This document shows, piece after piece, positions 1 to 64,000 of a stretch of 64,000 bases of DNA. Below the pieces are notes generated by a model. It did not search any database and was not told the DNA's origin. It worked only from the letters and a program-made list of their open reading frames with translations. Source of the stretch: Bacteroidia bacterium (GTDB lineage Bacteria > Bacteroidota > Bacteroidia > Chitinophagales > Chitinophagaceae); NCBI GenBank assembly GCA_030426665.1, contig JAUHYD010000011.1:62001-126000 (forward strand). Reading direction: 5' to 3'. A program made the position numbers and the translations under genes. Within the stretch, counting starts at the first letter, position 1; each line of letters begins with the position of its first letter.

Positions 1-427
1 CACCATGCGTTTCTTTTACTTCAAAACCGGGCCGATTATATACAATGAAGGAATACTGATCAATCAGATACTCAAAATTCTTCCACCTGTGTATATTCTG
101 AAAGCTATCAGAGCCCATGATTACAGTGAATTGTTCCAGGGGAAACTTTTCAGTCAGGTAGGCAAGGGTATCTATTGTGTACGAAGGTTTGGGTAGTCTG
201 AATTCTACATTACTCGCCCGGAACTTAGGATTATCTTCAATAGCAAGATTTACCAAATGCAACCGATGATATTCGTTAAGCAACGAATGGGAGTCTTTCA
301 AGGGGTTATGCGGAGAAACGACAAACCATATTTTGTCCACATCAGAATGGTTAACTATATGATTTGCCACTATAAGGTGGCCTGTATGAATGGGGTTAAA
401 ACTGCCGAAATATAGTCCGATGTGCAT
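1..427 (-). CDS. nadD: Nicotinate-nucleotide adenylyltransferase, 3' end cut by window edge
   Basis: Transfers AMP from ATP to nicotinate mononucleotide to form deamido-NAD in cytoplasmic NAD synthesis. The reverse strand translates from ATG at 427 as MHIGLYFGSFNPIHTGHL, which holds the nucleotidyltransferase GxFxPxHxGH signature. Further on are FVVSPHNPLK, the PSYTIDTL segment and IMGSDSF, all in the order expected for NadD. An in-frame TAG lies four codons upstream of the ATG, which fixes the start. About 142 codons are present and no stop is reached, so roughly the last quarter of a normal 190-residue protein lies outside the window. The next gene upstream on the same strand would read away from ffh, with 114 bp between them. 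Identification is firm. Confidence 0.93.
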   Translation of the reverse strand, partial: MHIGLYFGSFNPIHTGHLIVANHIVNHSDVDKIWFVVSPHNPLKDSHSLLNEYHRLHLVNLAIEDNPKFRASNVEFRLPKPSYTIDTLAYLTEKFPLEQFTVIMGSDSFQNIHRWKNFEYLIDQYSFIVYNRPGFEVKETHG

Positions 428-541
428 GGCGCAAAACTAATAAAAAGCGTGCATAGTGTCTAATCAGAATCTGCCATTACACAGCAGATAATCTACAATT
501 AACTCACCCGAAAAACAGGCAGCCTACTGTGTACAAGAAGC

Positions 542-1876
542 CTATCTCCTACCCGGCATCATGCCCGGCATGCCCATTCCACCACCTTTCATTTTATTCA
601 TCATACCCATCATCTGCTTCATCTGATCGAACTGCTTCATAAATGCGTTTACATCATTGATGCTCTTTCCGCAACCACTTGCTATTCGTTTGCGCCTGCT
701 GCCATCAATCACTTCCGGATTGCGACGCTCATGTGGTGTCATGGAGCCAATTATAGCTTCAATACCCTTAAACGCATCGTCCGATATATCTATGTCCTTA
801 ATAGCTTTACCTACGCCAGGTATCATAGCCAGCAAATCCTTGATGTTACCCATTTTCTTTATCTGCCCCAACTGTTCTTTAAAGTCATCAAAGTCAAACT
901 TATTGGCGCGAATCTTTTTTTCTAATTTCTTGGCCTGTACTTCATCAAACTGCGCCTGAGCACGCTCTACCAGAGTGGTAATATCGCCCATGCCCAATAT
1001 ACGCTGCGCCATACGTTCGGGATAGAATACGTCCAGCGCATCCATCTTTTCGCCCATACTGGCAAACTTGATAGGCTTATCAACGGTGTACTTAATAGTT
1101 ATAGCAGCCCCGCCACGTGTATCACCATCCAGTTTCGTGAGAACAACACCTGTAAAGTTAAGTCTGTCGTTGAATGCCTTGGCTGTATTTACAGCATCTT
1201 GCCCTGTCATGGAGTCAACCACAAACAGAATCTCATTTGGATTGACAGCAGCCTTAATATTAGCTACCTCAGTCATCATAGCTTCATCAACTGCCAGACG
1301 ACCTGCAGTATCTATAATAACAACACCATTACCATTTTGCTTTGCAAATGCAATCGCATTCTGAGCAATAGAAACCGCATCTTTGTTATCCGGCTCCATG
1401 TGCACCGGCACTTTTATCTGCTCTCCCAACACGCGCAATTGTTCAATCGCCGCAGGACGATAAATATCGGCAGCTACCAACAATGGCTTGTGAGATTTTT
1501 TGCCATTCAGAAAGTTGGCCAACTTGCCCGAGAAGGTTGTCTTACCGGAACCTTGCAAGCCGGCTATCAATATTACGGTTGGCTTGCCGGACAGGTCTAA
1601 CTCCTCTTCCTTTCCACCCATTAACGCCGCCAGTTCGTCCTTCACAATTTTTACCATCAACTGCCCGGGACTTACCGATGTAAGCACTTTTTCACCAATT
1701 GCTTTTTCCTTTACTCTGTCAGTAAAGTCTTTTGCAATTTTGTAGTTAACATCCGCATCTACGAGCGCACGACGAATTTCCTTTACCGTCGTGGCAATAT
1801 TAATCTCATTAATACGACCTTCTCCTTTCAGTTGCTTAAACGCGGAATCGAGCCGCTCACTAAGGTTTTCAAACAT
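542..1876 (-). CDS. ffh: Signal recognition particle protein Ffh (SRP54)
   Basis: GTPase that binds signal sequences of nascent membrane and secreted proteins and, with 4.5S RNA and FtsY, delivers ribosomes to the translocon. The 444-residue protein has the N-terminal helical bundle, then the G domain with P-loop GLQGSGKTT near residue 110, DTAGRLAVD, and TKLDGDTRGG, and then a C-terminal M domain ending in a Met- and Gly-rich tail (KQMMGMMNKMKGGGMGM). This is the normal length and order for the family. The ATG at 1876 gives the conserved start MFENLSERLDSAF. It is transcribed toward nadD. No 4.5S RNA or ftsY gene was seen nearby. Confidence 0.97.
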   Translation of the reverse strand: MFENLSERLDSAFKQLKGEGRINEINIATTVKEIRRALVDADVNYKIAKDFTDRVKEKAIGEKVLTSVSPGQLMVKIVKDELAALMGGKEEELDLSGKPTVILIAGLQGSGKTTFSGKLANFLNGKKSHKPLLVAADIYRPAAIEQLRVLGEQIKVPVHMEPDNKDAVSIAQNAIAFAKQNGNGVVIIDTAGRLAVDEAMMTEVANIKAAVNPNEILFVVDSMTGQDAVNTAKAFNDRLNFTGVVLTKLDGDTRGGAAITIKYTVDKPIKFASMGEKMDALDVFYPERMAQRILGMGDITTLVERAQAQFDEVQAKKLEKKIRANKFDFDDFKEQLGQIKKMGNIKDLLAMIPGVGKAIKDIDISDDAFKGIEAIIGSMTPHERRNPEVIDGSRRKRIASGCGKSINDVNAFMKQFDQMKQMMGMMNKMKGGGMGMPGMMPGRR

Positions 1877-2148
1877 GGCAAAAAAATAATGAATTTGGAA
1901 CGCGAAGTTAAGCGATTTCAGGGAAGGAATAAAGTGCGGTTTTACTTAATTATTACTGGTTCCGCAAAACCAGGGACCGATGGATTAATGGATAACATAT
2001 TTCGTTACAAAATGACAAAATGGATTACCGGAATAGAAATAACAGCCATTTTGTCTTACTAAAAATTAAAAACTAGACATTATGTCGCAATAATTCAAAA
2101 GGCACAGGCTTTGTACATAGTTATGCAAACAACAAAAAACTTAAAGCT

Positions 2149-2586
2149 ATGTACACAAAAACAAATTACGGCATGATGCCACGCACAATGAACAGTCTGA
2201 TGGAAGACCTCTTCTTTAACGGTCAAAACAAATTCTCTAACGATGCGAGCCTGTTTCAGGTACCGGTTAACATTACCGAAACCGATAACGCATACAACCT
2301 GCACGTTATAGCACCGGGCCTTAAAAAGGAAGATTTCAACGTAAATGTTGACAAAAACCTGCTCAGCATTTCTTTTGAGCAGAAAGAAGAAAACAAAGAA
2401 ACCGACACTGCCGGTAAAGTACTGAGAAGCGAATACAAGATGCGCTCATTCGAAAGAAGTTTTACGCTAAGCGAAAAAACCGACGCCAGTAAAATAAGTG
2501 CACAATATGTAAACGGGGTCTTGGAAGTTTCAATACCTAAAAAAGAAGTTAGCGAACCTACAAAACAGGTTATCGCTGTAAACTAA
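2149..2586 (+). CDS. Hsp20/alpha-crystallin small heat shock protein
   Basis: ATP-independent holdase chaperone of the Hsp20 family, cytoplasmic. The 145-residue protein has a short N-terminal arm (MYTKTNYGMMPRTMNSLMEDLFF), an alpha-crystallin domain starting at about residue 40 (VPVNITETDNAYNLHVIAPGL, here shortened to its key part NITETDNAYNLHV), the strand segment ADG-like NGVLEVSIPKK, and a short C-terminal tail. NGVLEVSIPK is the classic A-x-x-x-N-G-x-L signature strand of this family. It stands alone between two genes on the other strand and ends in a strong terminator hairpin. No CIRCE element or canonical TAnnTTTG box was seen in the 270 bp upstream, so its heat control is not visible. 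Confidence 0.93.
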   Translation: MYTKTNYGMMPRTMNSLMEDLFFNGQNKFSNDASLFQVPVNITETDNAYNLHVIAPGLKKEDFNVNVDKNLLSISFEQKEENKETDTAGKVLRSEYKMRSFERSFTLSEKTDASKISAQYVNGVLEVSIPKKEVSEPTKQVIAVN

Positions 2587-2616
2587 GCGTTTTTTTTGAG
2601 TAGTGGATGATGAATA

Positions 2617-2657
2617 GAAACGGGCTGTTCAGAAGCAATTCTGGTCAGCCCGTTTTC
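2617..2657 (+). terminator. Rho-independent terminator of the Hsp20 gene
   Basis: Perfect 10-bp inverted repeat AAACGGGCTG (2618-2627) and CAGCCCGTTT (2646-2655), with an inner CAGAA/TTCTG stem, followed by TTTTCTTAT. It lies 30 bp after the hsp20 stop and also faces the 3' end of the convergent helicase gene. Confidence 0.85.
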
Positions 2658-2703
2658 TTATATGACATAACATCAATAATACACTTGACAGCACTACAGC
2701 AAA

Positions 2704-4032
2704 TTACTTTGCCACTGCTATCATTACGTTTTTGTTCTTAATACGTTCGTTTTTTATCAGGTGTAATGTATGTGTTGCTTTTGATTTGCGAATAGCCACA
2801 AACGAGAAGAAGTCTTTTACCTCTATCAACCCGATGTCTTCTTTTTTCAATTCCCCTTTATGTCCTAAAAAACCGACGATATCTACTTTGTTTACTTTAT
2901 CCTTCTTACCTGCCGCTATGAACAACGTAATCCACTTAGGCGCTTCGGGTGTCTGCAAGTCATCGGGCAGTGTTATTGCTTTAGGCTCCCCTACTACATA
3001 TTCCGGCAGATGTTCATCGGGTGACAGTATGAGAATAACTGTTCCGGTAGCGTCCATACGTGCTGTACGTCCGTTTCTATGGGTATAACTATCTTCGGAA
3101 AGTGGCAAATGATAATGAACGATATATCTGATGCCCGGAATATCCAATCCTCTCGCAGCAAGGTCGGTAGTCACCAATACATTTACGGTGCCATTTCTGA
3201 ATTTCGCCAATGCGCTATCCCGCTGCTGTTGCTCCATCCCACCATGGTAATAGGTATTCAGAATCCGGTTATCTGAAAGTATATCGCTTGTCCGTTCTAC
3301 TGAATCTCTGTGATTGCAAAATACTATTGTCGGGCGGTTACCGAGAAAGCATATTAATTTGAACAGTGTATCTGACTTATCCCGATCTGGCGAAGCGACT
3401 GTTTGAACAGCTAGCTTTTCCTCAGACACGGCATCATCAGACAAAAAGTTCAGTTGCACAGGACTTTTCAATCCGATAAACTCAAGTAGCTCTACGGCCT
3501 CCGTTGCAGAAGTCAGTATTCGTTTCTCTACCGATGGCAACGAACTTATTGCAAAAGACATCTCAGCTTCAAACCCAAACTCCAGGGTCTTGTCATATTC
3601 ATCCAGCACCAAAGTAGTGATGGTCGGGAGCATAATATTCTCCCGGCGAATGTGATCGCATAATCTACCGGGCGTACCTACAATAACTGCGGGGGCTTCT
3701 TTAAGATTGTTCTCTTCTGTCTGTCGGAGATGACCGCCATAGCAAGCTGTAATCTTATAACCCGTACCCATTGTTCTGAACACCTGTTCTATTTGTTGAG
3801 CCAACTCCCTGGACGGAACAATAATAAGTGCCTGTGTACCCTTTTTATCACGATCCAACCTGCCCAATATAGGCAACAGAAATGCGAGTGTTTTTCCGGA
3901 CCCTGTTGCTGATAAAAGAATAATATCATCCTCTGCTGCAGTAGCTTCTAATGCAGCTAACTGCATTTCGTTAAGCTCCTGAATATTCAGGTTACGTAGA
4001 ACTGAATCGATGGTTTGTTTGTCAAGCTGCAT
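2704..4032 (-). CDS. DEAD-box family RNA helicase, DbpA-like
   Basis: ATP-dependent RNA helicase, probably acting in ribosome assembly or RNA turnover. The 442-residue protein shows motif I ATGSGKT, Ia PSRELAQQ, Ib TPGRL, motif III SAT, motif V ARGLDIPG and motif VI HRNGRTAR. Motif II is DEYD rather than DEAD. The last 75 residues (from about ITLFIAAGKKDKVNK) resemble the DbpA RNA-binding domain, which in E. coli DbpA directs the enzyme to 23S rRNA hairpin 92. The ATG at 4032 lies only 7 bp downstream of a TACCTTTG promoter box, implying a very short leader. Helicase assignment is firm. The rRNA target is inferred from the C-terminal domain only. Confidence 0.93.
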   Translation of the reverse strand: MQLDKQTIDSVLRNLNIQELNEMQLAALEATAAEDDIILLSATGSGKTLAFLLPILGRLDRDKKGTQALIIVPSRELAQQIEQVFRTMGTGYKITACYGGHLRQTEENNLKEAPAVIVGTPGRLCDHIRRENIMLPTITTLVLDEYDKTLEFGFEAEMSFAISSLPSVEKRILTSATEAVELLEFIGLKSPVQLNFLSDDAVSEEKLAVQTVASPDRDKSDTLFKLICFLGNRPTIVFCNHRDSVERTSDILSDNRILNTYYHGGMEQQQRDSALAKFRNGTVNVLVTTDLAARGLDIPGIRYIVHYHLPLSEDSYTHRNGRTARMDATGTVILILSPDEHLPEYVVGEPKAITLPDDLQTPEAPKWITLFIAAGKKDKVNKVDIVGFLGHKGELKKEDIGLIEVKDFFSFVAIRKSKATHTLHLIKNERIKNKNVMIAVAK

Positions 4033-4039
4033 ATTGGCT

Positions 4040-4071
4040 CAAAGGTACATAAGTTTGGCAGGGGCGTACAA
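4040..4071 (-). promoter_or_regulatory. Bacteroidota-type promoter of the RNA helicase gene
   Basis: On the reverse strand a TACCTTTG box (4040-4047) matches the TAnnTTTG -7 consensus, and a TTG at 4069-4071 lies 21 bp upstream as a -33 element. The box ends 7 bp before the ATG, so the mRNA would start within a few bases of the start codon. Confidence 0.6.
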
Positions 4072-4231
4072 TATATTACAGACGCTGTTGCATATATACT
4101 TATAACTTTCTCTTGCTATAGCAATCTTTATGTGTGCACCTTTTAGTAATTAATAAAAATATGACAACCCGAAAATCCAAAAAGAGCACTATAGTTCGAT
4201 GCTATTACAATAGTATTCTTTAATTTCAGGT

Positions 4232-5746
4232 ATGAAAATTCTGAATGCAGCACAAATACGAGAATGTGACGCCTTTACGATTCAATCAGAAAACATTACT
4301 TCTACGGAACTAATGGAGCGCGCTGCGACAAATTGCGTAAAGTGGATTAGAGAAAACTTACCAAAAAACAGCCTCTTTGTTGTTCTATGCGGAACCGGAA
4401 ACAATGGCGGAGACGGGCTAGCAATTACTAGAATGCTTCATCAACGTGGCATTGGTGTCAAAGCATTTTTACTCAACTTAAATAACGAACTATCGGACGA
4501 TTGCCGTATCAATGAGGCCAGACTAAAAAACGCCGACGCACAGATACTAAACTATGTAACTGAAGGAACTTACATTACCGACATACCGAAAAACATAATA
4601 ATAATTGATGCAATTTTCGGCACCGGAATCAACCGACCTATCACCGGTTGGTGTGCGAAGTTCATACTGGAAGTCAACAAACTACCTAACAGAAAAATTG
4701 CAATTGACATGCCAAGCGGACTACCTGCAGACAGCTTACCTGCAACTACCGACAGCATCTTAAAGGCAAACGAAACGCTTAGCTTTCAATTTTTCAAACG
4801 CAGTATGCTGCATCCGGAATCAGAAGCTTTTGCAGGAAACATTCATATTATTGACATTGGGCTAAATAAAGACTTCGCCAACTCCCAACATACACAATAC
4901 CACCTCACCACTTACGAAGAAATTAAAAACAAGCTCAAACGCAGAGTAAAATTTGCTCACAAGGGGACACAAGGTCGCGTATTGATAATCGGCGGTTCCT
5001 ACGGAAAGATTGGAGCCGTAGTGCTATCCACGACCGCCGCCCTAAAATCCGGAGCGGGGTTGGTCACCGCTATGCTACCTGAATGTGGCTATAACGTTAT
5101 CCAGAATGCAGTACCGGAAGCAATGTGCGAAACAAACGGAGCGAACGTCATTGAAAACATCCCGGCAATTAGTGATAACACCACAGTAGGTATAGGACCG
5201 GGAATAGGGAAGGACAAGCTTACTGCCAATGCTGTATTATCTTTTCTGGAAGATTATACTAAGCCACTTGTCATTGATGCCGACGCCCTAAATATTATTG
5301 CCGACAACCCTGAAATTCTGCATAAATTGCCAAAGGACTCAATTTTGACCCCACACCCGAGAGAGTTCGAGCGACTATTCGGCAGCAACACAAATAGTAT
5401 GGTTCAGGTAGACCACGCCAGAATACAGGCAATGCGATACAATATAAACATTGTGCTTAAGGGCCATCATACAACTATTATAGACAGAGATGGCGAGTGC
5501 TTTTATAACACAACCGGCAATCCCGGCATGGCAACTGCGGGTTCGGGTGACGTACTTACCGGTTTAATAACGGGCCTGCTTGCTCAAGGTTATACACCTC
5601 GGGAAGCAGCAATTATCGGTGTTTACATACATGGACTGGCGGGCGATTATGCAGCAGAACTTTATTCTCAAGAGGCGATGATAGCCGGAGACATAATTGC
5701 GCAATTCGGCAGTGCATTTAAGCACTTGCATGGCAACGCTGAATGA
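4232..5746 (+). CDS. nnr: Bifunctional NAD(P)H-hydrate epimerase / ADP-dependent dehydratase
   Basis: Repairs damaged NADHX and NADPHX: the N-terminal YjeF_N domain epimerises the R and S hydrates and the C-terminal YjeF_C (CARKD) domain dehydrates the S form using ADP. In the 504-residue protein the epimerase half carries CGTGNNGGDGLAI (about residues 51-63) and the dehydratase half carries VLIIGGSYGKIGAV (about 248), TPHPREFERL, and the phosphate-loop NPGMATAGSGDVLTG (about 430). Length and order match the fused bacterial enzyme (E. coli YjeF/NnrD). It is followed by pgk 109 bp later, which has its own promoter box. No clear TAnnTTTG box was found upstream of this gene. Confidence 0.95.
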   Translation: MKILNAAQIRECDAFTIQSENITSTELMERAATNCVKWIRENLPKNSLFVVLCGTGNNGGDGLAITRMLHQRGIGVKAFLLNLNNELSDDCRINEARLKNADAQILNYVTEGTYITDIPKNIIIIDAIFGTGINRPITGWCAKFILEVNKLPNRKIAIDMPSGLPADSLPATTDSILKANETLSFQFFKRSMLHPESEAFAGNIHIIDIGLNKDFANSQHTQYHLTTYEEIKNKLKRRVKFAHKGTQGRVLIIGGSYGKIGAVVLSTTAALKSGAGLVTAMLPECGYNVIQNAVPEAMCETNGANVIENIPAISDNTTVGIGPGIGKDKLTANAVLSFLEDYTKPLVIDADALNIIADNPEILHKLPKDSILTPHPREFERLFGSNTNSMVQVDHARIQAMRYNINIVLKGHHTTIIDRDGECFYNTTGNPGMATAGSGDVLTGLITGLLAQGYTPREAAIIGVYIHGLAGDYAAELYSQEAMIAGDIIAQFGSAFKHLHGNAE

Positions 5747-5808
5747 AATATGCCACAAACCTATCTAAACGCCGTCAATTGAAAGTCTATTATTCTTGTC
5801 AAAGTTTT

Positions 5809-5816
5809 TACTTTTG
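5809..5816 (+). promoter_or_regulatory. Promoter -7 box upstream of pgk
   Basis: TACTTTTG matches TAnnTTTG and lies 39 bp before the pgk ATG. No well-spaced TTTG -33 element was seen, so the call rests on the -7 box alone. Confidence 0.5.
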
Positions 5817-5855
5817 CACCTTATAAAAAAACATAAATAATACAACAATTACCAC

Positions 5856-7070
5856 ATGTCTACATTCAGCAATTACAACTTCAAAGATCAAACAGCACTT
5901 ATTCGCGTAGATTTCAATGTACCTATAAAAAACGGCACAATTACTGACGACACAAGAATAAGAGCAGCGCTGCCAACTATTAAGAAAGTATTGTCCGATG
6001 GCGGCAAGGTGATATTAATGAGCCATTGGGGACGCCCCATAAAAGACATGAGCAAGAAGCCTGAACTTACTGAAGCAGATTTCTCTCTTAGTCGTATTGA
6101 AGACCACTTGTCTAACCTTTTAGGCGTAACGGTAACTTTCGCTACAAATTGCATCGGCACCGAAACTTCTCAGAAAGCAGCAGACCTGAAAGCCGGTGAG
6201 GTACTGCTTCTTGAGAATCTCAGATTTCACAAGGAAGAAGAAAAAGGCGATGCTGCTTTTGCAGAAAACCTTTCTAAATTGGGAGATGTATACGTAAATG
6301 ATGCATTCGGTACTGCACATAGAGCACACGCATCAACGGCGATAATTGCTAACTACTTTGCGGCAGACAAAAAGATGTTTGGGCTACTGATGAATAGCGA
6401 AGTGAAAGCCGCTGAAGAAGTAATGCACAATAGCAAAAAGCCATTTACAGCTATTATAGGCGGCGCAAAGGTTTCTGATAAGATATTGATTATTGAGAAC
6501 CTCCTTGAAAAGGCAACAGACATCATTATTGGTGGTGGCATGGCATATACTTTCTTTAAAGCACAAGGTGGCGTAATAGGAAATTCCCTGTGCGAGGAGG
6601 ACAGACTTGACATGGCATTGGACCTACTGAAGAAAGCCGATGAAAAAGGTGTTTGTATACACCTCCCTTCTGACAGTATAATTGCCGACAAATTTGCAGC
6701 GGATGCGGCAACATCTTCTGCAGCCAGCACCGAGATTCCCGCAGGATGGATGGGACTAGACATTGGCCAAATGGCGATTAACACCTTCAGCAAGGTAATA
6801 GGCGATTCTAAAACTATTTTATGGAATGGACCTATGGGAGTATTTGAAATGGAGCAGTTCCAACACGGCACTAAGGCCATAGCAGAGGCTGTGGTTGCGG
6901 CAACCGCTAATGGCGCTTTCTCACTTGTTGGTGGTGGAGACAGCGTTGCTGCTGTAAACAAGTTTAACTTTGCCGACAAAGTTAGCTATGTATCGACCGG
7001 TGGCGGAGCAATGCTTGAGTTCTTTGAAGGCAAGCAACTACCGGGTATCGCAGCAATCAAGAACGGATAA
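5856..7070 (+). CDS. pgk: Phosphoglycerate kinase
   Basis: Glycolytic and gluconeogenic enzyme that moves phosphate between 1,3-bisphosphoglycerate and ADP to give 3-phosphoglycerate and ATP. The 404-residue protein carries the family signature [19 protein letters not shown] near the N terminus, the substrate-binding RAHAS segment, GGAKVSDKI (hinge and ADP side), WNGPMGVFE, and the nucleotide-binding loop GGGDSVAAV. Length is slightly above the common 390-400. It stands alone, with its own promoter box upstream and a hairpin shared with the convergent rel gene downstream. Confidence 0.97.
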
Positions 7071-7085
7071 AATGAAAATAGAGCA

Positions 7086-7123
7086 CCGGACGGGTATTAG
7101 TTTTACAACTATTGCCCGTCCGG
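7086..7123. terminator. Inverted repeat between convergent pgk and rel
   Basis: Perfect 9-bp inverted repeat CCGGACGGG (7086-7094) and CCCGTCCGG (7115-7123) with a 20-base loop. Its right arm lies inside the last codons of rel. There is no T-run on the pgk side. On the rel side the following bases are T-rich. Probably a weak two-way terminator. Confidence 0.45.
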
Positions 7124-9370
7124 ACTATCTAAGCGCTCAATTTTATTGATTCCTTCCAATGCGCCCAATCTGGCGCAAAACAAATTCAGTTCTTCTCTGT
7201 CGCGTACATACACCATAATCGTTCCGTTGAAAACGCCATCTTTGGACTCCAAACTTATGGAGCGCATATTCAACTTCAAGTCTCCGGAAATAATGTTGGT
7301 AATCTTTTGAATGACACCAACATCATCAAGACCGGTAAGCCGTACTCCGGTAAGAAATGATATTTCTTTGTTCTTCGCCCATTTGGTCTTTACTACCCTA
7401 TGCCCGAAGTTGGCAAGCAATCTTGCGGCATTGGGACAGTCGGCCCGGTGAATTTTCAAACCTTCGCCTGCAGTAACAAAACCAAAAACATCATCGCCCG
7501 GGATTGGCTGACAACACTGTGCCAGTGTATACAGTATCTTGTCTGACTGTTCACCAAATATCACCAGCTCCGCACCTTTAGCCTGTTTCGATTTGTGTTC
7601 TTCGCTGTCTGACAAGTTTCGTGTATCGGCGATAACCTCCTTGGAAAGGTGGTTTAGTTTGTCGCCATAAACAGAAAAGTTATCAAGCTCACTAATATCT
7701 ACATTCCCAACGGCAACAGCATAATACAAGTCAAGTGGAGATGGCTTCTTATAATACTGCATCAACTCCTTAACGTTATACTGAGACAGTGTTGCTTTGA
7801 GGCTTTCCAACTTCTTTCTCAAAATATCCCGCCCTTCCGCAGCTGTCTTTCGCTTCCGTTCCTTAAGGAAATTTTTAACTCCTGATTTTGCTTTTGCAGT
7901 TATGAGAAACTGCAGCCACTCCTCAGAAGGCTGCTGCTTAGAAGAGGTGATTACTTCTACCTGATCACCGCTCCCCAACACATAACTTAGCGGTGCCAGA
8001 CGGTGATTTATTTTCGCACCAATACAGCGTGTCCCCAGTTGTGTATGTATATCAAAAGCAAAATCGAGTGCTGTTGCGCCCTTGGGTAATACTCTCATAT
8101 CCCCTTTAGGTGTGTACACATATATCTCCTCTGTGAAAAGGTCTAATTTAAAGTCCTGTATAAAGTCAATAGTGTCTGTATTAGGGTTTGTAAGTACTTC
8201 GCGCAAGTGACCAAGGAAGCTATCTAACTTACTCTCCTGAGAAGTACCACCCTCTTTGTATTTCCAATGTGCTGCCAGTCCTTTTTCGGCGATTTCGTTC
8301 ATACGGGCAGTACGAATCTGCACCTCTACCCAGCGACCATTGCGTCCCATTACGGTAGTGTGCAGCGCCTCGTAACCATTCCCCTTGGGGACACTTATCC
8401 AATCGCGCAACCGTTCCGGATTGGGATGATAGTTATTGGTAATAATAGAATAGACTTTCCAACAGTCTTCTTTCTCACGCTCCGGTGGCGAATCAAGAAT
8501 AATACGGATAGCGAAGATGTCATAAACCTCATCAAACGTAACTTGCTTATTGCGCATTTTATTCCATATGGAATGTATTGCCTTTGGTCTTCCGTAAATC
8601 TCAAAGTTGAAATCCTGTAACTGAAGTTCTTCTTTCAGCGGCTTAATAAAATCATTTATATACCGAGTGCGTTCTCTTTTTGTTTCTTTCAGTCCCTGCT
8701 GTATCTCTGCGTAAATCTCCGGCTGCGTGTACTTTAGCGCCAGATCTTCCATCTCTGACTTAATCTCGTACAGCCCGAGTCTGTGCGCCAATGGTGCATA
8801 GATATACGTCGTCTCAGAGGAGATTTTCAGTTGCTTTTCCCTGTTCATGCTCTCGAGCGTGCGCATGTTGTGCAACCTATCTGCCAATTTGATAAGAATA
8901 ACACGAGGGTCTTCCGCCAACGTCAGCAGAATCTTACGAAAATTTTCCGCTTGAATTGTTGTATCACTTTTAAGGTCAATGACGTTAGAGATCTTTGTAA
9001 GACCATCAATGATCTTCGATACTTTCACGTTGAACTCACGGGTAATATCGTCGAGGGTAAGTTCGGTATCTTCAACAGTATCATGCAATAATGCACATAT
9101 AGCAGACGTAACACCCAAACCTATTTCCTCAACCGCTATTCTGGCAACTGCTAAAGGGTGTAATATATAAGGCTCGCCGGATTTACGGCGTGTGTTCTTA
9201 TGCGCTTCAGCTGCCAACTCAAATGCATGACGTAGCAGTGGCTTGTCACCACGTTTGAGGTTCTGCTTCAAAGAGCGAAGCAGTGCTCTGTATTCCCTCA
9301 AAATCAGCTTCTTTTCTTCTTCTTCCGTCTTCTCAAATATGCGGATGTTTGGCAATTGCTTTGTGTCCAT
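7109..9370 (-). CDS. Bifunctional (p)ppGpp synthetase/hydrolase (RelA/SpoT family)
   Basis: Makes and degrades the stringent-response alarmone (p)ppGpp. The 753-residue long-form Rel has all expected parts in order: an HD hydrolase domain with ALLHDTVEDTEL at about residues 94-104, a synthetase domain with EIYGRPKAIHSIWNKM near 256 and VEVQIRT near 360, a TGS domain (about 400-460), a helical region with the conserved CCQPIPGD, and a C-terminal ACT domain (last 80 residues, GTIMVYVRD). Because the HD motif is intact, hydrolase activity is expected, and the synthetase motifs suggest both activities. It is the only Rel-type gene in the window. Upstream 340 bp hold no recognised promoter box. 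Confidence 0.95.
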   Translation of the reverse strand: MDTKQLPNIRIFEKTEEEEKKLILREYRALLRSLKQNLKRGDKPLLRHAFELAAEAHKNTRRKSGEPYILHPLAVARIAVEEIGLGVTSAICALLHDTVEDTELTLDDITREFNVKVSKIIDGLTKISNVIDLKSDTTIQAENFRKILLTLAEDPRVILIKLADRLHNMRTLESMNREKQLKISSETTYIYAPLAHRLGLYEIKSEMEDLALKYTQPEIYAEIQQGLKETKRERTRYINDFIKPLKEELQLQDFNFEIYGRPKAIHSIWNKMRNKQVTFDEVYDIFAIRIILDSPPEREKEDCWKVYSIITNNYHPNPERLRDWISVPKGNGYEALHTTVMGRNGRWVEVQIRTARMNEIAEKGLAAHWKYKEGGTSQESKLDSFLGHLREVLTNPNTDTIDFIQDFKLDLFTEEIYVYTPKGDMRVLPKGATALDFAFDIHTQLGTRCIGAKINHRLAPLSYVLGSGDQVEVITSSKQQPSEEWLQFLITAKAKSGVKNFLKERKRKTAAEGRDILRKKLESLKATLSQYNVKELMQYYKKPSPLDLYYAVAVGNVDISELDNFSVYGDKLNHLSKEVIADTRNLSDSEEHKSKQAKGAELVIFGEQSDKILYTLAQCCQPIPGDDVFGFVTAGEGLKIHRADCPNAARLLANFGHRVVKTKWAKNKEISFLTGVRLTGLDDVGVIQKITNIISGDLKLNMRSISLESKDGVFNGTIMVYVRDREELNLFCARLGALEGINKIERLDSPDGQ

Positions 9371-9710
9371 ATAGTTTTACTGCAACTACTAATTTACGAA
9401 ATATCCGCCTTAGCCCGCCAAGATTAATAAATATTTATGCCTCGAATAAAGTTACAATCTCATTTTTTTGTCCTGCGGTAGAAAACAGGACCGGTCTAAC
9501 GCCGTTAATAAACCTATTAATTGAGCAAGAGCACCACTTCTGTTCAGGCAAACAGTAAAGCAAATGAATAATATTCCGGCAATTGGTTATCATGGAATCC
9601 AATTTGCCTTCACCCGAAAAAAAATCAGGGAACGGACATTATATAGACAAGGGTCCAAACCCAAATAAAATAACTTTTTGGATTAACCCCATATAATCAG
9701 TTGACTGATT
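9371..9710. other. Intergenic region between rel and the DUF4288 gene
   Basis: 340 bp without a convincing gene. It holds a GTCCTG/CAGGAC inverted repeat around 9469-9491 that is not followed by a T-run, and a near-perfect palindrome AATCAGTTGACTGATT at 9695-9710 directly after the stop of the DUF4288 gene, which may be its weak terminator or a protein-binding site. No TAnnTTTG box was found for rel. Confidence 0.4.
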
Positions 9711-10007
9711 CTATGCTGCCCAAATGGGAGCCGGCACAGCCTCAGGTTCGCGTACCATAGAGAACAACAAACCGCCGTTTATTAGTTCAATGGGTTGCAG
9801 GTCTTTTACGGCCAGCATACGCCAACAAATAGTCCTACCGTGCCTGTCGACAAATGTAGACTCTTCTGTTTCGCCTGCGCGACGAGCTTCTACAAGCGCA
9901 TGAGCTTCATTCTCGGCAAATACTAATCGCCATTGTTCCTCATATTGGTCGGTGTGTTGGCCGTCACACTCTATCCGATAGACAATTTGAGCAGTAAATG
10001 ATTTCAT
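9711..10007 (-). CDS. DUF4288 domain-containing small protein
   Basis: 98-residue soluble protein. The pattern fits DUF4288: an N-terminal strand (FTAQIVYRIEC), a central EEQWRLVFAENEAHALVEARRAGE segment (key part WRLVFAENEAHALVEA), a VDRHGRTICWRMLAV strand with the family tryptophan, and a hydrophobic C-terminal stretch naming an acidic and Leu/Ile-rich end. The family has no known function. It is monocistronic or first in line with the LiaF-like gene that lies upstream on the same strand, 48 bp away. Assignment rests on remembered family pattern, not a profile search. Confidence 0.7.
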   Translation of the reverse strand: MKSFTAQIVYRIECDGQHTDQYEEQWRLVFAENEAHALVEARRAGETEESTFVDRHGRTICWRMLAVKDLQPIELINGGLLFSMVREPEAVPAPIWAA

Positions 10008-10055
10008 ATAATTGGTTGATGGTGGTTACTTATATAATCTTATTCGTTGTTCGCG

Positions 10056-10796
10056 TTAATAGGACTTAATTTCTATACCGCCGAACGTGCAATTACCCCT
10101 CAAAATCAGCCTTTTCTTCTCTTCCCTACCCGACGAATGAACCACTCGTTTATCCTCTACACTTCCAAAGACAGGTTTTATTTCATTTTGTATTTCCCAA
10201 TGAGCCGGGATAACTAATTCAACGCCGCCAAAAGACACATTACAGTCAAGAACAATTGAATCTTCAACAAAGTCAGCCTGCGCCAAATTAATTTCACTCC
10301 CTCCAAATGTCACAGAAACCGCGCCTCCCCTAAAGTCTTTAGCTGTAATAATTTCCTTTCTTCCGCCAAATGTTACATCCACAAACAATTTGTTGTCGTC
10401 AGTAAAATGAGAGCTTATTTTTGCCTTACTCCCGCAATTGTTACGACGAGGTTTAAAGGCAATCATAATTCCGGCAACAATTACAAGTGCGGGCCATACA
10501 AAATGTCTAGACGGCTTACCCATTATCTGAAATTGCGGAATAAGGTGCGCAACACCTATGGCAATCAAAATCCACCAAACATTGTTGCGAAAACCACTTT
10601 TTAAACCAATTAAGCCCCCTACAACAACCAATATTATCGGCCATGACAAGCGAAAGCTGAACGGCATAATACCCATGGTTTTAAGAAAAAGCAAAACCCC
10701 TACGACCACCACTACCAATCCGAAAATCACCCTATTGGCCGGATTGTGACCTCGCATGTCTTTACTGCTCCCTCTCTGATACTTATGATTATCCAT
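10056..10796 (-). CDS. LiaF-like membrane protein with cell-wall-active-antibiotics-response fold
   Basis: Four or so hydrophobic helices fill residues 20-115 (for example VIFGLVVVVVGVLLFLKTMG and WPIILVVVGGLIGL), followed by a soluble beta-rich C-terminal half with the recurring FGG motif (VTFGGRKE, VTFGGSEI, VSFGGVEL, CTFGGIEI). This is the layout of LiaF/YvqF and DUF5668 proteins, which in Firmicutes modulate LiaRS-type envelope-stress systems. No two-component system sits next to it here, so its partner is unknown. The first possible codon is GTG at 10802, but the ATG at 10796 (MDNHKYQ) is preferred. It may be cotranscribed with the DUF4288 gene 48 bp downstream. Confidence 0.8.
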   Translation of the reverse strand: MDNHKYQRGSSKDMRGHNPANRVIFGLVVVVVGVLLFLKTMGIMPFSFRLSWPIILVVVGGLIGLKSGFRNNVWWILIAIGVAHLIPQFQIMGKPSRHFVWPALVIVAGIMIAFKPRRNNCGSKAKISSHFTDDNKLFVDVTFGGRKEIITAKDFRGGAVSVTFGGSEINLAQADFVEDSIVLDCNVSFGGVELVIPAHWEIQNEIKPVFGSVEDKRVVHSSGREEKKRLILRGNCTFGGIEIKSY

Positions 10797-10917
10797 GTAC
10801 ACAAATTTAATTGAGATACAAATGTATCAACACAAGCAACTAACCAAAAGAGATATTAGGTAAGAATTTAGATGACGGCGGTAAGCATACAATTATTGTC
10901 GGTAAGCAGAAACTTAC

Positions 10918-11448
10918 TTACAAGTCAATAATCTTTGTAAGCATGGACCAGTTACGTGTCGTAGCTTCCATATGCAGTTTTTTTTCGATAAATGTATTTG
11001 AAAAACAGGTTTTCCCATAGTTGCTACTATAAATATACACTTCGCGCCCCACGACACGTGCATACTCAGCATCATTTGAATAAACACCAAGAGAACCCCT
11101 TACATCAAAAGCAGGAATATCTTCCAAAAGTGTTACGTAATACCGGCTTCGGGTTTCCGGCTTAATTGTATCAAACGGATTGTTTTTTATTATTGACTTC
11201 AATTCATTCAACGAACGTATGATTACTGCAACCCGATAGCCAAGCTCTTTGTTCAGCTTAGGCTCAAACAAATTACGCAATACCTTTTCATTTGTTTCCT
11301 CCGAATCAAAAAGAACATTCCCACCTTGCCCATAAGTTGACACATTGCTAATACCCGGCAACTCAAAAAAAGCTTTCACTTCTTCCATAGTAACTAACTG
11401 CCGGCCACTAACATTTATCCCCTTTAAAAACGCAACATAACGTACCAT
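10918..11448 (-). CDS. DUF1697 domain-containing protein
   Basis: 176-residue soluble protein with the full DUF1697 pattern: VRYVAFLKGINVSGRQLVTM at the N terminus, GISNVSTYGQGGNVLFDS (the family's TYIQSGNVVF region), IIRSLNELKSII, FDTIKPE, YYVTLL, and the C-terminal KLHMEATTRNWSMLTKI (usual form ATTRNWNTVxKL). Function of the family is unknown. It stands apart from its neighbours by over 100 bp on both sides. Confidence 0.88.
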   Translation of the reverse strand: MVRYVAFLKGINVSGRQLVTMEEVKAFFELPGISNVSTYGQGGNVLFDSEETNEKVLRNLFEPKLNKELGYRVAVIIRSLNELKSIIKNNPFDTIKPETRSRYYVTLLEDIPAFDVRGSLGVYSNDAEYARVVGREVYIYSSNYGKTCFSNTFIEKKLHMEATTRNWSMLTKIIDL

Positions 11449-11591
11449 ATAACATTGGGTTTCCGAAACAATACTCCAATAAAAATAGAAATTAAAATTA
11501 AGTTATTATGGTAAATTACAAAATTCTTTTCAGTTTACATCCGGGATTAGCAAGGAAACAAATAGATGTGAATATTCTATTTTATTTCCAT

Positions 11592-11599
11592 TATGTTTG
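11592..11599 (+). promoter_or_regulatory. Promoter -7 box upstream of a 78-residue gene
   Basis: TATGTTTG fits TAnnTTTG exactly and lies 29 bp before the ATG at 11629. No -33 TTTG with proper spacing was seen. It supports the small gene that follows. Confidence 0.45.
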
Positions 11600-11628
11600 T
11601 ATCCCCTTGAAAATAAGAAACACTTTAT

Positions 11629-11865
11629 ATGATACGAAAGGAATACCATGTAGCGGCTACAAAAAATGATAGTCGTGTAGATTCAGAAAACGACAGTCAA
11701 ATAAAAGACGAAATTCTAAATGTCTTGAATATTGCCTTTGGAACCGGGGCAATTGTAGAGCTCAAAATCCTGGAAGGAGTTGACTTGAGCAATGATGGAA
11801 AACGATTTAGCAAAATAAGGATGGACATTGTGTCAAACACAGACTTCGATAAATATGAACTGTGA
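11629..11865 (+). CDS. Small hypothetical protein
   Basis: 78 residues, soluble, acidic, no signal peptide or membrane segment. The C-terminal half (IVELKILEGVDLSNDGKRFSKIRMDIV, with alternating hydrophobic residues) suggests a small alpha-beta fold. No family was recognised. Support for it being real: ATG start, a TAnnTTTG box 29 bp upstream, no overlapping gene on either strand, and a stop just 8 bp before the convergent feoA stop. It could still be a chance reading frame. Confidence 0.5.
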   Translation: MIRKEYHVAATKNDSRVDSENDSQIKDEILNVLNIAFGTGAIVELKILEGVDLSNDGKRFSKIRMDIVSNTDFDKYEL

Positions 11866-11873
11866 TTATTTCA

Positions 11874-12134
11874 TTAAGCACACACAACCAGAATCTTTTC
11901 GGCCTCGCTTCTACGAATACTTAAGTAATAACCGGCAATGCTAATTGCTACGGGATCTCCCATTGGAGCTACCATTTCTACCCAAACCGACTCTCCGGGA
12001 ATGCAGCCCATTTCCATTAATGTCAACTGCAAATCTCCCTCTTCATGGCTATGAATAACTGCTTTCATACCGGGGTTCAAGTCAGACAAACGTACTACTT
12101 TCCCCTCCGCTAATGTTCCCTCGTCCGATATCAT
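11874..12134 (-). CDS. feoA: FeoA domain protein, without FeoB nearby
   Basis: 86-residue SH3-like FeoA domain protein. Recognisable parts are LSDLNPGMKAVI, LTLMEMGCIPGESVWVE (the family's LxxMGxxPGxxV) and the C-terminal YYLSIRRSEAEKILV (family form LSLRxxEAxxI). In Fe(II) uptake FeoA is a small cytoplasmic partner of the FeoB GTPase permease, but no feoB is in this window and the neighbours are unrelated. The ATG at 12134 is preceded after only 5 bp by a TAACTTTG promoter box, so the transcript may be leaderless. Confidence 0.88.
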   Translation of the reverse strand: MISDEGTLAEGKVVRLSDLNPGMKAVIHSHEEGDLQLTLMEMGCIPGESVWVEMVAPMGDPVAISIAGYYLSIRRSEAEKILVVCA

Positions 12135-12139
12135 CGTGT

Positions 12140-12147
12140 CAAAGTTA
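12140..12147 (-). promoter_or_regulatory. Promoter -7 box of feoA
   Basis: Reverse-strand TAACTTTG, an exact TAnnTTTG match, ends 5 bp before the feoA ATG. No good -33 element was found. Confidence 0.5.
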
Positions 12148-12223
12148 CGTGTTTAATATTTCGACTGAGTAATATAACTGTCAATAGGATTGATAGTCAG
12201 ACTCTCAAATTAGATAATAATAT

Positions 12224-13120
12224 TTACTCATATTCGAAGACATGGGTTGTCGTATGCCTTCCTTTGTGATAGTAACCTGTCTCAACAATTTCACCTTTCT
12301 GATTATACTTAAAGATAGTTCGTTCTACTTGTCTGTAATTCGCAAAATCATTGTTCAGGTACGCTCCCCAATTCATTGATGCGCTACTCTTTCGCCCGCC
12401 TGATTTTTCATCATTTTTATGGAACCAGACTGCCTGTTCGGTCACTCTATTATTGTTGTCATAACGAAAAACAGTGATAATCGGATATTTCCTGTCACAC
12501 ATCCATGCGTATTCCCTATAACCGTCATATCGGTATTCATACTTCGTAACTATACAGAAAAGGCCTTTTGCTTCACCATTAGTTGCGCTGTCTGACAATA
12601 GCCTACCCTTTTCGTCATAATTCAAAAAACTCCGGGTATTATTCCCATACACACCCTCTTTCGATATTAATCTACCAAGCGAATCATAATAGTAGTTAAT
12701 AGTATTTCTGAACAAACCAGGCTTTACGCCTTGCTTTCTTACATTAAGGTGATTAACATTTACCTCTCTGATAAGCCTATTATTGCTGTCGAAATAACGA
12801 AACACCTTTCCCGAGTCTATTGGCGCTCCGGTTAAGTCGTCGAGTACAGTATAAACCGTTTTATACAATACGGTATCGTCGTAATAATACTCATACAGGC
12901 CATCTTCTTTCTGGCTGTACATAGTGTTACTATTGTCCAAAAACACCTGATAACCTTTCGCAGTTTCCTTAATGAGCCTGTTTTCTGCCGAATATTCCTT
13001 TGTGAGCACAAGTTTTCTTGATTGCTCACCCTCAACGCCAAACTGGAACACCTTACACACTTTTTGCCCATTGGCAACAGTGAGCGCAAAAAAACAGGCT
13101 ACAAGCATCAAATACTTCAA
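12224..13120 (-). CDS. Secreted YD-repeat-like hypothetical protein
   Basis: 298 residues with an N-terminal signal peptide (MKYLMLVACFFALTVANGQ) and a body of repeated aromatic motifs of the form YDSLGRLISKEG, YDEKGRLLSDS, YDNNNRVTEQ and YNQKGEIVETG, about 35-50 residues apart. These resemble the YD/RHS repeats that build beta-rich shells, but there is no RHS core domain or toxin tip, so a short exported wall or surface protein is more likely. The longest frame uses TTG at 13120. An internal ATG at 13108 would shorten the signal peptide and drop its lysine, so TTG is kept. No function is known. Confidence 0.75.
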   Translation of the reverse strand: MKYLMLVACFFALTVANGQKVCKVFQFGVEGEQSRKLVLTKEYSAENRLIKETAKGYQVFLDNSNTMYSQKEDGLYEYYYDDTVLYKTVYTVLDDLTGAPIDSGKVFRYFDSNNRLIREVNVNHLNVRKQGVKPGLFRNTINYYYDSLGRLISKEGVYGNNTRSFLNYDEKGRLLSDSATNGEAKGLFCIVTKYEYRYDGYREYAWMCDRKYPIITVFRYDNNNRVTEQAVWFHKNDEKSGGRKSSASMNWGAYLNNDFANYRQVERTIFKYNQKGEIVETGYYHKGRHTTTHVFEYE

Positions 13121-13139
13121 AATTTCAACTATGTTTAAT

Positions 13140-13169
13140 ACGAAAACCGCCTCAAGAGGCGGTTTTCGT
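13140..13169 (-). terminator. Terminator hairpin after rpoC
   Basis: Perfect 14-bp inverted repeat ACGAAAACCGCCTC (13140-13153) and GAGGCGGTTTTCGT (13156-13169), 48 bp beyond the rpoC stop. No long T-run follows on either strand beyond the TTTT inside the arm. It separates rpoC from the secreted YD-repeat-like gene. Confidence 0.7.
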
Positions 13170-13216
13170 ACAGTTAACAGTAATTTATCTTACAGGTATT
13201 AACCCGTACTAAATTT

Positions 13217-16200
13217 CTATTCTTCATCATCAAACTGCAGGACATCTCTGTTAGCCATCAACAACTCAAACTCTTCTTTTGAGCCAACAACTAAATCATC
13301 AAACTGCCTCATACCTGTTCCTGCCGGTATCAGATTACCGGTAATAACGTTCTCTTTTAGTCCTACCAGATAGTCCGCTTTACCGTTGATTGCCGCTTGC
13401 GACAATACTTTGGTTGTTTCCTGGAATGATGCTGCCGAAATCCAGCTGCGAGTACCGAGAGACGCCTTAGTAATACCCAACAACATTGGCGATGAAGTTG
13501 CAGAATTTGCATCTCTGTATTCAACCAGTTTTTTGTCGGCACGTCTCAGTGCACTGTTTTCTTCTCTCAACTCCCTGATAGTAACAATCTGTCCCGGATG
13601 TAGTTGCTCAGAATCACCTGCATCAATTACAACCTTTTTATCAAAAATCCAGTCATTCTCGTCCATAAAGTCGAACTTATCTACTGTATCGGCCTCAAGG
13701 AACTTAGTATCTCCCGGATCTACGATGTTCACCTTACGCATCATCTGACGAACAATAACTTCAATATGTTTGTCATTGATTTTCACACCCTGCAAACGAT
13801 ATACTTCCTGAATCTCATTCACAAGATACTCCTGCACTGCAAAAGGACCTTTGATAGATAGGATATCGCTTGGCGTTGTTGCTCCGTCAGACAGAGAAGT
13901 TCCTGCTTTCACAAAGTCACCATCCTGAACCATGATGTGGCGGGTAAGCGGTACCAGATATTTCTTCACCAAACCTTCACGAGATTCAACGATGATTTCC
14001 CTGTTACCACGCTTCACATTACCAAACCCTACAACTCCATCAATCTCAGCTACTACCGCCGGATTACTTGGGTTACGTGCTTCAAACAATTCCGTAACAC
14101 GTGGCAGACCACCCGTGATATCGCGGCTACGACCCATTACACGAGGAATCTTAACAAGAACCTGTCCGTTTCTTACTTCCTGGCCCTGCTGAACAATGAT
14201 ATGCGACCCAACAGGCAGGTTATACATCTTTTGTTCTTTACCTTCTACATATATCGCAGGTATCTTAGTCTTGTCCTTAGTTTCAATAACCACTTTCTCG
14301 CGGTGACCTGTTTGTTCATCAGCTTCCTCGCGGTAGGTTACCCCTTCAATTACGCTTTCAAATTCAACGCGTCCTCCTATTTCAGAGATAATGACAGCGT
14401 TAAACGGATCCCATGTACAGATAACATCGCCCTTAGACACCTTCTTACCGTTCGACACTTTCAGGATAGAACCATAAGGTATGTTGTTTGTAATAAGTAG
14501 TCTATCGTTCTCTACGTCAACGATTCTAACCTCTCCTGTACGACCGATTACAATAGTTTGGTCTTCTCCTTCCGCATCTTTGTTCTTGGTAGTACGTAAT
14601 CCGTCAAACTGGATCGTACCATCAAAGCGTGCTACTAATTGAGATTCAATTGCAGATGATCCGGCGACACCACCCACGTGGAAGGTACGCAGTGTCAACT
14701 GTGTACCAGGCTCACCAATTGACTGAGCAGCAATGATACCCACAGCATCACCTTTCTGCGCCTGATAGCCGGTAGCAAGGTTTTTACCGTAGCACTTCGC
14801 ACATACTCCGCGACGGCTTTCACAAGTCAATACCGAGCGAATTTCAACTACATCTATAGGACTCTCCTCGATACGAGTAGCAAGGTCTTCGGTAATTTCG
14901 ACACCTGCTCTAACTATAAGCTCATCAGTAATCGGGTCATAAATATCATGAAGCGAGTTACGTCCGAGAATTCTGTCATACAATGGCTCAACAACCTCTT
15001 CGTTATCTTTCAATGCAGAAGTAGCAATACCACGTAGTGTACCGCAGTCTTCACCGTTGATTACCACATCTTGTGCAACGTCAACCAGACGACGCGTCAG
15101 ATAACCCGCATCGGCCGTTTTAAGGGCCGTATCCGCCAGACCTTTACGCGCACCGTGCGTAGATATAAAGTACTCCAATACGCTCAATCCAACTTTAAAG
15201 TTAGACAAGATGGGGTTCTCAATAATTTCTGAACCTGAAGAACCACTACGACGAGGTTTCGCCATAAGCCCCCTTAGTCCGGCAAGCTGCTTTACCTGCT
15301 GCTTAGAACCACGTGCACCTGAATCAAGCATCATGTACACAGAGTTAAAGCCTTGCTTATCTGCCGCCATCTCACGTATCAATGTTTCCGTTACACGTGT
15401 ATCAACCCTTGACCATACGTCAATTACCTGGTTGTAACGCTCATTGTTCGTAATAAGACCCATGTTGTAGTTGTCCCATATTTCGTCAACTTCAATCTGG
15501 GCATTCTCTACCAGTTTCTCTTTTACATCAGGAACGGTAAGGTCACGAATGTTAAACGACAATCCACCTCTGAAGGCTGTACGGAATCCGAGTGTTTTAA
15601 TATCATCAAGGAATTGTACCGTCTGAGGGATGGTAGTGTTCTTCAATATCTGCCCGATGATTTCCCGCAAAGATTTCTTGGTAAGCAGTGCGTTTACGAA
15701 ACCGTTTTCTGCAGGTACAAACTGATTAAATAATACTCTACCAACAGTTGTTTCCAGCATTTGCGGAATCAATGAACCGTCTGATTGTCGCACATTAGCG
15801 CGCATTTTGATAAATGCGTGTAGGTCAGCATGACCCTCGTTGTGAGCGATAATAACCTCTTCGGTGCTATAGAAAGTCCTGCCTTCACCCTTAACAACAA
15901 CTCCATCCAAAGACCTCTTTCCTTTCGAAATATAATAAAGACCAAGTACCATGTCCTGAGAAGGAAGGGTAATCGGTGTACCATTCTGTGGGTTAAGGAT
16001 ATTGTGCGATGCCAGCATCAGAATCTGAGCTTCTACTATTGCAGCATTGCTCAATGGCAAGTGAACCGCCATCTGGTCACCATCAAAGTCAGCGTTGAAC
16101 GCAGAACATACCAATGGGTGCAACTGTATCGCCTTTCCTTCAATAAGTTTTGGCTGGAAAGCCTGTATTGACAATCTGTGCAGCGTAGGAGCCCTGTTAA

Positions 16201-17539
16201 GCAATATCGGATGCCCTTTCAAAACATTCTCGAGAATGTCCCAAACAACCGCTTCTTTACGCTCAACTAATTTCTTTGCACTCTTGACAGTTTTTACAAT
16301 TCCTCTTTCTATCAGCTTGCGGATGATAAATGGCTTAAACAATTCCGCTGCCATGTCCTTTGGTAAACCACACTCGTGCAGCTTCATTTCAGGACCAACA
16401 ACGATAACCGAACGACCGGAATAATCAACACGCTTACCCAACAGGTTCTGACGGAAACGTCCTTGCTTACCTTTCAGCACATCTGAAAGTGATTTCAGTG
16501 CACGTCCACCCTCTGCTTTCACAGCATTCGACTTACGACTGTTATCAAACAAAGAATCGACAGCTTCCTGCAACATACGCTTCTCATTACGCAGTATCAC
16601 CTCAGGAGCCTTAATTTCTATCAGACGCTTCAATCGGTTATTACGAATAATAACCCGACGATAAAGGTCATTCAAGTCAGAAGAAGCAAAACGGCCACCG
16701 TCCAACGGCACCAATGGACGCAATTCCGGTGGAATAACCGGTACATATTGCATCACCATCCACTCCAATCTGTTCTCAATACGTGTATTTGCATCACGGA
16801 ATGCCTCAACAACACTCAGACGCTTCAGGGCTTCCTGCTTACGCTGTTGTGATGTCTCATTTGCTGCGGCATTACGCAAGTCATAAGACAACTTATCTAA
16901 GTCTATACGGGAAAGCAGCATGTGTACTGCCTCGGCTCCCATCTTAGAAATAAACTTGTTCGGGTCTTCATCCGGCAAGTACTGATTTTCCTTTGGCAAA
17001 CCATCCAGAATCTCTAAGTACTCATCTTCAGTAAGCAATTGTTGCTTGGTATCCTCGCTGTCCTTAAGATTCAGCTTAGTGCGAATCATTTCTTCCGCTT
17101 CACCTGCTTGTATTACCACATAACGCTCGTAGTATACAATGCTCTCCATCTTCTTAGAACTTACACCAAGCAGGTAACCAATCTTATTAGGAAGGCTCTT
17201 GAAGTACCAGATGTGCACGATTGGAACTACAAGTTTGATATGTCCCAAACGCTCACGACGAACTTTCTTTTCTGTTACTTCCACACCGCACCTGTCACAA
17301 ACAATGCCTTTGTAACGAATACGTTTGTACTTTCCGCAATAACATTCGTAATCCTTTACAGGGCCGAATATTTTTTCACAGAACAAGCCGTCGCGCTCCG
17401 GCTTATAAGTACGATAGTTTATTGTTTCCGGCTTTAGTACTTCACCATAAGAACGGTCAAGTATTACATCCGGAGATGCAAGGCTGATAGTTATTTTTCC
17501 AAATCCTGCCCTTGGGCGGTTTTCTTTTTTGATTGCCAT
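13217..17539 (-). CDS. rpoC: DNA-directed RNA polymerase subunit beta'
   Basis: Catalytic large subunit of RNA polymerase. The 1440-residue protein contains the N-terminal zinc site [20 protein letters not shown] (about residues 66-85), the Mg-binding catalytic loop [12 protein letters not shown] (about 483), the bridge-helix and trigger-loop region with [18 protein letters not shown], and the second zinc cluster [13 protein letters not shown] (about 905). It ends in the acidic tail QFDDEE. Length is normal for Bacteroidota. It follows rpoB by 63 bp in the same operon and ends in a hairpin. Confidence 0.98.
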
Positions 17540-17602
17540 TTTTTAAGTAATTTGTTGTTAGTAATTTGTAGATAATCATTGAATTTCAATAACTTACCTA
17601 CC

Positions 17603-20600
17603 CTACTCAAACTTCAATTCCAATCCAAGACCTCTTAATTCATTCACCAATACATTAAACGATTCAGGAATACCAGCCTTAGGTATATTATCTCCCTTAA
17701 CTATTGACTCATATGTTTTAGCCCGTCCTACAATGTCATCCGACTTGATAGTCAGCAACTCCTGCAGGATATTAGATGCTCCGTATGCCTCAAGAGCCCA
17801 TACCTCCATCTCACCAAAACGCTGTCCACCGAACTGCGCCTTACCACCAAGTGGCTGCTGAGTAATAAGACTGTATGGCCCGATAGAACGTGCGTGCATC
17901 TTGTCATCAACCATGTGATGCAGTTTGATGATATATATAATACCCACAGTAGCCTGCTGGTGGAAACGCTCTCCTGTTTCACCATCATACAAGTAAGTAT
18001 GTCCAAACTCAGGCAAACCAGCTTCGTTGATCAAATTATCGATATCATCAACAGAAGCACCATCGAATATCGGAGTAGCGAACTTAACACCCATCTTCTC
18101 TCCGGCCCAACCCAGTATTGTTTCATAAATCTGGCCGAGGTTCATACGAGAAGGTACACCAAGTGGGTTCAACACCACATCCACAGGAGTTCCATCTTCA
18201 AGGAACGGCATATCCTCTTCACGTACTATCTTGGCAACAATACCCTTGTTTCCGTGACGTCCCGCCATCTTATCACCCACTTTCAGCTTACGCTTACTTG
18301 CCAGATATACTTTAGCTAACTTAAGAACACCTGCAGGCAACTCATCACCAATACTCAAATTGAATTTCTCACGCTTGTAACGACCGAGCTCTTCATTGAA
18401 TTTGATATTGTAATTGTGCAACAACTGATTGATTAAATCGTCAGTTTCGGCATCTCCGGTCCATCCAAGTGGATTAACGTTCAGGTAATCAATTGCACCA
18501 AGCGTCTTAGAGTTGAATTTACCACCCTTGCTCAATACAGTTTCACCGAAATTGTTAGTGATACCGGCTGAATTCTTGTCTTTAAGAAGAATCTGCAACT
18601 TCTCAAAAAGTGAAGCTTTCAAATCTTCCAGGTTCTTGTCGTGTACCTTGTCTATCTTCTCGATAAGTGCCTTTTCTTTTACTTTGGCACTCTTATCTTT
18701 CTTAGCACGTTGGAACAACTGCTTAGATATTACCACACCTTCAGTTCCGCTCGGCGCTTTCAATGAAGCATCCTTAGCATCTCCGGCTTTGTCACCGAAA
18801 ATCGCACGTAGTAGCTTTTCTTCCGGTGTCGGGTCAGTTTCTCCTTTCGGAGTAATCTTACCGATAAGAATATCGCCTTCACCTATGTGTGCACCAATAC
18901 GTATAATACCGTTCTCGTCCAGGTCTTTAGTAGCCTCTTCAGATACGTTTGGAATATCAGGAGTCAATTCTTCCTCTCCCAACTTAGTATCACGAACTTC
19001 TAATTCATACTCGTCGATGTGAACAGAGGTAAACCAATCTTCACGAACAACTTTCTCGTTTATCACGATCGCATCCTCGAAGTTGTACCCTTTCCATGGC
19101 ATGAACGCCACTTTCAGGTTACGTCCCAGTGCAAGCTCACCGCCCTGCGTTGCATATCCCTCAGTTAGGAAATCGCCTTTTTTCACTTTCTGACCCTTAC
19201 GCACACATGGGCGAAGTGTCATACTTGTACTCTGGTTGGTTTTCTTATACTTAGTAAGCGTATATACTTTCAAATCATCTTCAAAAGAAACCAGACGCTC
19301 TTTTTCACCACGATCGTAACGTACGTGTATATTGTCTGCATCCACATACTCAACTACACCATTTCCTTCTGCATGTATTTGAATACGAGCATCACGAGCA
19401 GCTTTTCCTTCCAGTCCGGTACCTACGATAGGAACCTGAGGAATGATAAGGGGTACTGCCTGACGTTGCATGTTTGACCCCATCAGTGCACGGTTGGCAT
19501 CATCATGCTCCAGGAACGGAATCAACGACGCACTCAAACCAACAATCTGGTTGGGGGCAACATCCATGTATTCAACTTCATTCGGCTCCAAAATCGGGAA
19601 GTCACCTGTCTGGCGCGATTTCACTTTATCTTCAAGGAAGTTACCTTTATCATCCATAGGAACGTTTGCCTGGGCAATACGAGCCAAATCCTCTTCTTCT
19701 GCACTCAGGAATCTGAAATGCTTCAAATCTACCTTTCCGTCTTTCACTTTACGATATGGCGTTTCAATAAAGCCCATATCGTTGATTTGCGCATGGACGC
19801 AAAGTGTTGAGATAAGACCAATGTTTGGTCCCTCCGGCGTTTCAATTGTACAAAGACGTCCGTAGTGACTGTAGTGTACGTCACGCACCTCAAAACCCGC
19901 ACGCTCACGACTCAAACCACCCGGTCCGAGTGCCGATATACGACGCTTGTGGGTAATTTCAGATAGTGGGTTGGTTTGGTCAAGGAACTGAGACAACTGA
20001 GAAGTACCAAAGAATGAGTTAATCACAGACGATAGCGTACGTGCATTAATCAAATCTATCGGCGTAAACACCTCATTGTCACGAACGTTCATACGCTCAC
20101 GTATGGTTCTTGCCATACGTGCAAGACCTACGCCAAACTGAGCAAACAACTGCTCACCCACAGTACGTACACGACGATTGCTCAAGTGGTCAATATCATC
20201 TATCTCTGCCTTACCATTCGTAAGACGTACCAGATACTTGATGATAGAGATAATATCTTCTTTACTCAACACCTTGGTAGTAAGGTTGATATCCAAACCA
20301 AGCTTGCGATTGATTTTATAACGACCAACTTCACCAAGATCGTAACGCTTGTCACTGAAGAACAACTTCTCAATGATTCCACGCGCTGTTTCATCATCAG
20401 GTGCATCAGAACCACGCAATTGACGATATATATGCTGTACCGCCTCCAGTTCTGAGTTAGATGTGTCTTTATTAAGTGTGTTGTATATAATAGAGAAGTC
20501 ACCGCTCACCTCTTCTTTCTGTAGGAACACCGTTTTGATACCCATATCCTGTATCAACTCTGCGTTACTCTCATCCAAAACGCTGTCACGGTCCAATACA

Positions 20601-21415
20601 ACCTCATTACGTTCTATTGTTACAACCTCTCCGGTATCTTCATCAACAAAGTCTTCAGTCCAGCTACGCAACACGCGAGCGGCCAACTTGCGACCAATGT
20701 GCGCTTCTAAAGACTTTTTGTCAACTTTTACTTCCTCGGCCATGCCAAACAAATCAAGGATATCCTTGTCTGTTTCATAACCAATAGCACGCAACAACGT
20801 TGTTACCGGGAATTTCTTCTTACGGTCGATGTATGCGTACATTACGTTATTAATGTCCGTTGCAAACTCCATCCAGGCACCTTTGAATGGAATTACACGT
20901 GCACTGTATATCTTAGTTCCGTTCGGGTGAACGCTCTGACCGAAGAACACACCCGGAGAACGATGCAACTGAGAAACAACCACACGCTCAGCACCGTTGA
21001 TAACAAAAGTACCACGAGGCGTCATATAAGGTATGTTACCGAGAAACACATCCTGTACGATTGTTTCAAAGTCAACGTGCTCTTCATCGTTACAGCTAAG
21101 CTTTAGCTTCGCCTTTAACGGTACAGAATAAGTAAGACCGCGCTCCATACACTCGTCTATAGTATAACGAGGTGGGTCAATGAAATAATCCAGAAACTCA
21201 AGCACGAAGATGTTCCGTGTATCAGTAATCGGGAAATTTTCCTTGAATACGCGGAAAAGCCCTTCATTGTCGCGCTTATCCGGCGTAGTCTCTAACTGGA
21301 AAAAATCCTGAAACGACTGCAACTGTATCGCCAGTAAATCCGGCGTAGCACCTGCATCATGTAGTTTTCCGAAATTAATCCTTCCGGTTGCCGTTCTTTT
21401 TTGTGGTATTGCCAT
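17603..21415 (-). CDS. rpoB: DNA-directed RNA polymerase subunit beta
   Basis: Second catalytic subunit of RNA polymerase. The 1270-residue protein has the rifampicin-binding region [20 protein letters not shown] and [17 protein letters not shown] near residue 475-500. The residues equivalent to E. coli D516, H526 and S531 are unchanged, so no common resistance substitution is present. Later parts include GHNLLVA-type core segments, [15 protein letters not shown], and the C-terminal [20 protein letters not shown]. Unlike the usual order, no rplJ or rplL lies upstream. Instead a divergent metal-efflux gene set begins 490 bp away. The gene is expected to be driven from a promoter at 21551-21582 and its leader contains a terminator-like hairpin. 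Confidence 0.98.
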
Positions 21416-21443
21416 AACGATTTTAATACTACTTTTTACAAAT

Positions 21444-21486
21444 AAAAAAACCCCGAAAAGCTGACGTAGTCAGCCCTTTCAGGTTT
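21444..21486 (-). terminator. Terminator-like hairpin in the rpoB leader (possible attenuator)
   Basis: On the reverse strand a stem with the perfect core GCTGAC-TAC-GTCAGC, flanked by AAACC and GGGGTTT arms, is followed at once by seven T. It lies between the rpoB promoter and the rpoB start (28 bp upstream of the ATG), so every transcript from that promoter must read through it. Confidence 0.7.
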
Positions 21487-21550
21487 AAGTTCAATATCAA
21501 TAAGTGATTATTTTTTTGTTGCGCACGTACGAAGCCTTGTCAAAGGAACG

Positions 21551-21582
21551 CAAAGATAGTAAAACGCCGTCAAACAAGCAAA
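21551..21582 (-). promoter_or_regulatory. Promoter of rpoBC
   Basis: Reverse-strand TTTG (21579-21582), 20-bp spacer, TATCTTTG (21551-21558). Both elements match the Bacteroidota consensus TTTG-N19-21-TAnnTTTG exactly. Predicted start of transcription is near 21545, giving a leader of about 130 bases. Confidence 0.75.
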
Positions 21583-21892
21583 AAATATACGAAGAAATGC
21601 AAATTTCAGTCATTTTCTCCAGATTCTTTCAACTTTTCATCATTTTGAGTGCTCTTTTACAATACTTTAACATTTCATTCTGATAATGTTTTCTTAAAAT
21701 TTAGCGCTTTAACAAAATTTTAGCAACAAATCATTGATTAAGGGAAGCATCCAGAAACACAAAAAACACTCAAGAGTGCCAAAACATTCTGAGCAATTCT
21801 CTCCGGTTAAAAAAAGCCGACACATTCGATACCTGCTATTATGAACATACTATTTAGTTATAATCCTATTTTTCACTTTTTGCAAAAAGCGG

Positions 21893-21900
21893 TATCTTTG
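21893..21900 (+). promoter_or_regulatory. Promoter -7 box of the metal-efflux operon
   Basis: TATCTTTG, an exact TAnnTTTG match, ends 5 bp before the TTG start of the small exported protein gene. The -33 position holds only TTTC. The predicted transcript would begin at or within a base or two of the start codon. Confidence 0.55.
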
Positions 21901-21905
21901 CGACA

Positions 21906-22295
21906 TTGAAAAAAGCTGTTTCCATATTCTTCCTGTCGATATACTTACTATCCAGCAACTCTGAAATACTGGAGTTAGCGAAGATACCCTTGCTCATAGA
22001 ACACTATAAGGAGCACAAAGAGTGGAACCAGGACCTGTCATTTGTCGGCTTTTTGTATATACATTATTTTCAAGATGAGGTTCAATATGGCGATCAGGCT
22101 AGAGACAAGCAGCTTCCTTTCAAAACCCCTTCTCACTCTGTAAGCACCAGTATTGCATTTATAGTGCCTTCGCCTGACTTTTCAATCGTTTCTAAGTCCG
22201 TTTTCCAGGTACAGGAGCAAAATCTAATTTTCGACTCGTTTGCTTATTCTTCCAATTATCTTTCTTCAATCTGGCAGCCTCCCAAGTTGTCCTAA
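21906..22295 (+). CDS. Small exported protein of Bacteroidota metal-efflux operons
   Basis: 129 residues starting with a hydrophobic export-type segment (MKKAVSIFFLSIYLL), then LLIEHYKEHKEWNQDLSFVGFL, YIHYF and a C-terminal SSIWQPPKLS. Proteins of this pattern (MKK..IFFLSIYLLS ... HY.EH ... QPPK) are commonly found just upstream of CusA-type pumps in Bacteroidota, as here. Function is unknown. A metal-related role is inferred from the neighbour only. No in-frame ATG exists, so translation must use the TTG at 21906, 5 bp after a TATCTTTG box. Confidence 0.75.
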   Translation: MKKAVSIFFLSIYLLSSNSEILELAKIPLLIEHYKEHKEWNQDLSFVGFLYIHYFQDEVQYGDQARDKQLPFKTPSHSVSTSIAFIVPSPDFSIVSKSVFQVQEQNLIFDSFAYSSNYLSSIWQPPKLS

Positions 22296-22348
22296 CCCCT
22301 TTACTTTTAGATAGCAATCTCTTTCTTGGTGTGGTACAGAATATTCTA

Positions 22349-22377
22349 TACGGGCAAACACAACATTTTGCCCTGTA
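22349..22377 (+). terminator. Weak terminator-like hairpin upstream of the efflux pump gene
   Basis: Stem TAC-GGGCAAA / TTTGCCC-t-GTA with an 8-base loop and no true T-run. It could cause partial termination between the small gene and the pump. Confidence 0.3.
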
Positions 22378-22577
22378 CTTTGAATAGCTACTGGCTGTTA
22401 ATTCGGGATACGCGCCACAGCATTAAATAATCGGCAACATGTCGATTACCGCTCTCGAAACACCGTATTCGTAAAACCAGCGACTGACTTAACGCATACA
22501 GCGTCCAAATACATCAAAAAAAGGATGTCATCTTTCTCCTTTACTGAATCCAACACGTATTCGGTTTACATCTATTT

Positions 22578-22623
22578 GAGTACAACAGAACAATACAACT
22601 GAGTATAACAAGACAATACTACT
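22578..22623 (+). repeat. Two adjacent imperfect 23-bp repeats before the pump start codon
   Basis: Copies at 22578-22600 and 22601-22623 agree at 19 of 23 positions (both begin GAGTA and share ACAATAC). The second copy ends directly at the ATG at 22624, so it includes the translation start region. Confidence 0.7.
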
Positions 22624-25600
22624 ATGCTTACAAAAATTATTGAGTTCTCCGTGCGGAACAAACTCCTGATAGGGCTATGGGTAATTGCCCTAATTGGTGT
22701 CGGCATTTATCAGACAACACAACTACCTATTGACGCAGTACCGGATATTACCAACAATCAGGTACAGGTTATCACAATTGCCCCCTCATTTGGTGCAACA
22801 GATATAGAACGCCTGGTAACCTTCCCGATAGAACAAGCTAACAGCAACATTTCAGGAATGAAAGAAATTCGCAGCTTTTCCCGGTTCGGGCTATCACTTA
22901 TAACCATTGTATTTAACGACGGCGTCGACATCTATTGGGCACGACAACAAGTAGCAGAGCGACTTCAACAGGTACAAAATGAGATTCCGAAGGGTATCGG
23001 CACACCTACCTTAGGCCCTATCTCAACCGGACTGGGTGAAATTTATCAATATGTTGTGCGTCCGCGTAAAGGCTATGAAAACAAATATGACATCTCAGAA
23101 CTTAGAACAATTCAGGACTGGATAGTACGTAGACAGCTGCTCGGCGTAAAAGGGGTTGCAGAAGTCAGCAGTTTTGGCGGAAAACTAAAACAATATGAAA
23201 TAGCCGTAAACCCCGACAAGCTTAATGCATACGGCATATCCATAAATGATGTATTCACTGCTTTAGAATCTAACAACCAAAATACCGGTGGTGCCTATAT
23301 CGAAAAAGGGCCGACAGTGCTCTACATCCGTAGTGAAGGCCTGATTGGCAGCCTTGAGGACATCGGAAACATTTCGATTGCCGGAAAACACAACGAGACG
23401 CCCTTGTTTATACGAGACATAGCCGACGTGAGAGTAGGATATGCAACAAGGTATGGCGCCCTTACGTATAACGATAAAGGCGAAGTTTCAGGTGCCGTAG
23501 TGATGATGCTAAAAGGAGCAAACAGCAACAAGGTTATTAAAAATGTAAAAGAACGAATAGCACAAATTCAGAAAACACTGCCCGAAGGCATTGTCATTGA
23601 ACCGTTTCTTGACCGAACAAAAATGGTAAACAATGCCATTAGCACCGTTACACACAACCTTTTGGAAGGGGCACTTATCGTGATACTCATATTGGTGCTT
23701 TTTTTGGGCAACCTCAGGGCAGGCCTGCTGGTTGCTTCTGTAATACCGCTGGCAATGCTATTTGCGATATGCATGATGAACTTGTTTGGCGTTAGTGGCA
23801 ACCTGATGAGCCTGGGCGCTCTGGATTTCGGATTGATAATAGATGGGGCAGTTATCATAGTAGAGTCGACCATGCATCAATTGACCCGCAATGCGCGATT
23901 TCGGCAAATGACCGACTTATCCAAAACAGAAATGAATAAAACAGTTATCAATTCTGCCGGTAAAATGATGAATAGTGCTGTGTTTGGTCAGATAATCATT
24001 TTGATAGTTTACTTACCCATCCTTACCCTTCAGGGAATAGAAGGCAAAATGTTCCGACCAATGGCGCAGACAGTTGCTTTTGCATTATTGGGTGCATTCT
24101 TGCTTTCCATTACGTATATCCCGATGATGAGCTCCTGGGTTCTAAGCAAAAAGGTAAGTCTCAAAGACACGACCTCTGACCGTATTATGCATCGTGTCGA
24201 AGCCTTCTATCAAAAATTCTTATTAAAATCGCTCAGGATTCAGAAAAGCATCTTTGTTATAGTTATTGCCCTTTTTGTCGTTGCGGTTTTTATAATGACA
24301 AGGTTAGGCGGCGAGTTTATTCCATCTTTAGAAGAAGGTGATTTTGCTGTTGACACAAGAGTGCTTACGGGTAGCAACCTGAATACAACAATTGAGCGCA
24401 CACAAAAAGCTGCACATATACTATTAACCAGATTTCCGGAAGTGATCAAAGTAGTTTGCAAAATAGGAAGCGGTGAAGTGCCAACAGACCCAATGCCGAT
24501 GGAAGCGTGTGACATGATGGTTATTCTGAAAGACAAAAAGGACTGGGTTTCCGCCGAAACCTTCCCTAAATTATCTGAAAAAATGAGCAAAGAATTGGAA
24601 GATGTACCCGGAATCACGACAGGCTTTCAATATCCTGTAAATATGCGATTCAATGAGCTGATGACCGGAGCCCGACAAGATGTAGTACTTAAAGTATACG
24701 GAGAAAACCTCGACACACTTGCATCAGTTGCCGGCCGATTGGGAAAAATTGTGAATACTGTAGACGGGGCACAAAACCTGTATGTAGAACCAATTACCGG
24801 CATGCCGCAAATCTTGATAGATTTCAATCGACACATGCTCGCGCAATACCATCTATCGGTTGCAGACGTCAATAAAGTAGTAAATGCAGCATTTGCAGGA
24901 CAGAGTGCGGGCTTGGTGTTTGAAGGCGAGAAACGCTTTGACATGGTAGTAAGACTAAACGCCGGAGATAGAAAAAACCTTGAAGACGTACAAAATCTAT
25001 TGATTCCCACACCATCGGGAAATCAACTTCCACTCTCTCAGCTGGCAGATGTACAGATTAAAGACGGACCAAATCAGATACAGCGGGAAAACGCGCGTCG
25101 AAGAATCATAGTTGGTTTCAACGTAAAGGATCGTGATGTTCAAAGTATAGTGAAAGAACTTCAGAAAAAAGTAGACGATCAGATAAAACTCCCCCCCGGT
25201 TACTCTGTTACGTACGGTGGTTCTTTTGAGAATTTGAATGAGGCAATCAGCCGCTTGATGATTGCCGTTCCGGTATCTCTAATACTGATATTTATCCTTT
25301 TATTCTTTGCGTTCAAGTCAATTAAAGAAAGCCTTTTGATTTACACTGCCATCCCATTATCTATCATCGGTGGCGTATTCCTGTTGGCGGCAAGGCAAAT
25401 GCCATTCAGCATTAGTGCCGGCGTAGGCTTCATTGCTCTGTTTGGGGTTGCCGTATTGAATGGCATTGTGCTTGTTGCGGAGTTTAATCGCCTTCGGATA
25501 AAAGGACTCGGAAACATGGTACGCGTTGTGGTAGAAGGAACCAGATCTCGTCTGCGGCCTGTGCTTATGACTGCCTTTGTAGCGTCTTTAGGTTTTATAC

Positions 25601-26970
25601 CAATGGCATTGAGCAATGGTGCAGGCGCCGAGGTACAACGCCCACTGGCAACGGTTGTAATAGGCGGCCTGATGGTCGCTACTTTCCTTACTCTTTTTGT
25701 ACTACCAATGCTATATATCGCCTTCGAAAAAGGAATAAGTAAGCTTCCCCGCATAAAAAAAGCAACAACAGCAAGCGTCCTACTTTGCTTAATGTGCATT
25801 GGAAATGCGGAAGCGCAGACACCTATCAGATTGGATAAAGCCATTGAAACCGCCCTCCGAAACAACCGAAATTTAAAAAGTGAAAAGCTTAAATCCGACT
25901 ATGCAGAAGCGCTCGTAAAATCAGCAGCCAGCCTTCCGCAAACCGACATCACAAGCAGCTATGGCCAGGTAAACAGTGTATATAATGACACGTATTTCGG
26001 TGTCTCTCAAACTATCAGTTTTCCGACAGTCTATAAAAGGCAAAAGGAACTTTTCAACGAAGAGTGGAAACTAGGCGTACTGAATGTTTCAATGAAAGAA
26101 TTCGAGTTAAAGAAAGCGGTAACACAGGTATACTATGACATTCTTTATTGGCAGAAAAAAGAGAAATTGTTGAATAAAGCAGACACACTCTACTCCAACA
26201 TCGATGACAGAGCAAGTTTGCGCCTCGAAAAAGGAGAAAGTAACATTCTCGAAAAAGCTACTACCGAAAATCAAAAGGCAGGCATAAATATACAGCTGAT
26301 GCAGGTGCAACAAGAGCTAAAAGTAGCAGGATTGCAATTGCAACTTTTACTAAATACCGACACCCAATACATGCCAATCGCAGATGGGCATGACATGTCG
26401 GTGCCACTTTCTGAAGCCGACTTAATCCAAAACCCTGCCCTACAATTGATAAAGCAACAAAAGAACATCGCCACCTACAATACGAGGACAGAACAAGCCA
26501 AGCTATTGCCGGATTTGATGTTGGGGTATAACAACACCAGCTTTATAGGTGTTGGCGCGGACAACAACTATTATGATCGAAGTAAACGCTTTCATTCCGT
26601 TCAGGCAGGCATATCACTGCCGATATTCACACAGGGGCAACGAGCAAAGATAAATGCATCAAAAATTGCTGCAAGTGTTGCTGAAAGCAATTATCAAGCT
26701 GCCGATGCGATCTTGCAAAGCAAATACAAAAAGTTACTTGCAGGATGGCAAAGCAAACTCAAAATTGCGAGGTATTACGAAGATGCAGGCTTAAAAAACG
26801 CAACTCTTATTGAAGAAACAGCAGAGAAACAATTTATGAATGGTGAAATAAATTACATCGAATTTGTAATGCTCATTAACCAATCTATCAGTATCAGAAA
26901 CAATTACACCGATGCCGTAAAAGCCCTGAACGATACTATTATTCAATTAAATTACCTCACTTCAAATTAA
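22624..26970 (+). CDS. CusA/CzcA-type heavy-metal RND pump fused to a TolC-like outer membrane channel
   Basis: 1448 residues. The first 1030 form a heavy-metal-efflux RND permease: N-terminal FSVRNKLLIGLWVIALIG, and in helix 4 the proton-relay pattern LDFGLIIDGAVIIVES with the D, D and E diagnostic of CzcA/CusA. A hydrophobic, signal-like stretch (SVLLCLMCIGNAEAQ, about residue 1050) then leads into about 385 residues of TolC/CusC type with paired coiled-coil repeats (IRLDKAIETALRNNRNLKSE and NPALQLIKQQKNIA). Normally channel and pump are separate proteins. The fused form is known in Bacteroidota. Substrate (Cu, Ag, Co, Zn or Cd) cannot be told. The adaptor gene follows 6 bp later. Confidence 0.92.
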   Translation: MLTKIIEFSVRNKLLIGLWVIALIGVGIYQTTQLPIDAVPDITNNQVQVITIAPSFGATDIERLVTFPIEQANSNISGMKEIRSFSRFGLSLITIVFNDGVDIYWARQQVAERLQQVQNEIPKGIGTPTLGPISTGLGEIYQYVVRPRKGYENKYDISELRTIQDWIVRRQLLGVKGVAEVSSFGGKLKQYEIAVNPDKLNAYGISINDVFTALESNNQNTGGAYIEKGPTVLYIRSEGLIGSLEDIGNISIAGKHNETPLFIRDIADVRVGYATRYGALTYNDKGEVSGAVVMMLKGANSNKVIKNVKERIAQIQKTLPEGIVIEPFLDRTKMVNNAISTVTHNLLEGALIVILILVLFLGNLRAGLLVASVIPLAMLFAICMMNLFGVSGNLMSLGALDFGLIIDGAVIIVESTMHQLTRNARFRQMTDLSKTEMNKTVINSAGKMMNSAVFGQIIILIVYLPILTLQGIEGKMFRPMAQTVAFALLGAFLLSITYIPMMSSWVLSKKVSLKDTTSDRIMHRVEAFYQKFLLKSLRIQKSIFVIVIALFVVAVFIMTRLGGEFIPSLEEGDFAVDTRVLTGSNLNTTIERTQKAAHILLTRFPEVIKVVCKIGSGEVPTDPMPMEACDMMVILKDKKDWVSAETFPKLSEKMSKELEDVPGITTGFQYPVNMRFNELMTGARQDVVLKVYGENLDTLASVAGRLGKIVNTVDGAQNLYVEPITGMPQILIDFNRHMLAQYHLSVADVNKVVNAAFAGQSAGLVFEGEKRFDMVVRLNAGDRKNLEDVQNLLIPTPSGNQLPLSQLADVQIKDGPNQIQRENARRRIIVGFNVKDRDVQSIVKELQKKVDDQIKLPPGYSVTYGGSFENLNEAISRLMIAVPVSLILIFILLFFAFKSIKESLLIYTAIPLSIIGGVFLLAARQMPFSISAGVGFIALFGVAVLNGIVLVAEFNRLRIKGLGNMVRVVVEGTRSRLRPVLMTAFVASLGFIPMALSNGAGAEVQRPLATVVIGGLMVATFLTLFVLPMLYIAFEKGISKLPRIKKATTASVLLCLMCIGNAEAQTPIRLDKAIETALRNNRNLKSEKLKSDYAEALVKSAASLPQTDITSSYGQVNSVYNDTYFGVSQTISFPTVYKRQKELFNEEWKLGVLNVSMKEFELKKAVTQVYYDILYWQKKEKLLNKADTLYSNIDDRASLRLEKGESNILEKATTENQKAGINIQLMQVQQELKVAGLQLQLLLNTDTQYMPIADGHDMSVPLSEADLIQNPALQLIKQQKNIATYNTRTEQAKLLPDLMLGYNNTSFIGVGADNNYYDRSKRFHSVQAGISLPIFTQGQRAKINASKIAASVAESNYQAADAILQSKYKKLLAGWQSKLKIARYYEDAGLKNATLIEETAEKQFMNGEINYIEFVMLINQSISIRNNYTDAVKALNDTIIQLNYLTSN

Positions 26971-26976
26971 AACATC

Positions 26977-28152
26977 ATGCATATAAATATCAACAGAACT
27001 AAATACTCCTTTATCAAACTCATACTGAATAGCCTGTTAGTAGTTTCAGGACTATTGCTTTTCTCCCAATGCAAAAGCACCATGGAAGAAACCGCAAAAC
27101 AAAGCGCAGAAATAGATGGCAGCAGAGTATCACTGACCGACGCACAACTAAAAAATGCGCCAATCGAAACTGTAAACCTTGCAGAAAAAAACATAGTCAC
27201 AATTCTGAAACTAAATGGAAAAATAGATGTACCACCACACAGCTTGGTATCTGTAAGCATCCCATTGGGTGGATATCTTAAGTCCTCCGAATTACTTCCG
27301 GGCATGCATGTTAAAAAGGGCGAAATAATAGCAAGAATAGAAGACCCTCAATACATACGTTTGCAGCAAGACTACCTGCAGGCAAAAACGAAGCTGCAGT
27401 TTGCAGAATTGAACTACAAAAGACAAAAAGAATTAAACCAAAGTCGTGCGAGCAGCGACAAAGTTATGCAACAGGCTGAAGCCGATATGAATAGCCATCG
27501 GATAACAATGAATGGCCTCGCTCAACAACTAAGGTTGATCAACATTTCCCCCGAAAAGCTGAATGAAAACAACATTGCCGAAAGTGTACCAGTTCGCAGT
27601 CAGATTAATGGCTTTGTAAGCAAGGTAAACGTCAACATAGGAAAATACGTAAACCCGACCGACGTACTTTTTGAGCTTATCGACCCATCAGATATTCACC
27701 TGAATCTGAAAGTATTTGAAAAGGACATCAACAAGCTTCATGTCGACCAGAAATTAATAGCATATAGTAATGCTGCACCCGAAGAAAAATACAAAGGTGA
27801 GATTATATTGATAAGCAAAGACGTAAACGCCGATGGCATAACCGAGGTTCATTGCCATTTTATAGATCAGGATCAGAAACTGCTGCCCGGCACTTATATG
27901 AATGCAGAGATTGAAACGAAAACAACGTTTTCTTATGCTATACCGGAAGAATGCATCGTTAGCTTTGAAGCAAAAGACTATGTGTTTGTTGAAACGGAAA
28001 AACAACAATACGACATGATGCCCGTGACTGTCGGAGAAAAAGAGAAAGGATTTGTACAAATCATAAACCATGAAGATTTAGATGGCAAAAAAATCGTCTC
28101 AAAAAACACATACATACTCCTGATGAAATTGAAAAACACAAGTGATGAATAG
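26977..28152 (+). CDS. RND efflux periplasmic adaptor, CusB-like lipoprotein
   Basis: Membrane-fusion protein that links the pump to the channel. The 391-residue product begins with a lipoprotein signal peptide whose lipobox LFSQC puts the modified cysteine at residue 32. After it come a beta-barrel/lipoyl segment (VSIPLGGYLKSSELLPGMHV, KKGEIIARIEDPQYIRLQ), a helical hairpin (QQDYLQAKTKLQFAELNYK), and a second lipoyl half with VRSQINGFVSKVNVNIGKYV. This is the CusB/HlyD order. The start is 6 bp after the pump stop, so both are surely cotranscribed. No extra metal-binding His/Met tail is apparent. Confidence 0.92.
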   Translation: MHININRTKYSFIKLILNSLLVVSGLLLFSQCKSTMEETAKQSAEIDGSRVSLTDAQLKNAPIETVNLAEKNIVTILKLNGKIDVPPHSLVSVSIPLGGYLKSSELLPGMHVKKGEIIARIEDPQYIRLQQDYLQAKTKLQFAELNYKRQKELNQSRASSDKVMQQAEADMNSHRITMNGLAQQLRLINISPEKLNENNIAESVPVRSQINGFVSKVNVNIGKYVNPTDVLFELIDPSDIHLNLKVFEKDINKLHVDQKLIAYSNAAPEEKYKGEIILISKDVNADGITEVHCHFIDQDQKLLPGTYMNAEIETKTTFSYAIPEECIVSFEAKDYVFVETEKQQYDMMPVTVGEKEKGFVQIINHEDLDGKKIVSKNTYILLMKLKNTSDE

Positions 28153-28305
28153 AAAAAAAAGAAACAGCACGTGGACATTAGGCTACTGAAGCAAATGCTC
28201 AAATTCAACATCGCATGAGAGACGCTAAAGTCTGACGCGCAGTTAGCATTGCAACATATTTCTGATTATACAACATTTATCACATTCAGAGCCAGGGCAA
28301 CACGA

Positions 28306-28313
28306 TAATTTTG
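28306..28313 (+). promoter_or_regulatory. Promoter -7 box upstream of a T9SS cargo gene
   Basis: TAATTTTG fits TAnnTTTG and ends 15 bp before the ATG at 28329. No clear -33 element. Confidence 0.45.
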
Positions 28314-28328
28314 TAGCAAATCAAAGAT

Positions 28329-29948
28329 ATGAACAAGGTTACTTTCACACTGCTTGTTAGCATTCTATTCAATGTAGTACTTAACCCAATGGCGGCTAAT
28401 GCACAGTCCACACCGTTTGGCGTATACGTTGAACCAATGGCAATTCCCGGACTACCAGGATTGCAATCTTACGCCTATGGGACACACCACGGAAAGTGGC
28501 TTATTGTGGGTGGTCGGACCGACGGTCTTCACCAGCGACAGCCCTTCGCTGCTTTTGCCGCTTCGGAAAACAATAACAACTTATTAGTTGTTGACCCTAT
28601 CGCAGCACAGTATTGGACAGCACCGCTATCCAGTCTGCCGACCGCGTTGCAAGAGCAACTGAGCAGTACTAACATAGAGTTTTACCAGACAGACACAACA
28701 CTATACTGCATCGGTGGATATGGCTATAGCGCCACAGCAGGCGACCACATTACCTATAGCAATATTGTAGCCATAAACGTACCGGAAGTAATAAATGCGG
28801 TTATAGCCGGCACCCCTGTAAGCTCTTTCTTCCGATACCAGTCTGACCCACAATTTGCTGTAACAGGCGGTCACCTCGAGAAAGTCTATGACACATACTA
28901 CCTGATAGGCGGCAACAAATTTGACGGCAGATACAACCCGATGGGCGGCGGAAGCTATACACAGGTCTACACAAATCAGATTCGTAAATTCAAAATTTCC
29001 GATGACGGCACTACCATGTCCATTACCCACCTCACGCCTCATACCGACGCAGCCGGGCTGCACAGAAGAGACTACAATGCGACACCGCAGATTATGCCGG
29101 ATGGCAAACAAGGTATTACGGCATTCTCCGGCGTCTTTCAAGCCACAGTAGACCTTCCTTTCCTGAATTGTGTGAATATAGACAGTTCAGGATATGTGGT
29201 AAACAGCTCATTTTCTCAATACTATAACCACTACCATTGTGCGAACCTCCCCGTCTATAGTGCAAGCGACAACGAAATGCATAATATATTCTTTGGGGGA
29301 ATAGCCCAATACTTTGACAGTGCAGGTGTCTTGGTACAAGATGATGCAGTACCATTTGTAAAAACTATAGCAAGAGTTACCCGGGTGGCCGATGGCACAA
29401 TGACCGAATACAAATTACCGATGGAAATGCCGGGGCTGTTAGGTGCAAGTGCAGAACTGATACATGACGAAGCGGTTCCCTCCTACGCAAATCATGTGCT
29501 GAAGCTTGACGAAATAACAGCGGACACCACGCTTGCCGGTTACATTTATGGTGGCATCAATAGCTCAGCGCCAAATATATTCTTTATAAATACAGGCACG
29601 CAAAGTACCGCTCACAATCAAATTCTGAAAGTATACCTGGTAAAAAATGCAGCAACAGCTACTCCTCAGATAAACCCTCAAAGCACAAATAATATCAGGA
29701 TGCAACTATACCCTAACCCGAATAGTGGCAAAATTTTTGTGAGCTTTTATACGGCAAACGCCGACGGAGTTTCTATTACAGTTACCGACTTGCAGGGAAA
29801 GGTATTAGTGCACGAACAGCCATCAAACTTACTACCGGGTGAAAACACAGTATCGCTTAAAGATAAATCAATCGGCAAAGCCGGAGTATACTTTGTTACC
29901 GTCCGTACGACTGCGGCACAAAGCACCCAAAAACTAATAATCAACTAG
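28329..29948 (+). CDS. Secreted kelch-like protein with T9SS type A sorting domain
   Basis: 539 residues. A signal peptide (ends near PMAANAQ, residue 26) is followed by kelch-like strands (GKWLIVGGRTDG, TLYCIGGYGYS, YYLIGGNKFDG, HNIFFGGIAQYF, GYIYGGINSS), each with the GG pair typical of beta-propeller blades. The last 75 residues are a type A sorting domain starting LYPNPNSGKIFVSF and ending GVYFVTVRTTAAQSTQKLIIN, cut off on the cell surface after type IX secretion. The ligand or activity is unknown. A terminator hairpin follows. GldB, another part of the gliding/T9SS context, is encoded 28 kb away. Confidence 0.85.
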   Translation: MNKVTFTLLVSILFNVVLNPMAANAQSTPFGVYVEPMAIPGLPGLQSYAYGTHHGKWLIVGGRTDGLHQRQPFAAFAASENNNNLLVVDPIAAQYWTAPLSSLPTALQEQLSSTNIEFYQTDTTLYCIGGYGYSATAGDHITYSNIVAINVPEVINAVIAGTPVSSFFRYQSDPQFAVTGGHLEKVYDTYYLIGGNKFDGRYNPMGGGSYTQVYTNQIRKFKISDDGTTMSITHLTPHTDAAGLHRRDYNATPQIMPDGKQGITAFSGVFQATVDLPFLNCVNIDSSGYVVNSSFSQYYNHYHCANLPVYSASDNEMHNIFFGGIAQYFDSAGVLVQDDAVPFVKTIARVTRVADGTMTEYKLPMEMPGLLGASAELIHDEAVPSYANHVLKLDEITADTTLAGYIYGGINSSAPNIFFINTGTQSTAHNQILKVYLVKNAATATPQINPQSTNNIRMQLYPNPNSGKIFVSFYTANADGVSITVTDLQGKVLVHEQPSNLLPGENTVSLKDKSIGKAGVYFVTVRTTAAQSTQKLIIN

Positions 29949-29958
29949 AAACAAAAAA

Positions 29959-29999
29959 GATGGTGGACTGTGATGTGTTTCCACATTACGTCCACCATC
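29959..29999 (+). terminator. Terminator of the kelch-like T9SS cargo gene
   Basis: Inverted repeat GATGGTGGAC (29959-29968) and GTCCACCATC (29990-29999) with further internal pairing (ATGTG/CACAT), followed by ATTAAATTTT, 10 bp after the stop codon. Confidence 0.78.
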
Positions 30000-30091
30000 A
30001 TTAAATTTTGCAAATAAGCAGTCTCAATTACAAGGCAACCATTATGATCCAAAGTTTACATCTTGTTTCTAAAAATAATCCACTAATACTT

Positions 30092-31165
30092 CTACTCGCC
30101 TGAATACCTTTTACTGGTAGTGTGCCATAGATGACTACCTGCTATCCAGGCCTCTAAACCTATCAAGTATCTGCGAAGTTCCGGCGTAGCATAGACCATT
30201 AGCTTCGCACATTCATCCTCGAATATTCTTAGCAAATCATTGTGTAAACGAACCCCCATTCTGTGTGCGGCTTCGAATGAACATCCTTCCTCCTTTTGAA
30301 TTGCTTCCCGTATTCCGAATTGATGAACACCAGCCTCTTCTTCTTTCTCAGACGAGACCAAATCATTGACCATCACACAAATAAGCCCGGCTATTTTCAC
30401 AACCTGACGAACCTGTGGTAATGAATAGATATTGTGCGGCAACTCATAAGCGTCAACAATGTCAATCATAGTCAGGCAAGGTGTAAAACCATTCATTTGT
30501 CTTCCCCCAAGGTACTCCCAAACAGGGGCTACCATCTTATTGATGCGCCAGCTTGACTCCTGACACATGGCGACAAACAGGCACATATCTTCGTGCCGTA
30601 CTCTCGCGACTTGCTGTGGTGTACCGTACTTAGCTGTCTTACCGATATATTCCCGCAATGCGACATGGACAGGATGAACCCCTAAACCGTTATTGGTGTC
30701 ATCGTTGTACTTGGGCGTAAAAAAAGGCTCATCGAGTGCGGACATGCACAATGACAAGTTCCGACCAACCATATCAAGGGTCGAGCCTGCGCGCTTGTCA
30801 TCAACAAAGTAGTCATCTAACCCGAAAAGAGCTAACATCGCCTGACCCGCCAAAAACAAACGTTCTCTATCTTCAGAGAAAGCATAGGTAAGCATCACAT
30901 ATCGTCCGAAATTACACTTTCGGAGATAGTCTAAATGACCTTCATAAAGACCGATATCTTCAGCCCATTTCAGCAACCGCTCATTTAACGATTCGCCCAA
31001 TGCGACATCGTCACGATAAGGAGGACGATGACGCAACTCTGTATCCGACTCCTGATCAGGCCGGTTCAGAATTGATGCAATATTTGTTGTCTTTGTCCCC
31101 AAACCTTTCAGACCCGAAGACAATACACGCCTAAGTAAATCATGCGTATTCGTCGTAGTTTGCAT
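30092..31165 (-). CDS. Terpene cyclase of the 2-methylisoborneol synthase type, likely encapsulin cargo
   Basis: Class I terpene synthase, 357 residues from the ATG at 31165 (a TTG two codons earlier is also in frame). The aspartate-rich metal motif is DDYFVDD (about residues 117-123), the NSE motif NDLVSSEKE (about 267-275), and the C-terminal RY pair is present (WHTTSKRY). VWEYLGGRQMNGFTPC and DAYELPHNIY match the 2-MIB synthase family closely. The first 50 residues are low-complexity and carry VLSSGLKGLGTKTT, similar to the ILRGPTGPGTTSL segment of the S. coelicolor enzyme. In S. griseus the N-terminal disordered region loads the enzyme into a Family 2B encapsulin. The shell gene lies 15 bp upstream here. 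No methyltransferase for making 2-methyl-GPP is present, so the product is uncertain. Confidence 0.9.
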   Translation of the reverse strand: MQTTTNTHDLLRRVLSSGLKGLGTKTTNIASILNRPDQESDTELRHRPPYRDDVALGESLNERLLKWAEDIGLYEGHLDYLRKCNFGRYVMLTYAFSEDRERLFLAGQAMLALFGLDDYFVDDKRAGSTLDMVGRNLSLCMSALDEPFFTPKYNDDTNNGLGVHPVHVALREYIGKTAKYGTPQQVARVRHEDMCLFVAMCQESSWRINKMVAPVWEYLGGRQMNGFTPCLTMIDIVDAYELPHNIYSLPQVRQVVKIAGLICVMVNDLVSSEKEEEAGVHQFGIREAIQKEEGCSFEAAHRMGVRLHNDLLRIFEDECAKLMVYATPELRRYLIGLEAWIAGSHLWHTTSKRYSGE

Positions 31166-31180
31166 AGTCAATAGCTAATT

Positions 31181-32608
31181 TTAATGAATGCCCACTTCGA
31201 CATTTCCAAGAACACCAAGTGCGTCCGGAACAAGCACTGCAACGGAGAAATAATTTGTTATTAAATAAGAGATAATTGCTTTTTCATCAATGCCCATATA
31301 CCTTACTGAAAGACTAGGCTCAATTTCTTCCGGGATTCCCATCTGATAAAGCCCGACAACTCCCTGATTTTCTTCGCCTGTTCTCATGGCTAAAATAGAA
31401 GTAAGTCCATCAACAATCGGAATTTTGTTGCAGGAAAAAATCGGAACGCCTCTCCATGCAATAGTTTCCTTTCCGTCTACTTCTACGGTATCCGGATAAA
31501 TACCACGCTTTGTGCATTCCCTCAAAAAAGCAGCAATAGCTTTAGGGTGAGCGAACATGTACTGAGTTTTTCTCCGCTTAGACAACAATTCATCCATATC
31601 ATCCGGTGTCGGAGGACCGCTTTCAGTCTGTATGCGTTGGCGATAGTCAACATTATGAAGCAACCCGAAATCCCTGTTGTTAATCATTTCATACTCCTGC
31701 GCTTCCCTGAGTTCTTCTACAGTGAGCCTTACTTGTTCCTCTGTCTGATTATAGGGCGAGTTATACAAGTCAGCAACCTTAGTATGTATTTTCAATACTG
31801 TCTGTCCCGTATGCAACTCATACTCACGAGGAGCAGCATCGTACGCCACAAACGTACTGGGAATCTCAGGTTCATTATCATGCAACCCTGCAAACATTTC
31901 TATCTTTGTTTCCCCCTTTCGGTTCGACTTATTTCTAAGTATGGAAAGTTCTTCTTCGGTATGCAAGTATTTATCCATACCCTCAGACCCTCTGAGGTAT
32001 TCTTTTATTATTTCCTTTGCTTTATCATAACCGATTTTCAATACCGTAACATCGGTACGTGCTATCGCATCATAAATGAAGGAAGGAGTTTTTGCGTCTG
32101 CAGCATCTACATTATTATGGAACAATCCAAACCCGCCAAAATACTGCTCTGGCCCCATTGTACCGGTAGCATTATCAAAATCGAAAACCCCGGGTTCAAA
32201 AAATGCAACTTTACCGCTGTAAATGATATAAACGTGAGTAGCCTCATTGCCATGGGTTACAATCTGCGTATTTTTGGTGAACTTTTCTTCCTCTGCAACC
32301 GCCGCAATTCGTTTCAACAGCTCATCATCTTCAATATTGCTTAAACAGGGCATCTGAGACAATGACGGAGCAAATATTCTGGGAGTACTGTCGGATGTAT
32401 CAAAAGTCACCATTCCTGGACGAATCTCAAGAATCTGCCGTCTATTGACCCGATAATAACCGCCGCTAACGTTAACCCACGGCAAATACTTTAAAAGATT
32501 CCTCGACGAAATCGACTCCATCTGGGGTCTCGTCTTTGAGATTTCTGTCAACGGTCTAGCTTGCTCTTTGGGCAAACTAGTAATCCTGGAATTGAATTTT
32601 TCGCTCAT
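31181..32608 (-). CDS. Family 2B encapsulin nanocompartment shell protein (EshA-like)
   Basis: 475 residues with the two-part layout of Family 2B encapsulins. Residues 1-85 and about 215-475 form the HK97-type shell ([65 protein letters not shown], and the C-terminal [25 protein letters not shown]). Residues about 88-205 are an inserted cyclic-nucleotide-binding fold ([18 protein letters not shown]). These proteins were once read as transcription factors (EshA). In S. griseus the shell encloses 2-MIB synthase and its inserted domain does not bind cAMP. Here the phosphate-binding cassette also lacks the usual Glu and Arg. It is first in a two-gene operon with the terpene cyclase. The ATG at 32608 is the only sensible start. 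Confidence 0.92.
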
Positions 32609-32909
32609 GTTTTATGACATTTAAAATGTTTATTCATCCACAAAATAGTAAAATAATCACACAGTGTATATATTGAAATATAAACAGATTAATGCCCTGC
32701 ATTAACATTAAGACGAAGTATGTTCGTTAATAGAAATATCCAAACAACAGAGATTACATGTTTAACAACGTTGCATTTTTCAATTTGCCTTTCCTGCAAC
32801 TAATATTCATAGACTCAATGTGTCAGAATAATTTAAAAAAAACTTTGTCTTTAATCACTATATTTGTTCACGTCTATTGAGCCCGGTTTGTAACAATAAA
32901 AAATAGCAC
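32609..32909. other. Divergent control region between the encapsulin and adenylate cyclase genes
   Basis: 301 AT-rich bases. Present are a 13-bp palindrome ACATTTAAAATGT (32617-32629) 9 bp upstream of the shell ATG, a palindrome ACACAGTGT (32659-32667), and the cyclase promoter box (32859-32866). No consensus TGTGA-N6-TCACA Crp site and no reverse-strand TAnnTTTG box were found, so the encapsulin promoter is not located. Confidence 0.5.
32859..32866 (+). promoter_or_regulatory. Promoter -7 box of the adenylate cyclase gene
   Basis: TATATTTG matches TAnnTTTG and ends 43 bp before the ATG at 32910. A TTTA at 32832-32835, 23 bp upstream, is a weak -33 candidate. Confidence 0.5.
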
Positions 32910-34127
32910 ATGTTTAAATTTGCAAAACGGTTTGCATACAATGAGCACGACTCTCCTGACCTTGCTTTTCAGAAAGAGTTGCTGGCTATCATTTCTTCCT
33001 TTCTTGTCTTGTGTGGTGTAGTTTGGTGGCTGATGTGGTATTTGATATTTGGATGGTCAATTCCTACAGTGGCTGCTGGTTTATTTGGCATCATGGTATT
33101 TGTAATGATGATAGTTTCTCACGTTACAAAAAAGCACCTATTGTTAGTCCATGCAGCCTTTTTTGGCACAATCATCGTCCCGGTTACTTGTCAGTGGGCA
33201 TTGGGCAGCATGCACAATAGTGGTATGATTATAGCCTGGGCTTTTCTCACACCTCTCGGGATACTGATTTTTGCATCAATTCGCCCGGCAATTGTATACA
33301 TGCTGATTTTTATCATATACATCCTAATAACGGCAATATTTCAACCGGTATTTCCCGGTCGCGAACTGATAGCCTCGGACGGGATAATTAAGATGTTCTA
33401 CTCTATGAATCTGGTAACATCATTTACGGTTATTTTCGGGACTTGCGCCTGGTTTGTACACACAATTAAGGCCGAAAAGCGTGTCTCTGAAAGCCTACTC
33501 CTGAACATCCTGCCAAACGATGTGGCACAGGAACTGAAAAAGTTCGGCAGGGTGGAACCCGTCAGCCACGAACACGCAACTGTGCTATTCACAGACTTCA
33601 AAGGCTTTACGGAAATTACAGAGTCTATTACAGCAAAGGAATTGGTGGCCGAGATTAACCATTGCTTCGGAGCTTTTGATGAAATAACAACCAAATACAA
33701 CATTGAAAAAATAAAGACCATCGGCGACTCGTATATGGCTGTGGGCGGAAACTTCAGCGGAAATGCTTGTACACCCTGGCATGTAATCTCTGCGGGACTG
33801 GAATTGCAAGAGTACATCAGCAAACGAAAAAAAGAACGCGAGAAAGTAGGGAAATTTGGTTTTGAGATGCGCGTAGGCGTTCATTCCGGACCGGTAGTAT
33901 CCGGGGTAGTTGGGGTAAAGAAATTCCAATTTGACATTTGGGGCGACACCGTAAACATTGCATCCCGAATGCAATCAAACGGAGAAATAGGCGAATTGAA
34001 TATTACAGGAACCACGCGCGACCTGGTGAAAGATAAGTTCGATTTCGATTTCCGGGGAAACTTGCCCGTAAAGGGTAAGGGTGATATGCCCATGTACTTC
34101 GTGAGGCGAAAGCAAGAGAACGCATAA
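32910..34127 (+). CDS. Membrane-bound class III adenylate cyclase
   Basis: Makes cAMP from ATP. The N-terminal 190 of 405 residues hold about six hydrophobic helices (for example IISSFLVLCGVVWWLMWYLI, GLFGIMVFVMMIVSHV, PAIVYMLIFIIYILITA). Next comes the linker LLNILPNDVAQELKKFG and a class III catalytic domain. All key residues are visible: metal-binding Asp in LFTDFKGFTEI (about residue 228) and IGDSYMAVGG (about 272), the ATP-selecting Lys in EKIKTIGD and Asp in FDIWGDTVN (about 341), and the transition-state Asn and Arg in DTVNIASRM. GTP-selecting residues (E and C) are absent, so ATP is the expected substrate. It faces away from the encapsulin gene across 301 bp and is followed by idi. 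Confidence 0.92.
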   Translation: MFKFAKRFAYNEHDSPDLAFQKELLAIISSFLVLCGVVWWLMWYLIFGWSIPTVAAGLFGIMVFVMMIVSHVTKKHLLLVHAAFFGTIIVPVTCQWALGSMHNSGMIIAWAFLTPLGILIFASIRPAIVYMLIFIIYILITAIFQPVFPGRELIASDGIIKMFYSMNLVTSFTVIFGTCAWFVHTIKAEKRVSESLLLNILPNDVAQELKKFGRVEPVSHEHATVLFTDFKGFTEITESITAKELVAEINHCFGAFDEITTKYNIEKIKTIGDSYMAVGGNFSGNACTPWHVISAGLELQEYISKRKKEREKVGKFGFEMRVGVHSGPVVSGVVGVKKFQFDIWGDTVNIASRMQSNGEIGELNITGTTRDLVKDKFDFDFRGNLPVKGKGDMPMYFVRRKQENA

Positions 34128-34245
34128 AACGCACATCCCAAAAGTAGACATAGTTTTTCTTCAAAAAAGTATTTAATTGAAGTCATTTCAAGAAAAAGTA
34201 GCGCAGAAATTTTATTGCCGTTGCAGCCATTAATCAAAGAAGTCT

Positions 34246-34761
34246 ATGAAGGAATTAGTTGTTTTGGTGGACGAGAATGATACACAGATCGGCACAATGG
34301 AAAAGCTGTTAGCGCACACTTCCGGCAAGCTCCACCGGGCAATATCCGTGTTCATTTTCAATACAAAAGGCGATATGCTGCTACAGCAACGCGCAGATGG
34401 CAAGTACCATTCGGCAAACCTCTGGTCTAATGCCTGTTGCAGTCATCCAAGACCTGACGAACCTGTCCCAGACGCAGCAGCACGTCGTCTATACGAGGAA
34501 ATGGGGATGGTTTGTGAACTAAAGGAAAATTTCAGCTTTATCTATAAGGCGGCATTCGCCAACGGGCTGACAGAATATGAATTTGACCATGTTTTCACCG
34601 GCGTAAGTGATGAAATACCAAAACCAAATATCGAAGAGGTTGGTGCCTGGGCTTATCTGTCAAAATCCGACCTAACTAACGACATACACCACCACCCCGG
34701 CAAGTACACCGAATGGTTTAAGATTTGTGTAGCTAAGTATCAGGCAAACCTATTTAAATAG
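34246..34761 (+). CDS. idi: Isopentenyl-diphosphate delta-isomerase, type I
   Basis: Interconverts IPP and DMAPP, the building blocks of all terpenes. The 171-residue Nudix-fold protein has the metal-site histidines in KLLAHTSGKLHRAISVFIF, the catalytic cysteine region WSNACCSHPRP (E. coli Idi C67), the Nudix-like ARRLYEEMGM, and the catalytic glutamates in LTEYEFDHVF. Length and order match the type I enzyme. It follows the adenylate cyclase by 118 bp on the same strand and lies 1.6 kb from the terpene cyclase operon, which suggests a role in supplying precursor to that pathway, though it may also serve general isoprenoid synthesis. Confidence 0.94.
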   Translation: MKELVVLVDENDTQIGTMEKLLAHTSGKLHRAISVFIFNTKGDMLLQQRADGKYHSANLWSNACCSHPRPDEPVPDAAARRLYEEMGMVCELKENFSFIYKAAFANGLTEYEFDHVFTGVSDEIPKPNIEEVGAWAYLSKSDLTNDIHHHPGKYTEWFKICVAKYQANLFK

Positions 34762-34944
34762 CTTTTGCTATTTATATTGATGCAACTTAAAAACTTATTC
34801 TGCTTGCAAACCGCACGCCTGTCTATCCCTGTTCAATATCTGTGACAATAATAAGTTTTGCGTATATTGTAATTCAGGAGACGCTTCTCATGAACCAACC
34901 CGTTCTGGCTAACCTCCAATGCTATAAACTAATGAACTAACTAA

Positions 34945-37128
34945 ATGAATAAATCGAATTCCGGAATTGGTCAATTCTTTAAGCAGATACCAAACAACAT
35001 ATTCGCAGGGTTTGTGGTGTCACTAGTGGCTATGCCATTAAGTCTTGGTCTGGCTTTGGCATCCGGCGCACCACCAATTGCAGGTGTAATTTCCGGAGTT
35101 GTAGGCGGCATCTTAGTTGCATTTCTGGGTGGTGGCTATGTCAGTATTACCGGACCCGGAAACGGTCTGGTGGTAGTTGTGCTCACCACCATTACCACAT
35201 TAGGTGCCGGCAACATGGCAGACGGGTACACCTATACTTTAGCTGCTATTATTTGTTCCGGCGCGCTAATGCTCATGCTGGCCTTTGTCAATCTCGGCAA
35301 AATATCAGGATTCTTCCCCAACACTGCCATTCAAGGCATGCTCGCCGCAATCGGCATAATTATTCTGAGCAAACAGGCACATATAATGCTCGGCAATATG
35401 GACGCCAAAGGCAGTACGTTTGAGCTGTTGTTTACGATACCCAATTCAGTAATAGATGCCCTAAGACACCCATTAAAAAAACCGGCAGCAATCTCCGGAC
35501 TTATAAGTCTGGGTATAATGACTTTTTATCCCAAAATCAGAAATAAATACTTTCAACTGATTCCTGCCCCCATGTGGATAGTAATATTTGCTGTAGGACT
35601 TGCCTATTTCATAGAATATCAGGAGGGCATGGACCACCCCATCCACAAGTCTTATTTTGTTAGTATTCCTGAAGACGTACTTTCTCATTTCCCTAAGCCA
35701 AATTTTGGCAAAGCGCTCACCTCCGATTTTATTCTGGCCACGATTTCCATTACACTTATTGCGAGTATTGAATCACTTTTGTCAATAAAAGCTATTGACA
35801 ACCTCGATCCACAAAAACGGAAAACAAATGTAAAAAGAGACCTAAAGGCATTAGGACTGGCAACCATGGCTTCGGGGTTTCTGGGTGGCCTCAATGTGGT
35901 GACGGTAATCGCCAGAAGCTCAGTGAATGTAAACAACAAGGCGAGCAACCGCAGCGCCAATTTCTTTCAGGCCGTATTTTTAATTTTGTTTATTGTCTTG
36001 TTCCGGAAGCAAATCATGCACATTCCCTTTCCTGCATTAGCAGCAATATTGGTATTTACCGGCTATAAGCTGGCCTCGCCGGACAGTATCAGACACATCT
36101 CAAATGTTGGGAAAGAACAACTGATAATATTCTTTATTACGCTGTTGGCGACATTAAGTCTGGGTATTGTATTCGGTATAATTATAGGTATTGTGGTCAC
36201 CTTTCTGGTTCATTTCTTTTTTGCAAAGTCAATCAAACTATTTACAAGTCACGGTTTCGCCAATAATCTGGAATTAAAAAAAGATGACAACGGCAACCTG
36301 AAAATTAAAGTGAATCACTTCAGCTCATTTATTAATTTTTTCAGACTCAAAAATATTTTAGACCGCTTCGACCGTACAAAAACTGTTACGCTCGACTTCC
36401 TTGACTGCGAATTTATTGACCATACGGTGATGCAGAACCTGCTCGAGTATGAACAACAATTTGACAAAAACAACGGAGAGCTTCAATTCATTGGTCTCGA
36501 ACTGCACCAGGCAGAAACTGACCACCCTTCCGCATTTCGTAGAATTATCAGCTTGGTGAAACCCATACTACCCCGACAAGACAAACTGGTGGAGTACTTT
36601 AACTTAATCGGCTGGAAGTTTTCGCACGATAAGGAATACCACTTGTACTTTCTGAAGAATTTCACTTACTTCAAAACCCGGCAACCCGAAAGCATACATA
36701 ATATTGCAAGCAACGATACCGAAACAATTAAATTTTTTGACCTTAATTATACAGAGGGGGCATTTATAGCCGAAGAGGGCATACATGCCAGCATGGTATA
36801 TCTCAAATGCTCAAGACCCGTACCGGAGTTTAGTTTAAACAAACGTGGGCTGCTGGAGCGACTCAGCATCCTGGACGATTTAAAAGAAATTAAAATCAAA
36901 CATTTCAAAGACTTTGTCGCGCTCTTTTCTTTAAAAGGAAGAAGCTTGTTAGGTGTCCGCAGATTCTTTACTGACGAACTGATATTATTTCTGGAAAGCA
37001 ATCCCTATTATCACTTAGAATCAGACGGAATAGACGGCATTCTAATCTTCGACAAAGAACGTCTCGACAATATATCAGAAGTAAAATCAATTGTGGATTT
37101 CAGCCAACGACTTGCGGAATTTGTGTAG
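34945..37128 (+). CDS. SulP-family anion transporter with STAS and extra C-terminal domain
   Basis: 727 residues. Residues about 15-440 form the membrane domain of a SulP (SLC26-type) carrier with the start motif NNIFAGFVVSLVAMPLSLGLALASGAPP and SITGPGNGLVVVVL, GVISGVVGGILVAFLGGGYV and LIASIESLLSIKAIDN. A STAS domain follows (KTVTLDFLDCEFIDHTVM, about 475-500). The last 170 residues (after YFNLIGWKFSHDKEYHLYFLK) are a further domain that I do not recognise. Likely substrates in the family are sulfate, bicarbonate or other anions. None can be chosen here. It stands alone between idi and a GNAT gene. Confidence 0.9.
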   Translation: MNKSNSGIGQFFKQIPNNIFAGFVVSLVAMPLSLGLALASGAPPIAGVISGVVGGILVAFLGGGYVSITGPGNGLVVVVLTTITTLGAGNMADGYTYTLAAIICSGALMLMLAFVNLGKISGFFPNTAIQGMLAAIGIIILSKQAHIMLGNMDAKGSTFELLFTIPNSVIDALRHPLKKPAAISGLISLGIMTFYPKIRNKYFQLIPAPMWIVIFAVGLAYFIEYQEGMDHPIHKSYFVSIPEDVLSHFPKPNFGKALTSDFILATISITLIASIESLLSIKAIDNLDPQKRKTNVKRDLKALGLATMASGFLGGLNVVTVIARSSVNVNNKASNRSANFFQAVFLILFIVLFRKQIMHIPFPALAAILVFTGYKLASPDSIRHISNVGKEQLIIFFITLLATLSLGIVFGIIIGIVVTFLVHFFFAKSIKLFTSHGFANNLELKKDDNGNLKIKVNHFSSFINFFRLKNILDRFDRTKTVTLDFLDCEFIDHTVMQNLLEYEQQFDKNNGELQFIGLELHQAETDHPSAFRRIISLVKPILPRQDKLVEYFNLIGWKFSHDKEYHLYFLKNFTYFKTRQPESIHNIASNDTETIKFFDLNYTEGAFIAEEGIHASMVYLKCSRPVPEFSLNKRGLLERLSILDDLKEIKIKHFKDFVALFSLKGRSLLGVRRFFTDELILFLESNPYYHLESDGIDGILIFDKERLDNISEVKSIVDFSQRLAEFV

Positions 37129-37160
37129 CAACCGAGTAGCCGCTTTTTTATTTTCAAAAC

Positions 37161-37703
37161 ATGCATTACACCGACAAACTAGAATCCAATAGACTAACTA
37201 CCCGCTTCCTGACCATGGAAGACATACCCGTATGGGCTGAGTTCTTTCGCAATCCGGATACCAATGCTCTGCACAAACCAACAGAACTAACAGCAGAAGA
37301 ACAGTCTGAACAATGGATGCAATTTGCGTTGAAACGATATGCAGAAAACCGATTAGGACTCCAGGCGCTTATACTAAAGGACACAGGTGCCTTTATTGGA
37401 CAATGTGGTTTGCTCGCTCAGGTAGCTAACGGGAAACCTGTTACAGAAATAGGCTACCATTTATTGCGCCCTTATTGGGGCAGAGGCTATGCGGTAGAAG
37501 CAGCGGCTCTTTTTCGTGACTATGGATTTACAAATAATTTTGACGACTCGTTAGTTTCACTGATACTTCCTGAAAACAACCGCTCTCAGCAAGTTGCGCT
37601 ACGCAATGGCATGAAACTGCACGACCCGGATGCGGAGTTCAGAGGAGAACACTATCAGATGTACCGCATCGTCAGAGAAGAATGGGAACAACTTAAAGCC
37701 TAG
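37161..37703 (+). CDS. GNAT family N-acetyltransferase (RimJ/RimL type)
   Basis: 180 residues with the acetyl-CoA-binding fold: the N-terminal LESNRLTTRFLTMEDIPVWAEFF is typical of RimJ/RimL-type enzymes, GAFIGQCGLLAQ is motif D/A, and ITEIGYHLLRPYWGRGYAVEAAALFRDYGF contains the pyrophosphate-binding [QR]xxGx[GA] (here RPYWGRGYA). NNRSQQVALRNGMKL is the last conserved helix. Substrate (a protein N-terminus, amino acid or small amine) is unknown. It starts 32 bp after the transporter stop and may be cotranscribed with it. Confidence 0.9.
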   Translation: MHYTDKLESNRLTTRFLTMEDIPVWAEFFRNPDTNALHKPTELTAEEQSEQWMQFALKRYAENRLGLQALILKDTGAFIGQCGLLAQVANGKPVTEIGYHLLRPYWGRGYAVEAAALFRDYGFTNNFDDSLVSLILPENNRSQQVALRNGMKLHDPDAEFRGEHYQMYRIVREEWEQLKA

Positions 37704-37765
37704 CATACGCCACTAACCATCGGGGCGGTTAAGTCGATTCATACGAATTATCTGCTACTTTCAAT

Positions 37766-40051
37766 TTATCGACCCTCGTTAATTATCCTGAGCGCTTCTT
37801 CCATCGGCTCATCTCGTCCGTCAATAATTCCCTTGATAGTTGGTTTAACTTCTTTGTCAATCTTAATGCCTACTCGTTGCGTTTCGGTGCCATCGGGGTA
37901 TAAAATACCGATGCCTGAAATCATGGATGACAGACCACCCGGCAATGTCAATTGCGATACATTACCATCGGCACCGGCAGTGATACTGCCGATAACGGTT
38001 ACATTTTCAGCGGTAGCTAATGCCATAGTCTGAAACTCGGCACTGCTTTGCGTCGACTCGTTGACAATAATAACGACCTTTCCCTTATAGTGCTTTACTG
38101 GTCCCCCACCATTCGATTGAGGTTTGGAGTACTCAAACTTACCCGGCATATCCGCGCTACCTCCGGTAAATACCACAAAAGGAGAAGACCTGGGCTTCAA
38201 CCAGCTCCCGTAGGTAAAAGTCATAAAATCCGAAGGATAACAGCGCATATCAATAACAATACCACGAGTATCAGCAAACTGATGTTTAATTTTTTTAAAA
38301 TCATCACTCTTTAATAATGCAGGATATATGTAGCCGATATTATCATCCAACATTCTAAAACTACTCTCGGGCATTTTACCTCTGTCAAGCTTTGCAACGG
38401 TCATAGAGAGTGGTACAGTCTCTATTTCCATCGCAGATACATCGCCACCTCTATTTATTGTAAGCTTAATACTTTCCTTGTTGGTACGCAGCAAAAAACC
38501 ACGCACCCCACGCATATCCCTTAATTGTGTTTCAAGGTTCGATGCCGGAGTAAGTGGTAGATATTTTTCTACAAGGTCATCCACTCTATCATCTCCTATT
38601 TTTTCGATAATGTCGCCAATTTTCACTTTTTCCCTGATGTCGCTATCATCAGAATAATAGTCCACAACAACCAATTTTTGCTCAATAAACATTGCCTTAC
38701 ATGATGCAATTCTTATTCCCTTCAGCTCGCCCAGGCTATTTGCTCCTTGCCACAAATTGGCATGCGTATCATGTATCCTGCCGATTAGCTTGAGGCATGC
38801 CAGCTGATATTCCGTTTCGTCTTTTGCATTGCAAAACTCTGGTATACAATCAGTAAGCACCTTATTCCAATCTTCGCCAATCAGATGTCGATTGGGAAAG
38901 AAATACTGTATCATGTTCCAGTATCGATACAGAGATAGTAGCCGAATACCCGCATCCGGATATTTATTCGTTGAGTAAGACAACTCATGCAAAAAGTTGG
39001 GATTCCCGACCCGTTTGTGCATTTCTATATAATAGGAACTTTCTGAGTTTTGCCGATTCCGTTTTATGTAATGTAAACGGTCAACTAACTCGGCCGAAAG
39101 GTTTCCCTTATCAAAAATATATCCATAATCCGGTGCCAATTTTACATCGTCTGTCATTACAAATGTGTCGCAACTCTTACAAATATCGGGCTTACCAAAC
39201 CCGTCAACCCAACTGGCAAGAATAGTGTTTGTTTCTTTCTTGTTCTTTGCAGCCAGCACTTTTGGGAGAACGCGAAACAATTCCGCATCCATGTTATAAT
39301 CACCTCTGCAAACATTGGCGTGATAGTATTTCAGGAAGCCCCACAGCATCCCCAGATTGGTGAGCGTGCTCAACTTATCCTTATCACAAGTTATAGTGGC
39401 AATGCCGGAGGATGTATTAAAAGCTGTGTCAGCCTCAGCCTTAAACTCAATCTTCTTGACATACTTCTCAGCTTTTGATATGTCCTTGCCTCCGACGCTG
39501 ATTTGCAAATCGTCCATCCACAATTTGCCTTGCCCAACTACGATTCCACCAACAACAATTTGCTCTGCTTGATCGGCGTCATATTCCAGTTCTATTGAAT
39601 ACTTTTCCCAATCGGTAGTCCCGGTAACAAAGCGGGAACTCATATTATCAAAAGCAAGTACTTTTCCGTCACCATCTATTCGCATCCACAATCCTGCCCC
39701 TTTTGTAATACCTTCCGTTTTCAGGTACCCTGTCAACTTAATTTTTTTACCCTTAAAGGTTTTATGGATTACATAATTCGTTGCCGTCCATTCCGCATAA
39801 GGTTTTGACCAGTCAATTAGCAACGAGTAATCACCCTGCTTTTTATTTACGTTATCTAGTAGATAAGCGGCACTTGAACTGTCATTTGGCAACGTAGCTT
39901 TAGATATGTTGCCAAAGCCCCACCCTATGGGCAACTTTGTTTCACTGTTTACCTTTTCTAAATCAAGATTATAATTAATATCTTCTTGTCCAATAGAATA
40001 TTTAGGACCCACAACTAATAATAGCAGACATAAGGAGAGACACGTTTTCAT
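37766..40051 (-). CDS. Secreted S41 family peptidase with PDZ domain
   Basis: 761 residues with a signal peptide (MKTCLSLCLLLLVVGPKYSIG). The N-terminal 190 residues are beta-rich with a carbohydrate-binding-like pattern (KIKLTGYLKTEGITKGAGLWMR). A PDZ-like segment is near 460-520 (IGDIIEKIGDDRVDDLVEKYLP). The C-terminal peptidase core has GIVIDMRCYPSDF and VVIIVNESTQSSAEFQTMALA, where the second Ser of QSSAE is the expected S41 nucleophile, followed by TVIGSITAGADGNVS. It is likely an envelope-located tail-specific or tricorn-like protease. It is transcribed toward the GNAT gene. Confidence 0.88.
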   Translation of the reverse strand: MKTCLSLCLLLLVVGPKYSIGQEDINYNLDLEKVNSETKLPIGWGFGNISKATLPNDSSSAAYLLDNVNKKQGDYSLLIDWSKPYAEWTATNYVIHKTFKGKKIKLTGYLKTEGITKGAGLWMRIDGDGKVLAFDNMSSRFVTGTTDWEKYSIELEYDADQAEQIVVGGIVVGQGKLWMDDLQISVGGKDISKAEKYVKKIEFKAEADTAFNTSSGIATITCDKDKLSTLTNLGMLWGFLKYYHANVCRGDYNMDAELFRVLPKVLAAKNKKETNTILASWVDGFGKPDICKSCDTFVMTDDVKLAPDYGYIFDKGNLSAELVDRLHYIKRNRQNSESSYYIEMHKRVGNPNFLHELSYSTNKYPDAGIRLLSLYRYWNMIQYFFPNRHLIGEDWNKVLTDCIPEFCNAKDETEYQLACLKLIGRIHDTHANLWQGANSLGELKGIRIASCKAMFIEQKLVVVDYYSDDSDIREKVKIGDIIEKIGDDRVDDLVEKYLPLTPASNLETQLRDMRGVRGFLLRTNKESIKLTINRGGDVSAMEIETVPLSMTVAKLDRGKMPESSFRMLDDNIGYIYPALLKSDDFKKIKHQFADTRGIVIDMRCYPSDFMTFTYGSWLKPRSSPFVVFTGGSADMPGKFEYSKPQSNGGGPVKHYKGKVVIIVNESTQSSAEFQTMALATAENVTVIGSITAGADGNVSQLTLPGGLSSMISGIGILYPDGTETQRVGIKIDKEVKPTIKGIIDGRDEPMEEALRIINEGR

Positions 40052-40088
40052 AGACTAAATATAGACATTAGAATACATTTTGACATAC

Positions 40089-41009
40089 TTAATCCAAATA
40101 GCACTCAGGCAACTCCTGACCTAACCTCGTGTATTCTTGCTTTAGGCTATCTAAGCCAATGTCTTCTCGAATTTCATCTACATGTTCACAGTCGCAAGGC
40201 ACATATAACCCCCATTTTTTTGTCCCATAATAAGTGCATTTTTTTGACCTGAAATGCCTTGTAGCAATAGCAACTACCTCGTTCTGCATAATCGCCCCAC
40301 GCCTCAACTGCTTTTTCAGGAAATCATAAATAAAATTCCATTGTTCTTCCCCAATGTCTGATATGTGCATCAAAATTGGGTCGTAGTTTGCACTGTTAAT
40401 TCCGAAATTGTGAAAGTCAGGATAGCGATTGTGCTTAATAAGATTGACGACCCTATCGTAATTAACGGAATCAGAGTAGTGACCAATTACACGCAGACAT
40501 TTGAAGTTGGAACTTGAAGTATCGAAAGGATATGATTTATCAAATACATTTCGACATAACTGATCAAGGAATCGAATCTCTTCCATTTCTCTAGCTATCT
40601 CAGGGTCAACCTTTTTTAAAAACATGGCTCTGTATTTAGGAAGCGCTGTGTCTAAAAATCCACCCAAATAGACATGAGCAACAGAGTCGAGCGAACGACA
40701 GTATAGTGGAATTATCGAGCTGTCAGCACCTCCAACTTCAATACTATATATCATATACTGCTTAAAACCTGAAGTATCTTTCAAGTGTAAACAGCAGCAG
40801 GATAAATTCATATAATCCGTAGCATTAGCCAAGACCCTGTCCTCTACTACTTTAGAAAGGTAAAAAGCTGCACTATCGAAAACCTTAGTTCTTAAAAAAT
40901 CATTGCTTTTTACTCTTAGCAGATATACCTCTTTCAGACCCGCCATAGACGGGTGGCTAAAAAGCAAAATTGCAACATTTAGTACAAAAAGACTTTTCCG
41001 GAATAACAT
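40089..41009 (-). CDS. Exported hypothetical protein, DUF6624-like C terminus
   Basis: The frame opens further upstream, but an internal ATG at 41009 gives a good signal peptide (MLFRKSLFVLNVAILLFSHPSMAG) and is preferred, making 306 residues. The C-terminal part (HISDIGEEQWNFIYDFLKKQL, RRGAIMQNEVVAIATRHF, TYYGTKKWG, IREDIGLDSLKQEY) resembles the DUF6624 pattern of a His, a helical stretch, a DRxxxxxGxxQxYGT-like segment and R..LGL..L..EY. The middle carries CCCLHLKDTSGFKQYM. Function unknown. It precedes the S41 peptidase on the same strand with a 37-bp gap, so they may form an operon. Confidence 0.65.
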   Translation of the reverse strand: MLFRKSLFVLNVAILLFSHPSMAGLKEVYLLRVKSNDFLRTKVFDSAAFYLSKVVEDRVLANATDYMNLSCCCLHLKDTSGFKQYMIYSIEVGGADSSIIPLYCRSLDSVAHVYLGGFLDTALPKYRAMFLKKVDPEIAREMEEIRFLDQLCRNVFDKSYPFDTSSSNFKCLRVIGHYSDSVNYDRVVNLIKHNRYPDFHNFGINSANYDPILMHISDIGEEQWNFIYDFLKKQLRRGAIMQNEVVAIATRHFRSKKCTYYGTKKWGLYVPCDCEHVDEIREDIGLDSLKQEYTRLGQELPECYLD

Positions 41010-41238
41010 TTGGATATATTTTAAAGCGATTAGAAAAATATAAGGTGTGAGCCGCTTACATAAAATATGTTCATTATCAGGCACCGATAATTTAACATCA
41101 TTTCAAATGTATAAAGTTTAATGTAAAAGATAACTTAAAATGTATATTTCTCCCGAATTGGCATTTATAACTTTTTCAAACTGTGTACCTAAAAGTATCA
41201 CGCACCACCAAACAATAGGATTGAAAAACAAAAAATAT

Positions 41239-41246
41239 TAAGTTTG
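41239..41246 (+). promoter_or_regulatory. Promoter -7 box upstream of the MBOAT gene
   Basis: TAAGTTTG fits TAnnTTTG and ends 35 bp before the ATG at 41282. No -33 element with good spacing. Confidence 0.45.
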
Positions 41247-41281
41247 CGTGTTTTGAGGCTAACACGTTTTGCGACAGCAGT

Positions 41282-42744
41282 ATGTTATTTAATTCGATAG
41301 AGTTTTTATTATTCTTTCCCATTGTTACTGTCTTGTACTTTCTGTTGCCTCACAAGTACAGATGGATGCACCTGCTTACAGCCAGCTGCATCTTCTACAT
41401 GTTCTTTGTACCGGTATATATACTTATTCTAGCCGGCACCATCGTCATCGATTACATAGCAGGCATACTGATAGAAAACGCCGAGGGCCATAGAAAAAAA
41501 GCGTTTCTGATAATGAGCCTTGTTGCTAATATCGGAGTGCTGGCAGTTTTCAAATATTACAACTTCTTCATAGAGAACATAGAGGTATTTATGGGTTGGT
41601 TCGGCATTCAGGCAGACCTGCCACTGTTGGGCATTCTGCTACCCATTGGGCTGTCTTTCCATACGTTCCAGGCTATGAGCTACACCATAGAAGTGTATAG
41701 GGAGGAGCAAAAGGCGGAACGCCACTTCGGAATATATGCTCTTTATGTGATGTTCTACCCTCAATTGGTTGCCGGCCCCATAGAACGTCCGCAGAATATG
41801 CTCCATCAATTTCATGAGCGGCACCAACTAAAGTATAACAATGTGGCCAGAGGTATGCGCCAAATGCTCTGGGGAATGGTCAAGAAGGTAGTTATCGCCG
41901 ACCGATTAGGATTGGTAACAGCAGACATTTTCAATAACCCCCACGAGCAATCAGGCATAACCGTGGCGATAGGTGCTGTGTTCTTTGCATTTCAGATATT
42001 CTGCGACTTTTCAGGGTATTCGGATATTGCCATAGGTGCTGGTCGTGTTATGGGTTTTGACCTCATGACGAACTTTTACTACCCTTTCCGCTCCCGTAGC
42101 ATATCTGAATTCTGGAAACGTTGGCACATATCGCTCTCAACATGGTTTAGCGATTACGTTCACATGCCTATGTCTTATTCGCTACGTAAATATCGCCTCT
42201 GGGGTATCGCTATCTCTACCCTTATCACATTCCTTATAAGTGGGTTTTGGCATGGTTCTGCATGGCAGTACATTATCTGGGGGGGGGGCTGCACGGTGCT
42301 GCTATTGGCTACGAGATATTGACAAAAAGCACGCGAGACAAAGTGCTGGCGATGCTCCCAAAAGTCGTGGCAAACTTTATCGGACTGGCATTTACTTTCG
42401 GGTTTGTATGCTTTACAGATATTTTCTTCCGGGCAAACACCGTCCAGGATGCATTTTATATGATTGGAAAACTAGGCGATATCCCTGCTGAAATAGGCAC
42501 AATATTGGCTACCCATAAATTTGCTTTCCTGAACCTGCCAAACCTGTACAACTTCGTGTATCCTGCGGCTGCGGTCATCATACTATTAGAAGTCGTTAAC
42601 TTCTTCAGTACTAAATATGACTTCAACGAACAATTTGGCAGCAAACCAACATGGATGCGCTGGAGTATCTACTACTCATCAATTCTGCTACTGTTGTTCT
42701 ACGGTGTTTACGAGAAACACCAATTTATCTACTTCCAGTTTTAA
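41282..42744 (+). pseudogene. MBOAT-family O-acyltransferase (AlgI/DltB type), frame broken at a G10 tract
   Basis: Multi-pass membrane acyltransferase, normally adding acetyl or other acyl groups to a surface polysaccharide. The first frame runs from ATG 41282 (MLFNSIEFLLFFPIVTVLYF) through PIGLSFHTFQAMSYTIEVYR, FWKRWHISLSTWFSDYV and ISGFWHGSAWQYIIWG, then hits ten G (42279-42288) and ends at 42322 after 346 residues. In another frame the expected continuation LHGAAIGYEIL runs on to 42744 and ends in EKHQFIYFQF. With eight G the whole would be 486 residues in one frame, the normal length. The shift falls between the two conserved histidine motifs (FWHG and LHG), so the short product should be inactive. 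No AlgJ-like partner gene follows. May be phase-variable, a true pseudogene, or a sequencing error. Confidence 0.85.
42279..42288 (+). repeat. G10 homopolymer inside the MBOAT gene
   Basis: Ten consecutive G in the coding strand of the MBOAT gene, at the point where the reading frame changes. Such tracts slip easily in replication and are typical switch sites for phase-variable genes. They are also a common place for sequencing error. Confidence 0.9.
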
Positions 42745-42776
42745 GGAAAGTTGAAAAGTTAAAAGCAATAAATTAA

Positions 42777-44198
42777 TTATTCTAATAGCTGAGTAATCTG
42801 TGCTATCAATTCTTCTTTTTCACTCGGTCTTTTTACCACTTGTACATCGGCAAACTTGCCGTCTTTGTCTATCAGAAAATAGGCAGGAATCCCATACACA
42901 TTATACGCTTTTGCAATTGCAGAATTAGTGCCGCCTTCACGGCAAGTGTGTATTCCTTCAATTCCATACTCTTTTATTGTCTTTTTCCATGTATCCTCGT
43001 CATCAAAAGAAACGTACACAAACGCCACGGCTTTACCCTTGAAGTGCTCCTTTATTTTCTTCGCTTCGGGCATCTCTGCCATACATGGCATACAATGCCT
43101 TGACCAGAAATCGATATAGACAACCTTCCCTTTCAGGTCAGAGAGTTTCGTGTGTTTTCCCTCCGGAGTAGTTATGTCAAAATCTATCAATGGTTTACCC
43201 GGACCAAGCGTTTTCTTTGTACGAATGGCATCTGATATGTACCGCAAGTTCTTGCTTTTAGGGAAATAAGATTTGTATTCTCTGAAGCGACGCTCCACCG
43301 TTTCAATATCTGTATATGCCACTGAATAATACAGTTGAGACCCGATTGCATATTCGGCGGTAAGCGGAGGCATTTCCCGATACATACGGCTATAGGAAGA
43401 ATCAGTCATTGCGCCTTCTGCATACTCTATGTTATCGCGTAGACTTTCTGCCTTTATCTTCATCGGCATATAATTGGTAAGGTAACTCTGATATGCCCCC
43501 ATCCTTAAATACTCATCATTAAATGCTTCCGGAATATCAAAAATAACATTGTATCCTTTATTTGCATTATCTGCTGACTCGCCTTTAGCCTTTGCTGCCA
43601 TTTCCATCTGTCTCGGGTACATGTGCATTGTATAGTACACCTGATACTCTTCTATCTTTTTTAGATGTTTCTTAAATGACGATGGCAAACCCTCGCCATT
43701 TTTATCGATATATTCAGCTTCTGTTTTTAGCAAATCTTTCAATCCACTCCTGTATTTATCTATATCGCTGACTGCACATTTCTGAGCATTCATGTTGACA
43801 TCCCGATATGAGTGTCCTTCCACAATGCTCTTTGCAACAAAGTTTCCTATTTCGCTCCCTTTACCATTATAATGAAGGCTGGCGTCAAAATCGGATGCGT
43901 CGACCGCTATCTTCAGGTCTGCACCTGGCTGCACATACAGCCACGTTTGTTGACTACCGTTGGTCCAAAAGATGTTGGTGTAGCCATCCGGAACAGGAAT
44001 AGTTACATCAAAATCACCATCAATAACTTTTGCTGTTCGCTTCACAGGGTCGTATTTAGCGACAGGCAATGAATACGAAAAACTTACGCTTCCATCGATT
44101 GGGTTGGTTATATGTCCCCTGAAGCGTACAGTGTTCTCTTTAGATGATGCGTTCAAAGCACAAAAGACCATTACTGTAAGTATCTGATATTTGTTCAT
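42777..44198 (-). CDS. TlpA-like thioredoxin-fold disulfide reductase
   Basis: 473 residues with a signal peptide (MNKYQILTVMVFCALNASS). The first 320 residues are an N-terminal domain of the DUF4369 or similar type common in Bacteroidota TlpA-like proteins (TNPIDGSVSFSYSLP, WLYVQPGADLKIAVD). The last 140 are a redoxin domain with YIDFWSRHCMPCMAEMPEAKK, where the active site is CMPC, then VAFVYVSFDDEDTWKKTIKEYG and the cis-proline AYNVYGIPAYFLIDKDG. It is probably a periplasmic thiol-disulfide reductase. Its client is unknown. Confidence 0.9.
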   Translation of the reverse strand: MNKYQILTVMVFCALNASSKENTVRFRGHITNPIDGSVSFSYSLPVAKYDPVKRTAKVIDGDFDVTIPVPDGYTNIFWTNGSQQTWLYVQPGADLKIAVDASDFDASLHYNGKGSEIGNFVAKSIVEGHSYRDVNMNAQKCAVSDIDKYRSGLKDLLKTEAEYIDKNGEGLPSSFKKHLKKIEEYQVYYTMHMYPRQMEMAAKAKGESADNANKGYNVIFDIPEAFNDEYLRMGAYQSYLTNYMPMKIKAESLRDNIEYAEGAMTDSSYSRMYREMPPLTAEYAIGSQLYYSVAYTDIETVERRFREYKSYFPKSKNLRYISDAIRTKKTLGPGKPLIDFDITTPEGKHTKLSDLKGKVVYIDFWSRHCMPCMAEMPEAKKIKEHFKGKAVAFVYVSFDDEDTWKKTIKEYGIEGIHTCREGGTNSAIAKAYNVYGIPAYFLIDKDGKFADVQVVKRPSEKEELIAQITQLLE

Positions 44199-44348
44199 AA
44201 GGCGAGTGGTTTTAGTGAAAAAACAATAGAACTGAATATAAAACTACTTATTACTGGCACACACGCATCATAAAATAATGTTATTATACGTCACTTGCCG
44301 GGTATCTACCTATACCAGAGATTCATTTTTTCAGACGCGTTTCGTGCA

Positions 44349-44380
44349 TTTCGTTTAAGCAATCATAGCCCTTATCTTTG
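44349..44380 (+). promoter_or_regulatory. Promoter of the SDR gene
   Basis: TATCTTTG (44373-44380) matches TAnnTTTG exactly, and TTTC (44349-44352) lies 20 bp upstream as an imperfect -33 element. The box ends 20 bp before the ATG. Confidence 0.6.
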
Positions 44381-44400
44381 CGGTCTCAAAAAGAAGAATT

Positions 44401-45177
44401 ATGAACAAGATGATATTAGTTACGGGTGCTACCTCCGGATTTGGAAAAGCAATTGCAGAGCGATTTGCTAAGGAAGGTTATGATGTTTGTATCACTGGTC
44501 GCAGGCAGGAACGGTTAGACGAAACAAAAGCACAATTGGAAAAAGCCTATGGTATTAATGTCATCACCCTGAAGTTTGACGTACGCGACAGAGAACAGGT
44601 GGCCACTGCAATGGATCAACTAAAACAACAAATCACTCATATAGACATCTTGGTAAACAATGCGGGACTGGCATCCGGTCTGGCAACAATAGACGAAGGC
44701 AATCTTGACGATTGGGAACTGATGATAGATACCAATGTAAAAGGGCTGCTGTATATGACCCGACAGATAGCTCCCATGATGCGGGAACAAACCAAAGGAC
44801 ATATCATTAATATAGGTTCTACAGCGGGAAAACTTGTTTATAAAAATGGCAATGTCTACTGCGCTACCAAATTTGCTGTGGATGCGCTGACACAAGCGAC
44901 GAGAATAGACTTACTACCTTATGGCATAAAGGTTACAGCCATCAATCCGGGCATGGCAGAAACAGAGTTTTCGTTAGTACGATTTAAGGGCGACGAGGAA
45001 CGTGCTACTAAAATGTATGAGGGCGTAAATGCATTGCAGGCAGATGATATAGCAGATATAACCTGGTATTGTGCCAACCAGCCACCACACGTATGCATCA
45101 ATGACCTAACAGTGACTTGCCTCACCCAGGCAAACGGATTCTATAATATTAAAGAGGCGGAACGGATTGTTAAGTAG
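44401..45177 (+). CDS. Short-chain dehydrogenase, YdfG-like
   Basis: 258-residue classical SDR with the Rossmann nucleotide-binding motif TGATSGFGKAIA, NADP-favouring basic residues in TGRRQERL, NNAGLA, the catalytic Ser in INIGSTAGK, and YCATKFAVDAL with the Y-x-x-x-K dyad. NPGMAETEFSLVRFKGDEE is typical of the YdfG/serine dehydrogenase branch, which oxidises L-serine and 3-hydroxy acids and reduces malonic semialdehyde with NADP. Exact substrate is unproven. Own promoter at 44349-44380. Confidence 0.92.
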   Translation: MNKMILVTGATSGFGKAIAERFAKEGYDVCITGRRQERLDETKAQLEKAYGINVITLKFDVRDREQVATAMDQLKQQITHIDILVNNAGLASGLATIDEGNLDDWELMIDTNVKGLLYMTRQIAPMMREQTKGHIINIGSTAGKLVYKNGNVYCATKFAVDALTQATRIDLLPYGIKVTAINPGMAETEFSLVRFKGDEERATKMYEGVNALQADDIADITWYCANQPPHVCINDLTVTCLTQANGFYNIKEAERIVK

Positions 45178-45183
45178 TTATTA

Positions 45184-45999
45184 TTAATCCCAGTGACCAA
45201 CGCCAATCATAAACACGAGTGACAACACTGTATTACCGGTACTGAATGCTTTCATTTTGATGACTGTTGTCTCATCACGCCCTACTATATCACGCCCGGT
45301 TCTATCGATGAGCACTGTACTTCCCGGAAAGTATGCCAGACGTAACTTCATACCTACGCCTGCCACAAAACCAATTTCGGAAACTAAATAAGGTCGCATC
45401 TTAAAGTAAACGCCATCTACCCCACCATAAGTCCCGCCGTAAACTGCTGGCACAATGCCGGCGCCAATGGAAAAAAGCAATTTATTGTCGGTATTTAGAC
45501 TCGCCTCGCCACCTGACTTATACATTAGTGTCAATGGCACCCCAAAATTTAAAATCACAAAATCATCCTTGTTACTATCAACAGCAGAAAACTTCACTAC
45601 CCCGACATCGATAGTAGTTAATTCAACGTAAGAGGCAACATCGAGCGCAATCATCGATGTTTCACTAAGTTTGGCGATGTTGAAGGAAGACCCACCAATC
45701 ATACCAATTGACTTATTCAATCCCGGCACAAACGGACTCTTTGCTACCGTATGAAAGCGTTCATCCACCGAAGGGCCGGACTTCCCAAGGCCAGACCTAT
45801 CTACAAAAAAGTTTTCCGTTATATCCACTTTATATACGGGAAGAGAAAAGCCGAAATATGACCGCTTAAGCATCATTTTTTCTGAGCCATGCATCGAATT
45901 ATAGGAACGGTAGTGATAGCGCTGGCCATAGCCGGTCAGGCAGAAAAAACATAAAAGAACGGTAATCAGAACGGCTCTGTTAATCAAAAGGTGCTTCAT
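45184..45999 (-). CDS. Exported hypothetical protein, probably outer-membrane beta-barrel
   Basis: 271 residues with a signal peptide (MKHLLINRAVLITVLLCFFCLTGYG). The rest alternates hydrophobic and polar residues in strand-like stretches (MIALDVASYVELTTIDVGVVKF, LLFSIGAGIVPAVYGGTYGG, YLVSEIGFVAGVGMKLRLAYF, NTVLSLVFMIGVGHWD), which suggests a small beta-barrel or lipocalin-like protein of the outer membrane. The C-terminal aromatic residue and strand are typical for such proteins. No family was recognised. It converges on the SDR gene with a 6-bp gap. Confidence 0.65.
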   Translation of the reverse strand: MKHLLINRAVLITVLLCFFCLTGYGQRYHYRSYNSMHGSEKMMLKRSYFGFSLPVYKVDITENFFVDRSGLGKSGPSVDERFHTVAKSPFVPGLNKSIGMIGGSSFNIAKLSETSMIALDVASYVELTTIDVGVVKFSAVDSNKDDFVILNFGVPLTLMYKSGGEASLNTDNKLLFSIGAGIVPAVYGGTYGGVDGVYFKMRPYLVSEIGFVAGVGMKLRLAYFPGSTVLIDRTGRDIVGRDETTVIKMKAFSTGNTVLSLVFMIGVGHWD

Positions 46000-46103
46000 T
46001 TCAATAATGGGTATATTTATGAGATAAAGGTAATCCCATTTTTGTAAAAGCGAAGGGATACACTGATGCTACAAAAACAAAAGTCACAAACAGCACCCCG
46101 GCT

Positions 46104-47825
46104 TTACTGCTGCAACCCACCTATATAGGTATCGCTTACTTTCGTTCCGAGGATCTCCTCGTCAGCACATTTCATCAGGTCTGTATCAAGTATAACAAAG
46201 TCAGCTTTCATACCGGGCTTTATGCTTCCGACCTCATCTTCAAGGAAGCATGCTTTTGCTGCCCAGGTTGTCATGCCGCGAATTGCTTGTTCCCTGGTTA
46301 GTGCATTTTCGGCCTGAAAGCCTCCGTCCGGAAATCCTTTTGCATCCTTGCGAACGACGGCTGCGTAAAAGGTTTTGATTGGAGATATGTCTTCTACCGG
46401 AAAGTCTGTACCCAGTGGCAACCACCCATTTTGCTGTAATAGCTCTTGGTACGCATAAGCACTTTTCAACCGCTCCTCTCCCAGCCTATCCCCTGCCCAA
46501 TACATATCGCTGGTAGCGTGCGTGGGCTGTACCGAGGGCACAACGTTGTTCTCTCCAAACAAGTGAAAATCTTCCGGGCTTACAACCTGTGCGTGTTCTA
46601 TCCGCCAGCGTTTGTCATTTTTCCCGCCAAGGTATTTCTTATAGACGTTTAATATCATTCTGTTGCCACTATCCCCGATTGCATGAGTACACAGCTGAAA
46701 GTCTGTCAGGGCCAGTACCTGGGCCAATGAATCGAAATGGCTTTGGGAGCTTAACAAAAACCCATGCCAATCGGGTTTGTCTGCATAGTGCTTCAGCAAG
46801 CAAGCTCCCCGGCTACCCAAGGCCCCGTCTGCATAGGCTTTAACGCCCTTTACGTATAGTCTGTCTGTCTTATAAGGGCCGTTACCGTAGTAATATTTTG
46901 AAGCCTCTGAATTGCTGCTTAACATGGCATTCATGCGCGCCTTAGTGTAATCTTTATAAGTACTGGTATCGTCGCTGAGCATCACATACATGCGCATCTG
47001 CAATGCTCCCTCTCTCTGAAGAGTATCTATTTTTGTCACCTCATGATATTTCAAACCACAATCGGCTACAGTTGTCAGACCCTGAGCAAAACAATTGCGC
47101 TGTGCCGTTGTCAGCCACTTTTTATAAACTTCCATATTGGCCTTTGGAATTATATCAACAACAAGGTCAACAGCATTATCAATCAACAAGCCTGTAACAT
47201 GACCACCGGCAACAGCTATCTCGCCGCCCGGCAACCTTGTAGCTGCATTTATCCCCGCTCCTGTCAACGCAACTTGATTGGCAATAGCGGCATGTCCGTC
47301 TACACGCCGCAGTAGCACCGGCACATCCGGAAACAGCTTATTAAGCTTAGCGTTGTCGGGGTATTGTCCGCCCGGGAATTTGTTCTGGTCCCATCCCCTA
47401 CCTCTAACCCATGGCTCATCGGGATGTGTTTTACGAAAATCAACCACACGTTCAAGTGCTTCCTCCCAACTGTTGCAGTCGTACAGATTCACTTCATACA
47501 ACGACCGGCCATAACCCACAAAATGTGCATGTGCGTCTATAAACCCGGGATATACAGGACGCCCTCCGGCATCGACCATGTTATCTGACGTAAAACTTCC
47601 AAGAATGTCCTGATCACTTCCGGTCGCCACGATCATACCTTTTACCACAGCAAATGCTTGCACTTTCGAAAAGGCGCTGTCAACCGTATATACTTCTGCA
47701 TTGTGCACAATCAGGTCTGCGGTCTGTATTTCGGAGCAGCTATTTAGAAGCAGAGAAATGCTTCCAAAAAACAAGAAACTGAGAAACCTTGTACATTTAT
47801 AAATTGATATTTTTTGCTGCATCAT
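46104..47825 (-). CDS. YtcJ-like metal-dependent amidohydrolase lipoprotein
   Basis: 573 residues. A lipoprotein signal peptide has the lipobox LNSC (about residue 29). The amidohydrolase_3 core follows: VDAGGRPVYPGFIDAHAHFVGYG with the metal-binding HxH, RGRGWDQNKFPGG, VKAYADGALGSRGACLLK, LCTHAIGDSGN with the second-site histidine, RIEHAQVVSP and GTDFPVEDISPI. The C-terminal part is LTREQAIRGMTTWAAKACFLEDEVGSIKPG. Members of this family hydrolyse exo-amide or similar bonds in the envelope. The natural substrate is unknown. No obvious partners. Confidence 0.9.
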   Translation of the reverse strand: MMQQKISIYKCTRFLSFLFFGSISLLLNSCSEIQTADLIVHNAEVYTVDSAFSKVQAFAVVKGMIVATGSDQDILGSFTSDNMVDAGGRPVYPGFIDAHAHFVGYGRSLYEVNLYDCNSWEEALERVVDFRKTHPDEPWVRGRGWDQNKFPGGQYPDNAKLNKLFPDVPVLLRRVDGHAAIANQVALTGAGINAATRLPGGEIAVAGGHVTGLLIDNAVDLVVDIIPKANMEVYKKWLTTAQRNCFAQGLTTVADCGLKYHEVTKIDTLQREGALQMRMYVMLSDDTSTYKDYTKARMNAMLSSNSEASKYYYGNGPYKTDRLYVKGVKAYADGALGSRGACLLKHYADKPDWHGFLLSSQSHFDSLAQVLALTDFQLCTHAIGDSGNRMILNVYKKYLGGKNDKRWRIEHAQVVSPEDFHLFGENNVVPSVQPTHATSDMYWAGDRLGEERLKSAYAYQELLQQNGWLPLGTDFPVEDISPIKTFYAAVVRKDAKGFPDGGFQAENALTREQAIRGMTTWAAKACFLEDEVGSIKPGMKADFVILDTDLMKCADEEILGTKVSDTYIGGLQQ

Positions 47826-47875
47826 ATGTCTGTCTGTACTGAGAAAACTACATCAAAGTTTAGCAAATAATTTTT

Positions 47876-48187
47876 TCAGGCAGTTTTAGAGCTAGCAATA
47901 CGTGCTTTTAATGTATCTCGCAGCAAACCTTTCAGGCTAATATCCTCATCAATATCCGGCCAATGAATACCCGTTCCTTTCCCTGTTAGTTCATAATGTT
48001 TCAATTCAGCTTCTGTAGCCCCAGCCAAACCGGGGAATACAGAAATTTTTTCTTCCAGTATGGCTCCGGTATTCAGTACAACCACCATCATGTTCATGTC
48101 CGCATGAATATCAATTGCTTTAATCCTGACACCCTCTTCGAATATTAAGGTCTCGATAGAATCAAACTTACTTACCAAAGTACTCAT
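47876..48187 (-). CDS. DUF2442 domain-containing protein
   Basis: 103 residues from the internal ATG at 48187 (MSTLVSKFDSIETL), preferred over in-frame TTG and ATG codons upstream because it overlaps the preceding stop by 20 bp in the manner of translationally coupled genes. The C-terminal AELKHYELTGKGTGIHWPDIDEDISLKGLL is the DUF2442 hallmark (YELsGxGxxIHWPdlDEDIS). DUF2442 proteins are often encoded beside DUF4160 proteins, as here. The pair has been suspected of toxin-antitoxin-like function, but this is not shown. Confidence 0.85.
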   Translation of the reverse strand: MSTLVSKFDSIETLIFEEGVRIKAIDIHADMNMMVVVLNTGAILEEKISVFPGLAGATEAELKHYELTGKGTGIHWPDIDEDISLKGLLRDTLKARIASSKTA

Positions 48188-48464
48188 TCCATTGTTGTTT
48201 AAAATGTTCAGCATATTCAAATACAATTGCCACTATTTGCTTCACTTCTGCATTACTAAATCCCACAACATACACTATATCTGTTTTTGGCACTAGCCAT
48301 ATTTTGCTCACTGCATCTCCTTTTTGCACATGTATGTGAGGTGGCTCGTTTCCTTCATTTGAGTAAAAGAAAAACCTGAACCCATCTTTCCTCAATACCT
48401 TGGCTTTTATCAAAAATAAGGTATTATTATACAACTGCAACAACAAGCAAGCTATAACTGGCAA
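48168..48464 (-). CDS. DUF4160 domain-containing protein
   Basis: 98 residues containing GFRFFFYSNEGNEPPHIHVQKGDAV, the diagnostic DUF4160 strand and HxHV site, then KIWLVPKTD and NAEVKQIVAIVFEYAEHF. There is no in-frame ATG. The most upstream frame start is TTG at 48464, which gives an unusually long N-terminal lead (PVIACLLLQLYNNTLFLIKA) compared with the family norm, so the start is uncertain. It overlaps the DUF2442 gene by 20 bp. Confidence 0.78.
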   Translation of the reverse strand: MPVIACLLLQLYNNTLFLIKAKVLRKDGFRFFFYSNEGNEPPHIHVQKGDAVSKIWLVPKTDIVYVVGFSNAEVKQIVAIVFEYAEHFKQQWNEYFGK

Positions 48465-48479
48465 CGAAAAAGAGCCCCT

Positions 48480-49538
48480 CTACTGATATTGTATATATAT
48501 AGGCTTGGGATACAATTTCAATACATCCTCAGGTGTCATAATCTTGTTCCAGGGCGGAGTCTTGATGTCGTTTTTATAAAACAATTTGAATCCGGCAAAC
48601 TGTACCGGCTCATTTACTATCGCCAATTTGTAAGAGCTTCTTTTCTTCGCAGGGAAACCCCAACCGTCCATATCCATCACTATTTGCACCTCAGGACGTA
48701 ATTTGATATCCTTATAGTTGGTCACCATACCCTTTGTAAATCGGTGTATTACCAGAATCTTGGGCGGGAGATTATGTTTTTTTACCAATTTCTGTAAGTA
48801 CTCCGTAGCGTAGTTTATGTCTTCCGCATCATACGTACCAATAACAGTACCGGGTTTTTTCTCCGTTTTCATCGAAAACTCCGGGTCAATGCCAAGGTGC
48901 ACATTTGGCACACTCAGGTACTTTTCCAATTCTGGAATCTCTTTTTGTAGGGTACTCCATCCAACCTGAATGTCCAAAAACACCAGCGCATCAATTTTTT
49001 TAGCTAATTCTAATGTTTTATCAATCTGGGTAAATGGCATTCGCATTCTATAAGTTCCACTCTTTCCGGGGCTACCCTGTGCAGATACAACTATATAGTG
49101 CAAAGCCGGAATAGCCTTTACGGAGCTGTCGGCTGCCTGCCATTTATCAACTTCCCCCATAAGCTTTTTCAGCATACTGTCCGGCGGAATTTCCCCGAGA
49201 ATACCCATTCGGGTAGAATAGAAATTGCCATAATAGGCGATAATTCTATGAAACGGCAATATAGCTCCGGGCAAGGGGTACGGTGCCTTCACAGGCCAAC
49301 GAGCAGAGGCAGAGTCATGCACCAGCCGCATCACAAGTGAATCGTATAGTGCGGTATCAAGGACAGGAGGAGGTGCCGGAGGTTCCTCCAACACAATGGT
49401 GTCCTTTACCACAGTGTCTTTTGCAGGCGGCGTGGGTAGCCCGTTGCCCTTGTGTGCTGCATCAGAATTGCTGCACGCAACCAGAAAAAAACAGAAAAAA
49501 AAGAAAAAGCAGATACTATGTCTGTACCCTTTATTCAT
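48480..49538 (-). CDS. Lipoprotein of unknown function with TIM-barrel-like pattern
   Basis: 352 residues. Signal peptide with a run of Phe (CFFFFFCFFLVAC) and lipobox LVAC, so the mature protein is membrane-anchored. A proline-rich linker follows (about residues 28-60). The rest has regular strand-helix units such as RIIAYYGNFYSTRMG, IPALHYIVVSAQ, LVFLDIQVGWS, VHLGIDPEFSM, ILVIHRFTKGMV and VQIVMDMDGWG, suggestive of an alpha/beta barrel. No catalytic motif or family was identified with confidence. Confidence 0.65.
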   Translation of the reverse strand: MNKGYRHSICFFFFFCFFLVACSNSDAAHKGNGLPTPPAKDTVVKDTIVLEEPPAPPPVLDTALYDSLVMRLVHDSASARWPVKAPYPLPGAILPFHRIIAYYGNFYSTRMGILGEIPPDSMLKKLMGEVDKWQAADSSVKAIPALHYIVVSAQGSPGKSGTYRMRMPFTQIDKTLELAKKIDALVFLDIQVGWSTLQKEIPELEKYLSVPNVHLGIDPEFSMKTEKKPGTVIGTYDAEDINYATEYLQKLVKKHNLPPKILVIHRFTKGMVTNYKDIKLRPEVQIVMDMDGWGFPAKKRSSYKLAIVNEPVQFAGFKLFYKNDIKTPPWNKIMTPEDVLKLYPKPIYIQYQ

Positions 49539-49651
49539 AACATACCCTTAATGCGTTCCTTTTAAAGGTAGTTGTTCGGGATGTATATAATGACAAATTC
49601 CTGTCTGCAACCCAGACTATTTGTCCACACTTAATTCCCAATCAGCATTTA

Positions 49652-50323
49652 TCAGTACTTACTGGTCCTGTATGGGTTATAGTTCTTCTTCCGATAATCT
49701 CCCCGCTTCCATGCTTCGAAGAACTCGCCCCATGCAATCGGGCTAAATATGGTCATCGGTGGCCGCTGTCCGTAATAGACAGCTTCATTCGCTTGATTAC
49801 GCAAAGCCTTAGATTGTGCTTCGTGTCCGTCCATCGGCATCGAATACGCCAGCATCCGTATCAGATATGCATCCGTATTTTTTCGTGCCAATTCATATTG
49901 GTCGTCAGGAATATTCCAATATCGGAACGCGTAATCGAACGCCTCTTTAGAAGGTAACGGCCTGATTATTGTCTCCGGCAAGTAAAAAGTATCCTGTACC
50001 ATCAGTTGGATTATAGAATAATACTGACCCGGCAAATCTTTAGAAACGTAAAACTCTTTTGGTTTAAAACCGACACAACTAAACTCCAATGTATCTCCTT
50101 TATAACACACCAGAGAAAATACGCCTGTCCGTTCAGACTCCACGCCTCTGTTCTTGTTTTTCACCAATACTGTAGCACCATGTACAGCACGAAGGCTGTC
50201 AGAAGTCATGATAACACCATTAATCTGAATAATATTTTCAAACCCGGCTTGCGCAAAACTCTTGAATCCCGTAAACAGGGTACCAATAATTAATGTAAAA
50301 GTGAGAAATACCCTTGAATGCAT
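49652..50323 (-). CDS. CarboxypepD_reg-like domain protein, exported
   Basis: 223 residues with a signal peptide (VFLTFTLIIGTLFTGFKSFA). Residues about 32-105 form a carboxypeptidase-regulatory-like beta-sandwich: INGVIMTSDSLRAVHGATVLVKN, TGVFSLVCYKGDTLEFSCVGFKPKE. These domains serve as adhesion or N-terminal extension units in Bacteroidota envelope proteins. The C-terminal half (PLPSKEAFDYAFRYWNIPDD, WGEFFEAWKRGDYRKK) has no known domain. The ATG at 50323 is preceded after 7 bp by a TAATTTTG promoter box. Confidence 0.85.
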   Translation of the reverse strand: MHSRVFLTFTLIIGTLFTGFKSFAQAGFENIIQINGVIMTSDSLRAVHGATVLVKNKNRGVESERTGVFSLVCYKGDTLEFSCVGFKPKEFYVSKDLPGQYYSIIQLMVQDTFYLPETIIRPLPSKEAFDYAFRYWNIPDDQYELARKNTDAYLIRMLAYSMPMDGHEAQSKALRNQANEAVYYGQRPPMTIFSPIAWGEFFEAWKRGDYRKKNYNPYRTSKY

Positions 50324-50330
50324 GATGTTA

Positions 50331-50338
50331 CAAAATTA
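50331..50338 (-). promoter_or_regulatory. Promoter -7 box of the CarboxypepD_reg-like gene
   Basis: Reverse-strand TAATTTTG, an exact TAnnTTTG match, ends 7 bp before the ATG at 50323. No -33 element seen. Confidence 0.5.
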
Positions 50339-50457
50339 GTGAATTTTATGCCTTTGCGTACCACCTCGAACAGCAAACAGCAACAGCGTCTACAACGTTG
50401 CTTGAGCAAGGTATGAAAACACATGATGCGTAGCAAGAAAATAAGTTGGTTTTAATG

Positions 50458-50465
50458 TACTTTTG
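50458..50465 (+). promoter_or_regulatory. Promoter -7 box of the Mrp gene
   Basis: TACTTTTG fits TAnnTTTG and ends 33 bp before the ATG at 50499. Confidence 0.5.
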
Positions 50466-50498
50466 TGAACAATCTAACGCACTTTAACAAAGACTTAT

Positions 50499-51593
50499 AT
50501 GATAACGAAAGAAGCAGTATTGGAAGCACTTAGTCAGGTAGAGGAGCCGGATTTAGGAAAAGATCTGGTGACGCTGAACATGATTAAGGACATAGAAATA
50601 GAAGGAAAAAATGTATCATTTACAGTAATTCTTACAACACCGGCGTGCCCCCTGAAGGAAATGATTGAAAAAGCATGTGTGAATGCAATCAGATTGTTGG
50701 TCGATAAAGAAGCAGTTGTCACCGTAAACATGACATCTAATGTCAATAGCAACCGGAAAGACAACAATATGACATTGCCCGGAGTAAAAAACATAATCAT
50801 GGTTGCGTCAGGCAAGGGTGGAGTTGGAAAGTCTACCGTTGCTGTTAATCTTGCTATCGGATTGGCACAGGAAGGTGCTGCTGTGGGCTTGCTAGATGCA
50901 GATATATACGGTCCGTCTATCCCAATTATGCTGGGAATGCGTGATGAACGCCCCAAAATGACCGAAGTGAACGGCAAGGGTATGATTGTTCCTTTGGAGC
51001 GTTTTGGCGTAAAAGCGATGTCAATAGGACTACTGATTGACGAAAAACAGGCAGTGGTATGGCGCGGACCAATGGCGAGTTCTGCTTTGAAGCAGTTTAT
51101 CACCGACGTGTATTGGCAGGAACTTGATTATTTGATAATAGACCTGCCACCCGGCACCGGTGACGTACACCTAACCATGGTTCAGACTGTACCTGTAACA
51201 GGAGCTGTTATTGTATCTACACCTCAATCAGTGGCCGCGGCAGATGCCCGCAAAGCCATCATGATGTTTAAGCAGCCACAAATCAATGTTCCGATACTCG
51301 GAATTGTAGAAAATATGGCTTATTTTACACCGCAGGAATTGCCTGAAAATAAATATTACATTTTCGGACAAGGAGGAGCAAGGAAGATGGCTGACCAGTT
51401 TGAATTGCCATTTTTGGGAGAAATACCGATAGTACAAAGTATCAGAGAGGGAGGAGATAGTGGCGTTCCGGCAGTAGTGGGTGACGAGCCTGTAACCAGG
51501 AAAGCCTTTGCAGAATTGGCGCAGCGTGTAGCACAGAATATAGCCATACGCAACGCAAATCTGGAACCTACCAAGGTGGTACAAATGAATTAA
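50499..51593 (+). CDS. Mrp/NBP35-family iron-sulfur carrier ATPase
   Basis: 364 residues. An N-terminal MIP18/DUF59-type domain (residues 1-80, KDLVTLNMIKDIEIEG, TTPACPLKEMIEKAC) is joined to a MinD-like P-loop domain with MVASGKGGVGKSTVAVNLA (about residue 104), LLDADIYGPSIP, WRGPMASSALKQF, DYLIIDLPPGTGDVH and VSTPQSVAAADARKA. In this family it transfers Fe-S clusters. The CxxC cluster motif usual in E. coli Mrp after ENM.YF is absent: the sequence reads ENMAYFTPQELPENKYYIF, a variant I recall as common in Bacteroidota. An FGE-fold gene follows 27 bp later. Confidence 0.92.
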   Translation: MITKEAVLEALSQVEEPDLGKDLVTLNMIKDIEIEGKNVSFTVILTTPACPLKEMIEKACVNAIRLLVDKEAVVTVNMTSNVNSNRKDNNMTLPGVKNIIMVASGKGGVGKSTVAVNLAIGLAQEGAAVGLLDADIYGPSIPIMLGMRDERPKMTEVNGKGMIVPLERFGVKAMSIGLLIDEKQAVVWRGPMASSALKQFITDVYWQELDYLIIDLPPGTGDVHLTMVQTVPVTGAVIVSTPQSVAAADARKAIMMFKQPQINVPILGIVENMAYFTPQELPENKYYIFGQGGARKMADQFELPFLGEIPIVQSIREGGDSGVPAVVGDEPVTRKAFAELAQRVAQNIAIRNANLEPTKVVQMN

Positions 51594-51620
51594 GCGAATA
51601 TTATATAAAACACACTGTAT

Positions 51621-52469
51621 ATGAAATTTGGTTTATCGTCTTTGCTTTTGTTGCTGCTGATACAACCGGCAACCGCCCAAAGAAAATATAACAAAACCAT
51701 CAGAGGACCATTGCAAATAACTACTGTGAAGGTAGCCGGTGGCGACTTTGATTTGGGCGCCAACGATGGCTCTGATGACAGAAAACCCGCGCACACCGTA
51801 ACACTCGATGACTTCTATATGAGTGCATACGAAATAAAACAAGAGCAATGGAAAGCTGTAATGGGTAGTAATCCGTCATTCTATAAATGTGACGAATGCC
51901 CGGTACAAAACGTTAGCTGGAATGACATTCAGGAGTTCATTGCAAAACTCAATGAAACAACGGGCAAAACATATCGCCTGCCTACCGAAGCAGAATGGGA
52001 ATATGCGGCCAGAGGCGGACAGCACGAACAATTGGTGAAGGAAAAGCACCTTCGCGGCAGCATCGGAGAGCTTTTGGTTTCAGAAGAGGAAAGCTATAAT
52101 AGTATTCCGCGAAAAGAACTAAAAGGCAAAAAGTACAGTGGCAGGCGTGCAGGTCCTCAATCAATTGCCTGGTACAAAAACAACGCTAAAGATAGAGTGC
52201 ATCCTGTAGGACATAAACAGCCAAATGAATTAGGCATTTATGACATGAACGGAAATGTGGAAGAATGGTGTTCTGATTGGTATGCATTGAGCTATGGCAG
52301 TACGAGCAGCAGAAGCAACCCGCTCGGCCCTACCGGAGGCAAATCTAAAGTGGTACGTGGTGGCTCCTATGCAAATCAGGATTATGAGTTGTCTGTTACT
52401 CGCCGTGCTGCTTACCTCCCCGATACAAGAGCGATGTCCCTGGGATTCCGACTTGTGGAAGTGAAATAA
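51621..52469 (+). CDS. Exported formylglycine-generating-enzyme-fold (SUMF1) protein
   Basis: 282 residues with a signal peptide (MKFGLSSLLLLLLIQPATAQ). The SUMF1/FGE domain is clear: VAGGDFDLGANDGSDDRKP, FYMSAYEIKQEQWKAVMG, CPVQNVSWNDIQEFIAKLN, YRLPTEAEWEYAARGG, LGIYDMNGNVEEWCSDWY, VVRGGSYANQDYELSVTRR and SLGFRLVEVK. The two catalytic cysteines expected in the RGGS region of true FGE (Cys-x4-Cys) are missing, so it is not expected to make formylglycine. It may be a binding or structural relative. It follows the Mrp gene by 27 bp. Confidence 0.9.
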   Translation: MKFGLSSLLLLLLIQPATAQRKYNKTIRGPLQITTVKVAGGDFDLGANDGSDDRKPAHTVTLDDFYMSAYEIKQEQWKAVMGSNPSFYKCDECPVQNVSWNDIQEFIAKLNETTGKTYRLPTEAEWEYAARGGQHEQLVKEKHLRGSIGELLVSEEESYNSIPRKELKGKKYSGRRAGPQSIAWYKNNAKDRVHPVGHKQPNELGIYDMNGNVEEWCSDWYALSYGSTSSRSNPLGPTGGKSKVVRGGSYANQDYELSVTRRAAYLPDTRAMSLGFRLVEVK

Positions 52470-52610
52470 AGCTAACCGCTGGCGTAACACTTGCGTTTGC
52501 ATTGGGTATCCCATTTCACTGCATTTGCTATACTGGTTAGTTATACGCACTGTCCGATGCCCGTGAGGCTGCAAATATGACTGCGTATTTACAGAAACGT
52601 GTATCATAAC

Positions 52611-54308
52611 ATGTCAAACAACCTGCAGAAATATGCTGTTCTGATTGTCCTTTCCGGCATCCTGTTTTTTCCATTTCTTGGTGGCGTTCACCTATTCGAT
52701 TGGGACGAAATAAACTTTGCCGAATGTGCAAGAGAGATGCTCGTTTCCGGTGACTACCTCCGTCCTCAGATAGATTTCATGCCGTTTTGGGAGAAGCCCC
52801 CATTTTTCATCTGGATGCAGGCCACTTCGATGAACATATTTGGCATCGGAGATTATGCCGCAAGGTTTCCAAATGCACTTATTGGCGTAGTCACAATTGT
52901 TGCTGTTTACTATGCAGGAAAGAAAACAGTAAACGAAAAAATGGCACTATGGTGGGCAGCAGTCTATGGCGCGTCATGGCTACCCCACCTTTACTTTAAG
53001 TCCGGCATCATTGACCCAACCTTCAATCTGTTTATATTTCTATCGTTCTTTCAGGTATATCTACTTCGTCACTCAGAAAAAAAATGGCTTCATGCAATAC
53101 TCGCCGGATTGCTTTTAGGGATGGCTGCACTTACCAAAGGTCCGGCAGCAATACTCATAGCACTTTTAGCTTTGGGTGTATATATCATAGTAACCAAAGG
53201 ACTCAACGACTATAAAATAAAGCACTTGTTTACTATCGCCGTGTGTGCTGCATGCCCTTTCTTTATATGGATCACCATTACTACCATTGCTCATGGTATG
53301 GATTACGGTCAGTGGTTCTTAAGCGAATTTGTCAGATATCAGATACGATTGTTCAGTACCGAAGACTCAGACCACGGCGGTCCGTTCATCTATCATTTTG
53401 TTGTATTGCTGATTGGTTGCTTTCCCGCATCGGTTTTTTTGTTTCAATACATCGGTAAGCGTGATAACGAGCATAAAACTTCTAAAAATGACTTTACGAG
53501 ATGGATGTGGATTCTCTTTTGGGTGGTACTCATTCTATTCTCGATCGTAAAAACAAAGATTGTCCATTATTCATCCTTGTGTTATTTCCCGCTCACCTAC
53601 CTCGCAGCAGTTCAACTCTACCGCCTCACCAACAGATACGAGCGCTTGAAGAAAAGCGTAAAAATCATTTTGCTTTCAGTTGGGACAACACTAGCATTAC
53701 TTATTACGCTGCTGCCCGTTGCAGGTTTAAACAAAGCCAAAATCACCCCCTTCATTGCCGACCCTTTTGCTGTTGCCAATTTCAGGGCCAACGTTCTTTG
53801 GAGTTACGCAGAATGCCTCTGGGGGCTGCTCTATCTTGCAGGTATCTGGACGGCAGTGATACTAATGAAAAAAGACTTTCGTAAGGGTCTGACCATTCTA
53901 ATCGTTGTTCAAATTGTAATCATTCAGGCTACAATCCTTCACTTCACACCAAAAATCGAGCAATTCACGCAACACGCTGCTATAAAGTATTTTGAAGGAT
54001 TTGAAGGCAAGGATGTTTATGTGCACCCGCTTGGCTATCGCAGTTATGCCGATTTATTTTACTCAAGAAAGCAGGACAATGCAGCGCCTCAGTATCTGGG
54101 TATGCGAAAAGACAAAAGCGGCAGGGAAACCCCCGAAGCGAATGAACATTGGTTATTATACGGAAAGACAGATAAGCCCACTTACTTTATCTGCAAGGTG
54201 ATGGATAGCACAAAGTACGCCCAAATGCCACAACTTCAATTGATAGGTAGTGAGAACGGCTTTGTGTTCTTTAGGAAAAAAGATGTGCATACAGTTAGCC
54301 CTCAATAA
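52611..54308 (+). CDS. Family 39-type membrane glycosyltransferase (ArnT/PMT-like)
   Basis: 565 residues from the ATG at 52611 (an in-frame GTG four codons earlier is less likely). GT-C fold: a first loop with the catalytic acidic residues LFDWDEINFAECAREML (D-E and ARE pattern), then DFMPFWEKPPFFIWMQATSM (PPxxxW) and about 11-12 membrane helices up to about residue 450. A periplasmic C-terminal domain of about 110 residues follows (YEFGFEGKDVYVHPLGYRSYAD). The PP..IW segment is typical of ArnT and protein O-mannosyltransferase-like enzymes that use lipid-linked sugars in the envelope. Acceptor and sugar are unknown. Confidence 0.9.
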   Translation: MSNNLQKYAVLIVLSGILFFPFLGGVHLFDWDEINFAECAREMLVSGDYLRPQIDFMPFWEKPPFFIWMQATSMNIFGIGDYAARFPNALIGVVTIVAVYYAGKKTVNEKMALWWAAVYGASWLPHLYFKSGIIDPTFNLFIFLSFFQVYLLRHSEKKWLHAILAGLLLGMAALTKGPAAILIALLALGVYIIVTKGLNDYKIKHLFTIAVCAACPFFIWITITTIAHGMDYGQWFLSEFVRYQIRLFSTEDSDHGGPFIYHFVVLLIGCFPASVFLFQYIGKRDNEHKTSKNDFTRWMWILFWVVLILFSIVKTKIVHYSSLCYFPLTYLAAVQLYRLTNRYERLKKSVKIILLSVGTTLALLITLLPVAGLNKAKITPFIADPFAVANFRANVLWSYAECLWGLLYLAGIWTAVILMKKDFRKGLTILIVVQIVIIQATILHFTPKIEQFTQHAAIKYFEGFEGKDVYVHPLGYRSYADLFYSRKQDNAAPQYLGMRKDKSGRETPEANEHWLLYGKTDKPTYFICKVMDSTKYAQMPQLQLIGSENGFVFFRKKDVHTVSPQ

Positions 54309-54347
54309 ACTTTCAACACAATCAAGCGAAACTATGTCAGAAGTAAA

Positions 54348-55433
54348 TTACTGAGGTATCAGCTCTACCCTTCTGTTTAACGCTTTCGCTTCATCGGTAT
54401 TTTTTCTGTCCAATGGTTTTGACTCGCCAAAACCCTTTGTAGTAAGTCTGGATGCACTCACCCCTTGACGCTGCAAAAACTCTTTCACCGCATCGGCACG
54501 TTTTTGCGACAATACCATATTGTCCGACGTAGCGCCGTCTGCATCTGTATGTCCATATATTTTCAACTTGAGTTTAGCGTGCTTCTTCATTAAGTCAGAC
54601 AACGCTGTGAGGTAACTATTACTCTCGGGGGTTATTGTGGCCTTCCCTACATCAAACCGAATAGCGTGAGTTGTCAGAGATTTACCTTTCAGTAGTACCA
54701 TCAACGGGTCTGAGTAAGGTCCTGTAGCTATTTTCACATTTCGATACCTGACGGGAGCCCAACCTCCGAATAACACATTATTCGGAACATCCGCATAACG
54801 GGGCACAGTCAAAATCATTTTATTGTCTACGTACATCGTTAACGTTCCCCTGACATAGTCGACAACACCATGATGCCAGGACAATGTATCGAAACTACCC
54901 GAGTACTTCCCAACGTTCTCCTTATTGACAATAATCGTATCAACCCGAGTGTCGATAACATTCAGATAGGCTTCAATATCACCCGACCTCAAAAACCGAA
55001 TCATGTGACCACGACAACAAACAGTTCTTCCGCAATGCTGTTTATGCTCATCAGGCATCACCACTACCAGAGCACTCGCAAATGGGGATAAGAGCTGGTA
55101 ATCAAACTCCACAGTAAAACTGTCAGACAAACTCCCAGCCAGATTCATTTTGGGCTTCAGATGGATATATGATGTTTTCATCAACAAGGAATGATCATCC
55201 ATTTTCCATAAGTTCTTCATGTATTTGGAAGCCTTTGTGACACAATCTACAAACTCCCACCGCGAAGGCACTGTACCATTCGGCTCACTAAATAAGTTAT
55301 CTTCAAATACAACTAACTCTCTACCATGTGTGTAATTAGCAGTTCCTGCACTCGAGGTATTTTGCGCAAAACTTAGTAGCGCCGCACAGCTCAACATGAG
55401 TGTCCCGGCCAAACGGATGAAAACATTCTGCAT
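54348..55433 (-). CDS. OmpA-family outer-membrane protein with N-terminal lectin-like domain
   Basis: 361 residues with a signal peptide (MLSCAALLSFAQ). The N-terminal 215 residues resemble a concanavalin/LamG-like jelly-roll (FDYQLLSPFASALVVVMPD, DTLSWHHGVVDYVRGTLTMYV). The C-terminal 120 are an OmpA/MotB peptidoglycan-binding domain: HAIRFDVGKATITPESNSYL, KIYGHTDADGATSDNMVLSQ, KRADAVKEFLQRQGV, RLTTKGFGESKPL and the ending ALNRRVELIPQ. The GHTDxxG and NRRVE motifs contain the residues that hold meso-diaminopimelate. It probably anchors the outer membrane to the wall. Confidence 0.92.
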   Translation of the reverse strand: MQNVFIRLAGTLMLSCAALLSFAQNTSSAGTANYTHGRELVVFEDNLFSEPNGTVPSRWEFVDCVTKASKYMKNLWKMDDHSLLMKTSYIHLKPKMNLAGSLSDSFTVEFDYQLLSPFASALVVVMPDEHKQHCGRTVCCRGHMIRFLRSGDIEAYLNVIDTRVDTIIVNKENVGKYSGSFDTLSWHHGVVDYVRGTLTMYVDNKMILTVPRYADVPNNVLFGGWAPVRYRNVKIATGPYSDPLMVLLKGKSLTTHAIRFDVGKATITPESNSYLTALSDLMKKHAKLKLKIYGHTDADGATSDNMVLSQKRADAVKEFLQRQGVSASRLTTKGFGESKPLDRKNTDEAKALNRRVELIPQ

Positions 55434-55584
55434 AATAGTAAGATTATCATGTAAAATTCATTTTCCCAATCAATTCAACTTTCGCCAATTGCATAAACAG
55501 AGATGATTCAGGAACGAATATCAAAACAAGATAATAATATTTTGGATTCATGGAATTATGAAGCGCGGCATCCAAATAAAAAAA

Positions 55585-55620
55585 TCCCCGCTGGTTCACT
55601 GTCCGACAGCGCCTCGGGGA
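55585..55620 (-). terminator. Terminator of scpA
   Basis: On the reverse strand the stem TCCCCG/CGGGGA (55615-55620 with 55585-55590) plus inner CGCTG/CAGCG pairing is followed by TTTTTTT. It lies 36 bp after the scpA stop. Confidence 0.8.
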
Positions 55621-55656
55621 AATTTTGTGCAGCAAGCTGCAATATACATACTACAA

Positions 55657-56499
55657 TTATTGTGCCGAATTTTCCGAATCAGTACCTTCAGCAACTGATT
55701 CCTCACCGGCCGAAACCTCAGAGCCTTCCTCCTTCGGGTCATTCCCTTCCGGTTCCCGACTGTCATTCCACTCTACAATAAAATTGTTTCTACCCCCTCC
55801 AATTAACAAAGCGAGATACTTTTGCTGTGTCAGCTCCAGCATCGCCAGAAACGTAAAAATGGCATGTATCCTGTTCTCACAAGTAGCAAACAACAGTTCG
55901 AATGGGATTCGCTTCTTTTCTTTCAACTGTGTCGTTAGATACACCCGCTGTCCTTCAAGGCTATAATTGTATTTAACTACAACGTGTTGTGGTTTGGCAT
56001 TTCTGGCATTCAGCTTTTTAATCACCCGCTCATAGGCCTGTAACAACTTATACATGGTCACAGTCTGTATCTCCGTACCTTCGGAGTACGAATCTCCCAG
56101 CTCGTTCATCTCAGCCTTTACATTGCCTCGCTTTTGCTGCATCTGACGATCTGCCTCCATCATCACCATCACCTCTGATGCTTCCTTAAACCGCTTATAC
56201 TCCAGAATTTTGTCAACCAGCTCCTGACGAGGGTCTATCTCATTTCCCTGGGCATCTACTTCTCTGCGTGGAAGCAACATACGAGCCTTAATGCGCATCA
56301 ACGTAGAAACAAACAGTATAAACTCACTTGCTAACTCTATATTAAGTGTTTCTAAAGAATGGATATACTTCAAAAACTCCTTGGTGATGTCGGCAATCGG
56401 AATATTGTAAATATCTAACTCATCCCGTTCTATAAAGAACAGAAGAAGGTCAAACGGACCTTCAAACTGCGGCAGTTTTATTTGATATGAGTAAGACAT
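55657..56499 (-). CDS. scpA: Segregation and condensation protein A
   Basis: Kleisin subunit that joins Smc heads in the chromosome-condensing SMC-ScpAB complex. The 280-residue protein starts with the family hallmark QFEGPFDLLLFFIERDELDIYN and IPIADITKEFLKY, continues with LASEFILFVSTLMRIKARMLLP (Smc neck-binding helix), an acidic linker region, and a C-terminal winged helix (VTMYKLLQAYERVIKKL, FTFLAMLELTQQKYLAL). It ends in an acidic Glu/Ser-rich tail. scpB is not in the window. Confidence 0.95.
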   Translation of the reverse strand: MSYSYQIKLPQFEGPFDLLLFFIERDELDIYNIPIADITKEFLKYIHSLETLNIELASEFILFVSTLMRIKARMLLPRREVDAQGNEIDPRQELVDKILEYKRFKEASEVMVMMEADRQMQQKRGNVKAEMNELGDSYSEGTEIQTVTMYKLLQAYERVIKKLNARNAKPQHVVVKYNYSLEGQRVYLTTQLKEKKRIPFELLFATCENRIHAIFTFLAMLELTQQKYLALLIGGGRNNFIVEWNDSREPEGNDPKEEGSEVSAGEESVAEGTDSENSAQ

Positions 56500-56560
56500 T
56501 TGCTAAAAACCCTGACGGAATACAAAAGCCAAAAATAGCTTTTTATACCGAGAAACTAAT

Positions 56561-56601
56561 CATGGGAGGAAGCAGACACAAAAATCTGTCTTCCTCCCAT
56601 G
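56561..56601 (-). terminator. Terminator of the DUF3078 gene
   Basis: Inverted repeat CATGGGAGGAAG (56561-56572) and CTTCCTCCCATG (56590-56601), with further pairing of CAGACA and TCTG in the loop. It starts 4 bp beyond the DUF3078 stop. T-rich sequence follows only after several bases. Confidence 0.7.
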
Positions 56602-56605
56602 AGCA

Positions 56606-57628
56606 CTAAAATTTATAACCTACTCCAAATGTAAACACCTGCTTCAGCTGAACCCAACCGAGACCCGCTCCCGGTTCGTTTTTATCTACAACATTACCTA
56701 AGTCATCAACTTCTGTACGAGAATACGGAATATTGTTATCATACATTATTGTAGCACCCAACGTCACGTTAAAGTACTTTGATATTTTCCAGGAAAACAA
56801 GTTGTCAAACAGGATGTTGATATTGCCCGGATTATCCCGCTTGATAATAGCACCTGTGCTATCCTTTGTATCTTTCGCAAGATAGTTGGCGTATAAGTCG
56901 AGGCGAGTTTTAAACACCATATTCTCACGAATATTAATGATATACCTGCCAGAGAAATAAGCACCCAGCTGAAACACAGAAGTTTCACCATACTTAACAC
57001 CAAAAGCACCCTGCGGAGACCGAAGCGTATATTTCCTATCAGCCAGTACCACTCTTGCTGCAGCAGGAGAAAGGAAAACAGTCAAATCGCTTCCTCTTCT
57101 GTATTCAAGACCTAGTGCCGCTGTTAAGAATGCAGGAGATAACAGACCTGAAGTAGATGCACTATCCCAATTCTTCTTTGAGTAATCATAACCGTTTGTC
57201 ATTTGTGACTTCAGGTTAAACAGCCCCGTCAAATAGAAATCACGAGCCGTGTCTAACAGTTTACCATACTTAGAGGTAAAGTCGATACGGTCATCCGTCT
57301 TACGTGGCACGAAACCCGTAGAGTAGTTATAGGTAAGACCATAAGTCATATCCAGGTTGTTGCTCCAAATATCACGGTGATTCAGATAATCAAGACGACC
57401 ACTGAAAATACCGTTTATCAATAACGAAGCCACCTCACCACCTGCAGCCCAGTTGTGCAGGAAGCCACCGTTTGTCCCGATACTGAGAATGCCGCTATGC
57501 ATCCACGCTACAGTGTCTTTGTTCGATGTCTGCAACATCTTTTTAAGTTTGTCTACATCCTTTACCTGTGCGTTTACTTGCTGGAGTGCAAAAAGGCATA
57601 GCACTGCCGATAAAATTGTTTTTTTCAT
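56606..57628 (-). CDS. DUF3078 outer-membrane protein
   Basis: 340 residues with signal peptide MKKTILSAVLCLFALQQVNAQ. The body is beta-rich (GGFLHNWAAGGEVASLLING, NNLDMTYGLTYNYSTGF, KTRLDLYANYLAKD, FNVTLGATIMYDNNIPYS) and ends in the strand QVFTFGVGYKF with a terminal Phe typical of outer-membrane barrels. This pattern (SxGTNGGFxHNWAAGGExxS) is DUF3078, an outer-membrane family restricted mainly to Bacteroidota, role unknown. It lies downstream of GldB on the same strand, separated by 49 bp. Confidence 0.9.
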   Translation of the reverse strand: MKKTILSAVLCLFALQQVNAQVKDVDKLKKMLQTSNKDTVAWMHSGILSIGTNGGFLHNWAAGGEVASLLINGIFSGRLDYLNHRDIWSNNLDMTYGLTYNYSTGFVPRKTDDRIDFTSKYGKLLDTARDFYLTGLFNLKSQMTNGYDYSKKNWDSASTSGLLSPAFLTAALGLEYRRGSDLTVFLSPAAARVVLADRKYTLRSPQGAFGVKYGETSVFQLGAYFSGRYIINIRENMVFKTRLDLYANYLAKDTKDSTGAIIKRDNPGNINILFDNLFSWKISKYFNVTLGATIMYDNNIPYSRTEVDDLGNVVDKNEPGAGLGWVQLKQVFTFGVGYKF

Positions 57629-57677
57629 TTTACGTGTGTTTGTTAATATATGTGTGTTGTATTTAAATTATTATGGG

Positions 57678-58766
57678 CTACCGTGGCTTATATTTTGCCT
57701 TCCTGAGAATTGTCGGTGCATCTGTTTCTCGAAGGAGCTCTTTGAGAGTCACTTTTGGATTTTGCTGCATATACGCAGCCACTATTTTGTAGCCCAACCA
57801 CGTTCCGATGTTGCCGGGTGTAGTCTTATCCGGCTTACTTACAGGCTCTAACCCACGAGCAAAAGGACCATCTGTAATATAGGGCATGATGTCCTTTGCA
57901 GACTTATTATAAAGCAGATTCTGCGCAATGAAAAAGTTGTAAATCAATGCCTCATTGTTATTGCACCATTCTACCTGATTTTGTCTAAATCCAAACAAAA
58001 CAGAATCCGGCACCTCCGGCAATATCTTGTGCAAGAAATATTGCTCTTTCCCTTTTTGCACCATCAAATCCAGCAAAGTAGCCTCTTCCGTAACAAAAGG
58101 AAATGCACCTGAATAGATAGCACCAAAAACAGATACCGGAATAAACGAACGCCGAATGTGTGGCTTCATATAGTCATGCACGCCAATAACATCGTAGTGC
58201 GGAAACTCATCACCAAGAAACATATCCAGACCGATGCACAACGTATTGCTATCTATAGGGAATGAGGCCCAGTTGCTCAAACCCATATTCAGGTATATGA
58301 TTCGCGGCACTTTGTAATCGGGAAAGTAGTACTTCATCAACTTAAATCCACGTAGCAGTTGCTCGTTTTCAGACTTTGTATCAGGATACTTTTTCTGTAT
58401 CTCTGCCTCCAGCTCTACAAAGTCTTTGTAAGTTAGAAACGGACGAAACCCATCCCTGATGCCCGGCACAGTATCAGAGAAATTGCCATACAACCCATAT
58501 GCCATTACTGTATCTAAAAAATAATTAAGAAAGTTTGGATATTGTTCTGCAAGACTTCTCAGACCGGCTTCTATATTGTTGGAGTCTATTGCATACAAAT
58601 CTTTATCAAACCTGCGTGTATCCAGTTTAACTTCTATAGCAGACGTATCAGGAATATTTTCAGATGGATTGCCACAACCTGCCAGAACAAAAACAAGACA
58701 ACCTATTAGGGCATTCCGACCGAAATCAAGAAACGTCCTCCTTTTAATATCTTCTAAAAACATCAT
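57678..58766 (-). CDS. gldB: Gliding motility lipoprotein GldB
   Basis: GldB is an outer-membrane or periplasmic lipoprotein needed for gliding in Flavobacterium-type bacteria. The protein has a lipobox LAGC, then VKLDTRRFDKDLYAIDS, LRSLAEQYPNFLNYFLDTVM, NMGLSNWASFPIDSNTLCIG, GVHDYMKPHIRRSFIPVS and NNEALIYNFFIAQNLLY, matching the GldB pattern. The longest frame starts at a TTG at 58787, but that codon lies inside a TACCTTTG promoter box, so translation should begin at the ATG at 58766 (or 58763). It is upstream of DUF3078 on the same strand. Confidence 0.85.
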   Translation of the reverse strand: MMFLEDIKRRTFLDFGRNALIGCLVFVLAGCGNPSENIPDTSAIEVKLDTRRFDKDLYAIDSNNIEAGLRSLAEQYPNFLNYFLDTVMAYGLYGNFSDTVPGIRDGFRPFLTYKDFVELEAEIQKKYPDTKSENEQLLRGFKLMKYYFPDYKVPRIIYLNMGLSNWASFPIDSNTLCIGLDMFLGDEFPHYDVIGVHDYMKPHIRRSFIPVSVFGAIYSGAFPFVTEEATLLDLMVQKGKEQYFLHKILPEVPDSVLFGFRQNQVEWCNNNEALIYNFFIAQNLLYNKSAKDIMPYITDGPFARGLEPVSKPDKTTPGNIGTWLGYKIVAAYMQQNPKVTLKELLRETDAPTILRKAKYKPR

Positions 58767-58784
58767 GCCTTTTAAAATTGTCGG

Positions 58785-58792
58785 CAAAGGTA
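58785..58792 (-). promoter_or_regulatory. Promoter -7 box of gldB
   Basis: Reverse-strand TACCTTTG, an exact TAnnTTTG match, overlaps the apparent TTG start of the longer frame and ends 18 bp before ATG 58766, which moves the likely gldB start. Confidence 0.55.
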
Positions 58793-58934
58793 CTAATTAT
58801 GAAACTAACACCATTCCAATCGATCGGTTATCTACAGTCATTAACAACCGTTTACCCGAAACCATACCAGAAATCCCGGGATCCTTATATGCACCCACTC
58901 AGCTCCCGGCATATTATTTTGTAAATTGCACTTC

Positions 58935-59585
58935 ATGAAACATGCAATCAGTTTAATATCTTTTGTTATTCTATTGTCTCTGGGCGTATCGGCACAAATA
59001 TCTGTTGCTCCCGCGGTAGGCGGATACATCGTACATAGAACAGAGCGTCATGATGGCGAGCAACGAAAAGTCGGACAGATGACAACCCCAAGCTTCCGAA
59101 TCGGAGCAATAGGCAGTGTTGTCCTATCAAACAAACTGGCACTGCAAACGGGCATTTATTTCGCTTACAATACATTTAAATTCGACAATGTAGGTCCGTA
59201 CAGCAATACTAAAGCAAATGTAAATGCGTTGGATGTGCCCATACAGGTGGTGTACAGTTTCCATCAAATGAGCAGCGGGCATTTTTTTGTAGGCTTAGGA
59301 CCGTGGGTTGCAGTTAACTTAGGTGGAAAAACAGGTATATACAATGGTGGCACAAACGTAATTAGAGAAAAAATTCACTTCGGCAACGGAGATAACGACG
59401 GGCACAGAAGAGTAGATTTAGGACTATCGGCAAGCGTGGGGTACGAACTACGGAAAGGATTATCTGCACGTATCCACTTCCAAAAAGGCATCAAAAATAT
59501 GTACCCGGAAAAGATCGACACGTATCGATTAACAAGCTATAGCTACGGACTTACTTTTGCCTACCGGTTACCGCTATCCAAATAA
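58935..59585 (+). CDS. Outer-membrane beta-barrel (porin-like) protein
   Basis: 216 residues from the ATG at 58935 (a TTG three codons earlier is less likely) with signal peptide MKHAISLISFVILLSLGVSAQ. The rest is made of strands about ten residues long (PSFRIGAIGSVVLSNKLALQ, TGIYFAYNTFKFDNV, NALDVPIQVVYSF, GHFFVGLGPWVAVNL, VDLGLSASVGYELRKGLSAR, SYGLTFAYRLP) in the style of an 8-stranded barrel of the OMP_b-brl type. The function is unknown. It is divergent from gldB across about 170 bp. Confidence 0.82.
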   Translation: MKHAISLISFVILLSLGVSAQISVAPAVGGYIVHRTERHDGEQRKVGQMTTPSFRIGAIGSVVLSNKLALQTGIYFAYNTFKFDNVGPYSNTKANVNALDVPIQVVYSFHQMSSGHFFVGLGPWVAVNLGGKTGIYNGGTNVIREKIHFGNGDNDGHRRVDLGLSASVGYELRKGLSARIHFQKGIKNMYPEKIDTYRLTSYSYGLTFAYRLPLSK

Positions 59586-59630
59586 GTAGAAATGGTTAGT
59601 TCAAATTTGCTTAAGCTAACAGAACGGCAC

Positions 59631-61505
59631 TCATTCTACCCTATTAGCAACAACTAAACTTGTCCTGTAAGTCAGTCCCGGCAAATCGATTCGTACAATG
59701 TAATTACCCGCATTGATACCATCAATGCTTTGTTCAATCGGTTGCCCGCTCGTGTTTATTTCTTTTGATAGCACTTCCCGCCCCAGAACGTCAATAATAC
59801 GAATGTGCGCATTTACCTGCGGTCCCGATATAGATATAACAAACTTGCCTGAAGCAGGATTAGGATAAACTTGAATACGGCGCCTATTATCCACAGATAC
59901 AGTACGTACCTCTGTACACGACACCACCTCAATAGTATCTGACCGGTAACAACCTGTACTCAATGAATACGTAATAACAGATGTACCCGGCGCAATAGCC
60001 GAAACCAAACCGGTTGCAGATTCTACCGCAGCAATAGTTGTATCACTGCTACTCCATACACCACCCGATGTCGCATTGGATAGCGAAATGGAGTTACCTG
60101 CACACACTGTGGTGTCTATATTAAAAACTGCCGGTTGAGGGTTAACAGTAATAGTCAGATACGAATCACCGCAGCTGGAAATGTGCGTAATGATGGCAGT
60201 ACCAACGGCAATGCCACGTACGACACCCGTATCCGGACTGATAACGTCCGCAACAGAAGTGTTGCTGCTGCTCCATAAACCGCCTGACTCACCACTCGAT
60301 AAACCAACCTTACTACCTACGCACACATCCGACAGTCCTGTTATTTCAGGAGGCATTGTATTCCAGACGACGTTTGGCAACCCCAAATAGCCACGAGCCG
60401 GACTAAAATCTATGTAATCATGCACGTAATCGCAACTCACACCCGGTAAATTCGGATGCTTTATACAATCCAGATGACTGAAGTTTCCGTTGAAGTAAAT
60501 TTTGTCATCAGGTGCTAATCTCATATCCCCACCTGAGATGCCACCACCAACACCCATCGGGTACGTCGTCACCAGATATTCTGAGCCTATTATCGTCAAC
60601 AGGTCAGGCAAGGATATATCATACTGATACAAGCCGCCATGTGTAGAAGAAACATATAGCTTGGTATCGTCAGGAGAAAACGCCGCTCCATAAATACCAC
60701 CATACTCATTCAGTATCCGGCAATTGGATACCATACCCGTATTTATATCAAAGTCATACAGCTCTGCCCGGCTTGGCGCAGTGCTTGAGTGCGAAAAGTT
60801 CATACACGCCAGACGCTTACGATCATGACTGACCTTCAGTACGCCCGCCGCATAACAATCTGTATAAACACCAACCGTAGATATAACAGGCGTAGTATTC
60901 ACCCCCGCCGCAGTAATTTCATAAGCAAAAAACCGGGCATCAGTCCTGTCATGCACCAGCAGCCACATATTGCAACGGTTGCCCGGCACTACCGCCATTT
61001 GCTCGGTAAAGCCACTATCAATAGGAATCCCCATCCTACTCGTAACCACATCACCGTATCCACCATCCAACGACATGTCTATAACAGAGTAGTAGAGCCT
61101 ACCGATTCCCATATAGTGCTCCAAAGAAAACAGATAAAACATTTCCGGATTATCAAGTAGTGGCACTATGGCAGCACATTGCGACCCGCTATAGGTGTAA
61201 TAAGGCACAACAGCCCGACCGGAGGGCATAGTATCACCCAATCTGTTATACACAATTCTGCCATTTGTATAAAACCATAAATCACCCGAAGGATCACAAA
61301 CCGCACCACTGCCTTCAAAGGAATATATGGGTGTCGAAGACAGCACCGGCGCACCACTGTTAAAGTCCAGTTTTAGGCTATCACCAAATACCCAAACCAT
61401 ATTCTGGTTGGCATTATATTGGGCATTACTCCGATAAGGAGCAAACAAAAACAACTGTAACAATACAGTCGAACAAAAGAATATGCGGGATACAAGCGAA
61501 AACAT
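59631..61505 (-). CDS. Secreted T9SS cargo protein with two Ig-like domains
   Basis: 624 residues with a signal peptide (LQLFLFAPYRSNA). The first 380 residues show propeller-like repeats (NMVWVFGDSLKLDF, SGSQCAAIVPLLDNPEMFYLF, LVHDRTDARFFAYEITAAG, FSPDDTKLYVSSTHGG). Two BIG2-like Ig domains follow, GLWSSSNTSVADVIS and GVWSSSDTTIAAVES, about 80 residues apart. The C terminus is a type A sorting domain (IQVYPNPASGKFVISISG ... GNYIVRIDLPGLTYRTSLVV). It is exported by type IX secretion to the cell surface. Its start lies 67 bp from the CRISPR array on the other side. Function unknown. Confidence 0.88.
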   Translation of the reverse strand: MFSLVSRIFFCSTVLLQLFLFAPYRSNAQYNANQNMVWVFGDSLKLDFNSGAPVLSSTPIYSFEGSGAVCDPSGDLWFYTNGRIVYNRLGDTMPSGRAVVPYYTYSGSQCAAIVPLLDNPEMFYLFSLEHYMGIGRLYYSVIDMSLDGGYGDVVTSRMGIPIDSGFTEQMAVVPGNRCNMWLLVHDRTDARFFAYEITAAGVNTTPVISTVGVYTDCYAAGVLKVSHDRKRLACMNFSHSSTAPSRAELYDFDINTGMVSNCRILNEYGGIYGAAFSPDDTKLYVSSTHGGLYQYDISLPDLLTIIGSEYLVTTYPMGVGGGISGGDMRLAPDDKIYFNGNFSHLDCIKHPNLPGVSCDYVHDYIDFSPARGYLGLPNVVWNTMPPEITGLSDVCVGSKVGLSSGESGGLWSSSNTSVADVISPDTGVVRGIAVGTAIITHISSCGDSYLTITVNPQPAVFNIDTTVCAGNSISLSNATSGGVWSSSDTTIAAVESATGLVSAIAPGTSVITYSLSTGCYRSDTIEVVSCTEVRTVSVDNRRRIQVYPNPASGKFVISISGPQVNAHIRIIDVLGREVLSKEINTSGQPIEQSIDGINAGNYIVRIDLPGLTYRTSLVVANRVE

Positions 61506-61572
61506 AAGGTGGTGGTTTAGATATTACCTAACTATAAAATTACAGATTTTTCAATAGATTGGCAAACCTGTA
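61506..61572. other. Candidate CRISPR leader and promoter region
   Basis: 67 AT-rich bases between the ATG of the T9SS gene and the first repeat. If the array is read rightward this is all the leader there is. It shows no TAnnTTTG box. Leader identity is uncertain because the other end of the array is outside the window. Confidence 0.35.
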
Positions 61573-64000
61573 GTTGTGATTTGCTTTCAAATTTTCATAA
61601 CTTGGTGATGAAACACAACGCATCGAGCGAAGCAAAGCGATTAGCTGTGTTGTGATTTGCTTTCAAATTTTCATAACTTGGTGATGAAACACAACCAGTA
61701 TATACATGTCCTACGTTAGTGTATAGTTGTGATTTGCTTTCAAATTTTCATAACTTGGTGATGAAACACAACCTAATTTCGTCCGTAGTGACATATTCAT
61801 AGTTGTGATTTGCTTTCAAATTTTCATAACTTGGTGATGAAACACAACTCCAGATAGGGCTTCCTTCGGTAATATTTAGTTGTGATTTGCTTTCAAATTT
61901 TCATAACTTGGTGATGAAACACAACGGCGGGAGTGGGTTACCAGAATATTATACGGTTGTGATTTGCTTTCAAATTTTCATAACTTGGTGATGAAACACA
62001 ACTAATGGACGTACAAAAAGCAATCGATCTGGTTGTGATTTGCTTTCAAATTTTCATAACTTGGTGATGAAACACAACAAGTGAGAATTCTGGCACACGG
62101 TCGTCTCCGTTGTGATTTGCTTTCAAATTTTCATAACTTGGTGATGAAACACAACGACGGAGGAAAGCAAAGGAAGTGTGTATAAGTTGTGATTTGCTTT
62201 CAAATTTTCATAACTTGGTGATGAAACACAACTATGGAAAATTCATGCAGTTAGTTCAATTCGTTGTGATTTGCTTTCAAATTTTCATAACTTGGTGATG
62301 AAACACAACTGTTGACTTAAAAGATGTGAAGTGTTCAGGGTTGTGATTTGCTTTCAAATTTTCATAACTTGGTGATGAAACACAACATGCTTCAGTAATA
62401 GGCGGTGGAGGATACGGTTGTGATTTGCTTTCAAATTTTCATAACTTGGTGATGAAACACAACTAATGCAGTTGCATACAAACATACCAAACAGTTGTGA
62501 TTTGCTTTCAAATTTTCATAACTTGGTGATGAAACACAACACAGGAATAGCCAGGTGCAAGCCCCAACCCGTTGTGATTTGCTTTCAAATTTTCATAACT
62601 TGGTGATGAAACACAACATGTTTTTCTCGTCATAAGTGAGAGTAACGTTGTGATTTGCTTTCAAATTTTCATAACTTGGTGATGAAACACAACGAAGAAC
62701 TTGCCCAAGCCCTACTCACCCAAGTTGTGATTTGCTTTCAAATTTTCATAACTTGGTGATGAAACACAACCGGGGCGTATACTTATGTTTTGCGTTCATG
62801 GGTTGTGATTTGCTTTCAAATTTTCATAACTTGGTGATGAAACACAACTTTCTAGCTGATTTTCATACGGCAGGCTCTGTTGTGATTTGCTTTCAAATTT
62901 TCATAACTTGGTGATGAAACACAACATTGAGTTTCATTCACAGATAACAGGCAAGTTGTGATTTGCTTTCAAATTTTCATAACTTGGTGATGAAACACAA
63001 CTACGACAATTGGGACGCTAACAAACATCGGTTGTGATTTGCTTTCAAATTTTCATAACTTGGTGATGAAACACAACCCATAACGTGTGATTTATACCCG
63101 AAGTTAGTTGTGATTTGCTTTCAAATTTTCATAACTTGGTGATGAAACACAACAGCATGAAATAATGAATAAAATGTAATCCTGTTGTGATTTGCTTTCA
63201 AATTTTCATAACTTGGTGATGAAACACAACCATAGCCTTCGACTACAATGTACTTGGCGCGTTGTGATTTGCTTTCAAATTTTCATAACTTGGTGATGAA
63301 ACACAACATAGAATTGGCAGACATGGCCATTCTTGCCGTTGTGATTTGCTTTCAAATTTTCATAACTTGGTGATGAAACACAACCACTTGGACGACTACA
63401 TCTAACGGTAAACCGTTGTGATTTGCTTTCAAATTTTCATAACTTGGTGATGAAACACAACGCAGCCATCGCTGAAGACGTGAGAAAGATAGTTGTGATT
63501 TGCTTTCAAATTTTCATAACTTGGTGATGAAACACAACTCCTGTATTTTCGAGCCACAGCGCAATTGAGTTGTGATTTGCTTTCAAATTTTCATAACTTG
63601 GTGATGAAACACAACACGTAGTTTCATAATGTTTCGTGTGATTTAGTTGTGATTTGCTTTCAAATTTTCATAACTTGGTGATGAAACACAACGAACAGAT
63701 TGCGCAAACGATGTTAACCCTAGTTGTGATTTGCTTTCAAATTTTCATAACTTGGTGATGAAACACAACTTGCGAGGGTCGGGAAACTCCGTGTCTCCGG
63801 TTGTGATTTGCTTTCAAATTTTCATAACTTGGTGATGAAACACAACCGGTGCATGCTCCAGTAATCCATGTCTGTAGTTGTGATTTGCTTTCAAATTTTC
63901 ATAACTTGGTGATGAAACACAACGCGTGCACTGAAAGTAAATTTGGATTGACTGTTGTGATTTGCTTTCAAATTTTCATAACTTGGTGATGAAACACAAC
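61573..64000 (+). CRISPR. CRISPR array, 32 repeats and 31 spacers, cut by window edge (type II-C-like)
   Basis: Thirty-two 47-bp direct repeats that look identical throughout start at 61573 and recur every 76-78 bp. The last fills 63954-64000 exactly, so the array probably continues. Each repeat begins GTTGTGATTTGC and ends ATGAAACACAAC. Spacers are 29-31 bp (most 30) and appear all different. Repeats near 46-48 bp beginning GTTGTGATTTGCTTTCAAAT are known from Cas9 type II-C systems of Bacteroidota such as Bacteroides fragilis. No cas gene or tracrRNA is in the window and orientation (+ chosen by analogy to those repeats) is not proven. There is no degenerate repeat at the left end. Confidence 0.97.

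What the first reader, a model, noticed from the sequence alone, without database searches (positions are those of the whole stretch)
30092..34761. Terpene-loaded Family 2B encapsulin locus with divergent adenylate cyclase and IPP isomerase
Four adjacent genes fit one pathway: a 2-MIB-synthase-type terpene cyclase (30092-31165), a Family 2B encapsulin shell (31181-32608), a membrane class III adenylate cyclase (32910-34127) and idi (34246-34761). Encapsulin and cyclase are one operon with a 15-bp gap. The shell carries an inserted cyclic-nucleotide-binding fold, and a cAMP-making enzyme lies just across a 301-bp control region. The isomerase would supply terpene building blocks. Most described Family 2B terpene systems are actinobacterial. 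A Bacteroidota version that pairs shell, cargo, cAMP source and precursor enzyme would be a distinctive variant. The functional link between the two divergent halves is inference from position.
Basis: partly seen in the sequence, partly recalled or inferred. Interest (0 to 1): 0.9.

Follow-up and report, generated by a model that had tools for sequence, protein, structure and literature searches.

The report
Terpene nanocage with matched membrane sensor
A Bacteroidota bacterium carries genes for a virus-like protein cage that probably houses a terpene-making enzyme, next to a membrane sensor protein whose sensing part changes together with that enzyme in the related bacteria compared, which suggests that the cell may sense the very terpene it makes.

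Summary
In detail: a Family 2B encapsulin shell (encap_f2b 573 bits, cut-off 400), a terpene-cyclase cargo gene 15 bp downstream, a divergent 6TM class III adenylate cyclase, then idi. Sensor-shell-cyclase order holds in 11 of 11 independent Bacteroidota loci read; in the genus a close sensor orthologue occurs in exactly the 6 of 35 genomes with the shell. idi follows the sensor in 5 of 6 genus loci, 0 of 5 others. The proposed cAMP-to-shell link is weak: the window's insert lacks the canonical Glu and Arg, and the sensor's output is swapped (two adenylate cyclase lineages; in three loci, inferred from shared contig lengths, a histidine kinase) while the 6TM input stays. Unexpectedly, over 9 loci that input covaries with the terpene cyclase (r 0.91), not with the shell gene between them (0.40) or its own catalytic domain (0.20); all 21 sensor positions that follow cyclase type lie in the 6TM part. 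Best reading: a terpene nanocompartment with a membrane receptor matched to the cyclase, perhaps to its product. It rests on nine loci and one main split; ligand, product and encapsulation are untested.

The parts
30092..31165 (-). terpene cyclase, putative encapsulated cargo (357 aa from ATG; 359 aa from the in-frame TTG at 31171)
   Evidence: Terpene_syn_C_2; f2_encap_cargo2 343.6 bits under the cut-off 400; nearest solved: 4zq8 and 2-MIB synthase 3v1v; only match in the genome
30797..30817 (-). DDxxxD-type metal motif (DDYFVDD) of the cyclase
   Evidence: read; identical in 9 of 9 loci aligned; motif name recalled
30341..30367 (-). NSE-type metal motif (NDLVSSEKE) of the cyclase
   Evidence: read; N, S and E conserved in 9 of 9 loci aligned; motif name recalled
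31094..31114 (-). N-terminal loading-type motif GLKGLGT; relatives read GPxGLGT
   Evidence: consensus GPTGLGT in PMC8346489 section 8 part 1; GPxGLGT in the other 10 of 11 loci
31181..32608 (-). Family 2B encapsulin shell protein (475 aa)
31997..32287 (-). cyclic-nucleotide-binding-fold insert of the shell, with degenerate phosphate-binding cassette
32609..32909 (.). divergent control region; a TATCTTGTGC-like element before the shell is shared by related loci
   Evidence: by eye and k-mer count; promoter role inferred
32910..33494 (+). 6TM input domain of the sensor (residues 1-195), the part that covaries with the cyclase
   Evidence: helical model, mean pLDDT 85; covariation; same domain fused to histidine kinases
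33561..34103 (+). class III adenylate cyclase catalytic domain (output) of the same gene
   Evidence: PF00211 residues 218-398; six catalytic residues kept in 72 of 72 aligned proteins, the window's included
34246..34761 (+). isopentenyl-diphosphate isomerase (idi), genus-level partner behind the sensor
   Evidence: NF002995 and TIGR02150 over cut-off; behind the sensor in 5 of 6 genus loci

Best explanation
The locus is a terpene-making nanocompartment with its own membrane sensor. SHOWN by sequence: a Family 2B shell, a terpene cyclase with intact metal motifs and a loading-type N-terminal motif, and a divergent 6TM protein with an intact adenylate cyclase domain, kept together in every Bacteroidota locus of the clade that was read. 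SHOWN in 9 loci: the sensor's 6TM input follows the type of the cyclase, while its catalytic domain does not. INFERRED: the cyclase is packed in the shell and turns an isoprenoid diphosphate (in this genus fed by the idi behind the sensor) into a lipophilic terpenoid. The 6TM domain binds that terpenoid, or something specific to it, in the membrane and reports it as cAMP (in some relatives as phosphotransfer), which adjusts expression of the locus and other genes. It would work like the Vibrio CqsA/CqsS pair, a synthase beside a 6TM receptor for its own lipophilic product, but with a caged terpene synthase and with adenylate cyclase as the usual output.
For: Conserved trio, 11 of 11 loci read. 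Genus co-occurrence 6 of 6 against 0 of 29. Shared contig lengths: 34 of 70 clade shells, 22 of 23 on contigs of 20 kb or more, against 0 of 48 other Family 2B shells. The 6TM domain is rare: 61 proteins at E 0.001 among 434 word-sharing candidates of the large search; 4 of 396 genomes of the order at E 1e-15, the own one included. Distance covariation over 9 loci: cyclase-6TM r 0.91, 0.90 after removing the shell core, 0 of 5000 permutations as high; cyclase-shell core 0.40; cyclase-catalytic 0.24; 6TM-catalytic 0.20. Same A/B split in the cyclase and 6TM trees (100/99 each); the catalytic domain rejects it, p-AU 0.0005. Type-diagnostic positions: cyclase 33, 6TM 21, linker plus catalytic 0, shell 4; of 84 possible splits the observed one has the highest count for cyclase and for 6TM. 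6TM domain found with two adenylate cyclase lineages and with histidine kinases. Precedent: a CqsS 6TM receptor for a lipophilic autoinducer controls an adenylate cyclase when fused to it (PMC4821796, passages).
Against: No product, ligand or assembled cage is known. The covariation rests on 9 loci and mainly one A/B split; with the 6 type-A loci alone cyclase-6TM is 0.63 (136 of 5000 as high) and cyclase-shell is equally 0.63. G782 has a type-B-like 6TM (two pieces: 2 A/8 B and 1 A/5 B/2 other) but an intermediate cyclase (15 A/16 B/2 other); L007 leans A in its cyclase (16 A/6 B/11 other) while its sensor fits neither (4 A/2 B/14 other). The shell tree only just fails to reject the A/B split (p-AU 0.060), so block transfer of cyclase, shell and 6TM followed by exchange of shells is not formally excluded. 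Over 30 contig-length pairs the shell follows the catalytic domain (0.61) more than the 6TM part (0.49). The histidine-kinase link rests on equal contig lengths, not on DNA read here.
Confidence: 0.45

Rival explanations
1. The 6TM protein is a dedicated regulator of the locus that senses a general membrane cue (redox, lipid state, light, stress) rather than the terpene. Its agreement with the cyclase comes from old block transfers of cyclase, shell and 6TM, with later exchange of shells.
For: Divergent control region with a shared element; the 6TM domain belongs to a wider family of 6TM adenylate cyclases of about 30-50% identity whose fetched surroundings (L114-L119, three of them short contigs) hold no shell or cyclase of this kind; shell p-AU for the A/B split 0.060.
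Against: Three shell segments outside the insert, among them those next to the cyclase and next to the control region, show nearly no A/B signal (within-type against between-type distance 0.21/0.22, 0.24/0.25, 0.29/0.31), although the segment nearest the cyclase correlates with it at 0.47; one transfer would have carried the shell along.
Confidence: 0.32
2. One reading: cAMP made by this enzyme binds the inserts above the two-fold pores of the shell and gates flux or cyclase activity.
For: The conserved neighbour is a catalytically intact adenylate cyclase; the insert keeps the fold; PMC12407261 describes the inserts above the two-fold pores (passages); insert and catalytic domain distances correlate at 0.72 over 9 loci, though the shell core does so equally (0.71); 38 of 67 readable clade shells keep a Glu at the cassette.
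Against: In the window and in 25 of 67 readable clade shells the canonical Glu is Gly, and the canonical Arg is absent in the window; PMC12407261 reports that a Family 2B insert binds no cyclic nucleotide; the genome has 28 adenylate cyclase-domain hits at E 1e-20, so this one is not the only cAMP source; three shells keep the insert where the linked sensor is a kinase.
Confidence: 0.12
3. Neighbours by chance or hitchhiking, no functional link.
For: Adenylate cyclase genes are abundant in this genus (28 hits in the own genome).
Against: 11 of 11 loci read, mostly with different flanks; 6 of 6 against 0 of 29 in the genus; 0 of 17 non-Bacteroidota Family 2B loci show an adenylate cyclase hit at E 1e-6 within the fetched DNA.
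Confidence: 0.03

Closest known systems
Family 2B encapsulin with 2-MIB-synthase-like terpene cyclase cargo (PMC8346489)
   Same: shell fold with inserted nucleotide-binding-type domain, single-domain cyclase with N-terminal GPxGLGT motif, shell and cargo side by side, IPP isomerase enriched in such operons
   Different: that survey counts 724 actinobacterial, 114 proteobacterial and 64 cyanobacterial of 904 terpene-cyclase operons; this clade is Bacteroidota, its cyclases fall under the NCBIfam cargo cut-off, and a 6TM sensor is a steady partner
Vibrio CqsA/CqsS quorum-sensing pair (pair recalled; CqsS receptor in PMC4821796, passages)
   Same: synthase of a lipophilic compound near a 6TM receptor; 6TM receptor able to drive kinase or, in a chimera, adenylate cyclase output
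   Different: product here would be a terpenoid made in a cage, with the shell gene between synthase and receptor; homology of the 6TM domains was not tested; no ligand known
6TM class III adenylate cyclases (Rv1625c type; PMC4821796, passages)
   Same: membrane anchor of about six helices, intact class III catalytic residues
   Different: this 6TM clade is tied to terpene encapsulin loci and is also found on histidine kinases
Family 2B cysteine-desulfurase-type encapsulins of other Bacteroidota (L086-L089)
   Same: Family 2B shell, Bacteroidota
   Different: neighbour enzyme is an Aminotran_5 protein, shell only 38-43% identical; no orthologous 6TM sensor, but L086 has a short soluble nucleotide cyclase

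Membership tests
Family 2B encapsulin | HK97-type SrpI-like shell fold | tested here: met
Family 2B encapsulin | cyclic-nucleotide-binding-type domain inserted in the shell | tested here: met
Family 2B encapsulin | cargo gene adjacent, with N-terminal loading-type motif | tested here: met
   15 bp gap; GLKGLGT here, GPxGLGT in the other 10 loci
Family 2B encapsulin | assembly into a cargo-loaded icosahedral cage | not testable with these tools
   needs purification and electron microscopy
NCBIfam f2_encap_cargo2 terpene cyclase | score over the curated cut-off of 400 bits | tested here: not met
   343.6 bits; 323.7-355.3 bits in 6 relatives: a consistent sister group
2-methylisoborneol synthase | class I metal motifs intact | tested here: met
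   DDYFVDD and NDLVSSEKE conserved; nearest solved cyclases 4zq8, 3v1v
2-methylisoborneol synthase | partner GPP C-methyltransferase | tested here: inconclusive
   none seen among the neighbours inspected; the whole genome was not searched for it
class III adenylate cyclase | two metal Asp, adenine-selective Lys/Asp, transition-state Asn/Arg (roles recalled) | tested here: met
   all six in 72 of 72 aligned proteins, the window's included
cAMP-binding CNB domain | phosphate-binding cassette Glu and Arg (recalled) | tested here: not met
   window: Gly for Glu; Phe by register (own count) or Asp by the phmmer alignment for Arg
CqsA/CqsS-like producer-receptor pair | synthase gene beside a 6TM receptor gene | tested here: met
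   within one gene (the shell lies between) in 11 of 11 loci read; receptor role itself untested
CqsA/CqsS-like producer-receptor pair | receptor binds the synthase's product | not testable with these tools
   only covariation supports it
CqsA/CqsS-like producer-receptor pair | 6TM domain homologous to CqsS | not tested
   no CqsS sequence was fetched

The most novel reading that the evidence does not exclude
The 6TM domain is a bacterial terpenoid receptor. Each locus pairs an encapsulated terpene synthase with the receptor for its own product, so the cage is the sender and the 6TM adenylate cyclase or kinase the receiver of a volatile or membrane-borne signal. When the cyclase changes type, the receptor domain changes with it, while the shell and the signalling output do not.
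Probability: 0.33. Interest if true: 0.93.

Novelty: new variant of a known kind. Interest (0 to 1): 0.78.

Why it matters
Terpene-cyclase Family 2B encapsulins were surveyed mainly from Actinobacteria, Proteobacteria and Cyanobacteria (PMC8346489), and why a cell would cage such an enzyme is, as far as I know, open. A steady partner whose sensing domain changes with the caged enzyme gives a handle on purpose: the product may be a signal. It also offers candidate ligands for a 6TM adenylate cyclase anchor, a part whose function a 2025 review title calls a blind spot (PMC12414865, listing only). The parts are small, and a named species, Algoriphagus namhaensis (to my knowledge cultured and harmless), carries a shell and a sensor listed with one contig length (1,071,616 bp), so the idea is directly testable.

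Tried and rejected
cAMP gating of the shell: downgraded for the reasons under rivals.

Chance neighbour: rejected.

CRP-type site in the control region: a TGTGA-N-TCACA scan (consensus recalled) found none in the 8 loci scanned; the TATCTTGTGC-like element is shared but was not tested statistically.

Shell-sensor distance correlation over 34 contig-length pairs: 0.43, 0 of 2000 permutations as high; in the 30 adenylate cyclase pairs of that run shell-6TM was 0.49 and shell-catalytic 0.61. So at that scale the shell follows the output more than the 6TM part; this fits modularity but is no evidence for a shell-6TM match. The script then stopped with an error; classes were assigned anew. The 30 lack P0063's sensor, whose motif the split missed.

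G782 was hoped to be an independent check of the cyclase-6TM match; its cyclase is intermediate. A general idi link: not borne out (5 of 11 loci, all in the genus).

Literature: 'encapsulin' with 'adenylate cyclase' 0 papers (with 'cyclic nucleotide' too); with 'histidine kinase' and 'terpene' 4 papers, listing only, none on this by title; with 'Bacteroidetes' and 'terpene cyclase' 2 papers. The library holds open-licence papers only. Read: PMC8346489 outline and section 8 part 1; PMC12407261 and PMC4821796 passages only. The primary report on the S. griseus shell was not available.
Full report

Is the neighbourhood conserved? Eleven independent Bacteroidota loci were read: the window, L002, L003, L004, L005, L006, L007, G782 (L137 plus L138), G784 (L139), G1446 (L135) and G1473 (L136). 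L084, L085, L091 and L092 are second copies of L003, L005, L002 and L004 and were not counted. In 11 of 11 the 6TM adenylate cyclase is divergent and adjacent to the shell, and the cyclase follows the shell. In G782 the sensor is split by a contig end: its first 80 residues lie beside the shell on one contig, the rest, followed by idi, on another. In L007 the sensor start is truncated and the shell frame holds a stop. Flanks mostly differ, but pairs of loci share a few flank families: L002 and L003 (c5), L003 and L004 (c6, c7), window and L007 (c9), window and L002 (c10). In the genus, 6 of 35 genomes have the shell. A close sensor orthologue (573 bits or more; 72-80% identity in the relatives) is found in exactly those six; the next best is 419 bits. 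The own genome has 28 adenylate cyclase-domain hits at E 1e-20, so one neighbour alone would mean little; the recurrence is what counts. No adenylate cyclase hit showed in 17 of 17 Family 2B loci of other phyla, nor in 30 of 30 Bacteroidota loci of another family, for which only about 1.5 kb or less on each side was held. The three of those looked at more widely (L087-L089) and L086 carry an Aminotran_5 enzyme or its homologue instead of a cyclase.

A wider count without DNA. The protein searches list the longest contig of each protein. Of 70 clade shells (58% identity or more), 34 share an exact contig length with a sensor; for contigs of 20 kb or more it is 22 of 23; of 48 other Family 2B shells, 0. 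This is an inference from equal lengths; in L136 the listed shell P0058 and sensor P0188 were found side by side, letter for letter. The sensor lists held only the best hits, so the unmatched shells (36 of 70) do not show absence.

idi. It follows the sensor in the window, L002, L004, G782 and G784, but not in L003 (5 of 6 genus loci), and in none of L005, L006, L007, L135, L136. The own genome has a second idi, 60% identical, beside a phytoene-synthase-type gene, an amine-oxidase-family gene and a MerR/B12-type regulator, so the window's copy looks pathway-specific.

Does cAMP act on the shell? The phosphate-binding cassette reads YFGGFGLF in the window. The canonical Glu is Gly, and where PKG has Arg the window has Asp in the phmmer alignment, or Phe if one counts back from the next strand (my own count); in neither reading is it Arg. 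In 67 of 70 clade shells that a pattern could read, the Glu position is E 38, G 25, D 3, P 1; an R-x-A-type pattern appears in 4, about five residues from the canonical place by my count. On the other side, insert and catalytic-domain distances correlate at 0.72 over 9 loci, as the shell core does (0.71). So the step is not supported, nor excluded.

The output is exchangeable. The region search with residues 1-195 of the sensor found 61 proteins: 55 with an adenylate cyclase domain and 6 with HisKA plus HATPase_c (P0223 checked). Three of the six kinases share contig lengths with shells P0052, P0055 and P0065. Among linked sensors the adenylate cyclase domains fall in two sets: mean within-set identity 78 and 69%, between sets 48.5%, while 6TM domains across sets reach 81%. 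Of 34 linked sensors 20 are AC1, 11 AC2, 3 kinase. The three kinase-linked shells form one clade (100/100) next to AC1-linked shells (100/99), but the six kinase-type 6TM domains fall in two separate places, one near type A, one within the clade that holds the type-B sensor P0188 (that tree has long branches and 13 open forks). So the kept element is the 6TM input. Outside this clade the 6TM family occurs at about 30-50% identity on adenylate cyclases, with no shell or cyclase of this kind in the DNA fetched around six of them.

The input follows the cyclase. Over 9 loci (all but G782, split, and L007, truncated), pairwise distances of the cyclase correlate with those of the 6TM domain at 0.91 (0.90 with shell-core distance removed; 0 of 5000 permutations as high), but with the shell core at 0.40, the insert at 0.43 and the catalytic domain at 0.24; 6TM and catalytic domain, though one gene, correlate at 0.20. 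The locus thus behaves as two sets: cyclase with 6TM, and shell with insert and catalytic domain (0.71-0.85 among themselves). With L007 included cyclase-6TM is 0.94 and cyclase-shell 0.65; within the 6 type-A loci alone both are 0.63. Trees of cyclase and 6TM give the same split: A = window, L002, L003, L005, L006, L135; B = L004, L139, L136 and, with less certainty, G782 (100/99 in both). The catalytic domain rejects this split (p-AU 0.0005) and does not reject the genus as a group (0.29); cyclase and 6TM reject the genus (0.0001, 0.0002); the shell core is undecided (0.060 and 0.053), the insert too (0.155 and 0.078). Group B was named after seeing the cyclase tree. Positions that separate A from B: 33 in the cyclase, 21 in the sensor (residues 40-170, all 6TM), 0 in its linker plus catalytic part, 4 in the shell. 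Of all 84 ways to take 3 of 9 loci, the observed one has the highest count for cyclase (33, next 3) and for 6TM (21, next 5), no position at all for the catalytic part (whose own best split gives 39) and the fifth-highest count for the shell. The shell gene lies between the two parts that agree, and its segments show nearly no A/B signal. Diagnostic cyclase positions include 112 and 113 just before the DDxxxD motif, 229, 231, 233 and 234, and 265 and 267 just before the NSE motif (359-aa numbering), regions where product specificity is often set (recalled). Checks outside the nine are mixed: G782 has a type-B-like 6TM and an intermediate cyclase, L007 an A-leaning cyclase and a sensor of neither type.

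Reading. A terpene-making cage plus a membrane sensor whose sensing domain is matched to the enzyme. The simplest functional reason for such a match is that the sensor perceives the product, as 6TM CqsS perceives a lipophilic autoinducer and can drive an adenylate cyclase when fused to it (PMC4821796, passages seen). Shown: gene order, conservation, intact motifs, exchange of adenylate cyclase outputs, covariation in 9 loci. Inferred: encapsulation, product, ligand, regulation, and the kinase-type loci. The sample is small and the covariation rests mainly on one split seen against different backgrounds, so I put the full mechanism at 0.45 and the receptor reading proper at 0.33.

Noticed in passing
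   Followed up: partly
window 22624-26970 (+): One 1448-aa ORF holds an RND pump (ACR_tran, residues 5-1034) fused to an outer-membrane efflux domain (OEP to residue 1446), an odd topology for one polypeptide.
   Followed up: partly
L007:9968-11371: The shell frame of this relative is interrupted by an in-frame stop in a conserved stretch between insert and C-terminal part, and its sensor lacks the start of the 6TM domain; sequencing error, decay or recoding not resolved.
   Followed up: partly
L139:2903-4335 (G784): The shell gene is split over two frames near the end of the insert.
   Followed up: no
G000:C40:100957-114969: Six adenylate cyclase-domain hits with frames of about 680-750 aa lie in tandem in the window's own genome; 28 such hits genome-wide at E 1e-20.
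   Followed up: no
G000:C11:155662-156168: Second idi, 60% identical, in a carotenoid-type cluster with a MerR/B12-binding regulator.
   Followed up: partly
window 32609-32909 and related loci: Besides the TATCTTGTGC-like element, a TTAACA-N-TCA...GATACG-like stretch recurs upstream of the shell in several genus loci (by eye).
   Followed up: no
P0017, P0128, P0136: One contig length (20949 bp) is shared by a shell and two different sensors, a possible double-sensor locus.
   Followed up: no
P0196, P0198: Two relatives of the sensor (604 aa) carry about 200 extra C-terminal residues after the adenylate cyclase domain; PF01966 is listed for P0198.
   Followed up: no
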